The position numbers and the translations under genes were made by a program. This document shows, one piece after another, positions 1-64,000 of a DNA stretch of 64,000 nt. Within the stretch, counting starts at the first letter, position 1. Each line of letters starts with the position of its first letter. The DNA lies in contig JAJYBU010000012.1 in assembly GCA_021778845.1 (NCBI GenBank), forward strand, positions 1 to 64,000, in the 5' to 3' direction. Source of the stretch: Acidobacteriota bacterium (lineage in GTDB: Bacteria; Acidobacteriota; Terriglobia; Terriglobales; Acidobacteriaceae). The notes under the pieces are model-generated. The model was given only the letters and a program-made list of their open reading frames with translations. It made no database searches and was not told the DNA's origin.

Positions 1-409
1 CGCCCACCTCATCGACGTCTCCGACGCCGCCGACTCCACCTCCGGCAGCGCCCGCCCTGACCCCGTCGCCGACTACAACATCATCACCGCCGAGCTTAAA
101 TCCTTCGACCCCGCCCTCGCCGCCAAGCCCACCGTCCTGGTTGCCGCCAAGGCTGACGTCGCCAACCCCGACAAGCTCAAAAAACTCACCACCTTCGCCA
201 AGCGCAAGAAGCTCCCCCTCTACTTAATCTCAGCCGTAACCGGCGAGGGCATCGAAAAACTGAAGTACGCTCTGGCCGACGCAGTTGAAGCCCACCGCAC
301 CATCGACCTCACCGCCCCGCCCACCATCACCCCGGCCATCTCCAAGCCAGCCAAGCGCAAGCCCAACTACCCGCCCCCGGCCCCAAACGCCAAAACCCGC
401 TCGCGCTAA
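1..409 (+). CDS. obgE: GTPase Obg, C-terminal part (5' end outside window)
   Basis: The reading frame is open from base 2 to a TAA at 407-409, giving about 135 residues. The segment reads as the end of the Obg G domain: a NIITAEL-type stretch, then [15 protein letters not shown], which matches the NKxD region with an unusual AKAD in place of NKxD, and the ISAVTGEGI motif (SA-type G5 box). After that comes a short Pro/Lys-rich tail. Obg is a ribosome-associated GTPase acting in large-subunit assembly. The start and the OBG fold lie upstream of the window. The ORF track missed it because no start codon is present in the window. Family assignment is by motif only. Confidence 0.75.
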
Positions 410-448
410 CTCCAACCGCCCCAGCCCCGCGCACGAAGCCCACCGCAA

Positions 449-1846
449 TCAGGAGGGCTCGCCAAACCGTCCCCGCACCAACCCAAGCGCCTCTCCTTTG
501 CTCGCAACCGAGCCCTCCAATTGCGCATCCTCGGCAACCTCCAGCATCGCCCGAAACTGCGGCCCCGGCTTGTATCCGGATGCAATCAAATCATCTCCGG
601 TCAGTAACAGCCGCGGACGAATCTGTTCCTCGCTCAGCTCTTCATACTTCTCCTTGGCGAACGCATACAGGTCCAGCTTCCCATGCGAGCTCAGGCAATC
701 CGCCCTATGCAGCGCCAGATGCTCCTCAAACTTCGGCAGCCGCAGAAATCGCTTCAGCGTCGACTGCTTCATCTGCATCACATCCCCAAACTGCATATGG
801 TGTTTCACCAGCGCGAGGATCTGCTCCATATCCTCGCCGCTAAACCGCAGCCGCGTCAGGATCCTCCGCGCCACGGCAACTCCCACCTCCACATGCCCAT
901 TGAACCGTATCCGATCTCCTGGCCGGCGCGGGTCCGGAGGCGTAAACGTAGCCGGCTTGCCCACATCATGCAGCAGCATTCCCCAGGCCAGCGTCGCGCT
1001 CGCACCCGCTGGCAGTTGTTCCAGCAGCATCAGCGTATGCACCCACACATCGCCCTCCGGATGAAACTCCGGCGGCTGCTCCACCCCCTGCATGCGCTTC
1101 ACCTCCGGCAGCACCTGAGCCAGCAGCCGCGTCTCATTCAGTGACTCAAACCCTCGCCGCGCCCCGCCCTCGGTCAGAATCTTCGTCAACTCCTCGCGCA
1201 CGCGTTCAGCGGACACAACATCAATCGTCTCCGCCTGCTGCCAGATCGCATCCATCGTTCGCCGCTCGATGCTGAACTCCAGCCGTGCTGCAAATCTCAC
1301 CGCCCGCAGCATCCGCAGCTTGTCTTCGGCAAAACGCATCTGCGGCTCGCCGATCGCCCGCACCAGCCGCGCCTCCAGATCACCCCGCCCACCCACATAA
1401 TCCAGCACGCAGTCCTCGATGCGGTCGCCCGCGTCATACGCCAGCGCATCCAGCAGCAGCCCATTGATGGTGAAGTCGCGCCGCAGCACATCCTCGCGCG
1501 GGTCCAACGAGAACCGCACCGCATCCGGCCTTCGTCCATCGCTGTACGCCCCATCATGACGAAACGTCGCCACCTCGGTCGCCACGCGCTCCCCGGCCTC
1601 CGGCTCCCCCACCCGGTCGATCACCAGCACCACCCCAAAGTGCGCTCCCACAGCCTCAGTCCGTGGAAACGCCGCCAGCACCAGCTCCGGAACCGCTGAC
1701 GTCGCCACGTCGAAGTCCTGCGGCATCACGCCCAGCAGCAGATCGCGCACACATCCACCGGCAAAGTACGCCGCATGTCCCAGCGCGTGCAGCCGCCGCA
1801 CAATCCGCAGCGCCGCTTCATACCCGCTGTTCTCCGATCTCCCCAT
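449..1846 (-). CDS. cca: CCA tRNA nucleotidyltransferase / poly(A) polymerase family with HD domain
   Basis: This class II nucleotidyltransferase adds or repairs the tRNA 3' CCA end, or is a closely related poly(A) polymerase. The N-terminal head has GGCVRDLLLG followed by DFDVATSA, whose Asp pair binds metal. The middle has the ERVREEL RNA-binding region. The C-terminal half carries an HD phosphohydrolase core with LLHDVGKP. The ORF track extends to 2008, but those extra codons overlap tsaD. I choose the ATG at 1846 (MGRSENSGYEAALRI), which gives 465 residues, a normal family length, and leaves only 43 nt to the divergent tsaD start. The two genes must share or interleave their promoters. 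CCA-adding and A-adding enzymes cannot be told apart here. Confidence 0.88.
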   Translation of the reverse strand: MGRSENSGYEAALRIVRRLHALGHAAYFAGGCVRDLLLGVMPQDFDVATSAVPELVLAAFPRTEAVGAHFGVVLVIDRVGEPEAGERVATEVATFRHDGAYSDGRRPDAVRFSLDPREDVLRRDFTINGLLLDALAYDAGDRIEDCVLDYVGGRGDLEARLVRAIGEPQMRFAEDKLRMLRAVRFAARLEFSIERRTMDAIWQQAETIDVVSAERVREELTKILTEGGARRGFESLNETRLLAQVLPEVKRMQGVEQPPEFHPEGDVWVHTLMLLEQLPAGASATLAWGMLLHDVGKPATFTPPDPRRPGDRIRFNGHVEVGVAVARRILTRLRFSGEDMEQILALVKHHMQFGDVMQMKQSTLKRFLRLPKFEEHLALHRADCLSSHGKLDLYAFAKEKYEELSEEQIRPRLLLTGDDLIASGYKPGPQFRAMLEVAEDAQLEGSVASKGEALGLVRGRFGEPS

Positions 1847-1889
1847 TCGGCCCTCTACGCTCTCCACTCTATCCTCTACACTCTGTTTA

Positions 1890-3077
1890 ATGCCCAGCAC
1901 CCTCATCCTCGGTATCGAGAGCTCCTGCGACGAGACCTCCGCAGCCGTCGTCCGCAACGGCCAAGCAGTCCTCTCCAACGTCGTCGCCTCGCAGCTCATC
2001 CACAGCAACTACGGCGGCGTCGTACCCGAGCTAGCCTCCCGCGAGCACCTCCGCGCCATCGTCCCCGTCGTCCGCGAGGCCATGCAGCGTGCCAACGTCG
2101 CCTACTCCGATCTCGCCGCCATCGCCGTCACCGAAGGCCCAGGCCTCGCCGGAGCCCTGCTCGTCGGCATCAGCTTCGCCAAGGCCCTGGCCTTCGGCGC
2201 CAACCTCCCGCTCATCGCCGTCAACCACCTCGAAGGCCACATCCACGCCGTTCTCATGGACGCAACCACGGCCTTCGCCGACGCCTCCCCACTCCTCGCC
2301 CTCGTCGTCAGCGGCGGCCACACCCACCTCTACCTCGCCACCCAAACGCCCGAACAAACGTGGCACTACCGCAACGTAGGCAAGACCCTCGACGACGCCG
2401 CCGGCGAGGCCTTCGACAAGGTCGCCAAGCTCCTCGGCCTCCCCTACCCCGGCGGCCCCTGGATCGACGCCCTCGCCTCCCTCGGAACCGCCGACACCCG
2501 CCTCTTTCCCTTCGCGCAGATCAAACAAAAGGCCACCGGCAACACCGCCCCCAAGCTCGCCCGAGAAGCCGCCCTCCAACCCAACGACGATCCCGCCCGC
2601 TTCGACATGTCCTTCTCCGGCATCAAAACCGCCGTCCGCCGTTACGTCGAACTGCACCACATGCAGCCCGCGATCGCAACCCGCGACGATGCCTTCCGCG
2701 CCATCGGCCTGCACAAAGCAAAGCCCGACACCATGAACCTCGCCCGCGCGCTCCCTTACTTCGACGCGCCAACCCTCAACCTCATCGCCAGCTTCCAGAA
2801 CGCGGTCGTCAAGAATCTCGCCCGCTCCGCCTTCCATGCAGCCGAGCACTACGGCGTCCGCAGCCTCCTCGTCAGCGGAGGCGTCTCCGCCAACAGCGAA
2901 CTCCGCCGCCACATCACTGCCGAAGCCACCCGCCGCAACCTCCCCGTCGCCTTCCCAGCCATCGCTCTCTCCACCGATAACGCCGCCATGATCGCCGCCG
3001 CCGCCTTCCCCAAGTTCCTCACCCGGGACTTCGCCCCCGACACGCTCGAACCCACACCCCAGCTTCGCCTCGGCTGA
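1890..3077 (+). CDS. tsaD: tRNA N6-threonylcarbamoyladenosine synthase subunit TsaD
   Basis: TsaD transfers the threonylcarbamoyl group to A37 of ANN-decoding tRNAs, with TsaB and TsaE, in the cytosol. The protein opens with LGIESSCDETSAA, carries the metal pair His113 and His117 in HLEGHIHA, then VSGGHTHL, and closes with the TDNAAMIAAAA metal-Asp motif. At 395 residues it is longer than the roughly 340 of enterobacterial homologues. The extra length sits around residues 255-285 (the IATRDDAFRAIGLHKAK region) before the conserved SFQNAVV helix. It is divergent from cca and followed by cysS. No strong Shine-Dalgarno sequence is visible before the ATG. Confidence 0.93.
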   Translation: MPSTLILGIESSCDETSAAVVRNGQAVLSNVVASQLIHSNYGGVVPELASREHLRAIVPVVREAMQRANVAYSDLAAIAVTEGPGLAGALLVGISFAKALAFGANLPLIAVNHLEGHIHAVLMDATTAFADASPLLALVVSGGHTHLYLATQTPEQTWHYRNVGKTLDDAAGEAFDKVAKLLGLPYPGGPWIDALASLGTADTRLFPFAQIKQKATGNTAPKLAREAALQPNDDPARFDMSFSGIKTAVRRYVELHHMQPAIATRDDAFRAIGLHKAKPDTMNLARALPYFDAPTLNLIASFQNAVVKNLARSAFHAAEHYGVRSLLVSGGVSANSELRRHITAEATRRNLPVAFPAIALSTDNAAMIAAAAFPKFLTRDFAPDTLEPTPQLRLG

Positions 3078-3176
3078 AGGCTCCAACTCAGCTAAAATCA
3101 AAAGAGTATAGACAACAGCAGAAAGTAGCCTGCGGTGCGGCGCGCAAGCGTCTCGCCCAGCGGCAATTGGCGACGC

Positions 3177-4748
3177 GTGGCACTCGAACTCTTCAACACT
3201 CTCTCCGGTAAAATCGAACCGCTCTTCGCCTCCGACGGCCACGTCCTGCGCTTCTACTGCTGCGGCCCCACCGTCTACGACTACGGCCACATCGGCAACT
3301 TCCGCACCTTCCTCCACGTCGACCTGCTGCGCCGCACCGCCCGCCTCCACGGCCTCGCCCTGCACCACGTCATGAACATCACCGACGTCGACGACAAGAT
3401 CATCCGCAACGCCGCCGCCGCCGGCCAGCCCATCGCCGAGTACACCACCAAGTACGAGCGCGCCTTCTTCGAAGACATGGACGCCCTCAACATCGAGCGC
3501 CCCGAAGACATCGCCCGCGCCACCGAAAACATCCCCGGCATGGTCTCCCTCATCGAACGTCTCGCCGCCCAGGACATCGCCTACAAGGCCGAGGACGGCA
3601 GTTGGTACTTCCGCATCGCCCGCTTCCCCGGCTACGGCAAGCTCTCCAAGAAGGACCTTCACGGCATCGAAGACGGTGCCCGCGTAGACCTCGACGAGTA
3701 CGACAAGGACTCCGCCCGCGACTTCGCCCTCTGGAAGGCCACCAAACCCGGCGAAGCCTCATGGGAAACGCCCCTCGGCCCCGGCCGCCCCGGCTGGCAC
3801 ATCGAGTGCTCCGCCATGGCCATCAAATATCTCGGCGACTCCTTCGACCTCCACGCCGGCGGTGAAGACCTCATGTTCCCGCACCACGAAAATGAGATCG
3901 CCCAATCTGAAGCCGCCACGCACCACCCCTTCGCGCGCCACTGGTTCCACGTCCGCTTCCTGCTCGTCGAAGGCAAAAAAATGTCCAAGTCCGAGGGCAA
4001 CTTCTTCACCCTCCGCGACCTCCTTCTCAAGGGCTATCGCGCATCGGCCATCCGCTTCCTTCTGCTCAGCGTGCCCTACCGCCACCAGCTCAACTTCACC
4101 TTCGACGGCCTCACCGAATCCACCAACGCCATCGAGCGCCTGCGCACCTTCCACGACCGCATCCGCACCGGCAACTGGCCCGAGAGCATCTCCGTCCCCC
4201 ACCAGGATTCGTCCGCTCGACCGGAGCGCAGCGAAGGGGAGAGACCTGCCGTTGCCGCGGCGACCAGCGCCCTGACGGAAACAATCCGCAAGGGCAACGC
4301 CGACTTCACCGCCGCCCTCGCCAACGACCTCAACACCGCCGAAGCCCGCGCCGCCATCTTCGACGTCCTCCGCGCCGTCAATACGGCCGCCGACCACTCC
4401 CGCCTCACCCGCTTCGACGCCGAAGAAACCATCGCTCTCCTCGACAAATTCGACTCCATCTTCGCGGTCCTCAATAACGGGGAAGCGGACCGCGACGCCG
4501 AACTCACCCGGGCCGCTCTCCGCTGGGCCGAAGCCGAAGGCCGCATGGCCGACGTCTCCCCCGACGTCCTCGAAAAATTCGGCAGCACCAGCCTCACCGA
4601 CGCCGCCATCGACGCCCTCGTCGCCGAGCGCACCCAGGCCAAGAAGCAGCGCAACTTCGCCCGCGCCGACGCCATCCGCAACGACCTCCTCGAAAAAGGC
4701 ATCCTCCTCGAGGACTCCAAGGACGGCGTCCGCTGGAAGCGCAAGTAG
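3177..4748 (+). CDS. cysS: cysteinyl-tRNA synthetase with a REP element translated in frame
   Basis: This class I synthetase charges tRNA-Cys. Visible features are FYCCGPTVYDYGHIGN (zinc Cys plus the HIGH-type motif), GWHIECSAM, GGEDLMFPHHENE and the KKMSKSEGN loop. The track starts at a GTG at 3135. Homology begins at ALELFNTLSGKIEPL, so I prefer the GTG at 3177 (523 residues), though neither start has a clear ribosome site. Between the catalytic half and the anticodon-binding helices, around residues 343-358, lies SSARPERSEGERPAV. This is not family sequence but the translation of a repeat also found inside scpA in the same frame (see the repeat entry). Confidence 0.93.
   Translation: MALELFNTLSGKIEPLFASDGHVLRFYCCGPTVYDYGHIGNFRTFLHVDLLRRTARLHGLALHHVMNITDVDDKIIRNAAAAGQPIAEYTTKYERAFFEDMDALNIERPEDIARATENIPGMVSLIERLAAQDIAYKAEDGSWYFRIARFPGYGKLSKKDLHGIEDGARVDLDEYDKDSARDFALWKATKPGEASWETPLGPGRPGWHIECSAMAIKYLGDSFDLHAGGEDLMFPHHENEIAQSEAATHHPFARHWFHVRFLLVEGKKMSKSEGNFFTLRDLLLKGYRASAIRFLLLSVPYRHQLNFTFDGLTESTNAIERLRTFHDRIRTGNWPESISVPHQDSSARPERSEGERPAVAAATSALTETIRKGNADFTAALANDLNTAEARAAIFDVLRAVNTAADHSRLTRFDAEETIALLDKFDSIFAVLNNGEADRDAELTRAALRWAEAEGRMADVSPDVLEKFGSTSLTDAAIDALVAERTQAKKQRNFARADAIRNDLLEKGILLEDSKDGVRWKRK
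4207..4253 (+). repeat. REP-type element inside cysS
   Basis: The core CCGGAGCGCAGCGAAG followed by GGGAGAGACCTGC matches the dispersed element seen in scpA (24320), downstream of the SIMPL gene (19870) and, in shorter form, at 29959, 30449 and 44268. Here it lies wholly within the cysS frame and encodes RPERSEGERPAV. Confidence 0.7.
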
Positions 4749-4764
4749 CCGCACAAACCAGCAC

Positions 4765-5901
4765 TTATTGAGCCCCGGCCATCTCCTTAGAATTCACGCG
4801 GCGACTCTTCTCCTGCTCCTCTAAGTCGAACTTCCTCGCCACCCCATGACCGTACCGGATCAACGGCCGCTCAATCAGATAGTAGCTCGCAATCGCGCAG
4901 CCAAATGCGGTGCACCAGCACAGCAACTTGTGCGAACGAAAGCTGCCCGGCGCCGGCGCCACCAGCGGATTGAAGAAAAGTTCCTGCCACAGATACAAGC
5001 TGTAGGAGATCCGCCCCACAAATCTAACGGGCGCAAGCTCAAGAAGCCGGCTCGTCATCGAGTCCCGATGCAGCATCGTCGACGCCAGCAACAGCGGGTA
5101 CACCGTAATACCGAGTGCGTGATCGGACCGCGAGTGGTGGAACGTGACGCGCGCAAACACCCCGGCCGTGTACAGAAGCGCCACCCACGGATAGAGATAG
5201 GTCTTCGCCAGCTCCCTCACCCTCTCACGATTTAACGCCAGCGCGAAGACACAACCTAGAAAAATCTCCCCAATCACCGTATCGGTACGCAGATAAATCA
5301 GCGGCGTAAATCCCTGCAGTCGCGGTGTCGCCATCACAAACACTCGCCACACTTCAAAGATCACCACCAGCGCCGAGAGCACCGCCAGTCGATAGCGGCG
5401 GCACAGCACCAGAAATCCCGGTAGAAAAAGATAGAACTGTTCCTCAACCGCCAGGCTCCAGAAGTGTGCGGTCTCCCAGTTGGTCGCCGTGCGCGGAAGG
5501 AAGCTGCGAACCATCAGTGCAGAGCCTGCAATCGCCGACCACACCTGCGGTATCTTCCCCCACAGCATCAAAATCGAGATCACCGCGAGATAGGTCAGCG
5601 CGGCCGGCTGAATCCGAAAAAATCTTCGCGTATAAAAACTGCGCAGCGAGATCCCGCCAAAGCGTTGCTCCTCGCGCAGCAACCGATTGCAGATCAGCAA
5701 TCCGCTCAGCGCAAAGAACAACTGCACGCCGCGACCGCCGTTGGCCCTCAGCCATTCGTTGGATACCCAGCCATATCTCCACACCAGACTGTGACCCATC
5801 AACACCCAAAGGATGGCGACCGTGCGCCAGCCATCAAGGGTCGGAAGATAGCCGCTACTCTCCCTTTGTTTGCTCGGGCTCACAACAGACTTGTTGCGCA
5901 T
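4765..5901 (-). CDS. acyltransferase 3 family membrane protein (OafA/YrhL type)
   Basis: This is a multi-spanning inner-membrane O-acyltransferase of the family that modifies surface sugars or lipids; the substrate cannot be read from sequence. The N-terminus has LPTLDGWRTVAILWVLMGH, carrying the family's Arg and first catalytic-type His. FFALSGLLICNRLL, YTRRFFRI and HFWSLAVEEQFYLFLP follow, all hallmark segments. The ORF track begins at 5991. The ATG at 5901 (MRNKSVVSPSK) has GAGAGAGG just upstream and yields 378 residues. It is the last gene of the long minus-strand run, convergent with cysS. Its C-terminal tail after the last helix is charged and probably cytosolic. Confidence 0.85.
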   Translation of the reverse strand: MRNKSVVSPSKQRESSGYLPTLDGWRTVAILWVLMGHSLVWRYGWVSNEWLRANGGRGVQLFFALSGLLICNRLLREEQRFGGISLRSFYTRRFFRIQPAALTYLAVISILMLWGKIPQVWSAIAGSALMVRSFLPRTATNWETAHFWSLAVEEQFYLFLPGFLVLCRRYRLAVLSALVVIFEVWRVFVMATPRLQGFTPLIYLRTDTVIGEIFLGCVFALALNRERVRELAKTYLYPWVALLYTAGVFARVTFHHSRSDHALGITVYPLLLASTMLHRDSMTSRLLELAPVRFVGRISYSLYLWQELFFNPLVAPAPGSFRSHKLLCWCTAFGCAIASYYLIERPLIRYGHGVARKFDLEEQEKSRRVNSKEMAGAQ

Positions 5902-6008
5902 TCCCTCTCTCGTGTCGCACTCGCCAAGCTTCGATCTGGACCCACCTGAGCATGGGACGCCAACGGCTTGATGAGGCGAGAATCGATTCAACCACTTGCT
6001 CGTCCAGA

Positions 6009-6986
6009 CTACTCCACCGCCTCGCCCGCCATCCCCACAATCTCGCGCTTACCGCGATCCACGCGGCTGTACACCACCATCGCGACCGCGCACACAATCA
6101 CCGCCATCCCCGCAATCTCAGTCTTCACCAATCGCTCGTGCAGCAACAGCGCACCCAGCAACACCGCAATCACCGGATTCACAAACGCATACGTCGACAC
6201 CTTCGTCACCGCAACGTTTTGCAGCAGGTACGTAAACGCCACCAGCCCAAACAGCGATCCAAAGATTGACAGGTACACGATCGCGCCAAAGCCCGGCCAC
6301 GTCCACACCGCGCGATGCAGCCCGCCGCCCCCTACCGCGACCATCGCATTGAAGATCCCCGCCGCTCCAATCTGCCATCCCGTAGCCACAAACGTATCCG
6401 CCGTAAACTGAAATCGCCGCGACAGCACCGCTCCAATCGCGAACGCCAGCGCCGCACTCAGCAGCATCCCCACGCCCAGCAGTGTCTTCGATCCGGCCAC
6501 GCTCGCATGCATCGACGGCCACACCAGCACGCTAATCCCCAGCGTTCCCAGCATCGTTCCCGTCCACCCGCGCTTGTTCAACGCATCGCCGTCCGGCAGC
6601 ACCCACTCAATCAGCGCAATCATAATCGGCGTCATCGACACCACCAGCGACGCAAACCCCGACGCCACCATCTTCTCCCCCCACGTCAGCAGCATATTGT
6701 TCGCTGACATGAACAGCAGACCCACCAACACCAACTTCCAACCCTCGCCCTTCGGCACGCGCAAACTCTTCCCGCGCATCACGCTGATCAGCACAATCAG
6801 CGTCGCCGAAATCAGCGACCGCGTCGCCGACACCACCGGCACCGGCAGATGCTCCCCCGCAATATGGATCGCCCCATACGTCGATCCCCAAAACAAATAC
6901 ACGCTGCCAAAGGCCAGCAGCACCATCGTCGATTTCGGCAGCCGAGACAACATCTCCTCCCATCCTACGGGAGTCGCGCTCCGCAC
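6009..6986 (-). CDS. EamA (DMT) family transporter
   Basis: This is a ten-helix drug/metabolite exporter of the inner membrane; the substrate is unknown. It carries two EamA repeats, one beginning LAFGSVYLFWGSTYGAI and one near FGAIVYLSIFGSLFGLVAF, with the typical SMTPIMIALIEW and NPVIAVLLGALLLHE segments. I keep the GTG at 6986 as start because AGAGG lies about 5 nt upstream and overlaps the stop of the TonB receptor gene, suggesting translational coupling. The ATG at 6953 is an alternative, but its purine run touches the start codon. The result is 325 residues, slightly longer than the common 290-310. Confidence 0.85.
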   Translation of the reverse strand: MRSATPVGWEEMLSRLPKSTMVLLAFGSVYLFWGSTYGAIHIAGEHLPVPVVSATRSLISATLIVLISVMRGKSLRVPKGEGWKLVLVGLLFMSANNMLLTWGEKMVASGFASLVVSMTPIMIALIEWVLPDGDALNKRGWTGTMLGTLGISVLVWPSMHASVAGSKTLLGVGMLLSAALAFAIGAVLSRRFQFTADTFVATGWQIGAAGIFNAMVAVGGGGLHRAVWTWPGFGAIVYLSIFGSLFGLVAFTYLLQNVAVTKVSTYAFVNPVIAVLLGALLLHERLVKTEIAGMAVIVCAVAMVVYSRVDRGKREIVGMAGEAVE

Positions 6987-6993
6987 GTTGCCT

Positions 6994-9819
6994 CTAGAAG
7001 TGAAAGCCCAACTCCGCCGTCATCGCCCTCGGCGTCACATAGTGCGTTCCACTGAACGTAGAGAGAAAGTTATACAGCGCATACTTGTTCGTGAAGTTGA
7101 CTGCGGTCAGCATCAAGCTCCATTTGTACCTGTGCCCATTGAACAGATTGTCCTCACCCAGCGACGCGTCGAAGAGATTCCGCGGCTGAATGCGTGGCGG
7201 ATTATGGTCATTGCCCCCGGTGCCCGGAGCAGGAATGTTGATCTGCGTCGAACCCAACTGCGAAGCCAGGCAAGCATAGTACGGCGTGCCCGCGACCGGC
7301 GCGCCAATCTGGTTGCGCCCATTCGCCTTCACCCCACCGCAACTGAACCCGGCCTGAAACTCCTCGTCCGGAGTCAACGGCAGGTACACCTTCGCTCCCG
7401 TCACTGGATTAATCGTGGGAGGAATATTGTTGTCCACCAACTCCACCGCGGGCTGGCCATTCAGCGTCGTCGAAGTGTTCGGGCAGGCCGTGTTCGGATC
7501 ATTCGACACCGGGTTATAGCAAGGCGTCGAACCCGCCACCATGCCACTATCAAACCGCCAGTTGAAACTCACCCACGGGCTGAACTTTCCCGGAATCTGA
7601 TACTGCACATGCGTCGTCTCGTTGAACTTCTCATCATGATCGATCCGGAACGGATAGTACGTCGTCCCCTGCGCAACGCCGCCCGTTGCTCCAGCGCCCG
7701 CCACCTGCGGCCCAATGAACCGCGCCGCCACCGACGACATCACCACAAACGCCGAAAATCCGCGATACGTCGGCACCTCCGCATGCAGCGCATAGCCCGG
7801 TATCTTCGAACTGTGCCAGTCGATCGGAAACGTAATCGGCGTATTGCCCAGCACACTGAAGTCGAACGCATTGTGCGTGTACTTCCAGATGTACTCGCCC
7901 GAGAGAATCAGGTGCCTTCCGGCAGCCTGCTGAAATCCAGCATGAAACTCATTGCGAAATCCCGGCTGCAGAATCGTGCCAACGCCAGGGCTGCAACCCA
8001 GCAGCGGCGACAGCACATCGCTCCCGCAGCCCAGGCTCGAAAGCACCAAGTTTTCATTGAACGGCGACTCCAGCGTCCGCGCATACGAGAGCCGCAGAAT
8101 GCTGGCCGTCTTCTTCACCGCATATGAAACGCCCACCCGCGGCTCCGCCTGCCGCGCCACCGCGAGTCCGTTGTACAGGTCGCCGCGCATGCCCAGATTG
8201 AACAGCCAGTTCCCGGCCGTGATCTGGTCCTCCAGATACAGCCCAACCTCCTTCACATCCGTGTGTCCAACAAAGTCATACAGCGCGCCGCCACGAGTCA
8301 GATCGTACGGCGCCAGCGCGGAGATAAAGTTCGGGTTTGGCAGCACCGCCCCGCCAGCACACGTCGATGCCGTATACCCCGCAACCGGATTCCCATTCAC
8401 ATCCATGCACGGCGAGTTGAACGTATTGTTCACCACTCCCAGCTTGTCATCCTCGCGCAGAAACGTCTGCGAGTACGTTCCACCCAGCTTTACATTGTTC
8501 ACGCCCTTCACATACGAGACGTAGCCATGCACTCCGGTGTTCGTCAACGATCGTGCCTGTCCGATCGTCTCGTTCTGCAGCGTCACCGGCCCGAGATCGG
8601 CGAGCGGATCCTTGCTCGGGTAATAGTTGTAAGCATCCCTCCGCACATACACTCCGACATTCGCCACCGCATACTGATTGAACGTGTGCGTATACGACGG
8701 CGCAATGTCATACGTAAGAATCTGCGATCGCTGATCCGTATTCCCCACATCGCCGAAGACCGGATGTGCCGTGTCCCCGCCGCTGATCACGTTTTGAACA
8801 TTGAGATTGTCGAACGCATTCGGATTCTGAAACCACGACCGGCTGACATTCACATTAAGTTGCAGCGCACCCTTGGTCGACAGTTGCCGGTCCACGCGTT
8901 CGAACGTATTCAACTCATTGCCCTTGTCATGAAACACCGTGAACTCCGGCGGATCGAGAAAGCGCCCGGTGTTCAGCCCATCGACCTCGAAAAAATTCCC
9001 CCAGCTCTTCCCGCCATAGCTGATGTCGTACGACCCCGTCGCTGAACCAAACGTCCCATACGACGTCGACACCGATCCCGTTGGCGTCTTAACTCCCAGC
9101 CCCGACCGCGTCGTCACATCGATCACCAGGCTCGTCTTTCCCCCATACTCCGCCGGCGGCGCTCCCGAAATCACCTCGATCGACTGCACCGAGTTGGATG
9201 GAATCTGGTTCGAAAACACCTTGCTCTGCTGATCCGTAATCGGCTGCCCATCAATCGAGAACGAGTTCGACGCATGATCGCCCAGCCCATGAAACAGTCC
9301 ATTCGAATCCGCCGCAACCCCCGGCGATGCCAGCGTTACCAGCGAACTCAGCGATGACGACTGACTCTCAAGCGGCAGCTTGTCGAACGTTCCGCGATCC
9401 AGATCCGTATGAAACGTCGAGTCGTTCTGCTCCATGTCCTCCGGTGCTTCCACCGTAACGCTCTGCGACGAAGTCGCCACCTGCAGCGCCACCGGCACAC
9501 TCACCATCGCTCCAGCATTCACCTGCACCATCTTCAAAAACGGCTGGAATCCGGCATAGTTCACCGTCAGCTTGTACGGACCCAACGGCAGATTAGCGAA
9601 CCGGAACTGCCCGCCAGAGTCAGCCACCATCGTCCGCGAGGTTCCACTCGTCGAACTCGAAATCACCACCGTCGCCCCTGGGATCACAGCTCCGGTCGAG
9701 TCCGTCACCATTCCATTCACACTTCCCAACGCACTCTGACCCCTCGCCGTCCCACCACAAATCGCGACCATCAGCGCCAGCATCGGCCCCGCGAGTCGCA
9801 ATCGAAAAAATCTCTGCAT
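6994..9819 (-). CDS. TonB-dependent receptor with N-terminal carboxypeptidase-like regulatory domain (Oar-like)
   Basis: This is an outer-membrane beta-barrel of 941 residues. A signal peptide (MQRFFRLRLAGPMLALMVA, cut near ARGQSA) precedes a CarboxypepD_reg fold of about 80 residues (VNGMVTDSTGAVIPGATV). A plug region (LPLESQSSSLSSLVTL, then IPSNSVQSIEVISGAPPAEYG) follows, then a long barrel ending in an aromatic residue (AELGFHF). Such receptors take up large or chelated substrates in Acidobacteria; the ligand is not deducible. The start ATG has AGGAG 5 nt upstream. It is followed at once by the EamA exporter and preceded by a small Cys/His protein, so the three may be co-transcribed. Confidence 0.88.
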   Translation of the reverse strand: MQRFFRLRLAGPMLALMVAICGGTARGQSALGSVNGMVTDSTGAVIPGATVVISSSTSGTSRTMVADSGGQFRFANLPLGPYKLTVNYAGFQPFLKMVQVNAGAMVSVPVALQVATSSQSVTVEAPEDMEQNDSTFHTDLDRGTFDKLPLESQSSSLSSLVTLASPGVAADSNGLFHGLGDHASNSFSIDGQPITDQQSKVFSNQIPSNSVQSIEVISGAPPAEYGGKTSLVIDVTTRSGLGVKTPTGSVSTSYGTFGSATGSYDISYGGKSWGNFFEVDGLNTGRFLDPPEFTVFHDKGNELNTFERVDRQLSTKGALQLNVNVSRSWFQNPNAFDNLNVQNVISGGDTAHPVFGDVGNTDQRSQILTYDIAPSYTHTFNQYAVANVGVYVRRDAYNYYPSKDPLADLGPVTLQNETIGQARSLTNTGVHGYVSYVKGVNNVKLGGTYSQTFLREDDKLGVVNNTFNSPCMDVNGNPVAGYTASTCAGGAVLPNPNFISALAPYDLTRGGALYDFVGHTDVKEVGLYLEDQITAGNWLFNLGMRGDLYNGLAVARQAEPRVGVSYAVKKTASILRLSYARTLESPFNENLVLSSLGCGSDVLSPLLGCSPGVGTILQPGFRNEFHAGFQQAAGRHLILSGEYIWKYTHNAFDFSVLGNTPITFPIDWHSSKIPGYALHAEVPTYRGFSAFVVMSSVAARFIGPQVAGAGATGGVAQGTTYYPFRIDHDEKFNETTHVQYQIPGKFSPWVSFNWRFDSGMVAGSTPCYNPVSNDPNTACPNTSTTLNGQPAVELVDNNIPPTINPVTGAKVYLPLTPDEEFQAGFSCGGVKANGRNQIGAPVAGTPYYACLASQLGSTQINIPAPGTGGNDHNPPRIQPRNLFDASLGEDNLFNGHRYKWSLMLTAVNFTNKYALYNFLSTFSGTHYVTPRAMTAELGFHF

Positions 9820-9986
9820 GAAAACTCCTGTCTGTTGAGACCAAGAAGCCGAAGCTCCTATGCGGCTACGGCCTGTCCAGCATCAGCACCACCTCGGCGC
9901 AACGGCTGCACTCCGTTAAGAGAACCGCCAGGCTTAACGCCCCTCTTCGTGCTCACTCCAGCACGGCGATCTCTCACGACAATCTG

Positions 9987-10355
9987 TTACAGGGTCTCTA
10001 CAGGCGGGGGCCTGCTAAACATCGCAAAGTGCCACAGCGTCTCAGGCGCATGATTGACGCCCTGTGCCACCTCGCACTCCACCAGCACCATCCGCACCAG
10101 CGCGACATGCGTCGCCACCGGCAGCGCCGAGTGCATCGCCATGCACAGCGGACAGCTTTCCTCTCCACCCGGCGTCTGCGAACCATCCACAGCCGCCGTA
10201 GCCCGCACCGCCTTTTGTGGCAGCCACTCGCCGTGGATGTGGATCGCCTGCGCCGAACTCGCACCCACCACCAGCAGCAAACACGCGAACGCCAGCACCT
10301 GCACCCACAAGGAATGCGCATGCTCGACAGCTCCGCGTTTTGCTCGCTTCGTCAA
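9987..10355 (-). CDS. small exported protein resembling DUF2946
   Basis: A hydrophobic N-terminal segment (VQVLAFACLLLVVGASSAQA) is followed by HIHGEW and then ESCPLCMAMHSALP. The His-x-His plus CPLC pattern is typical of DUF2946-type periplasmic proteins, often found with metal-related TonB systems. The ORF track start is TTG with no visible Shine-Dalgarno sequence, so the true start may lie slightly downstream near the signal peptide. It sits about 170 nt upstream of the TonB receptor on the same strand, so a role in the same uptake process is an inference from position. Confidence 0.5.
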   Translation of the reverse strand: MTKRAKRGAVEHAHSLWVQVLAFACLLLVVGASSAQAIHIHGEWLPQKAVRATAAVDGSQTPGGEESCPLCMAMHSALPVATHVALVRMVLVECEVAQGVNHAPETLWHFAMFSRPPPVETL

Positions 10356-10443
10356 GGGTTCACGTCACCGGAAAGTTCGATCCAATCGACCTCTTCCAGT
10401 ATGACGCATTTTCAGCGGCGAAAGACTCCCGAACGCAACTCCT

Positions 10444-11451
10444 CTACCCCTGATTCGCATCCCGCCTTGCCGCCTGAATCGCCCCCGTCAGCGCCGGCAC
10501 AACCTCAAACAGATCGCCCACCACGCCAATATCCGCAACCTCAAAGATCGGCGCGTCCGCATCCTTATTGATCGCAATCACCGTCTTCGCTCCCTTCATC
10601 CCCACCAGGTGTTGGATCGCCCCGGAGATCCCCACCGCCACATACAGCTTCGGTGCAACCGTCTGCCCCGAGCTTCCCACCTGCCGTTCCATCGGCAGCC
10701 AGCCCGCATCGCAGATCGGCCTTGACGCTGCCACATCCGCTCCCAGCGCGGCCGCCAGGTCCTCCACCAGCTTCAAATTCTCCTGCTCCCCAATCCCTCG
10801 TCCCACGCTCACAATCATCGCCGACGACGACAGGTCCACCGTCTGCGCCGCCTCTCGAAACGCCTCGCCCGGCTTCGTGCGAATCTTACCTGCCTCCAGC
10901 TTCGGAGCGAACGCCTTCACCTCGCACTCGCCCTCCTCGACCGCATCCGCGCGAAAACTCCCCGCCTGCACCGACGCCACGCACACCCCGCCCGCGCCCC
11001 CATGCCGATACTCCGCATTCAACTTCCCCTGCATCCACTGCCGCACAAACACCGACCCACTCTGCGCATCAACCCGTATCGCCGTCACATCCCCAATCAG
11101 AACCTCGCCCAGCCGCGTCGCCAACGCCGGCGCATAATCCCGCACCTGGTACGTATGCGGAAACACCACATGCTTCGGCTTCACCTCGGCAATCAACTGC
11201 TCCAGCGCCGCAACCCAACCATCCGCCGTGTACTGCTCCAGCAGCGTATCGCCCACCGCCCACGCCGCCGCCAGCTTCTTCGTCGCCAACTCCGTCACCA
11301 GCCCCGCAATCGCCGCACCCTCGCCCAGCACCGCAGCCGAGCACTCAACTCCCAACCCCGCAGCCAATGTCTGTCCCGCAGCCAGCGCCTCAAAACTCAT
11401 CCGGTGCCAACCCGCACCCTTGGTCTCCATCACCACCAATACACCACTCAT
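10444..11451 (-). CDS. etfA: electron transfer flavoprotein, alpha subunit
   Basis: EtfA binds FAD and, with EtfB, accepts electrons from acyl-CoA and other dehydrogenases. The C-terminal FAD domain is clear: GRGIGEQENLKLVEDLAAAL, CDAGWLPMERQVGSSG, YVAVGISGAIQHLVGM and INKDADAPIFEVADIGVVGD. The length of 335 residues is normal. The ATG has GGAGGAAGCAG directly upstream. It is the third gene of an etfB, NIPSNAP, etfA unit with short gaps. The membrane partner that would pass the electrons on is encoded about 4.5 kb upstream (15938-17890). Confidence 0.93.
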   Translation of the reverse strand: MSGVLVVMETKGAGWHRMSFEALAAGQTLAAGLGVECSAAVLGEGAAIAGLVTELATKKLAAAWAVGDTLLEQYTADGWVAALEQLIAEVKPKHVVFPHTYQVRDYAPALATRLGEVLIGDVTAIRVDAQSGSVFVRQWMQGKLNAEYRHGGAGGVCVASVQAGSFRADAVEEGECEVKAFAPKLEAGKIRTKPGEAFREAAQTVDLSSSAMIVSVGRGIGEQENLKLVEDLAAALGADVAASRPICDAGWLPMERQVGSSGQTVAPKLYVAVGISGAIQHLVGMKGAKTVIAINKDADAPIFEVADIGVVGDLFEVVPALTGAIQAARRDANQG

Positions 11452-11480
11452 CTGCTTCCTCCGGCCTTCTTCTCTGCCTC

Positions 11481-12281
11481 TTAAATCTGTGACATCGGCA
11501 GCGGCCCCAACACCAGGTTGGAGATATTGCTCACCGTCGCCTCAAAACCAAACCGCGGTTCCGCTTGCAGCTTCTTCCACTGCGGATCGTTCGAAAACTT
11601 CTTCCAGTCGCCATCCAACTCCGCGTCATCCGCAAAGCTCAGCATGTACGTCAGGCTCGGCATCCGCGATCCGATCAGCGTATCTCCAAAGAACACCGGT
11701 TGCGCACCCGAGCGCTTGAAGACCTCGAACTCTCCACTGTGAAACATCTCAACCTTGCGCACATGGTCGCGCATCGACGGGCTCTCATACGTCCGTAGCT
11801 GGAAGATCCGCTTCGCCCCGGTAGCTGTCATCGTCGGCACCGTCATCCGCGGCCATCCCGCAAACGCCGACAGCAGCCAGCTCTCCACCCGCACAAACGC
11901 AGGCGAAACCGCCGGCGCATTCCAGAACGCATCGGCCAGCTTCACAAACTCCTCATCCTTCGCAAGCTGTTGGTCAAGCGTCGCCAGCGACTCCACCGAC
12001 CGGCTCGGAATCAGCAAATAATTCGCCGGCGCGTCCGGCCCAAACTTCAGTTCAAACGCGCCCACCGGCGTCATCCCCATGCGATGCAACGCCGGGATCA
12101 GCACGCTGAAATAATCCGCAGTCAGCTTCACCTGCGGACCACTCTGCAACTGGTACCGCCGAATCTGGTAGTACTCACGGTCGTCACTCCGCGCAGCCTG
12201 CGCCAACGCGCCACGCGCCGCAGTTGCAGCAGTTGCCGCCGTAGCAGCAAGCGATGCGGCTAGAAATTCGCGACGTTGCAT
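11481..12281 (-). CDS. NIPSNAP family protein with Tat-type signal
   Basis: The 266-residue protein begins MQRREFLAAS followed by an Ala-rich stretch, a twin-arginine signal that predicts export of a folded protein. Two ferredoxin-like NIPSNAP repeats follow, starting YYQIRRYQLQSG and IFQLRTYESPS. The second ends with the typical SDPQWKKL-like stretch, here NDPQWKKLQAEPRFG. The molecular function of the family is not established. It lies between etfB and etfA on the same strand (gap to etfA only 29 nt), an unusual insertion into a normally adjacent pair. The ATG is preceded by GGAG. Confidence 0.85.
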   Translation of the reverse strand: MQRREFLAASLAATAATAATAARGALAQAARSDDREYYQIRRYQLQSGPQVKLTADYFSVLIPALHRMGMTPVGAFELKFGPDAPANYLLIPSRSVESLATLDQQLAKDEEFVKLADAFWNAPAVSPAFVRVESWLLSAFAGWPRMTVPTMTATGAKRIFQLRTYESPSMRDHVRKVEMFHSGEFEVFKRSGAQPVFFGDTLIGSRMPSLTYMLSFADDAELDGDWKKFSNDPQWKKLQAEPRFGFEATVSNISNLVLGPLPMSQI

Positions 12282-12348
12282 TGCATCTCCATTGCATCCA
12301 TTCTTGCGTCTGACATTCCCACGCCCTCCCGCATCGCCCGCTCGCCGG

Positions 12349-13128
12349 TCACAGCACCTTCACTTCAAACTTCAGCCGTTCCACCAGCTTCGCCGCAATC
12401 TCATCAGCCGAGCCCGTCAGCATCTCCGTCTGCTTCACTCTCACCGGCGGCGACACCCGCACTATCTCATCCACGCGCTTCCCCGCCGCAGCAGCCTCCA
12501 CCTCGCGCATCTCCTTCTGCCGCGCCCGCTTGATCCCCATCAGCGTCGCATACCGCAGCCGGTTCCCCCCCGACTGCACCGTCAGCAGCGCCGGCAGCGG
12601 CATCTCCACCTGCTGCATCCAGCCATCCTCCAACTCACGCTTCACCTTAATGCCGCCGCTCACCAACTCCACCTGTAGCACCAGCGTCGCATGCGGAACA
12701 CCCAGCAACTCCGCCATCACCACGCCCGTCTGCCCAGCTCCCAGGTCATCCGACTGCAACCCAGTCAGCACCAGATCCGCAGTCTCCCCCCGCACCGCCT
12801 CCGCCAGCAGCCGGGCCACATCCAGCGAGTCCCGCTCGCCCAGCGACCCCGCGCCACTCTCCGGCGTCACCACATGCACTGCCCGGTCCGCACCCTTGGC
12901 CAGCGCCTCGCGCAGCGTACTCTGCACCCGCTCCGGCCCGGCGCACAGCACCACCACTTCGCCATCACCCGCGCGTTCCTTCAACTGCAACGCCTCTTCC
13001 AGCGCATACGCATCCGGCTCATTCATCGTCCACGCCACATCGCTCTCGTCGACACCGCGCCCATCCGCCGCCACACGCACCACCGCATCGCGTTCCGGCA
13101 CCTGCTTCACCGCCACCACAATCTTCAT
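12349..13128 (-). CDS. etfB: electron transfer flavoprotein, beta subunit
   Basis: The 259-residue EtfB starts MKIVVAVKQVPERDAVVR and carries the signature LVLTGLQSDDLGAGQTGVVMAELLG, followed by LPALLTVQSGGNRLRYATLMGIKRA. It forms the heterodimer with EtfA and binds AMP or, in bifurcating members, a second FAD. Which of the two applies cannot be settled by eye. The ATG has GGAG 5 nt upstream. It is the first gene of the etfB, NIPSNAP, etfA unit, downstream of the ClC channel gene. Confidence 0.93.
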   Translation of the reverse strand: MKIVVAVKQVPERDAVVRVAADGRGVDESDVAWTMNEPDAYALEEALQLKERAGDGEVVVLCAGPERVQSTLREALAKGADRAVHVVTPESGAGSLGERDSLDVARLLAEAVRGETADLVLTGLQSDDLGAGQTGVVMAELLGVPHATLVLQVELVSGGIKVKRELEDGWMQQVEMPLPALLTVQSGGNRLRYATLMGIKRARQKEMREVEAAAAGKRVDEIVRVSPPVRVKQTEMLTGSADEIAAKLVERLKFEVKVL

Positions 13129-13230
13129 TCCAACTCCACTCGGCGGCTACACCGCCAACGCCCACCCAGCCTATCGCACCACCACCCCGGCTGTCTCCGC
13201 ACAGGCGATTACAGAACCCGCCGCACCTCC

Positions 13231-14634
13231 TCAGTCACTCTGCGCCTCCAGCGCTCGCGCCTGCGCTGCCTCCTGCCACACCGCCTCTTCATGCAGCCTT
13301 TGGTCCCCGGAGACCGAAGCATCGCCCGAGATCCCATACGCCACCGCTGCACCAATCAGCGCCGGAATCAGAAACGCATGTCCACCCGTAGCCTCGGCGA
13401 CGAACACCACCGCCGCCAGCGGTGTCTTGTACGCCGCAGCTATAAACGACGCCATCCCCACAGCCGCATACAGCGCCAGCGACGGGCTATGCACCACCGT
13501 CTGCGCAAACGCAATCCCCAACCCGCCACCCGTCAGAAACAGCGGAACGAACATCGCGCTCACGCCCCCGGCCCCAAGCGTGAACGCTGTCGCCGCCAGC
13601 TTGAGGATGCCGAACACCACCAGCTCGCTCGAACTGTGGCTCTGCGTAAGAATCGTCCCCACAGCCTCATAGTTCGGGCCCAGCGGAATCAGCGTCCCCG
13701 GATACATCTGCACAAACCACAGCCCGCACAGCCCCGTCAGCAGCCCGCCAATCGACAGCTTGATCCAGTGCGCCGCCTTCCACCTCACCACAAAGCCGCG
13801 CAGATACCGGAACGCAATCACAAACACCACAGCGAGCAGCCCAATCAACATTCCCAGCACAGCACTCCACAGCAAATCGCGCATCGTATATGAGCCCGAT
13901 CCGTTGAAATCGAACAACGGCTTGCTGCCCATGAACGCCACCAGCGTCATATACGACACCACCGAAGCAATCAGCGACGGCATCAGCGCCTCATGCGCCA
14001 GATCGTCCTTGTACGGCATCTCCAGAGCGAACACAATCCCCGTCAGCGGCGCTCGAAAGACCGCCGACATGCCCGCCGCAGCTCCGCAGATCAGCATGAT
14101 CCGCCGATCCCGCGCGTCCAGCCGAAATCGGCGCATGCCATGCAGCTTCGACCACAGCCATGACCCAATCGCCGCACCGCCATAGATGCTCGGCCCTTCC
14201 AGGGCAGCGCTGCCGCCGAAGCCCACCGTCGTCACCGCCGCCAGCAGCTTGGCAGGAAACGCACGCATGTCAATCGCACCCTCATGCTCGTGATAGGACT
14301 GAATCACTTCTTCGGTAGAGTGCTGGTTCGGATCGCTCGTCAGGTACTGCATAATCAGGCCAGTCAACGCGCAGCCCACCACCAGCCCCGGCACAATCGC
14401 CCAATGATGCCCCAGGTAGTACGCCAGAATCGGCGGCCACATCTCGCGCAGAATAATCGCCGCAATCGCCGTGATCGTCAGCCCCGCCGTCACTCCGATC
14501 AGCGGCGCAATCAGCAGCCACTTATGCAGATTGCGCGCATACGCCGCCCTCAGATCCTCCTGCACCCTCGGCACGTACCGGCGCAGCAATGAGTACTGCA
14601 TGAATGGTTTTGCCGCTGTCCTTTGAGTCACCAC
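13231..14634 (-). CDS. ClC family chloride channel or H+/Cl- antiporter
   Basis: This is an integral membrane protein of 467 residues. The filter segments are present: GFGGSAALEGPSIYGG keeps the gating glutamate in ALEGP, and SAMFVPLFLTGGGLG gives the third anion-binding segment. GIVFALEMPYKDD supplies a Glu at the place of the internal proton glutamate, which favours an antiporter. The first filter motif around HSTEEVIQSYHEHEGAIDMR looks divergent. The chosen start is a GTG with GGGAG a few nt upstream; the ATG at 14601 is the alternative. A MarR regulator lies directly upstream on the same strand and may control it. Confidence 0.87.
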   Translation of the reverse strand: MVTQRTAAKPFMQYSLLRRYVPRVQEDLRAAYARNLHKWLLIAPLIGVTAGLTITAIAAIILREMWPPILAYYLGHHWAIVPGLVVGCALTGLIMQYLTSDPNQHSTEEVIQSYHEHEGAIDMRAFPAKLLAAVTTVGFGGSAALEGPSIYGGAAIGSWLWSKLHGMRRFRLDARDRRIMLICGAAAGMSAVFRAPLTGIVFALEMPYKDDLAHEALMPSLIASVVSYMTLVAFMGSKPLFDFNGSGSYTMRDLLWSAVLGMLIGLLAVVFVIAFRYLRGFVVRWKAAHWIKLSIGGLLTGLCGLWFVQMYPGTLIPLGPNYEAVGTILTQSHSSSELVVFGILKLAATAFTLGAGGVSAMFVPLFLTGGGLGIAFAQTVVHSPSLALYAAVGMASFIAAAYKTPLAAVVFVAEATGGHAFLIPALIGAAVAYGISGDASVSGDQRLHEEAVWQEAAQARALEAQSD

Positions 14635-14711
14635 ATTCTCCCTTGCGCTGAGTTCGTTGCCCTAAAACCCTTGCTCTGCATCCCTTGCCCTGATTCCTCG
14701 CACGACCGCAT

Positions 14712-15134
14712 CTAATCCGTAAGAGCCTTAAGCGCAGCCGCCAGTTGCGGCCCCAGCTCATTCAGTTCACGCGCATGGTCCGACGACAGCTTTCTCAGCA
14801 GCCGATTCCCCTCCGCCGTCATCTTCAACACCACATGGCGGCGATTCTCCGGATCGCTCGTCCGCACAATCAGGCCAGCCTCCTCGCAGCGGTTCCCCAA
14901 CTCCACCACGCTGTGATGCCGCAGCGCCAGCCTCTCCGCAAGATAGCCCACCGCCGTCACCGTTCCCTTCGGCGCACCCGCAATCTGCAGCAACAACTGA
15001 TGCTGCTGCGGCGTCAGGCCCACCCGCGTCGCAGCCTCTTCGCTGAAGTGCAAAAACCTCCGCAGCGCAAACCGAAACTCGGCAAGCTCCTGAATACGTC
15101 GCTCAGCATCCTCCACCTTCAGCCTCTTCACCAT
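14712..15134 (-). CDS. MarR family transcriptional regulator
   Basis: This 140-residue winged-helix protein has the MarR layout: a dimerisation helix (AEFRFALRRFLHFSEEAA), GLTPQQHQLLLQI, recognition-helix region VGYLAERLALRHHSVVELGNRCEEAGL, and the wing with RTSDPENRRHVVLKMTAEG. It probably represses its own promoter and the following ClC gene (77 nt gap). Effector unknown. The short region before its ATG contains the palindrome-like CGTATCGTGTTACGATA, which could be its operator. Confidence 0.88.
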   Translation of the reverse strand: MVKRLKVEDAERRIQELAEFRFALRRFLHFSEEAATRVGLTPQQHQLLLQIAGAPKGTVTAVGYLAERLALRHHSVVELGNRCEEAGLIVRTSDPENRRHVVLKMTAEGNRLLRKLSSDHARELNELGPQLAAALKALTD

Positions 15135-15194
15135 TCAGCTATCGTAACACGATACGTAAACCCATCAGCGATTCATCTCCGCATACTCGCCTCT

Positions 15195-15941
15195 CTACCG
15201 TCCGCGTATTGCCTGGATCAGCAACGCCGTCCCCACACAAACCAGCCCGCCATACACATACTTCAGATACGCATCTCCCCGCAGCCGGTGATTCACCGCC
15301 CTGCCCAGAAAAATCGCTGGCACCACCACCGGCAGTGCGATCAGGTAGTCATGCGTCACCGCCGGAACCCACAACCCCGCATACCAGTAGCTCACCATCG
15401 CCACCACGCTCGCCGGCAGAAAGTATCCCTGCAGCGTCGCTCGAAAATGTTGCGGAGACCATCGCCGCATCGCACCATACATCACCAGCGGAGGCCCGTT
15501 CATCCCATACGCGCCCCCCAGCACCCCAGCCAGAAACCCGCAGCCCATCAACCAGCGGCGGCTGTCATCGCGCAGCTCAGGCGGCTTCGTCCCCACCAGA
15601 AAATATCCTGCGAAGACCACAATCACGACCGCCAGAACAGCCTTCACCAACCGCTGATGGCTGCTGGCCAACAGCGCAACGCCCATCGGAACACCAGCAA
15701 ACGTGGATACCAGCAACCATCCCGCGCTGCGCACATGGATCTTTCTCCAGTCCTGCACCACCACCACGCCGGCGACAGTGATCGACAGCAGCACCGCCAG
15801 CGGGGCCGCAACCCCCACCGGAAGAATCAGCGCCAGCAGCGGCACCGCAATCAGCGCCTCACCAAATCCGAATGTCGATCGAATCAGCGTAGCGACGAAC
15901 ACCACCACCAGCACCCACACCGTCGTCGTATGCAGCATCAT
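15195..15941 (-). CDS. TSUP (TauE/SafE) family anion exporter
   Basis: This is a membrane protein of 248 residues with about eight hydrophobic helices. The hallmark RSTFGFGEALIAVPLLALI occurs near the N-terminus and GGAYGMNGPPLVMYGA in the second repeat. Members export sulfite, sulfonates or organosulfur anions; the exact substrate is unknown. Its ATG overlaps the stop of the EtfD-like gene (ATGA), so the two are translationally coupled. Confidence 0.85.
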   Translation of the reverse strand: MMLHTTTVWVLVVVFVATLIRSTFGFGEALIAVPLLALILPVGVAAPLAVLLSITVAGVVVVQDWRKIHVRSAGWLLVSTFAGVPMGVALLASSHQRLVKAVLAVVIVVFAGYFLVGTKPPELRDDSRRWLMGCGFLAGVLGGAYGMNGPPLVMYGAMRRWSPQHFRATLQGYFLPASVVAMVSYWYAGLWVPAVTHDYLIALPVVVPAIFLGRAVNHRLRGDAYLKYVYGGLVCVGTALLIQAIRGR

Positions 15942-17890
15942 TCCTTCGCCGCAGTCTGCGCCGCCAATCCTCGTGCGGCAAGCTGCGCAATATCCAACAA
16001 CTGCGGCGGCGCATCTCCACCCACCGCGCCCAGCGCATCGCGGAACATCGAATTACAGAACGGGCAAGCCGTCCCGATCGTCTCCGCGCCGGTCGCAATC
16101 AACTCCTGCGCCCGCACATGGCTCACCCGTTCTCCGCTCTCTTCCCCCAGAAACGCCAACCCGCCTCCGGCCCCGCAGCAGAACGACCGCTCCCGGCTCC
16201 GCTCCGCCTCCACCAACTCGCCCGCCGTCGCCACCACCGCGCGCGGCTCGTCATACACCTCGCGATACCGCCCCAGGTAGCAAGGGTCGTGATACACAAC
16301 GCTCTCGCCCGTCTGCTTCGGCAGCAGGTGCGCATGCCGCGCCATAAACTCCGAGTGGTGTTCAATCTCCGGCGCTACGCCATACTCCAGCCAGTCGGTC
16401 GCAATCGTCCGCACGCAGTGCGGGCAGATCGTGACAATCTTCTTCACGCCCGCCGTCGCAAACGTCTTCAGCCCCTGCTCCGCAAGCTCCCCAAACAGCA
16501 GATCATTCCCCAGCCGCCGCGCCGGATCGCCCGTACACTTCTCCTTCTTCAGCACGCCAAACTCCGTCCCCAGCGCCCGCATCACGCGCGCAAAGTCCGA
16601 CACAATCTCGCGCCCCTTCGGGTCATAGCTTCCCATACACCCCAGCCACAGGCAGTACTCCTGGCTCCCATCGAAGATCGGAAACTCCTGCTTCGCAATA
16701 AACTTGTCCCGCTCCATCGAACTCATGCCCAGCGAGTTTCCCTGCTTCTCCAGCGCCAGAAACAGCTTCGTTCCGAACCGATCCTCCCACGCTCCCGTAT
16801 TCACCGCACCCCGCCGCAGCCCAATCAACACCGGCAGATGCTGCACCCCCACCGGGCACTGATACTCGCACGCACCGCACGTCGTACACGCAAACACGGC
16901 CTCCATCGACAGCGCCTTCTGCTCCCCATCCAGCAGCGCCACCTCGCTCCCCGGCCCCTCCGCATTCAGATACGACCTCACCCCCAGCACAATCTCCTTC
17001 GGGCTCAGCACCTTCCCCGTATTGGCCGCCGGGCAGTGTTCCGTGCACCGCCCGCACTCCACGCAGCTATAAGCCTGCAGCGCAATCAACTGCGTCAGGT
17101 CCTTCCCCGCCACCAGCCCGAAGTCCTCATCCCCCTCCAGCTTCGGAAGCTGCGAAAACTCCGGCCGCTTCAGGAACACCGTCAGCGGACTTAGCACCAA
17201 ATGCAAATGTTTCGTGCCCGGAATGATCGGCAGAAACGCCAGCAGCGTCAGCGTATGTACCCACCACAATCCCGCAGCCGCCACGCCTCCATCCGCCACA
17301 AACAGCGCCGCAAGATAGCTCACCATCAGCATAAAGATCAGCCCGGCAATCACCCCCGACTCCACCGAAACCTTCTCCCCCAGCCACCGCGGCCGCACCA
17401 CAAACCGCCGCACAAACAGTCCGCCGATGCTCACCGCCACCAGCAGCGCCCACACCGCCGCATACCCCACATAGAACGTCCCAAAGCCCCCCGCATACTG
17501 CAAAAACCCGCACCCGAACCCCACCGCAATGTGATTCAGCGACACCAGCGCGAACGCCAGAAATCCCCAGAACACAAACGCATGAGCCAGACCCGGCAGC
17601 GGCCGCTGCCTGATCACCTTCGCCTGGCACAGCACCTCCCACACAAACTTCCACACCCGTTTCCCCACCGGCCGCAGCGAAAAATCCGCATCCTTCTTCG
17701 CCCCCCACACATTCCGCGCCATCGGCGCCAGTCGCCACGCAAACACCCCCGCCGACGCAGCAATCAGCGCCGCCAGCAGCAGCCTCTCAGCCACCGGAAA
17801 TCCACCCGGCTCCGCCAGTCTCATCCCCTGTCCCACCACTTCCAACACGCCAGCGATCACGCCTGCCTCCACACTTCCAGCGAACGCCAC
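15938..17890 (-). CDS. membrane-bound Fe-S oxidoreductase, EtfD-like (EtfAB:quinone oxidoreductase)
   Basis: The 650-residue protein has an N-terminal membrane part of about six helices (residues 35-240) containing the NarI/heme b-type segment LAHAFVFWGFLAFALVSLNH. Two 4Fe-4S sites follow, C276-C279-C282-C286 (CVECGRCTEHCP) and C335-C338-C341-C345 (CTTCGACEYQCP). Two CCG domains come next, with CLWLGCMG, CPHC, HDPCYLGR and FCCGAGGG. This order is that of the DUF224/heterodisulfide-reductase-like EtfD proteins that carry electrons from ETF to menaquinone. Finding etfB and etfA 3 kb downstream on the same strand supports that role. The start is a GTG; the gene overlaps the TSUP gene by 4 nt. 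Confidence 0.85.
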   Translation of the reverse strand: MAFAGSVEAGVIAGVLEVVGQGMRLAEPGGFPVAERLLLAALIAASAGVFAWRLAPMARNVWGAKKDADFSLRPVGKRVWKFVWEVLCQAKVIRQRPLPGLAHAFVFWGFLAFALVSLNHIAVGFGCGFLQYAGGFGTFYVGYAAVWALLVAVSIGGLFVRRFVVRPRWLGEKVSVESGVIAGLIFMLMVSYLAALFVADGGVAAAGLWWVHTLTLLAFLPIIPGTKHLHLVLSPLTVFLKRPEFSQLPKLEGDEDFGLVAGKDLTQLIALQAYSCVECGRCTEHCPAANTGKVLSPKEIVLGVRSYLNAEGPGSEVALLDGEQKALSMEAVFACTTCGACEYQCPVGVQHLPVLIGLRRGAVNTGAWEDRFGTKLFLALEKQGNSLGMSSMERDKFIAKQEFPIFDGSQEYCLWLGCMGSYDPKGREIVSDFARVMRALGTEFGVLKKEKCTGDPARRLGNDLLFGELAEQGLKTFATAGVKKIVTICPHCVRTIATDWLEYGVAPEIEHHSEFMARHAHLLPKQTGESVVYHDPCYLGRYREVYDEPRAVVATAGELVEAERSRERSFCCGAGGGLAFLGEESGERVSHVRAQELIATGAETIGTACPFCNSMFRDALGAVGGDAPPQLLDIAQLAARGLAAQTAAKE

Positions 17891-17983
17891 AATAGCAGAC
17901 GCGCCCCACCTCGTGCCGTGACGACTTCTGCCCCAAACGAAAACGGCGAGCCGCAGCCCGCCGTCTTACCCAAACCAAAAATA

Positions 17984-18268
17984 TTAGTAGCTGAAAAACT
18001 CGTTCAACCCGCGCCGCAGCTGAATCCCGGTCGTCAGGCATACCGCAGACGTCAGGAACAGAAACCCATCCCAATACGCCAGCGGATGAATCCAGCCCGG
18101 CGAGTACGTCAGGTCCTGGCCACTCCATATCGTGATAATCGTGCCAATAATCAGTGTCTGAAAACCCACCACCAGCAGCATCTGCCCGCGCCGCCGCCGC
18201 CGGTCGATCTGGTCCACCTGCTCCGGTGTCAGGTGCCGCTCTTCGACGGGGATCAACATGTTGGCCAT
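17984..18268 (-). CDS. small two-helix membrane protein of unknown function
   Basis: A 94-residue protein with a charged head (VEERHLTPEQVDQIDRRRRRG) and two hydrophobic helices (MLLVVGFQTLIIGTIITIW and YWDGFLFLTSAVCLTTGIQL). I do not recognise a named family. Synonymous-looking wobble GC bias and a clean ATG support coding. It lies 93 nt upstream of the EtfD-like gene on the same strand and could be a membrane accessory, which is inference from position only. Confidence 0.6.
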   Translation of the reverse strand: MANMLIPVEERHLTPEQVDQIDRRRRRGQMLLVVGFQTLIIGTIITIWSGQDLTYSPGWIHPLAYWDGFLFLTSAVCLTTGIQLRRGLNEFFSY

Positions 18269-18379
18269 GGCATCTTCGCTCCTGCTGCAAACTCTGCGTC
18301 CGGCTGTAACACCGACGCTCCCCGCATTAAATCACAAACCATCCTCGATGCGAAACCGCTCCCGCCCGTCCCCGCACCC

Positions 18380-18727
18380 TCACCCCAGCGTTCGCCGCCC
18401 AAACGCAGCCCGAATCCGTTCCGCGCGATTCTCCGCCGTCCCCACCGCCGCCTGCTGCAGGTCTGCCACCGACTGAATCCCCACCACCTCAAACCGCTTC
18501 CGGCAGCGAATATTCTTGCACCCCACCAGGTCATCGCGCCGCACCATGTAGCTGCGCGCCTTGGCAAACTTCGCGCGGTCCAACTCATCGGCTCCGCGCG
18601 GTACCTGCGCCCGTTTGCGCCGCACCAGCCAGGTCAACTCATACTCCCCCGGCTGTCCGCAGTGCGGGCAAATCATCGTGTGTTTCTTCTGTTCCGTCAC
18701 TTCTTCGAAGAAGTCGCGCTCTTCCAT
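18380..18727 (-). CDS. zinc-ribbon-like cytosolic protein of unknown function
   Basis: 115 residues. TMICPHCGQPGEYELTW and the later GCKNIRCRKRFEVVG provide two Cys pairs that could bind one zinc. The central part is basic (RRKRAQVP). The ORF track begins at a TTG (18748), but the ATG at 18727 has GAGGGA 5 nt upstream and is preferred. It is divergent from the 18910 gene. No family name is assigned. Confidence 0.6.
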   Translation of the reverse strand: MEERDFFEEVTEQKKHTMICPHCGQPGEYELTWLVRRKRAQVPRGADELDRAKFAKARSYMVRRDDLVGCKNIRCRKRFEVVGIQSVADLQQAAVGTAENRAERIRAAFGRRTLG

Positions 18728-18909
18728 TGCTTCCCTCGCCGCCTTCAATCTAGGTCAACACGCGCGCGTTCAACCCACTCTCAGAATACGCCTCGCCCTC
18801 CATCCCGAACGTCCTCACACCCTGCCTTTCTCTCTCCATTTCATCTCCAAATCCTTCTTCGCTGCATCCATCAGGAGTACGCTGTACTTCAACCCGGAGG
18901 TTCGCATCC

Positions 18910-19098
18910 ATGCCCCAGTCAAAATCCAAGGCAAAGAAGCAGGTCTTCTCCGCCACCAAAGCCGTCAAGTCCAACGCCCGCGAGCGTCTCGGATCGCCCC
19001 CGCCCTCGCATCCCCTCCCCACGCTCAAGGACAAGATCACCGCCCGCCCCAAACACAAGGAAACCTTCGCCGACCTGCTCGAAGTCAAGGACGAATAA
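18910..19098 (+). CDS. small basic protein of unknown function
   Basis: 62 residues, Lys-rich at the N-terminus (MPQSKSKAKKQVFSATKAVKS), then a Pro-rich linker and an acidic end. GGAGG lies about 9 nt upstream of the ATG, and the stop is 2 nt before the next start, so it is probably translated with the SIMPL gene. No homologue recognised. Confidence 0.55.
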   Translation: MPQSKSKAKKQVFSATKAVKSNARERLGSPPPSHPLPTLKDKITARPKHKETFADLLEVKDE

Positions 19099-19100
19099 CC

Positions 19101-19835
19101 ATGCCACTCCGCCCGCTCGCCCTCATCTTCACCGCCATCATCGTGGCGCTTCCCCTCTCCGCCCAGCAGATCCAGATCGGCAAAGACAACAAGACCATCG
19201 CCATCACCACCTCCGACGAAGCCTCCGCCCTCGCCGACACCGCCGTCCTCACCATCGGCTTCGACTCCTTCGGCAAGGATCAGGACACCACCTACGCCGA
19301 CGCCACCCGCACCTCCAACGCCATCATCTCCGCCATCACCACCTCCGGCACGCCTAAAGACGCCATCCAGAGCCAGCAGCAAGATCTCACTCCCCTCAAC
19401 CCCGAGAACTTCCCGGACAAACCGCACTACGCCGACGGCATGCGCTTCCAGTTCTCCCAACGCTGGCAAGTCACCGTCCCCGCCGATCAGGCCGCCAATC
19501 TCCTCCAGCTAGCCATCACCTCCGGCGCCAACAACAGCGGCAACATCCAGTGGCAACTCAGAAACGACGAAGCCCTCCAGTCCGACGCAGCACGGAAAGC
19601 CCTCCATCACGCCCGCGACATCGCCTCCAGCATGGCCCAGGGTCTCGGTGTCCAACTCGGCCCCCTGCTCTACGCCAGCAATCAGGCTCCCGCCCCGCGC
19701 ATCTTCCCCATGTCCCGCATGAGCAGTGAAAGCCCCGGCGACGTCCTCCGCAACCGTACCCTCAAGCCCCTCGCCATCTCCCCCGCCCGCATCACCCGCT
19801 CCTCCACCGTCTACGCCGTCTTCGCCATCGAATAG
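19101..19835 (+). CDS. SIMPL (DUF541) domain exported protein
   Basis: The track ORF starts far upstream (18561). The real start is the ATG at 19101, which gives a signal peptide (MPLRPLALIFTAIIVALPLSAQ) and a 244-residue product. The SIMPL fold shows as IAITTSDEASALADTAVLTIGFDSFG, TSNAIISAIT, DAIQSQQQDLTP and RFQFSQRWQVTVP, and it ends STVYAVFAIE as family members do. Function is not firmly known; envelope location is predicted from the signal. Coupled to the preceding small gene by a 2-nt gap. Confidence 0.85.
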   Translation: MPLRPLALIFTAIIVALPLSAQQIQIGKDNKTIAITTSDEASALADTAVLTIGFDSFGKDQDTTYADATRTSNAIISAITTSGTPKDAIQSQQQDLTPLNPENFPDKPHYADGMRFQFSQRWQVTVPADQAANLLQLAITSGANNSGNIQWQLRNDEALQSDAARKALHHARDIASSMAQGLGVQLGPLLYASNQAPAPRIFPMSRMSSESPGDVLRNRTLKPLAISPARITRSSTVYAVFAIE

Positions 19836-20429
19836 AAGCCATCCCCACAATAACCACCCGACGAAGATACTGTCATCTCGACCGCAGCCAAACGGCTTTA
19901 TCGTTTGGCGTAGTGGAGAGACCTGCAGTTTGGTAGCGCTGCTACGCTCGATACTTGCTGGAGAATTGCTACCGGGCCCTCTGATCAAGCTTTTGCTTTG
20001 AAGGGGCGGGACTTCAGTCCCACCATAACTCCAGCCAGATCAATGCGGCTTTAGCCGCTGAGGGAATGCACGGAACTTGTTCAGCGTTTCACTGGAAGCG
20101 TCCCCCATCGACCCAGCGAGTCGCCAACCTCTCCCCAGCGCACTCCCGCGCCTGCGACATTTCGTACGCCCGTCGTCCCCCTCAAAATAAATCTCTCTCC
20201 CGCCAATCCATCTCCCACTCCCGCTCGTTCTCCTCACGAAGCCAAGCACCACCCGGTGCCTGCGATCCGCAGCCAACCCGCCGCGGCCAGCGCCACCGGT
20301 ACAGTCTCAACTCGTAACCCTCATCCGTCTTTGGCGATCGTTCCAGACGCGAGCCTCTCTGCGTCCCCGCCCCACTGTGTCCGATCGCCAACTCCATTCA
20401 CCGCCAATCAACCCCGTCAGGAGACTCCC
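19836..20429. other. gene-free region with a cluster of REP-type palindromes
   Basis: 594 nt with no believable gene. Between 19870 and 20058 there are at least three palindromic elements: a long-form REP (see next entry), GGGACTTCAGTCCC at 20008-20021 and GCGGCTTTAGCCGC at 20045-20058. The rest (20060-20429) is ordinary GC-rich sequence that ends with AGGAG before the ferritin-like gene and presumably holds its promoter, which I could not locate with confidence. Confidence 0.6.
19870..19930 (+). repeat. REP-type element, long-loop variant
   Basis: It shares CTGTCATCTCGACCG at the left and AGTGGAGAGACCTGCAGTT at the right with the copy in scpA (24320). Its centre is replaced by GCCAAACG-GCTTTAT-CGTTTGGC, a perfect 8-bp stem. 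It seems to be the same family with a different hairpin inserted. Confidence 0.75.
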
Positions 20430-21407
20430 ATGTCCGTAGGCAAAGTAACCCAAGAGATGATCGATAGCGTAGTTAACCGCCGTTCCTTCCTCACCGGAGC
20501 AGGCGCCATCGGCATCGGTGCCGCCGCCGCAACCCTCGTCGGTTGCAGCAACTACAACAGCATGAGCAGCACCACAACCGTCATGGCCTCCGGTTCCACC
20601 GACACCGCAACCCAGATCTTCACCGCCGCTCTCATCGCCGAAGACCTCGCCATCACCACCTACTACAACGCCCTCATCGGCGGCGTCATCAAAGATCCCA
20701 ACCTCGCCAACGGCGGCACCGCCGTCAACGTCTCCGCCGGCGGCAGCGTCGTCAACGTCGCCTACCTCCAGGCCGCGCTCCTCGAAGAAGTCCAGCACGC
20801 GCAGCTTCTCCGGACCCTCCTTGGTCTCTCCCCCACCGGCAGCGGCGACGTCGGCGCCGGCGTCCCCGCCACCTTCTACTACCCCACCGGCACCTTTGAC
20901 ACCCTCACCAACTTTGTCCCGCTCCTGCTCGCCCTCGAGACCGCCTTCGTCGGTGCCTACATGACCGCCGTCGAAGAGTTCGCCTCCATGGCCGCCGGCT
21001 ACAACGGCTTCAGCTCCACCCAGGCCAACCCCGCCATGAGCGGCAGCAACTACACCCAGGCCGACCTCATCCTCTACGCCAAAGTCGCCGCCTCCATCCT
21101 CGGCGTCGAAGCCGAACACCGCGCCCTCATCCGCGCCATTCCCTCAGTCACCATCGCCAGCCCCACCATCGGCACCACCAACGTCCTTCCCGCCAACAAC
21201 GTCAACTACGAAAGCCAGGCCGACCTCACTGGTCTCATCGTCGGAGTCGGCGGCACCAGCACCACCGCTGCCGCAGCCCTCACTCCCTTCCTTGCCGCCA
21301 GCTCCGCGCAGAGCGCCGGCTTCAGCTTTACCACCGCCAACGCCGGCTTCAGCTCCGTCATCACCGCCGGCGTCACCACCTCCGGCACCATCCCCAGCGC
21401 CGAGTAA
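20430..21407 (+). CDS. ferritin-like domain protein with Tat/lipoprotein signal
   Basis: 325 residues from the ATG with AGGAG 6 nt upstream; the track start (20256) is too far upstream. RRSFLTGAGAIGIGAAAATLVGC is a twin-arginine signal ending in a lipobox-like Cys. The mature part holds a ferritin-like four-helix bundle: FTAALIAEDLAITTYYNAL, AALLEEVQHAQLLRTLLG, ALETAFVGAYMTAVEEFA and ASILGVEAEHRALIR. The Glu and His spacing (E...EVQH...E...EAEH) is that of a di-iron centre. The Thr/Ala-rich C-terminus looks extracytoplasmic. Substrate or role unknown. Confidence 0.85.
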   Translation: MSVGKVTQEMIDSVVNRRSFLTGAGAIGIGAAAATLVGCSNYNSMSSTTTVMASGSTDTATQIFTAALIAEDLAITTYYNALIGGVIKDPNLANGGTAVNVSAGGSVVNVAYLQAALLEEVQHAQLLRTLLGLSPTGSGDVGAGVPATFYYPTGTFDTLTNFVPLLLALETAFVGAYMTAVEEFASMAAGYNGFSSTQANPAMSGSNYTQADLILYAKVAASILGVEAEHRALIRAIPSVTIASPTIGTTNVLPANNVNYESQADLTGLIVGVGGTSTTAAAALTPFLAASSAQSAGFSFTTANAGFSSVITAGVTTSGTIPSAE

Positions 21408-21428
21408 CCCTCATCCCCGCAACCAAAA

Positions 21429-21458
21429 AAGCGGAGGCAGCTTGCGCTGTCTCCGCTT
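21429..21458. terminator. 12-bp hairpin after the ferritin-like gene
   Basis: AAGCGGAGGCAG and CTGTCTCCGCTT pair over 12 bp with one G:U, with loop CTTGCG. It lies 21 nt after the plus-strand stop. The run of six A before the stem makes it a textbook terminator only on the minus strand, while no T run follows on the plus strand. Confidence 0.65.
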
Positions 21459-21606
21459 CGATGTATAACCGCCGCTGCCGCCTGCATCGGAGAGCAAGCT
21501 GCCATAGCAGTGACGCCCCAGGCAGCCGCGTCGGTTCCATTGCCCTGTAGTCTATACCCCAAAAACCATCCTGAGGAACAGAAAAATACTCCCGTAAACT
21601 ATCTTC

Positions 21607-22305
21607 ATGCCGTTGAACGTCGCTTTGATCATCTTTGAACTCGTCGTGATGGTGCTCGCCATCTCCCTTCACGACTGTGCCCAGGCCTGGGCCGCCAACC
21701 GTCTCGGCGACCCCACCGCCCGCATGATGGGCCGCCTCACCATGAACCCCGCCCGCCACTTCGACCTCCTCGGAACCCTCGTCTGGCCCGTCCTCTTCAT
21801 CTTCCGCAGCCCTCTCGTCCTCGGCTGGGGCAAGCCCATCACCTTCACTCCGCGCAACTTCCGCGACCCCTCCCGCGACGAAATGCTCGCCACCCTCGCC
21901 GGCCCCGCCGCCCAATTCCTCACCGCCGTCGTCGCTCTCCTCGCGCTCGTCATCGTCCGCCACACCGTCGCCGGCTCCGTCGACTCGCTCGTCATCGCCT
22001 CCCAGCTCGCCATGCGCAACCTCAGCATCGGCACCGAAGGCCTTCCCGGCATCTTCCCCCTCATCCTCTTCCTCTACTTCTGCATCCTCGTCAACACCCT
22101 CCTCTTCGTCTTCAACCTGCTGCCCCTCCCCTTCCTCGACGGCGGCAAGATCCTGATGCACTATCTCCCCTTCAACGCCGCCAGAACCTACCAGAGCATG
22201 AGCCTCTACTTCATGTTCGGCTTCTTCTTTCTCGGCTTTTACGTCATCCAGCTCTTCTTCTTCCCCATCATGGGCATCTTCCAGGCCCTGCTCTTCAGCC
22301 TCTAA
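21607..22305 (+). CDS. site-2 protease-like membrane protein with degenerate active site
   Basis: A 232-residue multi-helix protein aligned with M50B peptidases: AISLHDCAQAWAANRLGDPTARMMGRLTMNP occupies the place of the zinc motif, and NLLPLPFLDGGKI is the second signature. In active enzymes the first motif is HExxH; here His22 is followed by Asp23-Cys-Ala-Gln26, so both the catalytic Glu and the second His are missing, while Asp178 is kept. It is therefore probably a pseudoprotease or a protein using the fold for another purpose. It precedes the O-methyltransferase by 19 nt. Confidence 0.85.
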   Translation: MPLNVALIIFELVVMVLAISLHDCAQAWAANRLGDPTARMMGRLTMNPARHFDLLGTLVWPVLFIFRSPLVLGWGKPITFTPRNFRDPSRDEMLATLAGPAAQFLTAVVALLALVIVRHTVAGSVDSLVIASQLAMRNLSIGTEGLPGIFPLILFLYFCILVNTLLFVFNLLPLPFLDGGKILMHYLPFNAARTYQSMSLYFMFGFFFLGFYVIQLFFFPIMGIFQALLFSL

Positions 22306-22324
22306 CCCCGAGGGCTCTCCCACC

Positions 22325-23020
22325 ATGCCGCCAGCCGATTCCCTCACCAGATCCGAAGCCCTCTGGACAGCCGTCGACCGCTACGTCGCCGAAACCCTCA
22401 TGGCCCCCGATCCCGTCCTCGACGCCGCACTCGCAGCCAACACCGCCGCCAATCTTCCCGCCATTGACGTCTCTCCCACCCAGGGCCGCTTCCTCCAACT
22501 GCTCGCCCAGGTTCAGCGCGCCCACCGCATCCTCGAGATCGGCACCCTCGGCGGCTACAGCACCATCTGCCTTGCCCGCGCCCTTCCGCCTGGCGGCCAG
22601 CTCGTCACCCTCGAACTCGATCCCAGACACGCGAAGGTTGCCCTCGCCAACATCGCCCACGCCGGCCTCGCCCACGCCGTAGAGCTTCGCCTCGGCCCGG
22701 CCCTCCAATCCCTCGCCCAGCTTCACGCCGAGCGCGTCGATCCCTTCGACCTCATCTTCATCGACGCCGACAAGCCCGGCTACCCCGACTACCTTCCCTG
22801 GGCTCTCAAGCTCTCCCGTCCCGGCACCCTCATCCTCGCCGACAACGTCATCCGCGACGGTGGCGTAGCCGACCCCAACAACACCGACCCCGCCGTCGTC
22901 GGAGCCCGCCGCTACCTCGAAATGCTCGCCGCCGACCCCCGTCTCTCCACCGCCGTCATGCAAACCGTCGGCAGCAAAGGCTACGACGGCTTTGCCTTCG
23001 CCCACGTCCTCAGCCTCTAA
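22325..23020 (+). CDS. O-methyltransferase, family 3 (catechol/caffeoyl-CoA type)
   Basis: 231 residues. SAM-binding motif RILEIGTLGGYSTICLA, then VTLELDPRHAKVA, and the metal-binding FDLIFIDADKPGYPDYLPWAL followed by ILADNVIRDG. These are the marks of divalent-cation-dependent O-methyltransferases; the acceptor cannot be predicted. It lies between the S2P-like gene and trpS, in a probable operon with short gaps. Confidence 0.9.
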   Translation: MPPADSLTRSEALWTAVDRYVAETLMAPDPVLDAALAANTAANLPAIDVSPTQGRFLQLLAQVQRAHRILEIGTLGGYSTICLARALPPGGQLVTLELDPRHAKVALANIAHAGLAHAVELRLGPALQSLAQLHAERVDPFDLIFIDADKPGYPDYLPWALKLSRPGTLILADNVIRDGGVADPNNTDPAVVGARRYLEMLAADPRLSTAVMQTVGSKGYDGFAFAHVLSL

Positions 23021-23057
23021 ACTCCATGCCACCCGTTGTATCCTTGAACTTCCACTC

Positions 23058-24239
23058 ATGAGCCCCAATCCATCTCGTTCCGCACCCCGTCCCCGCGTCC
23101 TCTCCGGCATGCGTCCCACCGGCCGTCTGCACCTCGGCAACTACATGGGAGCCCTCTACAACTGGGTCAACCTCCAGCAGGACTACGACTGCTACTTCTT
23201 CATCGCCGACCTCCACGCTCTCACCACCGACTACGCTGACCCCGGCGACGTGCAGGCCAACAACATCGAGATCGCCCTCGACTTCCTCGCCGCCGGCCTC
23301 GACCCCGGCCGCTGCGTCATCTTCAAGCAATCCGACGTCCCCGCCCACTCCGAGCTCTTCCTTCTCTTCAGCATGTTCACCCCCCTCGGCTGGCTCGAGC
23401 GCGTCCCCACCTACAAGGACCAGCAGGAGCAGCTCCGCGAGAAGGATCTCGCCACCTACGGCTTCCTCGGTTACCCTCTCCTCCAGGCCGCCGACATCCT
23501 GCTCTACAAGCCCGACTTCGTCCCCGTCGGTGCCGATCAGGTCGCCCACGTCGAGCTCACCCGCGAAGTCGCCCGCCGTTTCAACTCCCTCTATCCCGGC
23601 GACTTCTTCACCTCCCCCGAAGCCGCTCCCTGGGAGATGGACGCCATCCTCGAGAAGGCCCGCAAGCTCGCCGGCGAACCAAAGAACTCCACCCGCAGCG
23701 ACTTCAGTCCTCACCAGCTCTTCGAGGCCGCCTCGCAGACCAAGAAAATCTCTCCCTTCGGCCGCCGCGAGATCCTCCCCGAGCCGCAGGTTCTGCTCAC
23801 CCCGTCCCCCAAGCTCCCCGGCCTCGACGGCCGCAAGATGTCCAAGTCCTACAAGAACCACATCGAGCTATCCGAGTCCGACGAGAGCATCCGCGCCAAG
23901 CTCAAGGTCATGCAGACGGACCCCGCCCGCATCCGCCGCGACGACCCCGGCAACCCCGACCTCTGCCCCGTCTTCGACCTCCACAAAGTCTTCTCCACCG
24001 ACGCCATCCAGGCCGAAGCCGCCGCCGGCTGCCGCTCCGCCTCCATCGGCTGCATCGAGTGCAAGAGCTGGGTCGCCGACGCCATCGTCCGCACCATCGC
24101 CCCCATCCGCGACCGCCGCGCCGACCTCGAGCGCCGCCCCGGTGTCGTCCACGACGTCCTCGCCAACGGCAAGGACCGCGCCGCCAAACGCGCCAACCTC
24201 ACCCTCGGCGAAGCCAAGCACGCCATGGGAATCGCCTGA
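23058..24239 (+). CDS. trpS: tryptophanyl-tRNA synthetase
   Basis: This class I synthetase charges tRNA-Trp. LSGMRPTGRLHLGNYMGAL carries the HIGH-type motif and LDGRKMSKSYKNHI the KMSKS loop. LGYPLLQAADILLYKPDFVPVGADQ is the typical core. I place the start at the ATG 23058, giving 393 residues; the track start (22992) lies inside the upstream gene. The stop is two bases before the scpA ATG. Confidence 0.94.
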   Translation: MSPNPSRSAPRPRVLSGMRPTGRLHLGNYMGALYNWVNLQQDYDCYFFIADLHALTTDYADPGDVQANNIEIALDFLAAGLDPGRCVIFKQSDVPAHSELFLLFSMFTPLGWLERVPTYKDQQEQLREKDLATYGFLGYPLLQAADILLYKPDFVPVGADQVAHVELTREVARRFNSLYPGDFFTSPEAAPWEMDAILEKARKLAGEPKNSTRSDFSPHQLFEAASQTKKISPFGRREILPEPQVLLTPSPKLPGLDGRKMSKSYKNHIELSESDESIRAKLKVMQTDPARIRRDDPGNPDLCPVFDLHKVFSTDAIQAEAAAGCRSASIGCIECKSWVADAIVRTIAPIRDRRADLERRPGVVHDVLANGKDRAAKRANLTLGEAKHAMGIA

Positions 24240-24241
24240 TC

Positions 24242-25372
24242 ATGCCCGACGAAACCAACCTCGACCCCCAGGAAGATCTCGAGCAACCGCTCGACCCATC
24301 TCCCGACCCCTCCACGGATCTGTCATCTCGACCGGAGCGCAGCGCAGTGGAGAGACCTGCAGTTAGGACCGCCACGGACTCCGGCGCACAGGCCGCTGTC
24401 ACCCTGAGCGACCCTGAGCCCACGGAAGGGCAGTCGAAGGACCCCGAAGCAGCCGGCCCCACCGAAGAACTTTCCACCCCCACCCCCCACACCCCTTTCG
24501 CCCTCGAGCACCCCCCCACGCCACCGCCGCCGCCCGAGCCCAGACGCTCCGAAAAATCCCGCGACAAGACCCGCGACGAAGCCTCGCAATCCCCCTTCAG
24601 CATCACCGTCGGCCAGGTCTACGAAGGCCCGCTCGATCTCCTCCTCGACCTCATCCGCAAGCAGAACATCGACATCTACGACATCCCCATCGGCCGCATC
24701 ACCGCCCAGTTCCTCGAGTACACCCACCACCTCAAGGACACCGACGTCGACGCTGCCGGCGAGTTCATCTACGTCGCCTCGCTGCTCATCCACATCAAGA
24801 GCCGCACCCTTCTCCCCCGCGACCCCCTGACCCCTGAAGGCGACACCGAAGACCCTCGCCGCGAGCTCGTCGAGCGCCTCCTCGAGCACGAGCGTTTCAA
24901 GGCCGCCGCCCAGATGCTCCAGCAGAAGCAAATGCTCGAAGAGGCCACCTGGACCCAGTCCGGCCTCAAAAACTTCCTCCACGACGAAGGCCTCGACTCC
25001 GCCGAAGCCGAGCGCGAAATCGACGCCGACACCGTCGACCTCGTCCGCGTCTTTCAGGACATCCTCACCCGCCTCCGCCAGCGCCCCATCCACGCCATCG
25101 ACGAGGAGACCGTCACCGTCGCCCAGATGATCGAGTTCGTCAAGCGCCGCCTGCTCATGGAAGACAAGCCCATGAGCCTCCGCCGCCTGCTGCACAACTC
25201 CAGGTCCGAGCGAGCCATCATCTGCACCTTCCTCGCCATGCTGGAGCTCGTTCGCCTGCAAGCCATCCTGCTCCGCCAATCCGAGCAGTTCGGCGACATC
25301 CTCATCAAAAAATCCGACCGCTTCGAGCAAATCTTCGCCGACCAGGCCCAGGTCCGCGACGACTGGAGCTAA
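24242..25372 (+). CDS. scpA: segregation and condensation protein ScpA with repeat-derived N-terminal extension
   Basis: ScpA is the kleisin that bridges SMC heads. The conserved part starts near residue 120 (ITVGQVYEGPLDLLLDLIRKQNIDIYDIPI) and runs through GEFIYVASLLIHIKSRTLLP to the winged-helix end. The first 115 residues are not family sequence: they include LSSRPERSAVERPAV and VTLSDPEPTEGQSKD, both translations of dispersed repeats, then a Pro-rich stretch. The ATG at 24242 follows the trpS stop by two bases, which favours coupled translation. scpB, usually adjacent, is 5.6 kb downstream. Total 376 residues. Confidence 0.9.
   Translation: MPDETNLDPQEDLEQPLDPSPDPSTDLSSRPERSAVERPAVRTATDSGAQAAVTLSDPEPTEGQSKDPEAAGPTEELSTPTPHTPFALEHPPTPPPPPEPRRSEKSRDKTRDEASQSPFSITVGQVYEGPLDLLLDLIRKQNIDIYDIPIGRITAQFLEYTHHLKDTDVDAAGEFIYVASLLIHIKSRTLLPRDPLTPEGDTEDPRRELVERLLEHERFKAAAQMLQQKQMLEEATWTQSGLKNFLHDEGLDSAEAEREIDADTVDLVRVFQDILTRLRQRPIHAIDEETVTVAQMIEFVKRRLLMEDKPMSLRRLLHNSRSERAIICTFLAMLELVRLQAILLRQSEQFGDILIKKSDRFEQIFADQAQVRDDWS
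24320..24364 (+). repeat. REP-type element inside scpA
   Basis: CTGTCATCTCGACCGGAGCG then CAGCGCAGTGGAGAGACCTG. Same element and same reading frame as in cysS, encoding RPERSAVERPAV. An intergenic relative lies at 19870. Confidence 0.75.
24398..24445 (+). repeat. second repeat-like segment inside scpA
   Basis: TCACCCTGAGCGACCCTGAG followed by CCCACGGAAGGGCAGTCGAA. It resembles the CCCTGAGC...GAAGGGC palindromes common between genes in many bacteria; here it is translated within the variable ScpA N-terminus. Confidence 0.5.
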
Positions 25373-25427
25373 CCAACCGACACCGTTCCACTGATCCGCG
25401 TTTATCGTTACTCATCGAATCACGTCA

Positions 25428-25456
25428 TTGACATCGGCCTATCACGGTAAAATACT
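25428..25456 (+). promoter_or_regulatory. sigma70-type promoter of the SEFIR gene
   Basis: A perfect TTGACA at 25428-25433, 17 nt, then AATACT at 25451-25456 (4 of 6 matches to TATAAT). The expected start of transcription falls about 7 nt later, at or next to the ATG at 25464, so the mRNA may be leaderless; no Shine-Dalgarno sequence is visible. Confidence 0.45.
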
Positions 25457-25463
25457 CGCGACT

Positions 25464-26972
25464 ATGGAAGCGAAATCTGCCGAATCCAAAAGGCGAAACG
25501 CGAAGACGGAATCTGCGCCGCCGCAGATGTCCGAGGAAGACAGGCTCAATTCGGCCCTGAATCTTTTCTTTCTGCTAGCGCAGTCATACTACAAAATCCT
25601 TGAGGGCGCTCTCGGAATGGCCACTTGGTGCAGTGCGCTTGATCTTGAGTTGAATGAATCCTACCTCTGGACGACGAGCAACCTCCAAAATCTTCTCAAG
25701 AATCACGAGTGCCTAAAAGATTTTCCGGGTATGTTCGAACCCGCCTTCCCCGACCTCTATCCTTCGACAATTCGTGATGTCGAGTGGACCGACATGGTGG
25801 CTCCTGAAATCGAGCAGTTCCTAAGTTCCGTGCAACAATATGTTCGCAAAAAGGGAATATACCCACCCGACGAGTACTCCCCTGCATGGACGTTCGTAGA
25901 GTTGTTTCGACCCTCGCTAAATTTGTCAATTGAGCGAGCAACTGCCTACAACCAGCGCATGCGTGCGTATGCCAGACAGTCATCGGGGTTTAGACCGGAT
26001 ATGAGAGAGACAGCTAAATCGCAATCAGTAGGTGCCGTGAAATCCGCGTTCATTTCCTACTCTTGGGATGACAACGCACATTGTGAATGGATACGTGAAT
26101 TAGCAACACGCCTTCGCAAAGATGGGGTTGATGTTTGCATCGACAGATGGTCTGCGATTCCGGGAGATCAACTGCCCGCGTTCATGGAACGAGGTGTCCG
26201 CGACAACGAGTTTGTTGTCATTGTCTGCACGCCCCGCTACAAGCAACGCTCAGACGCTCGCGAAGGTGGCGTCGGCTATGAAGGAGACATCATGACAGCA
26301 GAAGCCATGACCTCACAAAACGAGCGGAAGTTTATTCCAGTTTTGCGCCACGGGGAGTGGAAACAATCAGCGCCATCCTGGCTGCTTGGAAAGTATTACA
26401 TCGATCTCACGGGAGCCCCCTACTCGGAACGAAATTATGATGATCTCGTTCACACTTTGCTTGGGGTTCGCGAAACTGCTCCTCCAATCGGTACGCCGAT
26501 GGCAACGATCACTCAAGCAAATCGGCCACCGGAGTCATCGCCCGAAAAAAGCACGGCGGAAAATGACGAAATAAAAATCACTCGCGTGATCGTTGAAGAA
26601 ATAACAGAGCCGCGGAATGACGGCACCCCCGGCAGTGCTCTGTACACGATTCCATTTGCTCTTTCTCGTTGCCCACCATCGGAATGGGCAAGGATGTTCA
26701 TAGAGAATTGGAATCATCCACCCAAATTCACAATGATGCATCGACCTGGAATTGCCCGGCTATCGGGTTCGACAGTGAGCCTGACCGGCACGACCATCGA
26801 AGAGGTTAAACGCTATCACCGCGATACTCTTCAATTGGCTGTTAGTGAAACAAACCGTCAATATCGCGAACATCGTCTGAAGGATGATCCGCGCCGCGTA
26901 CAAGAGCAGTCCGCGCGCGACGGTCATCGAAAGCGCGTTGAAGATGTTTCAAAAAACATAAAGTTCGATTAG
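25464..26972 (+). CDS. SEFIR/TIR-like domain protein, probably acquired
   Basis: 502 residues from the ATG at 25464 (the track start is a TTG). Residues about 194-335 form a SEFIR/TIR-type fold: SAFISYSWDDNAHCEWIRELATRLRKDGVDVCIDRW, then VIVCTPRYKQRSD and FIPVLRHG. The N-terminal 190 residues are helical with no recognised domain. After a linker a C-terminal domain (TIPFALSRCPPSEWARMFIENW...) follows that I cannot name. In bacteria such domains occur in immune signalling and NAD-degrading effectors, so a defence role is possible but not shown. Base and codon usage are visibly more AT-rich than both neighbours, and the gene splits the scpA-scpB region, which suggests horizontal transfer. No partner gene is adjacent. 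Confidence 0.8.
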   Translation: MEAKSAESKRRNAKTESAPPQMSEEDRLNSALNLFFLLAQSYYKILEGALGMATWCSALDLELNESYLWTTSNLQNLLKNHECLKDFPGMFEPAFPDLYPSTIRDVEWTDMVAPEIEQFLSSVQQYVRKKGIYPPDEYSPAWTFVELFRPSLNLSIERATAYNQRMRAYARQSSGFRPDMRETAKSQSVGAVKSAFISYSWDDNAHCEWIRELATRLRKDGVDVCIDRWSAIPGDQLPAFMERGVRDNEFVVIVCTPRYKQRSDAREGGVGYEGDIMTAEAMTSQNERKFIPVLRHGEWKQSAPSWLLGKYYIDLTGAPYSERNYDDLVHTLLGVRETAPPIGTPMATITQANRPPESSPEKSTAENDEIKITRVIVEEITEPRNDGTPGSALYTIPFALSRCPPSEWARMFIENWNHPPKFTMMHRPGIARLSGSTVSLTGTTIEEVKRYHRDTLQLAVSETNRQYREHRLKDDPRRVQEQSARDGHRKRVEDVSKNIKFD

Positions 26973-27047
26973 CCCTCGTAAGCCATCTGCTCGTCACCTT
27001 CCATCCTGCGATACCCTGAACACTCCACCCCCGCACAGGAGCCCGCC

Positions 27048-28160
27048 ATGCGCACCTTCATCGTCCGCGCCGCCGCCCTCGCCCTCTTGGCGCTGCTCCT
27101 CACCCCAATCTCCCGCGCCCAAACCCCAGCCCAAACCCCAGCCCAAACCCCAGCAAAGCCCTGGCCCATCCGCGCCGTCATCGTCACCACCTTCGAGATC
27201 GGCGCCGACACCGCCGACACTCCCGGCGAGTTCCAGTTCTGGGTCGAGCGCGAGCATCTCTCCGAGACCCTCCCCTTCCCCGGCGGCCCGCTCGACGCCC
27301 ACGACCCCTCCGGCACCCATCCCCTCCGCACCAACCCCGACCACACCATCCTCGGCATGGTCAGCGGCACCACCCTCGTCAACGCCACCGCCTCCATGAT
27401 GGCTCTCGGCCTCGACCCCCGCTTCGACCTCACCCACGCCTACATCCTCATCAACGGCATCGCCGGCGTCGATCCCGCCGTCGCCTCCATCGGCTCCGCC
27501 GCCTGGGCCAACTTCGTCGTCAACGACGTCGCCCGCGAGATCGATCCCCGCGAAGCTCCCTCCGACTGGCCCTACGGCATCTTCCCCTCCGGAGCCCTCC
27601 GTCCCGCCCCCGACGCCGTCCCCCAAACCGCCTGGGCCCGTTCCAACCTCTACACCCTCAACCCCTCCCTCACCGCCTGGGCCTACGCCCAAACCAAAGA
27701 CCTTCCCCTCGGCGACGACCCCGTCGTCGCCGCCTACCGCGCCGGCTTCACCAACCACCCCGCCGCCCGCCGTCCACCCTTCGTCCTCATCGGAGCCACC
27801 TTCTCCAGCGACTACTACTGGCACGGCCGCATCATGACCCAATACGCCCGCGACTGGGTCCATCTCTACACCGCCGGCCGCGGCACCTTCACCACCTCCC
27901 AGATGGAAGACGCCGGCTTCCTCAACGCCATCGAGCGCCTCAACAACCTGCATCGCGTCGACGCCAACCGCGTCCTCGTCCTCCGCTCCGCCTCAAATTT
28001 CACCGAGCAGCGCCCCAACCACACCGCCGCCGAGACCATCACCGAGCCCTACATCGGCTCCCGTCTCGCCCTCGAATCCGCCTACCGCTGCGGCTCCACC
28101 GTCCTCCACAAACTCCTCGCCGACTGGCCCTCCACCTTCGCCCGCATCCCTGCCAACTAG
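27048..28160 (+). CDS. purine nucleoside permease (NUP family), exported
   Basis: 370 residues with a signal peptide (MRTFIVRAAALALLALLLTP) followed by three QTPA repeats, which reflect a short tandem DNA repeat. The mature part reads PIRAVIVTTFEIGADTADTPGEFQFWVER, ILINGIAGVDPAVASIGSAAWANFVVNDVARE and SDYYWHGRIMTQYARDWVHLYT, which is the NUP family. Members were named for purine nucleoside transport in yeast; in bacteria they are secreted and look related to nucleoside phosphorylases, so an enzymatic role is possible. Monocistronic by spacing. Confidence 0.88.
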   Translation: MRTFIVRAAALALLALLLTPISRAQTPAQTPAQTPAKPWPIRAVIVTTFEIGADTADTPGEFQFWVEREHLSETLPFPGGPLDAHDPSGTHPLRTNPDHTILGMVSGTTLVNATASMMALGLDPRFDLTHAYILINGIAGVDPAVASIGSAAWANFVVNDVAREIDPREAPSDWPYGIFPSGALRPAPDAVPQTAWARSNLYTLNPSLTAWAYAQTKDLPLGDDPVVAAYRAGFTNHPAARRPPFVLIGATFSSDYYWHGRIMTQYARDWVHLYTAGRGTFTTSQMEDAGFLNAIERLNNLHRVDANRVLVLRSASNFTEQRPNHTAAETITEPYIGSRLALESAYRCGSTVLHKLLADWPSTFARIPAN

Positions 28161-28290
28161 CCTCCAAACCTCTCCGGGATTAGACTTGTAAAGGGCCCAA
28201 CGCTCCACTGCCGCTCTTATCTATGAAACCCTCATCCACGAAGCCTCAAGCGTTCCGCGCTCCCTCCCGAGTGAGCTAAGACAAACGACG

Positions 28291-29919
28291 ATGGCCACCC
28301 CCGTTCTCACCCCTAAAGCCGCTGGCTCAACCTCCATCCTCGAAGCCAAGCTCGCAAAATCATCTCCCGGCAAAGCCGGCACCATCCTCTTCAGCATCCT
28401 GCTCGCCGGCGGCCTGCTCTTCATCGGCGACAGGCTCTCCGCCGATCTTGCCCTCGTTCACTCTCCCTCCATCTTCCCCTTCATCCTCCTCGGCATCGCA
28501 CTCCTCATCGCCCTCGGCTTCGAGTTCGTCAACGGCTTCCTCGACACCGCCAACGCCGTCGCCACCGTCATCTACACCCACTCTCTCGACCCCCACGTCG
28601 CCGTCGTCTACTCCGGCATCCTCAACTTCATCGGTGTCCTGCTCAGCTCCGGCGCCGTAGCCTTTGCCATCGTCGGCCTCCTTCCCGCCCACCTCTTCCT
28701 CAACATCGACAAGGGCTCCGACTTCTCCATGGTCTTCGCCGTCCTGGTCGCAGCCATCGCCTGGAACCTCGCCACCTGGTGGAGAGGCCTTCCCGTCTCC
28801 AGCTCCCACACCATGATCGGCTCCATCCTCGGCGTCGCCCTCAGCTACCAACTCCAGCAAGGTGCCGGCCGCTCCACCGGCCTCGACTGGAGCCAGATCA
28901 AAAAAGTCCTCGAAGCTCTTCTCATCTCGCCCGTCATCGGCTTCGTCTTCGCTGGCGTCGTTCTCCTCCTGTTCAAACTCATCGCCCGCGACCCCCGCCT
29001 CTACAAGCAGCCCGAAGGCAGCGCACCTCCGCCCATCTACATCCGCGCCCTGCTCATCCTCACCTGCGGCGGCGTCTCCTACGCCCACGGCTCCAACGAC
29101 GGCCAGAAGGGCATGGGCCTCATCATGCTCATCCTCGTCGGCACCGTCCCCACCGCCTTCGCCCTCAACCACCACCTCAGCCCCCGCGACGTCCAGGGCT
29201 TCGCCGCCATCTCCACCCAGGCCTCCACCGCCGTCAGCCACTACCTCGACCCCCGAGCCTCCATCGCCGCACCCGACCCCGAAGTCGAACTCAACCGCTT
29301 CCTCACCACCCGGACCTACCACAGCAGTGTGATCCTCGCACTCCAGCAGCAGATCGACACCCTCCGCACCGAGGCCGACTCCTACGGTTCCATCGCCCGC
29401 GTTCCCTCCACCATGCAGGCCACGGTTCGCAACCAGATGTACCTCACCGGCGAGACCCTCCGCCTGCTCCCCACCACCCCCGGCGCTCCAACCCTCTACC
29501 CCGCCGACACCGCCGTCTTCTCCACCTACCGCGGCTACCTCGACCGCTCCACGCACTTCATCCCCACCTGGGTCAAAGTAGCCGTCGCTCTGGCTCTCGG
29601 CCTCGGAACCATGGTCGGATGGAAGCGCATCGTCATCACGGTCGGCGAAAAAATCGGCAAATCCCACCTCACCTACGCCCAGGGAGCCGCCGCCGAACTC
29701 GTCGCCATGTGCACCATTCTGGTCGCCGACGTCTACGGCCTCCCGGTCAGCACCACCCACGTCCTCAACTCCGGAGTCGCCGGCACCATGACCGCGAACA
29801 GCAGTGGCCTGCAATGGGCCACGATCCGCAACATCGCCATGGCCTGGATCTTCACCCTGCCCGTCGCCGCTCTCCTCTCCGGCACCCTCTTCTGGCTCTT
29901 CAGCCACCTCGCCGCCTAA
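28291..29919 (+). CDS. inorganic phosphate transporter, PiT family
   Basis: 542 residues and about ten to eleven helices. The duplicated PiT signature is present as FEFVNGFLDTANAVATVIYT and GGVSYAHGSNDGQKGMGLI, plus SSSHTMIGSILGVALSY and VSTTHVLNSGVAGTM. It takes up metal-phosphate by proton or cation symport. A soluble loop of roughly 130 residues between the halves (from about SPRDVQGFAAIST to HFIPTW) makes it longer than average. The start ATG follows a 130-nt spacer after the permease gene, so it has its own promoter or reads through. Confidence 0.9.
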   Translation: MATPVLTPKAAGSTSILEAKLAKSSPGKAGTILFSILLAGGLLFIGDRLSADLALVHSPSIFPFILLGIALLIALGFEFVNGFLDTANAVATVIYTHSLDPHVAVVYSGILNFIGVLLSSGAVAFAIVGLLPAHLFLNIDKGSDFSMVFAVLVAAIAWNLATWWRGLPVSSSHTMIGSILGVALSYQLQQGAGRSTGLDWSQIKKVLEALLISPVIGFVFAGVVLLLFKLIARDPRLYKQPEGSAPPPIYIRALLILTCGGVSYAHGSNDGQKGMGLIMLILVGTVPTAFALNHHLSPRDVQGFAAISTQASTAVSHYLDPRASIAAPDPEVELNRFLTTRTYHSSVILALQQQIDTLRTEADSYGSIARVPSTMQATVRNQMYLTGETLRLLPTTPGAPTLYPADTAVFSTYRGYLDRSTHFIPTWVKVAVALALGLGTMVGWKRIVITVGEKIGKSHLTYAQGAAAELVAMCTILVADVYGLPVSTTHVLNSGVAGTMTANSSGLQWATIRNIAMAWIFTLPVAALLSGTLFWLFSHLAA

Positions 29920-29958
29920 CCCACCCCACCCCACCGCTATTCCGGCGTCAAACTTAGC

Positions 29959-29992
29959 TTCGTCACCCAGAGCGCAGCGAAGGATCTCCGCA
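29959..29992 (+). repeat. REP-type element bounding the hexamer region (left)
   Basis: CGTCACCCAGAGCGCAGCGA followed by AGGATCTCCGC, close to the copy between iscS and iscU (44268). Confidence 0.65.
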
Positions 29993-30011
29993 TTGCCCCC
30001 TGCTTCTGCTC

Positions 30012-30113
30012 TTGCCCTTGCTTTTGCCCTTGCCCTTGCCCTTGCCTTTGCCTTTGCCTTTGCCTTTGCCTTTGCCTTTGCCTTTGCCTTTGCCTTTGCC
30101 TTTGCCTTTGCCT
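30012..30113 (+). repeat. hexanucleotide array 1 (17 units)
   Basis: 102 bp in exact 6-bp register, each unit TTGCNN. TTGCCC and TTGCTT units come first, then a uniform block of TTGCCT repeats. Confidence 0.9.
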
Positions 30114-30149
30114 TTTTGGTTGTCATCCCGTAGGGATCTGCTTCTTCTT
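30114..30149 (+). repeat. REP-core spacer between arrays 1 and 2
   Basis: 36 bp: TTTTGGTTGTCATCCCG, T, AGGGATCTGCTT, CTTCTT. The core is an ATCCC-GTA-GGGAT inverted repeat; 36 bp is six hexamer lengths. Confidence 0.8.
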
Positions 30150-30287
30150 TTGCTTTTGCTTTTGCCTTTGCTCTTGCTCTTGCTCTTGCTCTTGCCTTTG
30201 CTCTTGCTCTTGCTCTTGCTCTTGCTCTTGCTCTTGCTCTTGCTCTTGCTCTTGCTCTTGCCTTTGCTGTTGCTGTTGCTGTTGCTG
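30150..30287 (+). repeat. hexanucleotide array 2 (23 units)
   Basis: 138 bp in 6-bp register, mostly TTGCTC, with TTGCTT at the left end and a short block of TTGCTG at the right end. Confidence 0.9.
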
Positions 30288-30317
30288 TTTTGGTTGTCAT
30301 CCCGCAGGGATCTGCTT
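30288..30317 (+). repeat. REP-core spacer between arrays 2 and 3
   Basis: 30 bp, identical to the first 30 bp of the earlier spacer except C for T at the centre of ATCCC-GCA-GGGAT; 30 bp is five hexamer lengths. Confidence 0.8.
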
Positions 30318-30443
30318 TTGCCTTTGCCTTTGCCTTTGCTTTTGCTTTTGCTTTTGCCCTTGCCCTTGCCCTTGCCTTTGCCTTTGCCCTTGCCCTTGCC
30401 CTTGCCCTTGCTCTTGCTCTTGCCTTTGCCCTTGCCTTTGCCT
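30318..30443 (+). repeat. hexanucleotide array 3 (21 units)
   Basis: 126 bp in 6-bp register, blocks of TTGCCT, TTGCTT, TTGCCC and TTGCTC. Confidence 0.9.
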
Positions 30444-30448
30444 TTTCT

Positions 30449-30475
30449 CTCATTCCGAGCGCAGCGAGGAACCTG
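30449..30475 (+). repeat. REP-type element bounding the hexamer region (right)
   Basis: CTCATTCCGAGCGCAGCGAG followed by GAACCTG, the same family as the left boundary copy. Confidence 0.65.
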
Positions 30476-30592
30476 CCCCTCACACGCAGCGCACCCATTC
30501 CGCCCACCCTTCCCGCAACCCCAAAATAAATCCCTCAAAAACAGCCCAAAATCCGCATGTCAACCCCCGAACCACACCCCAAACCCACAAAA

Positions 30593-30668
30593 CCCTTATA
30601 AACAAAGGCGATTTCTCTTCAACAAGCCTGGCATAATCACCCCCACCCACCCGCTACAATTTAATCAG
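30593..30668 (+). promoter_or_regulatory. conserved leader block 1 upstream of scpB
   Basis: Contains TAAACAAAGGCGATT, then TGGCATA at 30629, a CCCC-rich spacer, and TACAAT at 30655. TGGCAT and TACAAT are exactly 20 nt apart. The block aligns without gaps to 46965-47040 (hscB) and 57382-57455 on the minus strand (serA). Promoter function is inferred from the -10-like TACAAT and its place upstream of genes. Confidence 0.65.
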
Positions 30669-30720
30669 TCAAGAAAAAGCAGTAACCGGCCTCAACACCC
30701 TGTGCCGTTAACTCATTTCG

Positions 30721-30830
30721 ATGCAATAGGATACCCGCAACTCCCCTGAAAAGAATACTTTACGCGCAAAAACGCAATAACCCGCGTATAGTGAACACTT
30801 TGAGCCAAAAAGTATGGGGGGGAGGGGGGT
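30721..30830 (+). promoter_or_regulatory. conserved leader block 2 upstream of scpB
   Basis: CCCGCAACTCCCCTGAAAAG, AATACTTTACGCGC, then ACTTTGAGCCAAAAAGT followed by a G7-A-G6 run. The ACTTT/AAAGT arms can form a short stem. It is homologous over its length to 57181-57302 (reverse strand, serA) and in its core to 47144-47183 (hscB). Confidence 0.65.
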
Positions 30831-30953
30831 GCACCGCTCCCCAGCAGCATCGAAAGAGCACCGCATCCAACGCCTCCGCAACCAGCAACCCCAACCCAAT
30901 CGCCCCCTCCGCCCTCACCCAGCCGCAAGATTGATACACTCAACGCTGCACCC

Positions 30954-32072
30954 ATGAGTCTCAAAGCCAAGATCGAAGCCGTCATCTACGCGTCCGAAGA
31001 GCCCGTAACGCTCGCCCAACTCACCGGCCTGCTCGGCGAGGAAGGCCAGGCCGAACTCGACGCCATCGCCGCCCAGCAGCACTCCCTCGCCCTCGAAGAC
31101 GAAGCCGTCCTCGACTCCGACTCCAGCGAGCCCGGCGAAGACGCCGCAGCCCTCAACGCCGAAGCCATCCGCTCCAACGACGCTCCCGAGCCCGAGCCCG
31201 TCGCCGCGCTCGATGCTCCCACCACCGAGTCCGAGACCGTCGAACCCGAGACCGCCGAGCCCACCGACAAGCAGCTCGCCCGCGAAGCCGCCGCAGCCGC
31301 CAAACTCCGCGAGGCCGAGCAGAAACTCGCCGCCCGCAAGCTCCGCGAGTACTTCCGCTCCCTCCTCGACCAGCTCATCGCCGACTACGCCAACGGCGAC
31401 CGCGGTCTCGAGATCCGCGAAGTCGCCGGAGGCTTCCGCCTCGGCACCAAAGCCGAATATCACGACGCCGTCCGCGGCTTCGTCAAGAGCCTCAAACCGC
31501 CGCTCAAGCTCACCCTGCAGGCCCTCGAAACCCTCGCCGTCGTCGCCTACAAGCAGCCCATCACCGCTCCCGAGGTCTCCGAGATCCGCGGCGTCGACTC
31601 CGCCGGCGTCCTCGGCTCGCTCCTCACCCGCAAGCTCGTCACCACCGCCGGCCGCAAGCAGGTCATCGGCCGCCCCATCCTCTACAAAACCACCAAGGAC
31701 TTCCTCCTCCGCTTCGGCCTCAAGGACATCAACGAACTCCCCTCCATCGAGGAGTTCGAAAAGATGGCCGGCGAACTCAACGAAGCCGTCCAGGAAGAGA
31801 TCCCCATGGAATCCGAGGCTCCCCCGTCCGACTCCCCCGAATCCGACGCATCCGAATCCGATTCCACTGAGTCGCTCGCTGAATCCTCCACTCCGGACGT
31901 CGAACTCAGCACCGATCCCATCGAACTCGAGGGCTCCAACCTCCAGCCCGTAGTGCTGGAATCCGCCAACGACCTCCCCGATGGCCAACTCGACACAATC
32001 GCCCATCCGCAGAGCGATGAAGCACCATCTCCCGAACCCTCCGGTTCCGACGACGGGCCCGAAACCGCCTGA
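30954..32072 (+). CDS. scpB: segregation and condensation protein ScpB with acidic insertion
   Basis: ScpB is the winged-helix partner of ScpA in the SMC complex. MSLKAKIEAVIYASEEPVTLAQLTGLL starts the first winged helix, and GDRGLEIREVAGGFRLGTKAEY through LETLAVVAYKQPITAPEVSEIRGVDSAGVLGSLL and GRPILYKTTKDFLLRFGL is canonical. Two parts are extra: about 90 residues of Glu/Ala/Pro-rich sequence (roughly residues 33-125) inside the first domain, and about 90 acidic Ser-rich residues after EEIPMES. At 372 residues it is nearly twice the usual size. It is separated from scpA by the SEFIR, permease and PiT genes. Confidence 0.9.
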   Translation: MSLKAKIEAVIYASEEPVTLAQLTGLLGEEGQAELDAIAAQQHSLALEDEAVLDSDSSEPGEDAAALNAEAIRSNDAPEPEPVAALDAPTTESETVEPETAEPTDKQLAREAAAAAKLREAEQKLAARKLREYFRSLLDQLIADYANGDRGLEIREVAGGFRLGTKAEYHDAVRGFVKSLKPPLKLTLQALETLAVVAYKQPITAPEVSEIRGVDSAGVLGSLLTRKLVTTAGRKQVIGRPILYKTTKDFLLRFGLKDINELPSIEEFEKMAGELNEAVQEEIPMESEAPPSDSPESDASESDSTESLAESSTPDVELSTDPIELEGSNLQPVVLESANDLPDGQLDTIAHPQSDEAPSPEPSGSDDGPETA

Positions 32073-32083
32073 TATCTTTACCT

Positions 32084-33280
32084 ATGCAGGGAGAAGTTAT
32101 AGGCGCATCAGCACAGCAGGAGACACGCATCTCGACTCGTCACATCCAGAGCCTCGATGGACTCCGTGGCGTGGCATTCCTCTCTGTTTTCTTCTTCCAT
32201 TACGGCGTCAGCGCTCATGTGAACTCCCGCTGGGTGCTATTCGCCAAGTCGATCACCGCCGGCGGATGGGCAGGCGTTGATCTGTTCTTCGTACTCTCCG
32301 GCTTTCTGATCACCGGCATCCTCCTCGACACCAGCGACGACCCCCATTATTTCCGTAATTTCTATATGCGCCGTGCGCTTCGCATCTTTCCTGTCTTCTA
32401 TGGCGTTGCGCTCATACTCCTTGCATTGACCCCGTTTCTTCACCTGCAGTGGCGGCTCGGTCACCTACCGTTCCTGTTCTACTTTGGCAACATCGCCATA
32501 CTGGGAGATCCCAGCCTGGGTGAAGTCCCGCCGTACGTCCGCATCGTCCACACCTGGTCGCTCGCCGTTGAAGAGCAGTTTTATCTCCTGTGGCCCATGG
32601 TTGTCTTTTATGTCCGAGACGCCAAGCGCCTCATCTCGGTCTGTATCGGTGGCATCGCTGCCTCGCTGCTGCTACGTCTACTATTTCTCCATATCGCTCC
32701 GCAGGATGGATGGGAGTGGTGCTACATGAGCCTTCCCAGCCATTGTGACGGTCTGTTATGCGGAGCGATCGTCGCGATACTCAGCCGCCAGATCTCACTG
32801 ACGAGAATGCTCCGCCACGTCAAGCCTGTGTTCATCGCGTCTTTCGCCGGGCTTGCGGCCATCATCTACCATAACGGCTACGCCGGCTACCACAACAACT
32901 GGTTCGCGATCGCAGGGTTTCCCCTGCTTGCCGTCTTCTTCACCTGCACCCTCCTATGGACGATCCAGCCTGGAACCAGTCTTTGCCGGCTCGGCCAGAC
33001 CCGCATTCTTCGCTTCTTCGGCAGGTACAGCTACGGCATGTACATCTACCACAACTTATTCTTCCCTCTCGTCGCCAGATTACTCGCCGTCTTGCAGCAC
33101 CGGCTTCACTCGCCATCTCTGGGAGGCGTTGCGTACGTCCTCATAGCTTTAGCTGCTACCACCATCACCTCCGTACTCAGCTTTGAACTGTACGAAAAAA
33201 GATGGCTTTCCCTAAAGTCTTACTTTCCCAACAGCAAGCCCACGAATCCATCGGAAAAACCCATACCAGTCCACTCATAG
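32084..33280 (+). CDS. acyltransferase 3 family membrane protein
   Basis: 398 residues, multi-spanning. SLDGLRGVAFLSVFFFHYG carries the family Arg and His, followed by GVDLFFVLSGFLITGILLD, YMRRALRIFPVFY and VHTWSLAVEEQFYLLWP. It likely O-acylates a cell-surface glycan or lipid; the acceptor is unknown. It begins 11 nt after scpB. A paralogue lies at 4765-5901, but the two are not close copies. Codon use is a little less C-biased than scpB. Confidence 0.87.
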   Translation: MQGEVIGASAQQETRISTRHIQSLDGLRGVAFLSVFFFHYGVSAHVNSRWVLFAKSITAGGWAGVDLFFVLSGFLITGILLDTSDDPHYFRNFYMRRALRIFPVFYGVALILLALTPFLHLQWRLGHLPFLFYFGNIAILGDPSLGEVPPYVRIVHTWSLAVEEQFYLLWPMVVFYVRDAKRLISVCIGGIAASLLLRLLFLHIAPQDGWEWCYMSLPSHCDGLLCGAIVAILSRQISLTRMLRHVKPVFIASFAGLAAIIYHNGYAGYHNNWFAIAGFPLLAVFFTCTLLWTIQPGTSLCRLGQTRILRFFGRYSYGMYIYHNLFFPLVARLLAVLQHRLHSPSLGGVAYVLIALAATTITSVLSFELYEKRWLSLKSYFPNSKPTNPSEKPIPVHS

Positions 33281-33408
33281 AACCGCTGAATGTGCTGACA
33301 CATAGCGCCCATCCTGACCTTGGTGCTCCCGCCAGATCTGCGCAGGGAACAGAACCTTTTGCAGGCTTCACGCGTCTTATAGGGGTACGATCTTGTGTAA
33401 GAGGCTCT

Positions 33409-34104
33409 ATGGATACCCGCAATAATCCCATCATCATCGACGCTCGCAATGGCAGCCGCAACGGCTTCGGAGCCGTTCCCCAAACCCGCACGACGTCCGC
33501 GCTCCTCAGCCAGGTGCTGGTCATCGCCTCCCTCGGATTCTTCACCTCGGCGGTGGGCGTCTATATCGCGCCCCCCTACTTCGCTGGCGGCGTCTTCTGG
33601 ATCTGCGTCATTGCGACCTTCGCGCTGATCTTCGCCATTCGCGCCACACGCAATACGCCCATCCTCTCGTTCGGCCTCTTCCTCCTGCTGGCCCTCGCCA
33701 TGGGCTTTGAGATCAGCCCCTGGATCAACATGCTGCTGCACACCGGGCACAGCAACGCAGTCTTCAACGCCGCTCTGACCACAGCCGTCGGCATGGGCTG
33801 CCTGGGCATCGGCGCGCAGATCTTCACCTTCGACTACCGTCGCGTGCAGAACTACGCCTTCGCCGCGCTACTGGCCTTGGTGTTGGTTGGCGTGCTCAGC
33901 ATGTTCTTCCACTTCATCTCACCCAGCGTTTACTCTTACCTGACGCTGGCCATCTTCAGCGTGCTCGTGGTCGTGGACTTCATGCGCATCCACAGGGGCG
34001 GTGACGGAGCGACCCCGGTTGAGCTCGCTCTCAGTATCTACCTCGACGGCATCAACATCTTCCTCGCCCTCACCCAGATCTTCTCCGGTGGCCGCCGCGA
34101 CTAA
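33409..34104 (+). CDS. Bax inhibitor-1 / YccA family membrane protein
   Basis: 231 residues from the ATG at 33409, which has AGAGG 5 nt upstream; the track start (33202) overlaps the acyltransferase gene. Seven hydrophobic segments are visible, starting LSQVLVIASLGFFTSAVGVYIA. The family C-terminus is present (YLTLAIFSVLVVVDFMRI ... ALSIYLDGINIFLALTQIFSG). BI-1 proteins are pH-sensitive calcium leak channels or protease modulators; the exact role is unproven here. Confidence 0.85.
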   Translation: MDTRNNPIIIDARNGSRNGFGAVPQTRTTSALLSQVLVIASLGFFTSAVGVYIAPPYFAGGVFWICVIATFALIFAIRATRNTPILSFGLFLLLALAMGFEISPWINMLLHTGHSNAVFNAALTTAVGMGCLGIGAQIFTFDYRRVQNYAFAALLALVLVGVLSMFFHFISPSVYSYLTLAIFSVLVVVDFMRIHRGGDGATPVELALSIYLDGINIFLALTQIFSGGRRD

Positions 34105-34399
34105 AGCCGCTTCCCTGTTGGTGTATTGTGAAACCTCGACTTCATGCGCCGATTTCCCCAGAGAAGATGGCGCGTGCATGCTTCGTTCGGTTCGCATAAT
34201 AGCGAGACTCATCGAACATCGTTTCTCCCGGCCCCCAGCCAGCCTCAGGCCGAAACAACGTTCCGAGCCCTTGGCCGCATCGTAAAACAGGCGAGCCTGG
34301 CGACCGCCCCTCGAAGCAATTCGGCAGCGGGGTTAGAACGAGACGGGAAGCTCCCATCATCTTCGCCACACGCTCTCCCACCAGAAGGAGGAACGTCGC
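34105..34399. other. intergenic region without a gene
   Basis: 295 nt. Only out-of-frame ORFs are present. CGCATAATAG near 34192 could be a -10 region for the DUF4142 gene, and AAGGAGGAACG just before 34400 is its ribosome site. Nothing else is evident. Confidence 0.5.
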
Positions 34400-35053
34400 A
34401 TGATCCCACAGCCATCCTGCAAGACCCTTTCCCTTGTGACCGCCCTGTTTCTAGCGAGTGCAACCGCGCTGGCCCAGCAGGGAGCCGGTCTCGGTATGCA
34501 GCAGCAGGTTCCACAGTCGACACAACAGCCCGTCCCCGGCCAGCCGGGCTCACCTGGCACCCCGGCCGCTCCGGGCACGCCCACAGATCAGGCGTCGCCC
34601 CGCGCATACGCAGATCAGGCGTTTGTCAGTGACACGTTCAAGAACAATCAGGCTCAGGTCCAGTTGAGCGAGTTGGCCCAGCAAAAATCATCCAGCCCCG
34701 ACGTGAAGCAGTTCAGCCAGCAGATGGTTAAGGTGCATACCCAGCTCACCACCCAGTTGGAGCCCATCGCGAAGCGGCTGGATGTGAGCATGCCGAAGAA
34801 GCCCTCAAGGAAAGAGAAGCACGAGATGGATAAGTTGCAAGCGCTCTCCGGGCCGGACTTCGATACCGCCTATCTGCAGGCCATGGCGAAAGAACAAGAG
34901 CATAGCCTGAAGGAGTTCAAGAGCGAAGAGGCGGCTCAGAACCCGGTCCTCCAGAAGATCGCCCAGGTGGACATGCCGGTGCTGACCCAGCACTTCCAAA
35001 TTCTTCAAAAGCTCGCCCAGGAACACAACGTGACGATTGGCGGCAGCAAGTAG
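34400..35053 (+). CDS. DUF4142 domain exported protein
   Basis: 217 residues with signal peptide (LSLVTALFLASATALAQ), then a Gln/Pro/Gly-rich linker (QQPVPGQPGSPGTPAAPG) and a helical DUF4142 bundle: AYADQAFVSDTFKNNQAQVQLSELAQQKS, VKQFSQQMVKVHTQL, and DTAYLQAMAKEQEHSLKEFKSE. A ferritin-like helical fold is presumed for the family; function unknown. A strong AAGGAGGA ribosome site precedes the ATG. Confidence 0.87.
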   Translation: MIPQPSCKTLSLVTALFLASATALAQQGAGLGMQQQVPQSTQQPVPGQPGSPGTPAAPGTPTDQASPRAYADQAFVSDTFKNNQAQVQLSELAQQKSSSPDVKQFSQQMVKVHTQLTTQLEPIAKRLDVSMPKKPSRKEKHEMDKLQALSGPDFDTAYLQAMAKEQEHSLKEFKSEEAAQNPVLQKIAQVDMPVLTQHFQILQKLAQEHNVTIGGSK

Positions 35054-35155
35054 TAGAAGCTTCAGGCCGAAGCCTGCCCTCCGGTTACATTGCTAAATAA
35101 GGCTCCTTAGCCTCAACCCAGCTCTCTCATCGCCCAAACACGCGATAATGAAGAG

Positions 35156-36103
35156 ATGAAGTCTGTTCCCGAACCCGGCGACGCCCCCCGCGGCGACCGC
35201 CTCCAGAAAATTCTCGCCCAGGCCGGCATCGCCAGCCGCCGCGCCGCCGAAGCCATCATCCTCGAAGGCCGCGTCGTCCTCAACGGCCAGGTCGTCACCG
35301 AGCTAGGCACCCGCGCCGACATCACCCGCGACCACATCCGCGTCGACGGCAAGCTCCTCCACGGCCCCGAGCCCACCAAATACTTCATGGTCAACAAGCC
35401 CCGCGGCTACGTCACCACCCTCGACGACCCCGAGCATCGACCCACCGTCATGCAGCTCCTCGGCCGGGACTCCCAGAAGAAGACCACCGGCGAGCACATG
35501 AAGCTCCCCCGCCTCTACCCCGTCGGCCGCCTCGACTATCTCAGCGAAGGCCTGCTCCTCATGACCAACGACGGCGACCTCGCCAACAAGCTCTCCAAAG
35601 CCTCCACCGGCGTCCTCAAGACCTACCTCGTCAAAGTCTCCGGCGCACCCACCGACGCCGCCATCGACCAGCTCCGCAGCGGCATCATGATCGACCGCGG
35701 TCGCCTCGCCGACACCCGCTCCACCGGCCGCCGCGACCGCATCCTCACCCAGCCAGCCAAGATCGAGCAGGTCCGCCGCGGAGAAAACCCGTGGTACGAA
35801 GTCACTCTCACCGAAGGCCGCAACCGCCAGCTCCGCAAGATGTTCGAGGAGATCGGCCACCACGTCGAAAAGATCCGCCGCATCGGTTACGGAGCTCTCA
35901 CCCTCGACGTCCCTCCCGGAGGCTTCCGCGAGCTTCTCCCCGGCGAAGTCCAGGCCCTCAACCGCGCCGCGGCTGGCAAAAAAGTGGAGCGCAAAAAAGT
36001 CCTCCCCGAAGCCGCCCAGCTCAAGAAGCCCGTCCCGCCCAAGCGCAAATTCACGCAAAAGCCACGCGGCTCCAGCAGCCATCCGCGCAAGCGCCCCTCC
36101 TAA
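35156..36103 (+). CDS. rluB: ribosomal large-subunit pseudouridine synthase, RluB/RsuA type
   Basis: 315 residues. An S4 RNA-binding domain (RLQKILAQAGIASRRAAEAIILEGRVVLNG) precedes the catalytic core, whose PVGRLDYLSEGLLLMTNDGDL holds the catalytic Asp. EGRNRQLRKMFEEIGH follows. It modifies a uridine in 23S rRNA. The basic tail (KKVERKKVLPEAAQLKKP...) is extra and probably binds RNA. In many bacteria rluB follows scpA and scpB; here three genes lie between scpB and it. Confidence 0.92.
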   Translation: MKSVPEPGDAPRGDRLQKILAQAGIASRRAAEAIILEGRVVLNGQVVTELGTRADITRDHIRVDGKLLHGPEPTKYFMVNKPRGYVTTLDDPEHRPTVMQLLGRDSQKKTTGEHMKLPRLYPVGRLDYLSEGLLLMTNDGDLANKLSKASTGVLKTYLVKVSGAPTDAAIDQLRSGIMIDRGRLADTRSTGRRDRILTQPAKIEQVRRGENPWYEVTLTEGRNRQLRKMFEEIGHHVEKIRRIGYGALTLDVPPGGFRELLPGEVQALNRAAAGKKVERKKVLPEAAQLKKPVPPKRKFTQKPRGSSSHPRKRPS

Positions 36104-36249
36104 GTCCTCCGAATAGCGAACACCCCGGAGATGGCTTCGCGTGCACGCGGCATCCACTCAACCCTCCGACTCATCTCATAGCTAGCCTTCCTGCCGGGCA
36201 CCTGGGTCCAATAGATTCGTACCCACACTCCGAAAGAAAAGAGCTAGCC

Positions 36250-36936
36250 ATGTCCAGTCAGGAAACGCATAAGATTCAGGAGAACAACACCTCCGAAGCC
36301 ACAACCACAGCATCCTTGCCCCGCCTCGGCATGGCCGCTCCCCTGTTTGAAGCCGTCACCACGCACGGAAAGATCCGCCTTGATGATTTCCGTGGAGGAT
36401 GGGTCGTTCTCTTCTCGCACCCTGCGGATTTCACCCCCGTCTGCACCACCGAGTTCCTCGCCTTCGCCGCCATCGCCCCCGAACTCCGCAAGCGCAACGT
36501 GGAACTGCTCGGCCTCAGCATCGACAGCACCTCTTCACACATCGCCTGGGTGCGCAACATCAAGGACAAGTTCGGCATCGATATTCCCTTCCCCATCATC
36601 GCCGACTCCAACAAGGACGTCGCCACGCTCTACGGCATGGTCAGCCCCGGCGAAAGCAAAACCGAGACCAGCCGCTGCGTCTTCGTCATCGACCCGAATG
36701 GCATCGTGCGCGCCATGATTTACTACCCCCTCACAACCGGTCGCAACACCGACGAGATCATCCGTCTCATCGACGCACTCCAGACCACCGATAAGCATGC
36801 CGTCGCCACCCCCGCCAACTGGAAGCCCGGCGATAAAGTGATCGTGCCGCCTCCCGCCACCATGGAAGATGTCGAGGCTCGTCTGAAAGCTGGCTTTGAA
36901 TGCACCGACTGGTACTTCTGCAAGAAGGCCATCTAA
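36250..36936 (+). CDS. peroxiredoxin (Prx6/AhpC-TSA family)
   Basis: 228 residues from the ATG at 36250; the upstream part of the track ORF overlaps rluB. It reduces peroxides in the cytosol. The peroxidatic Cys lies in FSHPADFTPVCTTEFLAF, followed by LLGLSIDSTSSHIAWVRNI and FPIIADSNKDVATLYGM. The C-terminal arm has ECTDWYFCKKAI with two further Cys that could resolve the disulfide. A small winged-helix protein follows 34 nt later and may be co-expressed. Confidence 0.9.
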   Translation: MSSQETHKIQENNTSEATTTASLPRLGMAAPLFEAVTTHGKIRLDDFRGGWVVLFSHPADFTPVCTTEFLAFAAIAPELRKRNVELLGLSIDSTSSHIAWVRNIKDKFGIDIPFPIIADSNKDVATLYGMVSPGESKTETSRCVFVIDPNGIVRAMIYYPLTTGRNTDEIIRLIDALQTTDKHAVATPANWKPGDKVIVPPPATMEDVEARLKAGFECTDWYFCKKAI

Positions 36937-36970
36937 CGGCTTTCAAAGCCCCGCACCCAGGAGAACCCCG

Positions 36971-37189
36971 ATGGCATGCATCAGCGCGCAGGGCGAACTG
37001 TCCGAGTCCGCTCGCAGCATCTTGACCGCCCTCGAAAACCCGTCAACCCCCGAGGACGTAGCCTCGCGCACTGCTCTTCCTCTCTTTCGCGTCCGTGCCG
37101 GCCTGCGCGAGATGGCCGAAGCTGAACTGGTTACGCTGAGCAACAGCCTCTACACGCCAACCGATCGCGGCCGTTCCCTGCTTCATTAA
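36971..37189 (+). CDS. small winged-helix-like protein
   Basis: 72 residues from the ATG preceded by AGGAGA at about 7 nt. LSESARSILTALENPSTPEDVASRTALPLFRVRAGLREMAEAELVTLSNSLYTPTDRGRSLL reads as a complete wHTH domain with a wing and a terminal helix. It may regulate or sense alongside the peroxiredoxin it follows; this is inferred from position. Confidence 0.6.
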   Translation: MACISAQGELSESARSILTALENPSTPEDVASRTALPLFRVRAGLREMAEAELVTLSNSLYTPTDRGRSLLH

Positions 37190-37686
37190 GCATTCCCCCA
37201 TCCGAGGGGGCGCGCATGCCCCCTCAACTTCCCCAACTCCAGCGGATACGGCGAGCCAGCAGTCATCTCCGCAACTTCCACGCCACACACCTCTACGACG
37301 GCCACCGCACGAATCCCTCCCTGACGACACATCCCTGCCCTGCGCCTTGACCGCCGTGCTATACTGTCTTTGCGCTAGAAATATTTGCGCAGGGCACCGC
37401 GGGCAGATGACTCCCAATGGATTCGAGTCTGGCCAGAGACCGCGAGCGCCACATACCCCACCCACCGCCAGTTGTTCAAGCGTTGGTTGCTCTGGCTAGC
37501 AGGCCGATCACAGGATCATGCCTCGCCGTGCAGCAGCAGTGCTTACAACGCCCCCGATGGGGCCTCTGGGAGACCAGAACCAAGCAATGCTGAAACAGGA
37601 TCCACGCAATCGTTCGCAAGCCTCGCTTGCCAGCGCCTCGCGTATCTGCATTCACTCTCCCATTCACCCGATTGAAAAGGAAAACT
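37190..37686 (+). other. long leader of the DEAD-box helicase gene
   Basis: 497 nt without a convincing gene. The promoter (next entry) would give a 5' UTR of about 315 nt, unusually long for this genome. Short out-of-frame ORFs occur in it. Long structured leaders are known for cold-shock RNA helicases in other bacteria, so a regulatory role is plausible but not shown. Confidence 0.5.
37357..37365 (+). promoter_or_regulatory. extended -10 promoter of the helicase gene
   Basis: TGCTATACT, an extended -10 (TGnTATAAT with one mismatch). No good -35 lies 17 nt upstream, as is usual for extended -10 promoters. Confidence 0.5.
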
Positions 37687-39165
37687 TTGTCTACCCTCAC
37701 TCTTGATTCCATCTTGAACCCTGAACCTCTGCAAGTCTCGCGTAACATCACCGCATCCTCTGAAGAAGCTTCGGCCATCACCTTCAACGACTTCCAGATC
37801 TCCGATTCGCTCAAGGGCCGCCTTCGCGCCGCCGGCTTCGTCACCCCCACGCCCGTCCAGGCCGGCGCCATCCCGCCCGCCCTCGAAGGCGACGACATCC
37901 TCGCCACCGCCTCCACCGGCACTGGCAAGACCCTCAGCTTCCTCATCCCCATGATCGAGCGCCTCGAAGAGATCTCCGTGCCCTCGACGCGTGGCAAGAA
38001 GACTCCGGTTCTCGCGCTCATCCTGCTCCCCACCCGCGAGCTCGCCATGCAGGTTCTCGAGTCCTTCCACAAGATCTGCCCGACGCTCAAGACTGACGCC
38101 GTGCTCGTCTGCGGTGGCCTCTCCGAAAACACCCAGATGGAGCAGATCAGCCGCGGCCCACGCCTCATCGTCGCCACCCCTGGACGCCTCGAAGACTTCC
38201 TCCGCCGCAAGGCCGTCAACCTCAAGGACGTCGATATGCTTGTCCTCGACGAAGTCGACCGCATGCTGGACATGGGCTTCCTGCCCGCCATCAAGCGCAT
38301 CGTCGCAGCGCTCCCCAAGGATCGCCAGACCATGTGCTACTCCGCCACGCTCGACGCCAACATCCGCGAGATCGTCAAGGACTACGTGCAGACTCCGGTC
38401 CGTGTCGAGATCGGCCACACCTCGCGCCCGGTCGACAGCGTAGAGCTTCGCGTCTACACCGTCATGCAGGACCAGAAGCTCTCCCAGCTCGACAAGATGC
38501 TCAACGAAGAACAGGGCACCTACCTCGTCTTCTCGCGCACCAAGCACGGTGCCGACCGCATCGGCCGCAAACTCGAGAAGCTCGGCCACGAGGTCGAGAT
38601 CATCCACGGTGACCGCTCGCAATCGCAGCGATCTGCCGCGCTCAAGAGCTTCGCCACCGGCCGCAGCCGCATCCTGGTCGCCACCGATGTCGCCGCCCGC
38701 GGCATCGACATCTCCAACATCGCGCACGTCGTCAACTACGACCTGCCCAACGGTTCCGACGACTTCGTGCATCGCATCGGCCGCACCGGCCGCGCAGGTG
38801 CGAAGGGTGTCGCGAGCACCTTCATCACGCCGCTCGAAAAGGGCGACGCCCGCAAGCTCGAGCGCGAGTTGAAGATCAAGTTCACCTGGAACGAAGCCGA
38901 CAAGAATCTCGCCAAGGAAGAGCGCAACAAGCCCATCGACCTCAGCAAGCCTGCCAGCGGCATCAACGACCTGCTCCAGATGGAGACCCGCAGTTGGAAG
39001 AACGCCGACGGCTCCGTCAACGAGTCCACACCGCAGCGTTCGCGCAGCGGTTCAGGCGGCGGCTTCAACCGCTCCGGCGGACGCTCCAGCGGAGGCCGTC
39101 CTCAGGGTGGCCACGCCGGCCGTCCCGCTGGCCGTCGTACCGGCGGCGGCACGCGCGGCCGCTAA
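37687..39165 (+). CDS. DEAD-box-type ATP-dependent RNA helicase with DEVD motif
   Basis: 492 residues from a TTG start with AAAAGGA 6 nt upstream. Helicase motifs in order: Q-motif region FNDFQISDSLKGRLRAAGFVTPTPVQ, ASTGTGKT (I), LLPTRELAMQV (Ia), TPGRLEDFL (Ib), LVLDEVDRMLDMGF (II), SATLD (III), FSRTKHGADRI, ATDVAARGIDI and HRIGRTGRAG (VI). Motif II is DEVD instead of DEAD. The C-terminus is an RGG-like tail (GGFNRSGGRSSGGRPQGG) typical of RhlE-type helicases acting in RNA decay or ribosome assembly. Confidence 0.92.
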   Translation: MSTLTLDSILNPEPLQVSRNITASSEEASAITFNDFQISDSLKGRLRAAGFVTPTPVQAGAIPPALEGDDILATASTGTGKTLSFLIPMIERLEEISVPSTRGKKTPVLALILLPTRELAMQVLESFHKICPTLKTDAVLVCGGLSENTQMEQISRGPRLIVATPGRLEDFLRRKAVNLKDVDMLVLDEVDRMLDMGFLPAIKRIVAALPKDRQTMCYSATLDANIREIVKDYVQTPVRVEIGHTSRPVDSVELRVYTVMQDQKLSQLDKMLNEEQGTYLVFSRTKHGADRIGRKLEKLGHEVEIIHGDRSQSQRSAALKSFATGRSRILVATDVAARGIDISNIAHVVNYDLPNGSDDFVHRIGRTGRAGAKGVASTFITPLEKGDARKLERELKIKFTWNEADKNLAKEERNKPIDLSKPASGINDLLQMETRSWKNADGSVNESTPQRSRSGSGGGFNRSGGRSSGGRPQGGHAGRPAGRRTGGGTRGR

Positions 39166-39184
39166 CCCCGCATCTCACACCAAC

Positions 39185-39221
39185 GCAGCAAGGGCGAGGA
39201 TCACATCCTCGCCCTTGCTGC
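39185..39221. terminator. 17-bp hairpin between convergent genes
   Basis: GCAGCAAGGGCGAGGAT, loop CAC, and the perfect complement. It lies 19 nt after the helicase stop and serves the convergent GDCCVxC gene as well. There is no T run, so termination may need Rho or work by the stem alone. Confidence 0.75.
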
Positions 39222-39243
39222 ATTCACCCACGTAGGCACCCCA

Positions 39244-39462
39244 TCACCCGCCGCAGCAACTACCCTGCAACTGTATTGGCGGACACTTCACCGATCCATA
39301 CGAGCAGTACACGCAGCAATCTCCCTCCTTCGGACGCAGCACCGCCTTGCATTGCCGGCACTCATAAAAGAACTGGCAGGCATCCAAAGGCATCGTCTCC
39401 AACGACGCGTAACCACAATGCGGGCAAGTCAACACGGATTGCAGCACAACCTCAGAAGCCAT
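39244..39462 (-). CDS. GDCCVxC domain small zinc-binding protein
   Basis: 72 residues and Cys-rich: LTCPHCGYASLETMPLDACQFFYECRQC then EGDCCVYCSYGSVKCPPIQ. This is the GDCCVxC family, whose members in some bacteria are selenoproteins and are often linked with metal or mercury genes; here all positions are plain Cys. Likely a cytosolic metal or redox protein. Convergent with the helicase gene. Confidence 0.8.
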   Translation of the reverse strand: MASEVVLQSVLTCPHCGYASLETMPLDACQFFYECRQCKAVLRPKEGDCCVYCSYGSVKCPPIQLQGSCCGG

Positions 39463-39605
39463 CCTTTCGATCTCCTATCCCAGCAGCGTCCAGAGCGTCC
39501 CGGCAATGCAACAAGCCGTAGTTGCACTCCCTGGAAACCATCCTGGCGATGCCCTGATCCGCCGCCCGCTTGCACGCCTCTTCCCTTTGGCCGACAATCC
39601 ATCCT

Positions 39606-40019
39606 ATGCCACTCGACCATCCCACCAAGTCCGCCATCGCCACCACCGCCGCCCCGGCCGCCATCGGCCCATACTCCCAGGCCGTCCACATCGGCAACGC
39701 CGTCTACACCTCCGGCCAGATCCCCATCGACCCGGCCACCGGCGAGCTGGTTGCCGGTGGCATCGAAGCTCAGACCGCCCGCGTCCTCAACAACCTCAAA
39801 GCCGTCCTTGCCGCCGCCGGCCTCACCTTCGCCCACGTCGTCCGCACCACCGTATACCTCAAAGACCTGGCCGACTTCGCCGCGATGAACGCCCTCTACG
39901 CCACCTGCTTTGCGCCCGATGGCATCGTCGCTCCCGCGCGCTCCACCGTCCAGGTAGCGGCTCTCCCCAAAGGCGCACTCATTGAAATCGACTGCATCGC
40001 CCACGTCCCCTCCGCCTAA
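39606..40019 (+). CDS. RidA family enamine/imine deaminase
   Basis: 137 residues from the ATG at 39606. AAPAAIGPYSQAVHIGNAVYTSGQIPIDPATGELV, VRTTVYLKDLADFAAMNALY and APARSTVQVAALPKGALIEIDCIA keep the catalytic Arg (PARS) and the Glu near the end. RidA proteins hydrolyse reactive enamines formed by PLP enzymes. No obvious operon partner; msrB follows after 111 nt. Confidence 0.9.
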   Translation: MPLDHPTKSAIATTAAPAAIGPYSQAVHIGNAVYTSGQIPIDPATGELVAGGIEAQTARVLNNLKAVLAAAGLTFAHVVRTTVYLKDLADFAAMNALYATCFAPDGIVAPARSTVQVAALPKGALIEIDCIAHVPSA

Positions 40020-40130
40020 CCTCACGGTCCTCACCGGATGCCGCCATCCATCTCCTGCGGTCTGGGACGGGCGACAACCTCCCCGCATCGCCCCCACCCT
40101 CAGAGCATCTAACCCCCCAAGGAGTCTCCC

Positions 40131-40526
40131 ATGCCTGCCAAGCTTGAAAAATCCGACGCCGAGTGGCGCGCCCTGCTCACCCCCGAGCAGTATCACGTCC
40201 TCCGCGAGAAGGGCACCGAGCGTCCCTTCACTGGCGCGCTCACCAACAACCACGCCGACGGCTTCTACCACTGCGCAGCCTGCGACGCCCTCCTCTTCCA
40301 ATCCGACACCAAGTTCGAATCCGGCTGCGGCTGGCCCAGCTTCTTCGACACCATCGCCAGGGACGCCGTCGAGCTCCACGAAGACCGTTCCTTCGGCATG
40401 CATCGCATCGAAGTCACCTGCGCAGCCTGCGGCAGCCATCTCGGCCACGTCTTCCCCGACGGCCCCAACCCCACCGGCCAGCGCTACTGCATCAACTCTG
40501 CTTCCTTGAAGTTCGAGGACAAGTGA
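40131..40526 (+). CDS. msrB: peptide-methionine (R)-S-oxide reductase MsrB
   Basis: 131 residues. Zinc Cys pairs CAACDALLF and [23 protein letters not shown], and the catalytic Cys in [11 protein letters not shown]. It repairs methionine-R-sulfoxide in proteins. AAGGAG lies 7 nt before the ATG. The protein has no signal peptide, so it is cytosolic. Confidence 0.93.
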
Positions 40527-40530
40527 GCGA

Positions 40531-40697
40531 TGGCGAAGCAGTAGAGAGTAAGGAGTAAGTAGTAGAAAAGACAAAATGCCCCGACCTGCTCTAGGCAGAC
40601 CGGGGCATTCTCATCACCGAAACAAGATACAAGGATGCAGCAGACCAGAGCGCTCAACCCAACCGCTCTACTCCTTGCTCATTACTCGCTACTGCTT
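40531..40697. repeat. inverted purine-rich arms around a terminator
   Basis: Left arm AAGCAGTAGAGAGTAAGGAG (40534 on) and right arm CTCCTTG...TACTCGCTACTGCTT (ending 40697) are imperfect inverted copies, with the terminator hairpin between them. The right arm touches the rpmB stop. Confidence 0.55.
40575..40609. terminator. bidirectional terminator between msrB and rpmB
   Basis: AATGCCCCG pairs with CGGGGCATT over 9 bp, with an inner CTGC/GCAG helix. It lies 48 nt after the msrB stop, between convergent genes. Confidence 0.7.
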
Positions 40698-40890
40698 AGC
40701 CCTTGATAACCTTGCCGCTCTTGATGCAGGTGGTGCAGACCCTGACTCGCTTGGTCCCGCCGCCCGACGGCGCAGCTGCCTTCACCGACTGTAGATTCGG
40801 GTTCCAGCGCCGGCGAGTTACGTTATTCGCGTGCGAGATGTTGTTACCAAACTGCGGCCCCTTGCCGCAAAGCTCACATACCTGTGCCAT
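40696..40890 (-). CDS. rpmB: 50S ribosomal protein L28
   Basis: 64 residues from the ATG with GGAG 7 nt upstream; the track ORF (to 41004) runs into the tRNA side. [34 protein letters not shown] and [14 protein letters not shown] are typical, with two CxxC pairs, so it is the zinc-binding (C+) form. Confidence 0.94.
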
Positions 40891-40997
40891 GACATCACTC
40901 CAAAGATCAAAACTTATTCCGCAAACTTCCAGAGAACTCCACGTCATCAACGACCCTTGCTCGGTCTCGATATCCCAGACATCTACGGGGTGAGTGG

Positions 40998-41071
40998 TAG
41001 GCACGAGCGGATTCGAACCGCTGACCTCTACCGTGTCAAGGTAGCGCTCTAACCAACTGAGCTACGCGCCT
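40998..41071 (-). tRNA. tRNA-Val (GAC anticodon)
   Basis: A full cloverleaf can be folded: acceptor AGGCGCG/CGTGCCT with one G:U, D arm GCTCAGTTGGTTAGAGC, anticodon stem CTACC/GGTAG with loop TTGACAC (anticodon GAC), and T arm AGCGGTTCGAATCCGCT. 74 nt, discriminator A, no encoded CCA directly after. It lies 108 nt upstream of rpmB and may share its transcript. Confidence 0.95.
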
Positions 41072-41207
41072 CTGGTGCGTCGTTTCAGTGTATCTTGACT
41101 TTCACCCCCACCGCAACCTCTCCCGCCAGCAACAGCAGTCCGCTGTGATCCGAGGATCGAAGTTTCCCAAAACCCGACTTACAGGAAAGACTGGCCGTGC
41201 CGAAAAG

Positions 41208-41543
41208 CTAGAGGGTGCTGGAAGGCACACCGTACTTGAGCTTTGCTGCCTCGTCGCTCAGGACCCGCAAAGCCATTGGACCGCCGCCCTGCATGTCGCC
41301 ATGGGGAAAATAAAGCTCCCAGAACCGTTGATCTTGAGGATCTTGGTACAGGATTTCCCATCCGCTCGCAGCAAGAGCAATCCTTTGAAATCTGTTGGCA
41401 GTCAGTTGCCTAATCAGGACTGAGGCTTCATCTTCCACCATCCGCCCTTCGATCAGGGTCCAGGAGCCGACCAATTCGCTCGTGTCCTTGAAGCTAGTCA
41501 CTGTGTCCTCACTGGCTACTAGTCTACGATTCGCTAGGTTCAT
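41208..41543 (-). CDS. Imm27-type immunity protein
   Basis: About 111 residues. LVGSWTLIEGRMVEDEASVLIRQL, LAASGWEILYQDPQDQRFWELYFPHGDMQGGGP and LSDEAAKLKYGV match the pattern of the Imm27 family of polymorphic-toxin immunity proteins. I use the ATG at 41543; a TTG at 41564 is possible. No toxin gene lies next to it, so it is an orphan immunity gene. It sits between tRNA-Val and pgsA on the same strand, and tRNA flanks are common insertion points. Confidence 0.7.
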   Translation of the reverse strand: MNLANRRLVASEDTVTSFKDTSELVGSWTLIEGRMVEDEASVLIRQLTANRFQRIALAASGWEILYQDPQDQRFWELYFPHGDMQGGGPMALRVLSDEAAKLKYGVPSSTL

Positions 41544-41571
41544 GAAATACGATATTTTCGGCAACTCCGCC

Positions 41572-42150
41572 CTACCGCCCCGCCGCCACCCCCACCGGCT
41601 CCCCCACCCGCCGAATCACAATCCACGCATACTCCGCAGCCGACACCGGCGCCAGCCCGGCAATCGCCCACAGCAGCGCCGTCCGCAACTCTCCCAATCC
41701 CGACCGCGGAATCACCTCGCACGTCATCACCGTCAGCACGCCCAGAATCTGCACCAGCGTATTCAGTTTCCCCAGCTTGCTCGGCTCGAAGTTTCGCAGC
41801 GTATTGGTCGCGAACAGCAGCGTCGCAATCAGCAGAATCCCAATATCCCGGCTCAGCACCAGCACCGTCACATACCGCGGAATCGCCCCCACATGCGTCA
41901 GCACCACAAACATCGTGCTCAGCAGCAGCTTATCTGCGATCGGGTCCAGATACTGGCCCAGTTTGGTGCGTTGCTTCAGCGCCCTCGCCAGCAGCCCATC
42001 CAGCCCATCGCTCACCCCCGCCACCCACAGCAGCGCAAACGCCAGGCCCCAGTGCCGGTTCAGGATCGTAATCACCAGAAACGGCAGCACAAACAGCCGC
42101 AGCATCGTCAGCAGGTTGGGTGCAGCGCGAAATTGTCTTAATGCAGTCAC
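41572..42150 (-). CDS. pgsA: CDP-alcohol phosphatidyltransferase, PgsA-like
   Basis: 192 residues with about five to six helices. The family motif is complete: SDGLDGLLARALKQRTKLGQYLDPIADK (DGxxAR...G...D...D). N-terminal NLLTMLRLFVLPFLV is typical of phosphatidylglycerophosphate synthase, which makes PGP from CDP-diacylglycerol and glycerol-3-phosphate; cardiolipin synthase of this fold is the alternative. The start is GTG. Divergent from iscR. Confidence 0.85.
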   Translation of the reverse strand: MTALRQFRAAPNLLTMLRLFVLPFLVITILNRHWGLAFALLWVAGVSDGLDGLLARALKQRTKLGQYLDPIADKLLLSTMFVVLTHVGAIPRYVTVLVLSRDIGILLIATLLFATNTLRNFEPSKLGKLNTLVQILGVLTVMTCEVIPRSGLGELRTALLWAIAGLAPVSAAEYAWIVIRRVGEPVGVAAGR

Positions 42151-42235
42151 AAACGCTCAAAACCGCTGGGACGTCACGTCCGGGGATACGCCATGGTAGC
42201 CGATTTCCCCGTGCGAAACCCATCCCTCAATCTAC

Positions 42236-42277
42236 GACCATTTTGGTCTTGCTTCCAGACCCGCAATTCCGTACACT
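42236..42277 (+). promoter_or_regulatory. iscR promoter with upstream palindrome
   Basis: The palindrome GACCA-TTT-TGGTC (42236-42248) abuts TTGCTT (42249-42254). After 17 nt comes TACACT (42272-42277), giving a leader of about 53 nt. The palindrome is a candidate operator for IscR itself. The match to known IscR sites was not tested. Confidence 0.4.
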
Positions 42278-42336
42278 GACTTTGGTGGAAGTCTGCGCGG
42301 CTTCTCTTCCGCGCCACATCCCCCCCGGATCCATCC

Positions 42337-42825
42337 ATGCTTAGGCTCACCAAAAAAGCGGACTACGGCCTCATGGCCCTCAAGTATCTTGCCGAGCAAG
42401 CCGTTCTCGCCGAGCAGGCCGGTGCCGACCTCAATCTCTCCGGTGCCCGCTCCGCAAAGGATATCGCCGAGGCTTACCATATTCCTCCGCAACTCCTCGC
42501 CAAGATCCTCCAGACCCTCGCCCGCGCCAACCTCCTCATCTCCCACGCCGGCACCAATGGCGGCTACGCTCTTGCCCGCCCCGCAGCCGACATCTCCACC
42601 TTTGAGGTCATCCGCGCCATCGACGGCCCGCTTTTCATCACCAGTTGCATCACCATTCACGGAGCCTGCGACCTCGCCGGCCACTGCACCATCAAAGAGC
42701 CGTTGCGCAAAGTCAACGACAGCATCACCACCCTGCTCTCAGGCATCAGTGTCGCCGATCTCATCGAACCCGCAGATCACCTCCCCGCGGCAATGGCCGG
42801 CGGCCTGGTCAACATCGAACGCTAG
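42337..42825 (+). CDS. iscR: Rrf2 family Fe-S cluster regulator IscR-like
   Basis: 162 residues. N-terminal winged helix LRLTKKADYGLMALKYLA with ISHAGTNGGYALARPA as wing. The cluster ligands are Cys104, Cys111 and Cys117 in CITIHGACDLAGHC, the C-x6-C-x5-C pattern of the [2Fe-2S] IscR. It heads the iscS-iscU-iscA set and most likely represses it when Fe-S supply is sufficient. Confidence 0.9.
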   Translation: MLRLTKKADYGLMALKYLAEQAVLAEQAGADLNLSGARSAKDIAEAYHIPPQLLAKILQTLARANLLISHAGTNGGYALARPAADISTFEVIRAIDGPLFITSCITIHGACDLAGHCTIKEPLRKVNDSITTLLSGISVADLIEPADHLPAAMAGGLVNIER

Positions 42826-42919
42826 CACCATCGTTCTCAGCGCTTTCACAACAAACTGAGAACTGAAACTGAAAACTGAGCACAAGCGCACAGCGCGACA
42901 TTTTAGGAGCAAGAACATC

Positions 42920-44203
42920 ATGGCTGAAACCATCGGAATGAACGTCACCCAGTCGACCCACCCTCTCCCCCCCGGCGTCAAGCTGCCCATCTACATGGAC
43001 AACCACGCGACGACGCCGCTCGACCCGCGCGTTCTCGATGCCATGATGCCCTACCTCACAGGCATCTTTGGCAACGCGGCTTCGCGTAACCACTCCTTCG
43101 GCTGGGAAGCCGAGCAGGGCGTCGAGAAGGCTCGCGAGCAGATCGCACGTCTCATCGGCGCGACCGCCAAGGAAGTCATCTTCACCTCCGGCGCCACCGA
43201 GAGCACCAACCTCGCCATCAAGGGCGCGGCCGAGATGTACCGCGAGCGCGGCAACCACATCATCACCCAGGTCACCGAGCACAAGGCCACGCTCGACACC
43301 TGCAAGCGCCTCGAAAAGTCCGGCTTCCGCGTCACCTATCTCCCCGTCATGGCCGACGGCCTCATCGACCTCGAAGACCTCCAGCGCGCCATCGTCACCG
43401 ACGGCCCGGACAAGACCATCCTGGTCTCCATCATGTACGCCAACAACGAAATCGGCGTCGTTCAGCCCGTCCAGGCCATCGGCAAGCTCTGTCACGACAA
43501 CGGCATCATCTTCCACTGCGACGCCGTCCAGGCCGTCGGCAAGATCCCCGTCAACGTCCTCACCGACAACATTGATCTCATGTCCATCTCCGGCCACAAG
43601 CTCTACGGCCCCAAGGGCGTCGGTGCCCTCTACGTCCGTCGCCGCAACCCCCGCGTCCAGCTCGCCGAGCAGATCAACGGCGGCGGCCACGAGCGCGGCA
43701 TGCGCAGCGGCACCCTCAACGTCCCCGGCATCGTCGGCCTCGGTGCGGCATGCGAGATCTGCCAGAACGAGATGGCCGCCGAGTCTGCCCGCGAAGCCGA
43801 GCTCCGCGACTACCTCAAGAACAAGCTCGAGTCCGCCCTCGACTACGTCCAGGTCAACGGCAACATGGAGCACCATCTCCCCGGCAACCTCAACATGAGC
43901 TTCATCTACGTCGAAGGCGAGAGCCTCCTGATGGGCATCAACGACATCGCCGTCAGCTCCGGCAGCGCCTGCACCTCGGCCACCCTCGAGCCCAGCTACG
44001 TCCTCAAGGCCCTCGGCCTCGGCGACGACGTAGCCCACAGCTCCATCCGCTTCGGCCTCGGCCGCTTCAACACCAAAGCCGAAGTCGACTACGTAGCCGA
44101 CAAGATCATCGACGTAGTCCAACACCTCCGCGAGCTCAGCCCGCTCTACGAGATGGTCAAGGAAGGCATCGACCTCTCGAAGATCGAGTGGGCCGCCCAC
44201 TAA
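42920..44203 (+). CDS. iscS: cysteine desulfurase IscS
   Basis: 427 residues. PLP enzyme that takes sulfur from cysteine for cluster assembly. [23 protein letters not shown] at the start, [14 protein letters not shown], the PLP lysine in [17 protein letters not shown], and the catalytic Cys loop [23 protein letters not shown] are all present, giving group I (IscS) type. It follows iscR by 94 nt. Confidence 0.95.
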
Positions 44204-44267
44204 GTTTGAGGGGCCTTCGCTGTTGAAGGGCCTGCGTCTCATCCGACGTCGTGTTTCTGATCGCCGT

Positions 44268-44297
44268 CATCCTGAGCGCAGCGAAGGATCTCAGTAA
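44268..44297 (+). repeat. REP-type element between iscS and iscU
   Basis: CGTCATCCTGAGCGCAGCGA followed by AGGATCTCAG. The 188-nt iscS-iscU gap is otherwise featureless. Confidence 0.65.
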
Positions 44298-44392
44298 TTC
44301 GGATTAGCAGCCGGCTTCAGCCCCGGCCAGGTTTCAACCGGCGCATCAAACCGCACCGGAGCATCATCAAAAGTACACGAGGGACACACATC

Positions 44393-44812
44393 ATGGCATA
44401 CAGCGAAAAGGTAGTCGATCACTACGAACATCCCCGCAACGTCGGCACGCTCGACAAGAGCTCTGCCGAAGTTGGAACCGGCCTCGTCGGCGCACCGGAG
44501 TGCGGCGACGTCATGCGCCTCCAGATCCGCGTCAATCCCGAGACGCAGGTCATCGAAGACGCCAAGTTCAAGACCTTCGGCTGCGGCTCGGCCATCGCCT
44601 CCAGCTCCCTCGCCACCGAGTGGGTCAAGGGCAAGACGGTCGCCGAGGCCCTTTCCATCTCCAACACCGACATCGTCAAGGAACTCTCCCTGCCGCCAGT
44701 AAAGATCCACTGCTCCGTGCTCGCCGAGGACGCCATCCGCGCCGCCATCGGCGACTGGAAGCAGAAGAACAACGTCGCCGAAGCATCCGCAGTAGCGGTC
44801 GCTGCTCACTAA
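44393..44812 (+). CDS. iscU: Fe-S cluster assembly scaffold IscU
   Basis: 139 residues. The three ligand Cys are in GAPECGDVMRL (with the partner Asp), FKTFGCGSAIASSS and KIHCSVLAEDAI. YSEKVVDHYEHPRNVGTLD is the typical start. It receives sulfur from IscS and hands clusters on with HscA/HscB, both encoded downstream. Confidence 0.95.
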   Translation: MAYSEKVVDHYEHPRNVGTLDKSSAEVGTGLVGAPECGDVMRLQIRVNPETQVIEDAKFKTFGCGSAIASSSLATEWVKGKTVAEALSISNTDIVKELSLPPVKIHCSVLAEDAIRAAIGDWKQKNNVAEASAVAVAAH

Positions 44813-44845
44813 TCCTCCTTTCTCCCAAGGGGCCCCCCACCCATG

Positions 44846-44995
44846 ACAGCCCCCGCTGCCATGGGTGGAATTCACAAGCTTCAGCGCCAACGGCGCGACA
44901 TCTACCAGCCTGGGCCGAAGGCCTGGGTCCCCGCCCCCGGAAGCTCCGAGGGCTGAAAGCCCGGCATCAACATATTCGGGGCAACGCCCCGGGTC
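44846..44995 (+). repeat. palindromic intergenic elements between iscU and iscA
   Basis: The CACCCATG...CATGGGTG hairpin (44846-44875) is followed by GCCTGGGCCGAAGGCCTGGG, GGGCTGAAAGCCC and GGGGCAACGCCCC, each a short stem-loop. The arrangement looks like a composite repetitive element of the REP class. Confidence 0.55.
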
Positions 44996-45013
44996 ACCTC
45001 CTCAGGACCGCTT

Positions 45014-45511
45014 ATGTCCACGATCTCCATCTCGACCACCACCAGCCAGTCCATGAGCGCTCCCGCGCCCGACGCCAACAAGGATCCGCTCGCCGGCATG
45101 ACCCTGCTCACCGCCGAAGGCCAGCAACCCCGCGCCAAAGCCGCCATCGAGATCACGAAGAGCGCCCTCAAGCGCATCCGCATCGCAATGGCCAAGGAAG
45201 GCATCTCGCCCGACGCCGGCGGTCTCCGCGTAGGCATCCAGGGCGGAGGCTGCAGCGGCCTCAGCTACAACATCCGCTTCGACACCCAGCCCCGCGAACG
45301 CGACCGCACCTTCGTCTTCGGCGCCGGCATCGAAACACCCAACGACCCCAGCGGCGCCAAGCCCGTCCGCATCTTCGTCGACCCCAAATCCTTCCTCTAC
45401 CTGGCCGGCATGGTCCTCGACTTCGAAGAGACTCTCATGCGCCAGGGCTTCAACTTCATCAACCCCAACTCCACCAAATCCTGCGGTTGCGGCTCCTCCT
45501 TCTCCGCGTAA
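45014..45511 (+). CDS. iscA: A-type Fe-S carrier IscA
   Basis: 165 residues, with a non-family N-terminal extension of about 40 residues. The core begins IEITKSALKRIRIAMAKEG and has the ligand Cys in QGGGCSGLSYNIRF and SCGCGSSFSA at the end. SufA or ErpA-type naming would also fit; the position after iscU favours IscA. Confidence 0.88.
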   Translation: MSTISISTTTSQSMSAPAPDANKDPLAGMTLLTAEGQQPRAKAAIEITKSALKRIRIAMAKEGISPDAGGLRVGIQGGGCSGLSYNIRFDTQPRERDRTFVFGAGIETPNDPSGAKPVRIFVDPKSFLYLAGMVLDFEETLMRQGFNFINPNSTKSCGCGSSFSA

Positions 45512-45623
45512 ATGGAGCTTTAGCCCTTGGTACTACTGTTTGACAACAGGCAGGATGGGCAATAACTTCATAGTTGAGATTCTGAGCGACTCAGTAATTG
45601 AGATTCGCCATGGCTCATAGGCG

Positions 45624-45643
45624 AAATGGCCTGTGTGCCATTT
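45624..45643 (+). terminator. possible terminator of iscRSUA / boundary before hicAB
   Basis: AAATGGC-CTGTGT-GCCATTT, 7-bp stem followed by TCTATTT. Just upstream, TTGAGATTC occurs twice (45572 and 45596) flanking CTGAGCGACTCAG, a dyad that may be the hicAB operator. Confidence 0.35.
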
Positions 45644-45679
45644 TCTATTTGGAGCAACCAATAGGAATAGGGGAATCTC

Positions 45680-45871
45680 ATGAAGTATCGCGACATCGTC
45701 AAACGCATTGAGCAGGATGGCTGGTATTGGAAACGTACCAGTGGCAGTCACCACATTTACAAGCATCCAACAAAACCCGGAAACGTCATAGTCGCCTATC
45801 ATGGTGGCAAAGACATACCTGAGGGAACGGTAAAGAGTATTCTGAGGCAAGCCGGATTGGAGCAGGAGTAA
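45680..45871 (+). CDS. hicA: HicA family mRNA interferase toxin
   Basis: 63 residues, dsRBD-like fold. KYRDIVKRIEQDGWYWKRTSGSHHIYKHP includes the catalytic His in the SGSHHIYKHP motif. GGKDIPEGTVKSILRQAGL closes it. AGGGGAA precedes the ATG. It cleaves mRNA when free of HicB. The pair sits inside the isc cluster and has slightly less C-biased codons than its neighbours. Confidence 0.92.
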   Translation: MKYRDIVKRIEQDGWYWKRTSGSHHIYKHPTKPGNVIVAYHGGKDIPEGTVKSILRQAGLEQE

Positions 45872-45874
45872 GCG

Positions 45875-46093
45875 ATGCGCGACTATCTCGTCATCATTGA
45901 GCAAGGTAAAGACGGCGGCTGGGGAGCTTACGCCCCCGATCTACCTGGCCTCGGTGTAGCTGCTGAAACTCGCGAAGAGGTGGAGACTCTGATTCGCGAA
46001 GGCATCCGTATTTACATCGAAGAGCTGCGCACCGACGGTCTCCCCATCCCAGAGTCCAGCACCTTTGCCGAGCGCATCTCCGTAGCCGCCTAA
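45875..46093 (+). CDS. hicB: HicB family antitoxin, short form
   Basis: 72 residues starting 3 nt after hicA. YLVIIEQGKDGGWGAYAPDLPGLGVAAETREEVETLIREGIRIYIEEL is the partially degraded RNase-H-like fold of HicB, followed by GLPIPES. It lacks an added DNA-binding domain, so autoregulation may need the complex or be absent. Its stop directly abuts the stop of the convergent DUF6624 gene. Confidence 0.92.
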   Translation: MRDYLVIIEQGKDGGWGAYAPDLPGLGVAAETREEVETLIREGIRIYIEELRTDGLPIPESSTFAERISVAA

Positions 46094-46783
46094 CTACCGC
46101 ACCCCCGCCACCTGATCGCTCACCGGCAGGTGATACATGTGCGCCAGCATCTCTTCATACGTCTTCATCGGCGGCAGGAACACGCTCGCTCTCCGCGCAT
46201 CGAGCCCCTCCGGATCCTCCACCGCTACCATCGCCATCTTCCCGCCGACGACCTTGAACTGCGTTCCATAGCGCTGCAGCTTACCCTCGCCGATCAAGTC
46301 CTTATCCACCACCGTCGCCAGCGCCGACCCGTCGATCTTCCCCTCCCCCGCCAGCCTCTCCAGCCGCGGCAATAACGACACCTGCCACGCATGGTCCGGC
46401 GTATGCGTCAGCATCGCCATCGCGTCGTTCGACGCGTCATACCCCACCATCGCAATCGTCGGCCACCCATGCCGCGCCACAATCTCTTTCAACTCCGTCG
46501 TCAACTGCCGATCCACCTCCGCCGTCTTCGCCGTATACACCGGATGCCCCGTCCCCGCACCGCGAGCCGCCTGGTCGCTCGCATACATCGCGACCAGCTT
46601 CTCGCGCAGCGCCGCATCCGTCCCCGCACCATTGCGCTTGATTAACTCCGCCCGCCGCGCAGCCAGATCATTCCTCCACACCGCATCGGCGCCCGTCCCG
46701 GCAGCAGCCGTCGCCTGCGCCTTCGCTCCACTCGCCATCCCCAAACACAGCACGAGCAGCGCCCACACTCTCAGCATCTTCAT
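46094..46783 (-). CDS. DUF6624-like exported protein
   Basis: 229 residues from the ATG at 46783; the track ORF begins upstream. A signal peptide (MLRVWALLVLCLGMASGAKAQ) leads to a helical domain with VARHGWPTIAMVGYDASNDAMAMLTHTP, LQRYGTQF and YEEMLAHMYHLPV, the pattern of DUF6624 proteins. Function unknown. It is convergent with hicB with no gap and divergent from hscB. Confidence 0.7.
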   Translation of the reverse strand: MKMLRVWALLVLCLGMASGAKAQATAAAGTGADAVWRNDLAARRAELIKRNGAGTDAALREKLVAMYASDQAARGAGTGHPVYTAKTAEVDRQLTTELKEIVARHGWPTIAMVGYDASNDAMAMLTHTPDHAWQVSLLPRLERLAGEGKIDGSALATVVDKDLIGEGKLQRYGTQFKVVGGKMAMVAVEDPEGLDARRASVFLPPMKTYEEMLAHMYHLPVSDQVAGVR

Positions 46784-46964
46784 GCCCTTAAGTGTAAGCC
46801 CGCCCAATTGCTTCGGCGCAGCGCCTGATACATCTGCTCGCCGCCCCACCCAGGATTCTTCAGCCGTCTTTTTCCCGCTCCCCACGCCACCACCCACTTC
46901 GCCCTTAGCACAGCCAGCGTCGTTAGACCTGTCAAGCCCCCTCAACGGCACAAAACAGCCAGAA

Positions 46965-47040
46965 CCCGCATAAACACTGGCGATTAAATCACTAACAACT
47001 TGGCATAGTTACCCCACCCAACCACGTACAATGGAAGTAG
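46965..47040 (+). promoter_or_regulatory. conserved leader block 1 upstream of hscB
   Basis: TAAACACTGGCGATT, then TGGCATAGTT at 47001 and TACAAT at 47027; 20 nt separate TGGCAT from TACAAT. Aligns without gaps to the scpB and serA copies. Confidence 0.65.
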
Positions 47041-47055
47041 ACCCAAAACCACCCT

Positions 47056-47084
47056 GCCCGGCAGCCGCCGGGCCTTCGTTTTTT
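47056..47084 (+). terminator. intrinsic terminator in the hscB leader
   Basis: GCCCGGC-AGCC-GCCGGGC followed by CTTCGTTTTTT. The stem starts only 24 nt after TACAAT of block 1, so any transcript begun there would stop after about 45 nt unless read through. Confidence 0.7.
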
Positions 47085-47143
47085 AATCACTCACCGCGAG
47101 AATGGCGAAGCCGGACTACCACAAGTCCGGCCTCATCCCCATT

Positions 47144-47183
47144 CCCCTCAAGACTTTAGGCCCAAAAGTACCCCGGGGGGAGG
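47144..47183 (+). promoter_or_regulatory. conserved leader block 2 upstream of hscB
   Basis: CCCCTCAAGACTTTAGGCCC, AAAAGTACCCC, then GGGGGGAGG. The ACTTT/AAAGT stem and G run match the scpB and serA copies. It ends about 44 nt before the hscB ATG. Confidence 0.6.
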
Positions 47184-47226
47184 CCCCCATGCCATCCAAC
47201 CCGCGCAGCGGGTACTCTAACAACAC

Positions 47227-47829
47227 ATGAGCCCCGACTACTTCACCCTCTTCTCCCTCCCGCAGCATCTCCACCTCGACCTCGCAGCCCTCGAGAAGGC
47301 CTTTTACGCCCAATCGCGCAAGCTCCACCCCGACCGCTTCGCCAGTCAGCCCCTCGAAGCCCAGCAGGCCGCGCTCGCCGCCAGTTCGCAGCTCAACGAC
47401 GCCTACCGCACCCTCCGCGACCCCATCCTCCGCACCGAATACCTGCTCTCCCTCCAGGGCATCCAGCTCGAAGAGCAATCCCGCGCCGCCACTGACCTTG
47501 CAAAGGCCAGCGGCATCACCAAAAAGCAAGTAGCTCCCCCCGACCTCCTCGAAGAAGCCTTCGAGCTCAACATGGCCCTCGAAGAGATGAAGATGGGCGG
47601 CGACGACCCTGACGCCCGCGAGCAACTCGAGATCGCGCGCGTTAAATTCACCGCCATGCTCACCGAAGCCCACGAGCAGCTCGAAGCCCTCTGGACCGCG
47701 TGGGACACTGCCGTAGACACCAGCAACGAAGCATCCAAAGACTCCGCCAAACAGGCCATGGTCGCTCTGCTCAACCGCCGCACCTACATCCGCAACCTCG
47801 TCCGGGACGTCATCGCCGCCCTCGAATAG
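47227..47829 (+). CDS. hscB: Fe-S protein assembly co-chaperone HscB
   Basis: 200 residues. The N-terminal J domain shows YFTLFSLPQHLHLDLAALEKAFYAQSRKLHPDRF with the HPD tripeptide. The C-terminal helical domain (LLEEAFELNMALEEM) is the IscU-binding part. HscB delivers IscU to HscA. It is separated from iscA by hicAB and DUF6624, and from hscA by three unrelated genes. Confidence 0.93.
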   Translation: MSPDYFTLFSLPQHLHLDLAALEKAFYAQSRKLHPDRFASQPLEAQQAALAASSQLNDAYRTLRDPILRTEYLLSLQGIQLEEQSRAATDLAKASGITKKQVAPPDLLEEAFELNMALEEMKMGGDDPDAREQLEIARVKFTAMLTEAHEQLEALWTAWDTAVDTSNEASKDSAKQAMVALLNRRTYIRNLVRDVIAALE

Positions 47830-47902
47830 CCAGCTCTCACTTCCACCAGCCGCACCGCATCCATCACTCCCACCACCCATCCCAATCTGGTATCAAACAA
47901 CC

Positions 47903-48793
47903 ATGCGCCTGCTCTCCCGATCCATACATCTCGCGGCCGCCGTCCTCTCAGTGCTCGCATGCACCCGGATCCCAGCGCAACAAAACCCCGACTGGACCAC
48001 CCCTCTCACCCCATTCCGCATCGCCCCCAACCTCTACTACGTCGGCAGCCGAGACCTCGCCTCCTACCTCATCACCACCCCCGCCGGCGACATCCTCATC
48101 AACTCCAACCTCGCCTCCTCACCGCCACAGATCCGCCACAGCGTCGAGCAACTCGGCTTTCACTTCTCCGACATCAAGATCCTCCTCATCAGCCACGCCC
48201 ACTTCGACCACGCCGCCGGCAGCGCCGCGATCCTCCAACAAACGCACGCCCGCTACATGGTCATGGACGCCGACGTCTCCACCATCGAAACCGGTGGCCG
48301 CACCGACTTCGCCCACTTCACGACCTTCCCCCCAACCCGCGTCGACCGCATCCTCCACGACGGCAGCACCGTCCAACTCGGGGGCATCACCCTCACCGCG
48401 CACAAGACCGCCGGCCACACCCCTGGCTGCACCACCTGGACCATGCAGGTCATCGAAGACGGCAAGCCCCTCAACGTCGTGATCGTAGGCAGCGTCACCG
48501 CCCTCAGCGAATACCGCCTCGTCGCCACCCCCGGCCATCCCGCCTCCTACCCCGGCATCGCGCAGGACTTCGCACACACCTTCGACGTTCTCAACGCGCT
48601 CCCCTGCGACATCTTCCTCAGCTCACACGGCAGCTACTTCGACCTGCTCAGTAAGCTCGCGCGCATGAAGGCCGAAGGCTCCTCAGTCTGGATCGATTCC
48701 GCCGGCTACAAGCGCGCCATCGCTCAAAGCCGCGTCGACTTTGAAGCCGACCTCGCCCGCCAGCAAACCGCCGCCGCCCATCTCCACTCCTAG
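47903..48793 (+). CDS. subclass B3-like metallo-beta-lactamase fold hydrolase
   Basis: 296 residues with a signal peptide or lipobox-like start (AAAVLSVLACTRIPAQ). Zinc motifs: LLISHAHFDHAAG, AGHTPGCTTW and LSSHGSYFDL, the His-x-His-x-Asp-His, His196 and His263 equivalents of subclass B3 enzymes. VGSVTALSEYRLV stands where classical B3 enzymes differ, so activity on beta-lactams is likely but unproven. It follows hscB by 73 nt on the same strand and overlaps the convergent DinB gene end by 4 nt. Confidence 0.85.
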   Translation: MRLLSRSIHLAAAVLSVLACTRIPAQQNPDWTTPLTPFRIAPNLYYVGSRDLASYLITTPAGDILINSNLASSPPQIRHSVEQLGFHFSDIKILLISHAHFDHAAGSAAILQQTHARYMVMDADVSTIETGGRTDFAHFTTFPPTRVDRILHDGSTVQLGGITLTAHKTAGHTPGCTTWTMQVIEDGKPLNVVIVGSVTALSEYRLVATPGHPASYPGIAQDFAHTFDVLNALPCDIFLSSHGSYFDLLSKLARMKAEGSSVWIDSAGYKRAIAQSRVDFEADLARQQTAAAHLHS

Positions 48794-49257
48794 CGCCGCT
48801 TCAACCCCGCCAGATGATGCAGGTCATGTCCCGCCATCGTCTCCACGATCGTCCAGAGCGTCATCTCCCCGCGCTCCGGGTGCATCACGGCCTTACGCTT
48901 ATCTTCCTCGCTCATTGCACCGACAAACGCAACATTCCAGGCCCGCAACGCTTTGAAGGACTCCAACGCACCCTCCAGCGAGTACGCATCGTACATACGC
49001 GCCCACATATCCTGATCGAACGGCTGCATCATGCGCTCCCCCGCAAACGCCTGCCGCAGCCGAAAGCCAAATGCAATCTCGCAGTCTGCCAGGTGTGCCA
49101 CAATCTCCCGCACGCACCATTTCCCCGGCGCTGGCCGAGCCTCAATCTCCGCCGTACTCAACCCATCCAACACCAGCCCCAGCCGCCGTGGCGTCTCGGC
49201 CATCACCTTCGCGGCATCGCGTCCGCCCAACATCTCCGCATACGGATTCACGCTCAT
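48790..49257 (-). CDS. DinB family putative metal-dependent protein
   Basis: 155 residues from the ATG at 49257, which overlaps the stop of the VOC gene (ATGA). A four-helix bundle with the DinB His triad: VREIVAHLADCE and METMAGHDLHHLAGL as WTIVETMAGHDLHHL. Members are metal-binding, some thiol transferases. Function unknown. Translationally coupled to the VOC gene. Confidence 0.85.
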   Translation of the reverse strand: MSVNPYAEMLGGRDAAKVMAETPRRLGLVLDGLSTAEIEARPAPGKWCVREIVAHLADCEIAFGFRLRQAFAGERMMQPFDQDMWARMYDAYSLEGALESFKALRAWNVAFVGAMSEEDKRKAVMHPERGEMTLWTIVETMAGHDLHHLAGLKRR

Positions 49258-49700
49258 GCCTTCACTCCGCTCGCAAACGCCCACGGATCATACTCGCCCA
49301 CCGACCACAGGTATCCCTCCGGATCGCGCACGCTGAACGCCTTCCCTCCGTACTCCATCTCCTTCAACTCCATCACCACCTCAGCGCCCGCGGCCTTCAC
49401 TCGCTCCCACATAGGAGCACAATCCGCCGCCACCAGATACAGAGGCGAGGTCACCCGTCCGCCAATCTCCCCCGGCGTCGCATACAGCCGCGTCAGCGGC
49501 CCCGGATTCGTCGCCGACCCCAGCATGATCATCCCCGTCCCAAACCTCATCTCCGCATGCGCCACAGTCCCCTCCGTCCCCTCATACACCGCATGTCGCA
49601 CGAACCCAAACACCCGTTCCAGCCAGTCAATCGCCGCATGCGCATCTCGATACCGCACACTGGGAATCAGCACCGACCCAACCTTCCCTATATCGTTCAT
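49254..49700 (-). CDS. VOC (glyoxalase/bleomycin resistance) family protein
   Basis: 148 residues from the ATG at 49700; ATGs at 49709 and 49712 are alternatives. The track ORF to 50699 reads across hscA. VGSVLIPSVRYRDAHAAIDWLERVFGF and VRDPEGYLWSVGEYDPW are the two beta-alpha-beta signatures. Substrate unknown. Head of the VOC-DinB pair, divergent from hscA with about 210 nt between them. Confidence 0.87.
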   Translation of the reverse strand: MNDIGKVGSVLIPSVRYRDAHAAIDWLERVFGFVRHAVYEGTEGTVAHAEMRFGTGMIMLGSATNPGPLTRLYATPGEIGGRVTSPLYLVAADCAPMWERVKAAGAEVVMELKEMEYGGKAFSVRDPEGYLWSVGEYDPWAFASGVKA

Positions 49701-49910
49701 ACCGAACATCATCCACCCCAGCCCCTCATCTGCACAACCAAAAAACGCGCCCTCCGCAGCGGAGCCTGTCCGCCTCCACAGCACCCACATTGTGCCGCAT
49801 CGCCCCATCTCGGACAAAATCCGTCGGATATAGGACAATAGTTCTTGGCGCACCTTTTTTGATCCCGCACCCTGGGACCCCATCCGCGCCCACGGAAAGC
49901 AGAGGAAGCA

Positions 49911-51935
<2,025 letters not shown>

Positions 51936-52061
51936 CGCATCGCTCCCATGGGCACTCAGTGCAGGGGTGTGCGTTCCCATCTGTGGACTGCCCTCTTGAT
52001 CGGGGCGCAGCAGCGCGACAATGCCTGCGTTTCTCTTGGTTGTTAGCGCGTCAGACGGAAC

Positions 52062-52997
52062 CTACAACACGAGACCGGTGGACTGGGCCTGCTCGTGGGC
52101 ATGGTAACTGCTTCGTACTAGCGGACCAGACTCGACGTGGCGGAATCCCATGCCGAGCGCCTCATGCTTGAGGAAAGCGAACTCCTCAGGGGTATAGAAG
52201 CGGGACATCGGCAGATGATCGCGGCTTGGACGCAGGTATTGCCCTATCGTCAGGATGTCCACCTTGCGGTCAGCAAGGTCGCGGAAGACGCCGAGAAGCT
52301 CGTGCATCTCCTCGCCCATGCCGACGATGATCCCGGTCTTGGTCACGAGCGGGCCCAGTTCGTGCATCGTGGACTCACTCTTTGCCTCGGCTAAAAATTC
52401 CAGGCTGCGCTCGTACCGGCCGCCGGACTTTGCAACCCGGTAAAGCCGGGGCACGGTCTCGATGTTGTGGTTCAGAATCTCGGGCCGCGCGGCAACTACC
52501 ATCTGCCGAGCCTCAGCCACACCCTGAAAGTCGGGGGTCAGCACTTCGACCTGCGTTCCGGGAGACTGGCGGCGGATCTCGAGGATGACGTTGACGAAGG
52601 CCTGTGCTGCGCCAAGGTTGTCATCGTCGCGGTTCACGCTGGTAATGACTGCGTGCGCCAGCCCAAGTTGCGCCACCGCATAGGCCACCCGCTGCGGCTC
52701 CGTGTGATCAATCGGCTCAGGCTTGCCCTTGGGCACAGCGCAGAAGCCACAGCGCCGCGTGCACAGATTCCCTAGCATCATGAACGTCGCTGTCTTGTGG
52801 TTCCAGCACTCGCCGATGTTGGGGCAGTGCGCGCTCTCGCAGACCGTATTGAGCTTCAGCTCGCGGGCCAGCTTCTTGAGGTCATGAAACGTCTCGCCTA
52901 TGGGAGCACGGGCCTTCAGCCACTCGGGCTTGGCGACCGGCCTGCGCGGCGAAAGGTCGATCTGGATCAGAGCGTCGGATTGGACCAAAGGCATCAT
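52062..52997 (-). CDS. lipA: lipoyl synthase
   Basis: 311 residues from one of two tandem ATGs (52997 or 52994) with AAGAGAG upstream; the track start is too far upstream. Radical SAM enzyme that inserts sulfur into octanoyl groups. Auxiliary cluster CESAHCPNIGEC, SAM cluster CTRRCGFCAV, and SSYHA near the end for the terminal Ser ligand. It depends on Fe-S assembly, which is encoded just upstream in the window. It is convergent with hscA, with 126 nt between stops. Confidence 0.95.
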   Translation of the reverse strand: MMPLVQSDALIQIDLSPRRPVAKPEWLKARAPIGETFHDLKKLARELKLNTVCESAHCPNIGECWNHKTATFMMLGNLCTRRCGFCAVPKGKPEPIDHTEPQRVAYAVAQLGLAHAVITSVNRDDDNLGAAQAFVNVILEIRRQSPGTQVEVLTPDFQGVAEARQMVVAARPEILNHNIETVPRLYRVAKSGGRYERSLEFLAEAKSESTMHELGPLVTKTGIIVGMGEEMHELLGVFRDLADRKVDILTIGQYLRPSRDHLPMSRFYTPEEFAFLKHEALGMGFRHVESGPLVRSSYHAHEQAQSTGLVL

Positions 52998-53142
52998 CGG
53001 CTCTCTTGATTGTAGATGGTTTCGCCAGATGAAGGCATTGGGTGCTGCTGGGCAGCGTTGATTCCCGCTACCGCAACGTTTCATTTCAGGGCAAGAAGCG
53101 TGACATCTAAAGTTTTGGGAAGCAACCGCCGATAAACCCAAT

Positions 53143-53277
53143 ATGAAACTCGACCTTGTGCTGGCACTCGCCTCGATCGCCATCCTGCTCACTCCCTGGC
53201 TAATGGATGCCGGGATGAGCCATCAACTTCGGAAGTTCATGAAAAACCAGGAAAGGCAGTCGAATCACGATCTGTAG
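53143..53277 (+). CDS. 44-residue single-helix membrane peptide (putative)
   Basis: Not in the ORF track. ATG at 53143 to TAG at 53275: MKLDLVLALASIAILLTPWL gives one clear membrane helix, followed by a charged tail (RKFMKNQERQSNHDL). No strong ribosome site is visible. Composition fits a small inner-membrane protein, but coding potential rests on this one frame only. It is divergent from lipA. Confidence 0.4.
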   Translation: MKLDLVLALASIAILLTPWLMDAGMSHQLRKFMKNQERQSNHDL

Positions 53278-53354
53278 GGGAGGCGCACATCTGTAGCATT
53301 TCCGTCCGCCATCATCCGTACCGAGCTCACCCGAGGTGAAGCCAAATAGCACGT

Positions 53355-53798
53355 CTAGCGCAGGCGCTCACGGACTTCTGGCCGGCTGAGATAGAGAAAA
53401 AACACCAGCGCGAAGAGGCCGTTGATGATGTACGGCGGAATATGGGTCCGGTGGAAGCCGTAGAAGTATCCGGCAGCCATCAGCAGGCAGCCTGCCGTGA
53501 CCAGCGACCATCCCCAGCGGCGCAGACGCAACATCCCGAAGACGCCCACTACCAGTAGCGTGCAAACACCGAGGATGCTGTACTTGGCCGCGCTGTGTCC
53601 AAACGTCCCGTTCATCGCCGCAAACGCGTTGAGCATCGCCAGCACCAGCAAATACATTCCGATCAGCGCCATGCCCGGGAGCATTCCCTTGCTCTCCCCG
53701 GCGGGTGTTCCGGGCAGGTGGCGCGCACCGAAGCCCGCGTCCTGGGCAGGCGGGGGCGTCGAAGTCTTAGGCGGAAGCGGAGACTCGTCTGGGTTCAT
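53355..53798 (-). CDS. membrane protein of unknown function
   Basis: 147 residues. A Pro-rich cytosolic head (SPLPPKTSTPPPAQDAG) and four hydrophobic segments starting LPGMALIGMYLLVLAMLNAFAAM. I do not recognise a family. It starts 9 nt after the cytochrome c stop, so it is probably part of the same operon. Confidence 0.6.
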   Translation of the reverse strand: MNPDESPLPPKTSTPPPAQDAGFGARHLPGTPAGESKGMLPGMALIGMYLLVLAMLNAFAAMNGTFGHSAAKYSILGVCTLLVVGVFGMLRLRRWGWSLVTAGCLLMAAGYFYGFHRTHIPPYIINGLFALVFFLYLSRPEVRERLR

Positions 53799-53807
53799 GG
53801 ATCTCGT

Positions 53808-54170
53808 CTAGAGCGTGTGGAGGTAGGCCAGCAGGTCATCGAGATTCTGCATAGTCATCGGCACTCCCGGCATCATGCCATGGCCCTGGAGAATCGTAAC
53901 CCGCAGGCGGTCATCGTTGGCCGGAGCTCCGCTGGGCAGGTACTGCTGCTTGAAGACACCCAGCATCGACGGTCCGTGCAGCGCATCGGAGTCGCGGTCA
54001 TCGTGGCACTGCGCGCATTTAGCCTGAAATACTTCGTGCCCCTGCATCTGCTGGGCATTCAACTGGCTGAGCGGCATGGGCGGTGGAGCGGAGTGACATC
54101 CGGCAAACACAGCGAACAACGTAACACCAAGACAGCAGAGCGAGAGTCGCGTCCCTATCGATGCATTCAC
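53808..54170 (-). CDS. class I cytochrome c, membrane-anchored
   Basis: About 120 residues from a GTG at 54170 with AGGAGAGGG upstream; the track ATG at 54209 is less likely. Signal and lipobox (CCLGVTLFAVFAGC). The heme site is FQAKCAQCHDDRD, and GHGMMPGVPMTMQNLDDLLAYL gives the distal Met and last helix. Electron carrier in the periplasm. It lies between the PpiC gene and a small membrane protein gene. Confidence 0.87.
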   Translation of the reverse strand: MNASIGTRLSLCCLGVTLFAVFAGCHSAPPPMPLSQLNAQQMQGHEVFQAKCAQCHDDRDSDALHGPSMLGVFKQQYLPSGAPANDDRLRVTILQGHGMMPGVPMTMQNLDDLLAYLHTL

Positions 54171-54218
54171 TTCGATTCCCTCTCCTGTTATGTCGGACCT
54201 GCGGTGCACCTGTTGACG

Positions 54219-55271
54219 TTACTGCGCGTCTCTCTTGAATACCTGTTCGGCGAAGAAGTTCTCGATCTTGGCCTGGTCGGTCAGAATCTCCCGATAGGCT
54301 GCCTGCAGGAGCTGGGCGCGGCTGTCGTGGAGTTGCTGGCGGATGCTCTGCTGCACGCGCGGATCAGTCAGTTCACGCTGCCCGGCGGCGTCCTTGCCGA
54401 TGAGCTTGAAGATGGAGTAGCCCACCGGCTTGTGCGTGGTGGGGTCGAACTGTGCAATGATGTCGGTCGTCTGGCCGGCGTTCAGCTTCGTCACAGCGGC
54501 ATAAATAGTGGGATTGGACTTCAGCTGAGTCTCGGTAATGAAGCCCATGTCTCCGCCGTTGGGAGCCGTGTCCGGGCGCTCTGAGAAGTTCGCAGCCAGC
54601 TCGCCAAAGTCCTCGCCCGAGTCGATGCGGTTCTTGATGGCCTGGATCTTCTTGCGTGCCTCGTCGTCGCTGGTGGCCTTGTTGTTCTGCAGATTGCCCG
54701 CCTGCGCGGAGCCCTGATCGGTCACCTCAATCTGGGCCATGTGATATGCGGGCTCGATCAGGTTGAAGTCTGCCTTGTGGGCGTTGTAGTAGTTGGTCAC
54801 ATCGGCGTCGGTAACGGTGATGCGGGAGTTGATCTCCTTGTTGAGCAGCTTGGTCTGCGTGAGGCTGCGGCGCACGTCGCGCTTGAGCTCGTCGAGGGTA
54901 AGATTGGCAGCCTTGAGCTTGGCCTGAAACTGATCCTCTGTGTAGGGCGCTTTCATCTCCGCGAGCTTGGCGTCGACCTCTGCATCCGTGGCGGTCAGGC
55001 CCTCCTTGGCGGCGCGCTGATCGATGATTCCCTCGATGATCAACGTATGCAGGATGTTGAGCTTGAGCGAGTCGGCCTGGTCGGGCGAGGGCGTCTGCTG
55101 CTGCGGATTCGTCGCCAGTTGAGCGCTGTACGCCTTATCAACATCGGTCTGGAAGATTGGATGACCGTTGACTGTGGCCACGACCCCCTGCTGAGGGCCT
55201 TTATGGCATCCGGCGAGGAGGACGAGCGCGGACGCGAGGATAAAGCTGATCGTGCGGGCGGACTTAGGCAT
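54219..55271 (-). CDS. peptidyl-prolyl cis-trans isomerase lipoprotein (SurA/PrsA-like)
   Basis: 350 residues. Lipoprotein signal (FILASALVLLAGC). SurA-type N-domain (VVATVNGHPIFQTDVDKAY ... LHTLIIEGIIDQRAAKEGL) and one parvulin domain (YHMAQIEVTD, RIDSGEDFGELAANFSERPDTAPNGGDMGFIT). It likely helps outer-membrane proteins fold; lptD is encoded 4 kb upstream on the same strand. It follows serA by 49 nt. Confidence 0.88.
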   Translation of the reverse strand: MPKSARTISFILASALVLLAGCHKGPQQGVVATVNGHPIFQTDVDKAYSAQLATNPQQQTPSPDQADSLKLNILHTLIIEGIIDQRAAKEGLTATDAEVDAKLAEMKAPYTEDQFQAKLKAANLTLDELKRDVRRSLTQTKLLNKEINSRITVTDADVTNYYNAHKADFNLIEPAYHMAQIEVTDQGSAQAGNLQNNKATSDDEARKKIQAIKNRIDSGEDFGELAANFSERPDTAPNGGDMGFITETQLKSNPTIYAAVTKLNAGQTTDIIAQFDPTTHKPVGYSIFKLIGKDAAGQRELTDPRVQQSIRQQLHDSRAQLLQAAYREILTDQAKIENFFAEQVFKRDAQ

Positions 55272-55320
55272 CGGGGACGGATTCCTGACGCTGCGGGGTA
55301 ATGTTCGCAGCCTGTTAAGT

Positions 55321-57006
55321 TTACAACTTCCCGAGTTCGACGGTGCGGACGCTGGTAATCGCGTCCACCTGACGCAGGGCGATGAGGGCCTGCTCGAGCT
55401 CGGGGTGGATGGAGGTTGGGCCGCCGGATGGAGTCATATCCAACTGCACGACAGCAAGAGCGTGGCCTGCGCCGGCTGCCGAACCCTTGGCGGGTTTGGC
55501 GCGGCCGAGCGCGAAGCTGGCGATATTGAGTTTCGCTTCGCCGAGGATCGTTCCAATGCGTCCGATGACGCCCGGAACATCCTGGTTGCGGATGATGACG
55601 AGCGTTCCGGAGAGCTCTGCCTCGATGTCGATGCCATCGTAGCTGAGCAGCCGCGGCGAGTGACCATGCAGCACGGTCGCGAGGCCGGTCCACGTGCCCT
55701 GCTCGTCGCCACCAGCGGTCTTGCGGGTCCAGTGCAGGGTCAGGCGGAGGGTCGCGCCGGTGCCGCCGGAGATCTGCTCGCGCTTGTCCTCCTGCACGCG
55801 CAGGCCGCGTTCTGCGGCGGCGGCATAGGCGTTGATGCGGTTGACGCCGTCGGCGCCGTGCAGCACCCCGGCGATCGCCGCGTTGCGGATCATCTCGGTC
55901 TTCAACTGTGCGAGACGGCCGTTGTAGGTCAGCGAGATGCTCTCGATATTGCCCAGCGCGGTGTTGCTGCTGCCGGTGCCGCCGGCGTGGCCCAGCAGTT
56001 GGCCGAGGCGCGATGCCATCTCGATATACGGCGAGAGCTCGGCGTATTCCTCTTCCGTCAGCGAGGCGACATTGATGGCGTTCTGCACCACGCCCAGCTT
56101 GAGGTAGTCGCGAACCTGGTTGGCGAGCTGAATCCCGATAGCCTCCTGAGCCTCGTCGGTGGAGCCGCCAATGTGCGGCGAGAGCAGGATGTTGTCCAGC
56201 GAGAAGTAGGGTGACTCCTTCAGCGGCTCCTTGCGGAAGACGTCGAGCGCGGCTCCGGCGACTTGGCCGGAGGCGAGTGCCTCGGCGAGCGCTTCGTCAA
56301 CGATGAGCTCGCCGCGCGCGCAGTTCACGATGCGAACGCCCTTCTTCATGGTGGCGATCGATTTCTGATTGATAAGGCCCTCGGTCTGCGGGGTGAGCCC
56401 GACATGCAGCGAGAGGAAGTCGGAACTGGAGAGCACCTCTTCGAGCGACAGCAGCGCGACCTGATTCTCGCGCGCGATGACGGGAGCGATGAACGGATCG
56501 TAGCCGATGACCGTCATGCCGAAGGCCTGGGCGCGGCGGGCAACCTCCAGCCCAACGCGGCCGAGACCGATGATGCCCAGCATCTTACCGCGCAGCTCTG
56601 AACCTTGTAACGATTTCTTCTCCCACTTTCCAGCGTGCATGGTGACGTTGGCGCGGGGAATGCCGCGGGCCATCGAGATCATGAGGCCAAGCGTGAGCTC
56701 GGCGACGGCTACCGCGTTGGCGCCGGGGGTGTTCATCACAACGATGCCGCGGCGCGTGGCCTCGTCGGCGTCGATGTTGTCCACGCCCACGCCGGCGCGG
56801 CCGATGATGCGCAGCTTCGGCGCGGCGGCGAGCAGGGCGGCGTCGGCCTGAACCGCCGAGCGGACGATCAGCGCGTCGGCGTCGGCCAGCTCCGCGGGCA
56901 GGCCGCCGGGTGCGATCTGGTCAGCGGTGACGACGTTCCATCCGGGCTCTTCCTGGAAGATGGCGAGTGTGGCGGGTGAGACCTTTTCTGCGAGAACGAT
57001 CTTCAA
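55321..57006 (-). CDS. serA: D-3-phosphoglycerate dehydrogenase, long form
   Basis: 561 residues from a TTG at 57006 with GGAG 7 nt upstream (LKIVLAEKVSP...); the longer track ORF crosses the conserved leader. First enzyme of serine synthesis. Substrate and NAD domains: IIGRAGVGVDNIDADEATRRG, LGIIGLGRVGLEVARRA, VNCARGELIVDEALAEAL, and catalytic His in LSPHIGGSTDEAQ. Then an ASB (intervening) domain and a C-terminal ACT domain (LVIIRNQDVPGVIGRIGTILGEAKLNI) that binds serine in related enzymes. Confidence 0.94.
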   Translation of the reverse strand: MKIVLAEKVSPATLAIFQEEPGWNVVTADQIAPGGLPAELADADALIVRSAVQADAALLAAAPKLRIIGRAGVGVDNIDADEATRRGIVVMNTPGANAVAVAELTLGLMISMARGIPRANVTMHAGKWEKKSLQGSELRGKMLGIIGLGRVGLEVARRAQAFGMTVIGYDPFIAPVIARENQVALLSLEEVLSSSDFLSLHVGLTPQTEGLINQKSIATMKKGVRIVNCARGELIVDEALAEALASGQVAGAALDVFRKEPLKESPYFSLDNILLSPHIGGSTDEAQEAIGIQLANQVRDYLKLGVVQNAINVASLTEEEYAELSPYIEMASRLGQLLGHAGGTGSSNTALGNIESISLTYNGRLAQLKTEMIRNAAIAGVLHGADGVNRINAYAAAAERGLRVQEDKREQISGGTGATLRLTLHWTRKTAGGDEQGTWTGLATVLHGHSPRLLSYDGIDIEAELSGTLVIIRNQDVPGVIGRIGTILGEAKLNIASFALGRAKPAKGSAAGAGHALAVVQLDMTPSGGPTSIHPELEQALIALRQVDAITSVRTVELGKL

Positions 57007-57180
57007 ATACGGCTCCAGTATGGTTGGGGCGCGGATGCGCAACCCTACTAGTGTACTTCGGGACGGGCGTCTGGTCCGACGGTTGCCAGTGCTCGTTCTG
57101 AGCCCCCCTGATTCCGATTGGCCGATGCGAACGAGGTGCGAGCCGCCGCTGTGCCGCTGCTGGCCGGGAACGCCCGCACG

Positions 57181-57302
57181 CCCCCCTCCCCTCCCCCCCC
57201 ATACTTTTTCGTCTAAAGTATTCCATTCAGGTGAGTTGCGGGGGGGGTTGGCTGCAAAGTATTCCATTCAGGAGGGTTGCGGGTAAGCTATTCCATTCGT
57301 TG
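57181..57302 (-). promoter_or_regulatory. conserved leader block 2 upstream of serA
   Basis: Read on the minus strand: CCCGCAACCCTCCTGAATGG, AATACTTT, a second similar unit, then ACTTTAGACGAAAAAGT and a G8-A-G4-A-G6 run. ATTCCATTC occurs three times on the plus strand about 30 nt apart, so the unit is partly tandem here. Homologous to 30721-30830. Confidence 0.65.
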
Positions 57303-57381
57303 AGGTTAGGTTCTGCGCGGACGGCGGGAGGCTTCGCCTACAGGGCGACGGAGCTGGTGCGGGGGCTTGATGGGGATGGGT

Positions 57382-57455
57382 CTAGTTAAATTTTACGCGC
57401 GCGGCGGGGGTAACTATGCCAGGTTGGCGAGAGAGAAATCGGCAGTGTTCACAGG
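57382..57455 (-). promoter_or_regulatory. conserved leader block 1 upstream of serA
   Basis: On the minus strand: GAACACTGCCGATTTCTCTC, then TGGCATAGTTACCCCC and TAAAAT 20 nt after TGGCAT. Aligns with the scpB and hscB blocks. Confidence 0.65.
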
Positions 57456-57618
57456 GGTTTTGTGCAGATTGGGGCGGCGAGGGGGTTGACACGCGAGTTT
57501 TGGGCTGTTTTCGACGAAATTATTTTTGGGAACAGCGAGTTCCGCCCCTCGCGTCGTCGCGAGCCCCACAAAGTATCAAGCACAGGGCCCCCGACGTTTG
57601 CTGAGAGGGCCGTTGGCA

Positions 57619-57650
57619 GACCCCGGGTCCGTGAATTTGGACGCGGGGTC
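57619..57650. repeat. REP-like palindrome after the DsbA-like gene
   Basis: GACCCCG-GG-TCC, loop GTGAATTT, GGA-CG-CGGGGTC. It shares CCCCGGGTCC with the two palindromes flanking the RAYT gene and may be a third, diverged copy. Confidence 0.5.
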
Positions 57651-57671
57651 GCGCTTGTCGTGCAGGGTTGG

Positions 57672-58685
57672 CTATTTCGTCGGGGCGGGGGATGCTGGCG
57701 ACGTGGCTGCGGGGGGTGCCGGTGGAGTGATTCCCTCGGAGCGCAGGGCGTCGTCGATCACGCCGAAGATGTAGTCGATGGGTAGCGCGCCCTCGATCTT
57801 TTCGCCGTTGATGAACATGGTGGGCGTGGACTCCACGTGCAGCGAGTTGGCGAGTTGCTTGGAGGCTTCTACGGCGGAGGGATCCTGCTTGACGATGCAG
57901 GCGTTGAGCGTGGCGGCGTCCACGTGATGCGCAGCGCCCTGATCGCGGGTGAGTTTGTCGAGCTGCGTGATGGCGCGGTCGAGGGTGTGCGCGGGCTTGT
58001 CGGACTTGGCGTCGCCGGGCGTGGCGGCTGCCGGATCCTTGCCGATGTCCTCGGCGTGGGTGTGGATGTAGTCGACGAGGCTCCAATAGCCTTCAGGGGA
58101 CTGCGCGGCGAGGCAGTTGACGTCGATGGCCGCGTGCATGGCCCAGGGATGCTGGTCGAGCGGGAAGTCGCGGTAGACGATGCGGACCTTGTCGCCGTAA
58201 CGGTTGGTGATGGCGGGGAAGATGGTCTGGTGGAGGCGGGCGCAGAAGGGGCACTCGAGGTCGTCGAAGTTGACCATGATGACGGGCGCGGTGGGCGGGC
58301 CGCCGCGGAAGGGACGGCCGGCGTCGGAGACCATGGTGCGGGGGTCGGCGGAGATGTCGTACTTGATGAACTGCGCGATGGTCTTGCCGTCGTCGGAGAT
58401 GAGGAAGTTGATGGGGTGCGCGGACTTGTCGTCGGCTGTGAGAGTGACGGTGATGGTGTGGTAGCCGGGGATGTCCGAGGGCTGCGCGGGGCCGATGCTG
58501 ATGGTCGATCCGGGCGGGAGCTGCGCCTTCTCGCGAAGCAGCACGTCAACGCGATGCGCGACCGCGGGAGACAACTGCGCGCCGGTCTCGATCTTTGTCG
58601 CAGCAGGAATTTGGGCGCGGCAGCCGAACGAGGTGAGGATGGCGGCGAGGAAGAGGGGGGCCAGACGGCGAGGGGTAAACAACAT
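57672..58685 (-). CDS. DsbA-like thioredoxin-fold exported protein
   Basis: 337 residues from the ATG at 58685. Signal/lipobox (LAPLFLAAILTSFGC), an N-terminal domain of about 130 residues of unknown type, then a DsbA-type fold: VNFDDLECPFCARLHQTIFP with CPFC as redox site, YRDFPLDQHPWAMHAA, and VESTPTMFINGEKIEGALP with the cis-Pro. A Pro/Ala tail ends it. It may oxidise or isomerise envelope disulfides. It begins 7 nt after the RAYT stop. Confidence 0.88.
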   Translation of the reverse strand: MLFTPRRLAPLFLAAILTSFGCRAQIPAATKIETGAQLSPAVAHRVDVLLREKAQLPPGSTISIGPAQPSDIPGYHTITVTLTADDKSAHPINFLISDDGKTIAQFIKYDISADPRTMVSDAGRPFRGGPPTAPVIMVNFDDLECPFCARLHQTIFPAITNRYGDKVRIVYRDFPLDQHPWAMHAAIDVNCLAAQSPEGYWSLVDYIHTHAEDIGKDPAAATPGDAKSDKPAHTLDRAITQLDKLTRDQGAAHHVDAATLNACIVKQDPSAVEASKQLANSLHVESTPTMFINGEKIEGALPIDYIFGVIDDALRSEGITPPAPPAATSPASPAPTK

Positions 58686-58692
58686 GCCTTGA

Positions 58693-59277
58693 TTATCGCA
58701 GTTCAGGCTGACCATATGGTGGATCCGGCCATGGGGGTGCCCCGGGTCCCGCTTCTGGAACCCGGGCCTCGGCTGCACGCTGCCTGCGCAACGCAGTCCA
58801 AGGCGATTCCACTTCAACCCCTCTCAGGCTGCCCGTCGCGTAATGGTCGAAGCTCGACCACAGCCAGTCTTCCGGCTTCTGGACGAAGGAACGCTCGACC
58901 GGATTGCGGTGCATGTAGCGGAGCTTCTCGATGCGCTTCTCTTCTGTGAAGACGTTGAAGTCGTAGTACCTCTGCTCCCAGAATGGGCGTCGGTTTTGTC
59001 GAAGCGCGACGGAGAGCTTGATCGCCTTCATCACGTCGGCGATGGTCTTGTGTTCGGGCTCGCTGATGAGGATGTGGACGCGGTTGGGCATGACTACGTA
59101 GCCGGTGATCCAGAAGCTACATCGGATGCGTGTTCTTTCCAAGGCATCTTCAACCAGAGTGCGAGCTGAGGGTGTTTGCAGGTACGGGCGACGACCGTGG
59201 CAGATGAAGGTGATGAAGTGCAGATTGCCTGTGTGGTGGAGTCGTACGAGTCCGGTCGGTATGGGCAGAGCATACAC
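58693..59277 (-). CDS. REP-associated tyrosine transposase (RAYT), IS200-like
   Basis: 194 residues from a GTG start that lies inside a palindrome. HFITFICHGRRPYL, ITGYVVMPNRVHILISEP, ADVMKAIKLS and KLRYMHRNPVERSFV (Tyr) match Y1 transposases of the RAYT type. The metal motif should be HuH (NHVH); here it reads NRVH, so one catalytic His is Arg. The C-terminal 25 residues are encoded by a REP palindrome. It could be inactive or act only by binding. IS605 partners are absent. Confidence 0.85.
   Translation of the reverse strand: MYALPIPTGLVRLHHTGNLHFITFICHGRRPYLQTPSARTLVEDALERTRIRCSFWITGYVVMPNRVHILISEPEHKTIADVMKAIKLSVALRQNRRPFWEQRYYDFNVFTEEKRIEKLRYMHRNPVERSFVQKPEDWLWSSFDHYATGSLRGVEVESPWTALRRQRAAEARVPEAGPGAPPWPDPPYGQPELR
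58733..58767. repeat. REP palindrome at the 3' end of the RAYT gene
   Basis: GGGTGCCCCGGGTCC, a 7-nt loop, GGAACCCGGG: a hairpin with one bulge inside the RAYT coding end. Confidence 0.7.
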
Positions 59278-59309
59278 CCGGGTCCGAAAATCCGGACCCG
59301 GGGCACCCC
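59277..59309. repeat. REP palindrome at the 5' end of the RAYT gene
   Basis: CCCGGGTCCG-AAAATC-CGGACCCGGG, a perfect 10-bp stem, then GCACCCC. Its complement carries the same 15-mer GGGTGCCCCGGGTCC as the 3' copy, so the two form an inverted pair around the gene. Confidence 0.75.
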
Positions 59310-59345
59310 GTTCGCCGGGATGAAATAGGTGTGGGCGGATTGCGG

Positions 59346-62165
59346 TTAGAAGAGGGATTCGGCGCGGCGCAGGCTGCCGGCGGTGCCGATGTTGGCCAGG
59401 GTGAAGTTGAAGCTGTAGGCGCTCTCGTCGCGGATTGTGCCGAGGCTGTAACGGCGATACTCCACCGCGAGGCCGCAGCAGTTCCAGTTGTAGTTGGCCT
59501 GGACGCTGATGTACTGGGCGCTGCCGTGGCTAAGGTCGATGCCGGCGGAGACGGCGCTGGACAGGCCGGCCTGGTTGGGCTCGCCGTAGCCCAGCAGAAA
59601 ACGCGTCTGCGAGAAGTTTGCGATGGGAGACGAGGTGAGCGCCGTGACAATGTTGGTGGTGTAGTTGACGACCTCGGAGTAGGTCCGTCCGGGAGCGTTG
59701 AGGCGTGCGTAGGAGAAGCCGCCGAAGAAGCGACCCTGGTGCAGGTCGAGGAATGTGTTCGAGCTCAGGAACTTTTTGCTGCGGGTGTCGAAGTCGAAGT
59801 CCCAGGCGATGTCGGCATGGCTGGAGGTACGAAAGCGCATGCGGGACTTGAGCGGAGAGGTATTGCTCGGCCGGGTGAGGAAGGCGATGCCGGAGAAGTC
59901 CAGCGTAGTGTCAAAGATGTTGCGGCGCTTATCGATGACGGCGTTGCCGAAGGTGGGATCGAAGAAGTGCTTCTGGGTGAGCACCCAACTGAACCACTCC
60001 TGCTGCGGCGGGAGGGCGGTGGAGGGAGCGCAGGGGTCGGGCTTGCGGGGATGGGTGCGGAGGGGCAGGTCGGGCGCGGCGGCCGCAACGTTGGCAACAC
60101 CGTTCACGTCTGGACTGGCGCGCTCGTCGGGATTGAGAGCGTCTGCTGCCGGCGTGGGCTGAGAGGCGCTGCCGAAGCCGGAGGTCGAAGCGTTGGCCGG
60201 AGACGGCGTTGCCGGGCAGCCGGGCTTCGCGGGAGTGGGCTTCGACGTGTGGGGTCGAAAGTAAAGGTGCTGGGTCACGCCGTACTGGAGTTCGTTGGTG
60301 TCGCTGGCGAGATCGATCGTGTCGAAGCGGAGGACGTTGAGGAAGTTGCTAATGCCGCGGACGTTGCGATACGTGATCTCGGGCTCGATGGTGTGACGGA
60401 CCTGGTCACCGAAGATCCGGCGCCAGCGGGCGGGCACGGTGAAGGTGCGCTCAACGGCGGGCGGGCGCAGGTCGAGCGTGAAGTTGACGTCCATGCGGTT
60501 GATGGGAACGCTCTGCTCGATGGGCGTGGCGGTGCTGCTGTAGGGCGCCTCGCGAGAACGGCTGTAGGCGGTCTCGCGGACCCCGGCCGTGGCCATCGCA
60601 TGCCAACCTTCGAAGCGCAGCGGAAGCGAGACCTGCGGGCTGAGATCGAAGCGCCAGGTGATGCCGGCGGTGGCGAAGTTTGGCTGCACGCGCTTCAGTC
60701 CTGCGGAAGACCCGCTGACGCTCCAGAACAGCGGCGTGCCCGGAATGGGGTGGTCCAGCCCCGTGAAGTCAATCGACGGAGCGTGGTAGATCTTGATCTC
60801 TTCGCTGGGGCTGAAGTCGGTCTGCACGATCTTCAGGCCCTCGTAGCGATCGACGCGCGCGTCGGCGGAGTAGCCGTTTTTCTGATCGGTGAGATACACC
60901 ACGGAGTTGATGTCGGTGCTGACGGACTGGTTGAAGTTGTTGGTGAAGACCTCGCGGTAGATGAAGCTGCTGAGGTACTCGGCGTCCCCGGCGGCGCGAA
61001 CGTGGGGAGAGAAACGGCGGTGGAAACTCGCTGTAATGTCCACTCCGCCCTGGTTGTTGAACACGCTCACCGATGCGCCCTGGGCGTTGATGCCGGGAGC
61101 ATAGAAGCCACGATCCTGAAGCGCGGAGAACTGCACGTTGAAGTAGTTGTCATCAGAACCGCGATAACGGAAGCTGCCGTTTTCAGAGTAGCCGCGGAGG
61201 GAGTAATAGAGGATGCCCAGCGTGAGATCCGCGGAGGGCCCGAGCACCAGGTAGTACTGCTCTCCGACGGTGACGCCCTTTGAACCGGTGCCCTTGCTGG
61301 CGCTGGAGTAGCCGAGCGCCGGAATCAGAAACCCGGACTGGCGCTGCTGGCTGTCGACCGGGTGAGACACGTAGGGGAGAAACAGCAGCGGCACGCTGAG
61401 CACCCGGAAGGTGGAGTACGCCGCCGTCGCCTTGCCGTTATTCATGGCGATCTTGTTGGCAACGATCTGCCAGTCGGGGTGCGGCAGAAGGCAGGTGGTG
61501 ACAGAGCCGTTGTACACGGTGTAATCCATCGGCCCGCTCTTGACCACGATGCGGCCTTCGAACAGAAATGGATTGGAGTTCTGGTAGCCCGCGACATGAG
61601 AGGAGTTGCCCGACGCAATGCCGGCGTTCGTCGTAGTGACCACGGGCGCGGCATCGGCATGAAACTTGCCCACCGATCCGTGGACATCGTAGAAGCGGCC
61701 CGTTGCGGTGCGCAGGTTATAGGTGCCGTGCGTGGCTTCGATGTGCTCGTCATTCTCGCCGCCGGTGAGCTCGACGTGGCCGTCGGCGGTGACGTCGTCG
61801 GTGGCGTGGTTGTAGGTGAGCGTGTCGGCGTGCAGGATGTGGTCACCGTAGGTCAGCACCACCTTGCCAAACGCGTAGGACATGTCCCCGTGCCTGGACT
61901 GGATGTCGCTCTCGAGGATCGCCGTCTCGGGTGCCTTGGATGGCGGCAGCGGCAATGCGTGAGGAACGGTGGAGAGGTCGGGCTCGGCGGCAGGAGATTG
62001 CGCTGCAGAGGTGCTCTGGGACAGAGGATCGATGCTCTGCGGCATGTTCTGATTTGGGACCGAAGCGCTGGGGGGTTCCTCTGTCGTTACGCCCTGTGCA
62101 CGTAGATGTGGATGACCCGAGGCGACGAGGATGGTACTTATGAACAGAGGGATGAGTCGAAACAT
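59346..62165 (-). CDS. lptD: LPS-assembly protein LptD
   Basis: 939 residues from the ATG at 62165 (the track start is longer), with signal MFRLIPLFISTILVASGHP. An N-terminal OstA jellyroll (GDMSYAFGKVVLTYGDHILHADTLTYNHATDDVTADGHVELTG) feeds a large barrel (VPLLFLPYVSHPVDSQQRQSGFLIPALGYSSASKG) ending in an aromatic residue. It inserts lipopolysaccharide in the outer leaflet. About 100 Pro/Ala-rich residues in the barrel (KPTPAKPGCPATPSPANAST) form an unusual loop. This implies a true LPS-bearing outer membrane. Confidence 0.93.
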   Translation of the reverse strand: MFRLIPLFISTILVASGHPHLRAQGVTTEEPPSASVPNQNMPQSIDPLSQSTSAAQSPAAEPDLSTVPHALPLPPSKAPETAILESDIQSRHGDMSYAFGKVVLTYGDHILHADTLTYNHATDDVTADGHVELTGGENDEHIEATHGTYNLRTATGRFYDVHGSVGKFHADAAPVVTTTNAGIASGNSSHVAGYQNSNPFLFEGRIVVKSGPMDYTVYNGSVTTCLLPHPDWQIVANKIAMNNGKATAAYSTFRVLSVPLLFLPYVSHPVDSQQRQSGFLIPALGYSSASKGTGSKGVTVGEQYYLVLGPSADLTLGILYYSLRGYSENGSFRYRGSDDNYFNVQFSALQDRGFYAPGINAQGASVSVFNNQGGVDITASFHRRFSPHVRAAGDAEYLSSFIYREVFTNNFNQSVSTDINSVVYLTDQKNGYSADARVDRYEGLKIVQTDFSPSEEIKIYHAPSIDFTGLDHPIPGTPLFWSVSGSSAGLKRVQPNFATAGITWRFDLSPQVSLPLRFEGWHAMATAGVRETAYSRSREAPYSSTATPIEQSVPINRMDVNFTLDLRPPAVERTFTVPARWRRIFGDQVRHTIEPEITYRNVRGISNFLNVLRFDTIDLASDTNELQYGVTQHLYFRPHTSKPTPAKPGCPATPSPANASTSGFGSASQPTPAADALNPDERASPDVNGVANVAAAAPDLPLRTHPRKPDPCAPSTALPPQQEWFSWVLTQKHFFDPTFGNAVIDKRRNIFDTTLDFSGIAFLTRPSNTSPLKSRMRFRTSSHADIAWDFDFDTRSKKFLSSNTFLDLHQGRFFGGFSYARLNAPGRTYSEVVNYTTNIVTALTSSPIANFSQTRFLLGYGEPNQAGLSSAVSAGIDLSHGSAQYISVQANYNWNCCGLAVEYRRYSLGTIRDESAYSFNFTLANIGTAGSLRRAESLF

Positions 62166-62322
62166 TCTTCCCGGCAACTGGAAATGGCCCCGCGCGCGAT
62201 CGCTGGAAGTGTTGGTGCCGCAGGCTTGGATGAGACGGTCCACTGTTTCGAGATTAGACGATTCCTGGACGTCACTGGTTTGGTTTTGAAAATTTGGGCA
62301 ATAGAAGCAAGGACAAGTGACA

Positions 62323-63846
62323 ATGAGCAGTGCGGCGCAACGCGAAGAAACCTCCGAGAGCTACCAGTCGACGGGCACCGAGGGCGGGGCCGTGCTGAAG
62401 CAGTTGGCGGCAGAGCGGCTGGCGGCGCATCGCAACCGGCGAGCCGTGGTGGAAGGCCGCGAGGCGCAGGCCAGGCGTGAGCAGGCCGAGGAGCAAGCCG
62501 TGATCCGGGTGCAGGCGCGGCGCGAGGCGGCCCGCGCAGAGGGTCATCCGGACGCTTCACGCGTGCGGGACGCAGTCGCCGCGCGCTATCAACAGAGCCA
62601 GAGTTATCGCGAGTTTCTTGCCGCAGAGTCACAGCGCGCACTCGACAAGGCACACGCCGAGGCTGAGATCGCAACGCGCAACGCGAAGGCACTTGCTGCC
62701 GCGCAGCGTGAACTTCTGGACGAGATGGCGCAATGGCCCCAAGCGGAATCGGCTGTCCCTGCGGGAGCGGAAGAGTTATTCCATGAGCCGGCGATGCGCG
62801 AAGAGCTGCCGCTGCTGGAGATGGTTGAGCGGCGTGAAGACGTTTTGCCAACGAGTACCGCGGTGATCGCAGAAGACCAACGCGCAACCGCAGAAAGCCA
62901 ACGCGCGAGGAAGAAAGCGCGCGACGAAGAGAGCTTCAACTTCTCTTCCGCGCTACTATCCTCTGCAACCATGCAGCCAGCTCCGTTGCAGGTACGGCTG
63001 CATGGAGACATGGACCTCACCCTTCCCTCCGATACGTTCTACGCGCCGTCGCCAAGAGTTCCTGCGGCCGCCGAAGAACTGGCTGAGCTGGACGAAGAGA
63101 TCGAGTTTCGCAGTGCTCCGGAGTTTGCCGACCTGGTGCTGGAGACTCAATCCATTCCGGGCAATATCATCGAATTTCCACGGCAACTGGTTGCCTCGCG
63201 CAAGGCGCGGCCGCGGCTTGCAGAGGGTCCGCTGCGCGCGGATGGCACACCTGAGCCGCAGCTTCGCATCTTCGAGGTGGAGCCTGCGCAGATCTCGCTG
63301 GAGCCCGAGACGCCCGAGCTCTCGAATGCGCCGGAGTGGCAGGGGCTGCTACTGGGCGCGGGCTCGCCGGTAGAGGCCAGCGCCAGCGTCTCTCCGCAGA
63401 TTGAGTCGCAACTTCAGCTCGATCAGCAACTGTTCGCGGCACCGCTGCAACGGCGCATTCTGTCCGCTGCGCTGGATGCGCTTTGCGTCGCAGCCGGGCT
63501 CGCAGCGTTCTCTGCCGTCGCGTTGAAGATTGCCGGGCAAGCCCTGCGCACTGCTCCTCGCCCCTTGCTGGGTGGTGCGGCCACGGGCACGCTGGTGATC
63601 TTCGCGCTGCTGTACCAACTGCTGTTCTGCACGCTGAACGAAGCCACGCCGGGGATGCGCGCAACACGGCTCGCCTACTGCACCTTCAGCGAGAAGAATC
63701 CCACCCGACGTGCGCTGCGGCGCAGGGTGCTGGCAACGGCACTGGCCGCGTGCCCGCTGGGCCTGGGGCTGGTGTGGATGGCGCTCGACAGCGACCGGCT
63801 GGGGTGGCACGATCGCATATCGCATATGTATCCACGGAGTTATTAG
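62323..63846 (+). CDS. RDD family membrane protein with long N-terminal coiled coil
   Basis: About 507 residues from the ATG at 62323 (a GTG 6 nt earlier is nearer the AAGGA site). Residues 25-140 are Ala/Arg/Glu/Gln-rich and likely coiled coil. A disordered middle follows. The last 120 residues are an RDD domain: LQRRILSAALDALCVAAGLAAFSAV (Arg...Asp-Ala), a second helix, LNEATPGMRATRLAYCTF and a final LDSDRLGWHDRISHMY. RDD proteins are putative transporters or channels. Divergent from lptD with a 157-nt spacer. Confidence 0.8.
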   Translation: MSSAAQREETSESYQSTGTEGGAVLKQLAAERLAAHRNRRAVVEGREAQARREQAEEQAVIRVQARREAARAEGHPDASRVRDAVAARYQQSQSYREFLAAESQRALDKAHAEAEIATRNAKALAAAQRELLDEMAQWPQAESAVPAGAEELFHEPAMREELPLLEMVERREDVLPTSTAVIAEDQRATAESQRARKKARDEESFNFSSALLSSATMQPAPLQVRLHGDMDLTLPSDTFYAPSPRVPAAAEELAELDEEIEFRSAPEFADLVLETQSIPGNIIEFPRQLVASRKARPRLAEGPLRADGTPEPQLRIFEVEPAQISLEPETPELSNAPEWQGLLLGAGSPVEASASVSPQIESQLQLDQQLFAAPLQRRILSAALDALCVAAGLAAFSAVALKIAGQALRTAPRPLLGGAATGTLVIFALLYQLLFCTLNEATPGMRATRLAYCTFSEKNPTRRALRRRVLATALAACPLGLGLVWMALDSDRLGWHDRISHMYPRSY

Positions 63847-63939
63847 GAAGCAGGAAATAGAGAGGTAAATGGGGAAGATGCTCGTCGCTCTGATGCGAAC
63901 GATCTAAACAGCCTCCCTGCTTTCTATTTCCTGCTTCCT
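63845..63939. repeat. 20-bp inverted repeat after the RDD gene
   Basis: AGGAAGCAGGAAATAGAGAG (63845-63864) and its complement with one mismatch (63920-63939), 55 nt apart. It sits between converging gene ends, like the arms at 40531-40697. Confidence 0.6.
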
Positions 63940-63949
63940 GCTTGCTGCC

Positions 63950-64000
63950 TTACTGCGGATTGGAAGGCATCACCGCGCCAGCCTGAATCCACTGCGTAAC
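63950..64000 (-). CDS. possible C-terminal end of an unknown gene
   Basis: A minus-strand frame is open from the window edge to TAA at 63950-63952 (VTQWIQAGAVMPSNPQ). Sixteen codons are too few to judge; the call rests on the expected gene spacing after the inverted repeat. Confidence 0.3.
   Translation of the reverse strand, partial: VTQWIQAGAVMPSNPQ

Follow-up and report, generated by a model that had tools for sequence, protein, structure and literature searches.

The window analysed here, that is, the whole stretch of 64,000 nucleotides, contains the genes scpB (ScpB; 30954..32072, + strand), hscB (HscB; 47227..47829, +) and serA (phosphoglycerate dehydrogenase; 55324..57267, - strand, with the true start probably near 57045), each of which is the downstream neighbour of one copy of a conserved sequence, Block 1. 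The sequence-only reading that first reported this shared block is borne out, as its motifs were recovered in place near all three genes. In the scpB copy (+), GGCGATT lies at 30607, TGGCAT at 30629-30634 and TACAAT at 30655-30660, the last two framing the interval 30629..30660; in the hscB copy (+) the same three motifs are found at 46979, 47001-47006 and 47027-47032, and in the serA copy (-) CCGATT is accompanied by TGGCAT at 57421-57416 and TAAAAT at 57395-57390. TGGCAT and the AT-rich hexamer are exactly 20 nt apart in all three copies, as had been claimed; of 34 copies in the same genome, 29 keep this spacing and 5 have 19 nt. A scan of the hscB copy returned no sigma-70 type -35/-10 pair (16-18 nt spacing). 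The three copies do align without gaps, but the 75 bp originally assigned to the element is too short, the conserved unit being about 123 bp and nearly gapless. This unit begins at TGTCAA (30558 for scpB, 46930 for hscB and 57491 on the - strand for serA) with the start sequence TGTCAACCCCC or TGTCAAGCCCC. Block 1 occupies 30558..30668 (+; TGTCAACCCCC to TTTAATCAG) at scpB, 46930..47041 (+) at hscB and 57381..57491 (-) at serA. An upstream AACAGCCCAAAA extension, present in some copies and absent from others, divides them into two subfamilies; the scpB copy, which has the subfamily A mark AACAGCCC at 30540, and the serA copy belong to subfamily A, and the hscB copy to subfamily B.

In the window, a profile built from the three copies recovers only these (E 1e-29 to 1e-39, against 2.3 for the runner-up). 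In the whole genome, a 14-nt core with one mismatch allowed gives 38 matches versus 2 for the reversed control, and a calibrated sequence-only model detects 37 copies at E <= 2e-7. It is well supported that these approximately 37 dispersed copies form a repeat family. About half of them face away from the next gene. RNAalifold predicted no consensus pair on the Block 1 alignment, and an Rfam search with Block 1 gave no family match at the gathering or a relaxed threshold; an RNA element was for these reasons dropped in favour of a DNA element.

Block 1 is the conserved promoter-like head of a polar intergenic element of about 300-500 bp that is present at dozens of unrelated sites. It opens with TGTCAA(G/C)CCCC, followed by TGGCAT-20-TACAAT and, in many copies, by a terminator-like hairpin; then come a C-rich array and, last, the G5-8-A-G4-8 tail. 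The TA[AC]AAT hexamer is nearly invariant across copies and has a TAG-type start region; judged by its letters, a promoter-like -10 inside the element, followed by the terminator-like hairpin, is plausible. Stems of at least 8 bp occur within 90 nt of the hexamer in 49 of the 115 copies of named genomes, versus 2.8 expected from shuffles. The hscB copy features an intrinsic-terminator-like hairpin, GCCCGGCAGCCGCCGGGC plus CTTCGTTTTTT (T tail), at 47056..47083 (+), 24 nt past the -10-like hexamer, and a second short hairpin, GAAGCCGGACT/AGTCCGGCCTC, at 47107..47134 (+). The array, located 3' of the TA-hexamer, is C-rich and G-poor and consists of degenerate units of about 30-40 nt (e.g. TAACCC..TGAATGGAATACTTTACCCGCAACCC), which lie at 30720..30794 (+; GATGCAATAGGATACCCGCAACTCCCCTGAAAAGAATACTTTACGCGC...) in the scpB copy and at 57224..57310 (-; GAATGGAATAGCTTACCCGCAACCC / GAATGGAATACTTTGCAGCC) in the serA copy. 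The array unit is genome-specific (AATACTTTAC in this genome, GAAAGACGATTTTGCCCC in G107 and AATTATTTAC in G357), while the order of parts is constant. The tails are ACACTTTGAGCCAAAAAGTATGGGGGGGAGGGGGG at 30795..30830 (+) for scpB, AAGACTTTAGGCCCAAAAGTACCCCGGGGGGAGG at 47150..47183 (+) for hscB and AATACTTTAGACGAAAAAGTATGGGGGGGGAGGGGAGGGGGG at 57177..57223 (-) for serA. A G5-8-A-G4-8 run is found 150-470 nt downstream in 30/34 copies of this genome and upstream in 1/34, and in the GTDB set it is downstream in 87/117 copies and upstream in none. At the tightest upstream junction (L013), TGTCAA stands 4 nt past the stop codon of the preceding gene.

Several other repeats were noted in or near elements. 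A second tail type, GATTCCAnATGCT(A/G)..TTACTA..AAGTAACGGGGGG, goes with weak Block 1 matches at C61:111712 (+) and C61:123066 (-) of the same genome (G000); these copies, which also lie at skew extremes, are possibly a second element subfamily. Degenerate CTTTGCC/CTTGCC repeats are present at 30310-30440 of the window and upstream of several elements (L001, L005, L010, L016 and L023), and at the same sites a dispersed hairpin repeat, TGTCATTCCG(C/A)AGCGAAGCGGAGGAATCTGCTTC, is found beside subfamily A elements.

Block 1 had been taken for a possible promoter or leader of scpB, hscB and serA, all copies pointing toward the gene. This orientation is true of the window (3/3) but not of the genome, in which the next gene is co-oriented in 15 of 32 cases and convergent in 17. 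The orientations of the upstream and downstream neighbours are (+,+) in 12, (+,-) in 8, (-,-) in 7 and (-,+) in 2 copies of this genome, all by ORF-based gene calls, in which names other than scpB, hscB, serA, pitA, hscA and lipA were read from translations. The start region of scpB itself, TTGATACACTCAACGCTGCACCCATG, is kept in congeners that lack the element, and whether or not a congener has the element, the start-proximal sequence TTGATACACTCAACCCTGCACCCATGAG of scpB is conserved, as is the start region of hisS. The gap between pitA and scpB is about 70 bp in G341, where this site is free of the element, versus 1.03 kb in the genome studied here. At the nusB, ychF and ribBA sites a few close relatives have the element and others do not, and most orthologous sites in relatives are without it. 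Because about half of the copies face the 3' ends of convergent genes, native starts are conserved and most orthologous sites are empty, the leader reading fails, and it is well supported that the element is no gene leader. Among the three readings offered from the sequence, a mobile non-coding element comes nearest to the evidence, its ends and its mobility being putative. A Rho-utilisation site of the upstream gene was rejected since upstream genes occur in either orientation; the hscB copy, for example, has a divergent upstream ORF.

Of 299 genomes scanned across the class with the head-to-hexamer pattern, 33 have the element, nearly all of them Acidobacteriaceae, in up to 43 copies per genome; a reversed control pattern gave practically no matches. 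With a stricter pattern, 116 stretches were obtained from GTDB; among the matches listed all are from Acidobacteriota, mostly Acidobacteriaceae, and the main genera and species are Granulicella, Edaphobacter, Terriglobus (Terriglobus roseus) and Acidobacterium. Since the detection motif is C-rich and requires C-runs, elements in G-rich surroundings could be missed in these counts. Within the genus, copy number ranges from 45 down to 0, and the element-free congeners, defined as those below model detection, belong to at least two clades in a rough tree. A phage origin was discarded: only five viral contigs (L532-L536) have a loose Block 1 match, and no viral contig was found to encode the zinc-finger protein described below. 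A search for literature on GC skew or such repeats in Acidobacteria returned no papers.

One small gene tracks the element. It encodes a Cys/His zinc-finger protein of the pattern C-x2-[HY]...C..PAL....C-x2-H with a helical-looking C-terminal part, and is present in 15/16 element-bearing versus 0/12 element-free congeners (Fisher 4e-7; the species are related, so cross-species counts of this kind are not phylogenetically independent). The exception, G351, has 23 elements and no detected zinc-finger gene in a genome that is 74% complete. The gene lies directly behind an element in G000 (two), G355 (two), G356, G358, G375, G341 and G083; a divergent copy of the present genome (L003) and copies in G107, G095, G047, G054, G083 and G087 sit upstream of it. 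A G-run is located within 350 nt upstream of 13/22 zinc-finger genes, versus 10% of control positions. In the GTDB set, only 2 of 117 copies have a zinc-finger gene within 1.5 kb, and the pattern is one of mostly solo copies plus a few gene-bearing ones. No catalytic motif was recognised in the protein sequence, and its similarity to zinc fingers of the primase/MCM10 type (zf-primase/MCM10) is below threshold; no transposase or nuclease was identified for the element. The assignment of the zinc-finger gene as the partner of the element is supported. Gene copies behind elements are sometimes interrupted by stops, and stop-interrupted genes were observed at G341:C5:1420817, G358:C11:1109 and G375:C12:5869, all three directly behind an element head, and at G354:C78:47697. 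In addition, the stretch of L003 (G000:C23) that separates the element head from the zinc-finger gene contains, about +90 to +420 past the hexamer, a short ORF rich in CK-[DN]-[DG]-[AT]-C repeats (NESCKNDACKNGTCQHDACQHDACK...).

The element is also oriented relative to local strand composition. In the flanks outside the element, C exceeds G on the element strand for 33/34 copies of this genome and 38/40 copies of relatives; the same holds for 104/116 GTDB copies and, in congeners, for 18/19 copies on the downstream and 16/19 on the upstream side. Up to 52 kb the skew of the window is -0.2 to -0.35 (about -0.3) whichever way the genes run, and beyond 52 kb it is +0.05 to +0.25, with the two + elements to the left of this switch and the - element to its right. 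Oriented skew at elements is -0.296, versus -0.007 +- 0.063 for random placements on the same contigs (0/2000 reach it). Within 2.5 kb upstream of elements, + genes (-0.303) and - genes (-0.309) show the same skew at the same place, so a coding-strand effect was rejected as its source. In this genome the skew peaks at -0.31 at -1 to -2 kb from the element and reaches zero at +4 to +5 kb; G107 replicates the profile with zero at +3 kb, the GTDB set shows a steady fall out to +6.5 kb, and G239 has the right sign with a skew that is uniform, not peaked, around elements. At five orthologous loci the mean absolute skew deviation is 0.164 in congeners with at least 10 copies versus 0.051 in those with at most 3 (p 1.5e-4), while at the nusB locus alone skew is equal with and without the element, a per-site comparison that is confounded by phylogeny. 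An excess of C over G with slightly more A than T is what is expected of a strand whose partner is more often single-stranded, as a lagging-strand template is; the composition near elements suggests that the minus strand may be exposed in this way. To our knowledge, no element has been described as lying where the two strands differ unusually in make-up. Other contigs of the genome show several such skew switches per 180 kb. A hidden element predicted from a skew drop at 25-26 kb of the window was not seen by eye; the region about 25.4-26.9 kb holds a gene with, by eye, a TIR/SEFIR-like domain (SVKSAFISYSWDDNAHCEWIRELATRLRKDGVDVCIDRW), and local skew there is low (-0.02 at 26 kb).

We propose, tentatively and at slightly short of an even chance, that the element is one half of a dispersed two-component system, in which non-autonomous copies are acted on in trans by the small Cys/His zinc-finger protein and each copy is a polar site of strand processing or synthesis. 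This account is preferred because it is the simplest that covers the repeat family, the partner gene and the asymmetry together. The head would serve as the promoter of the zinc-finger gene where that gene is present and would elsewhere give a short terminated transcript. The protein, with or without this transcript, would turn each element into a strand-specific site of DNA processing or synthesis directed upstream, and this process would leave the minus strand single-stranded more often. In the long run the plus strand would gain C, and slightly A, over many kb on the upstream side and a few kb on the downstream side. What we infer here is that the element moves, that the protein acts on it, and which DNA process is at work in which direction.

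The strongest rival, which we consider unlikely though by no means negligible, reverses cause and effect: a mobile element would insert in an orientation fixed by the replication fork, in the manner of elements that target single-stranded DNA, and a strong replication skew shuffled by inversions would precede the element rather than be made by it. Elements indeed nearly always take the orientation that matches the local skew, and the skew in places switches abruptly, as in C61 at 55 kb and in the window at 52 kb; an orientation bias to the lagging-strand template is described for IS200/IS605 elements (PMC6006769). However, absolute skew is also higher at elements than at random places on the same contigs (0.296 versus 0.198 +- 0.026; 0/2000 reach it), many transitions are gradual over 8-10 kb (C19 and C61), and element-free congeners are without strong local skew. 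In G107, moreover, elements alternate in orientation along a stretch of uniform +0.07 baseline skew and local deviations occur at the elements: of the two elements within a 400-kb stretch, one has a strong skew deviation and the other, at 277 kb, departs only modestly from its baseline (8th percentile).

A transcription-primed (R-loop) start of DNA replication, in which a short transcript would be held as RNA by the G-A-G run and prime synthesis, seems improbable. It would account for the order of parts, a promoter-like block followed after 150-470 nt by the G5-8-A-G4-8 run, and for the origin-like change from C-rich to G-rich skew across the locus in this genome and in G107. In mitochondria, LSP transcripts end about 120 nt downstream at the G-rich CSBII and form R-loops that are used for priming (PMC6317783). 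Against such a start, the sign change in the present element falls at +3 to +5 kb rather than at the G-run, G239 and the GTDB set have either a one-sided change or none, and the terminator-like hairpin should end most transcripts ahead of the G-run. A vertically inherited intergenic structural site, for example a terminator or insulator cluster at the ends of transcription units that drifts with the lineage and is often lost, is quite improbable: it fits the conservation of the ribBA-site element at the orthologous position in six congeners and the frequent contact of the G-run tail with the stop codon of a convergent gene, but it leaves unexplained the co-occurrence of the partner gene, the strand asymmetry and the genome-wide change of array unit between close species (AATACTTTAC here and AATTATTTAC in G357). 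A promoter or leader that serves the housekeeping genes downstream, with recognition by an unusual sigma factor or by sigma-70 plus an activator at -38, is very doubtful. The near-invariant TA[AC]AAT, the constant 20-nt spacing, the TAG-type start region and the three gene-facing window copies might suggest it, but in 17/32 cases the next gene is convergent, scpB and hisS keep their native start regions where the element is missing, and many copies have a terminator-like hairpin within 90 nt downstream.

The two-component account can be taken further, to a version that we regard as rather unlikely: the elements together with the zinc-finger protein would constitute dispersed polar strand-processing or synthesis sites outside oriC that imprint domains of opposite asymmetry, with the element set, the array motif and the protein co-varying between species. 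Bacterial strand asymmetry is normally explained by one origin plus transcription. Here the asymmetry tracks a dispersed element whatever the gene direction and is strong only in element-carrying species, and one uncharacterised gene tracks that element. If the element is the cause of the asymmetry, chromosomes would have an actor of a new kind, one on which the shaping of genomes by local exposure of single-stranded DNA could be tested directly; if it is only a reader, abundant soil bacteria would still have yielded a new repeat family whose orientation rule is unusual.

Four known systems invite comparison. As in the mitochondrial LSP-CSBII region, a promoter, here a promoter-like block, is followed by a G-A-G run with a skew change nearby; the element differs in occurring in dozens of copies on a bacterial chromosome, with a longer spacing and a hairpin and array in between, and priming would apply to it by analogy. 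Putative mobile promoters are repeated promoter-bearing sequences and share with the element a repeated promoter-like block upstream of unrelated genes, but about half of the element copies face something other than a gene start, and here the block is joined to a hairpin, an array and a G-run tail in a larger unit. The element resembles MITEs in being small, multi-copy, intergenic and present or absent between relatives, but it lacks clear terminal inverted repeats, a test for which gave only weak C-run/G-run pairs (72%, 25 nt) in the scpB copy that the hscB copy does not share, and its orientation is fixed relative to local strand composition; no target-site duplication was identified on comparison with orthologous empty sites, which are much diverged. 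REPIN/RAYT systems likewise combine many long-persisting intergenic copies with a cognate gene that tracks the presence of the repeat. REPs, however, are short GTAG-tagged palindromes of 20-40 bp with a Y1 (HUH) transposase, whereas the present element is asymmetric, 300-500 bp long and equipped with a promoter-like head, and reads N-[TC]-A-G at the tag position; the product of its tracking gene is a small zinc-finger protein in which no catalytic domain was recognised.
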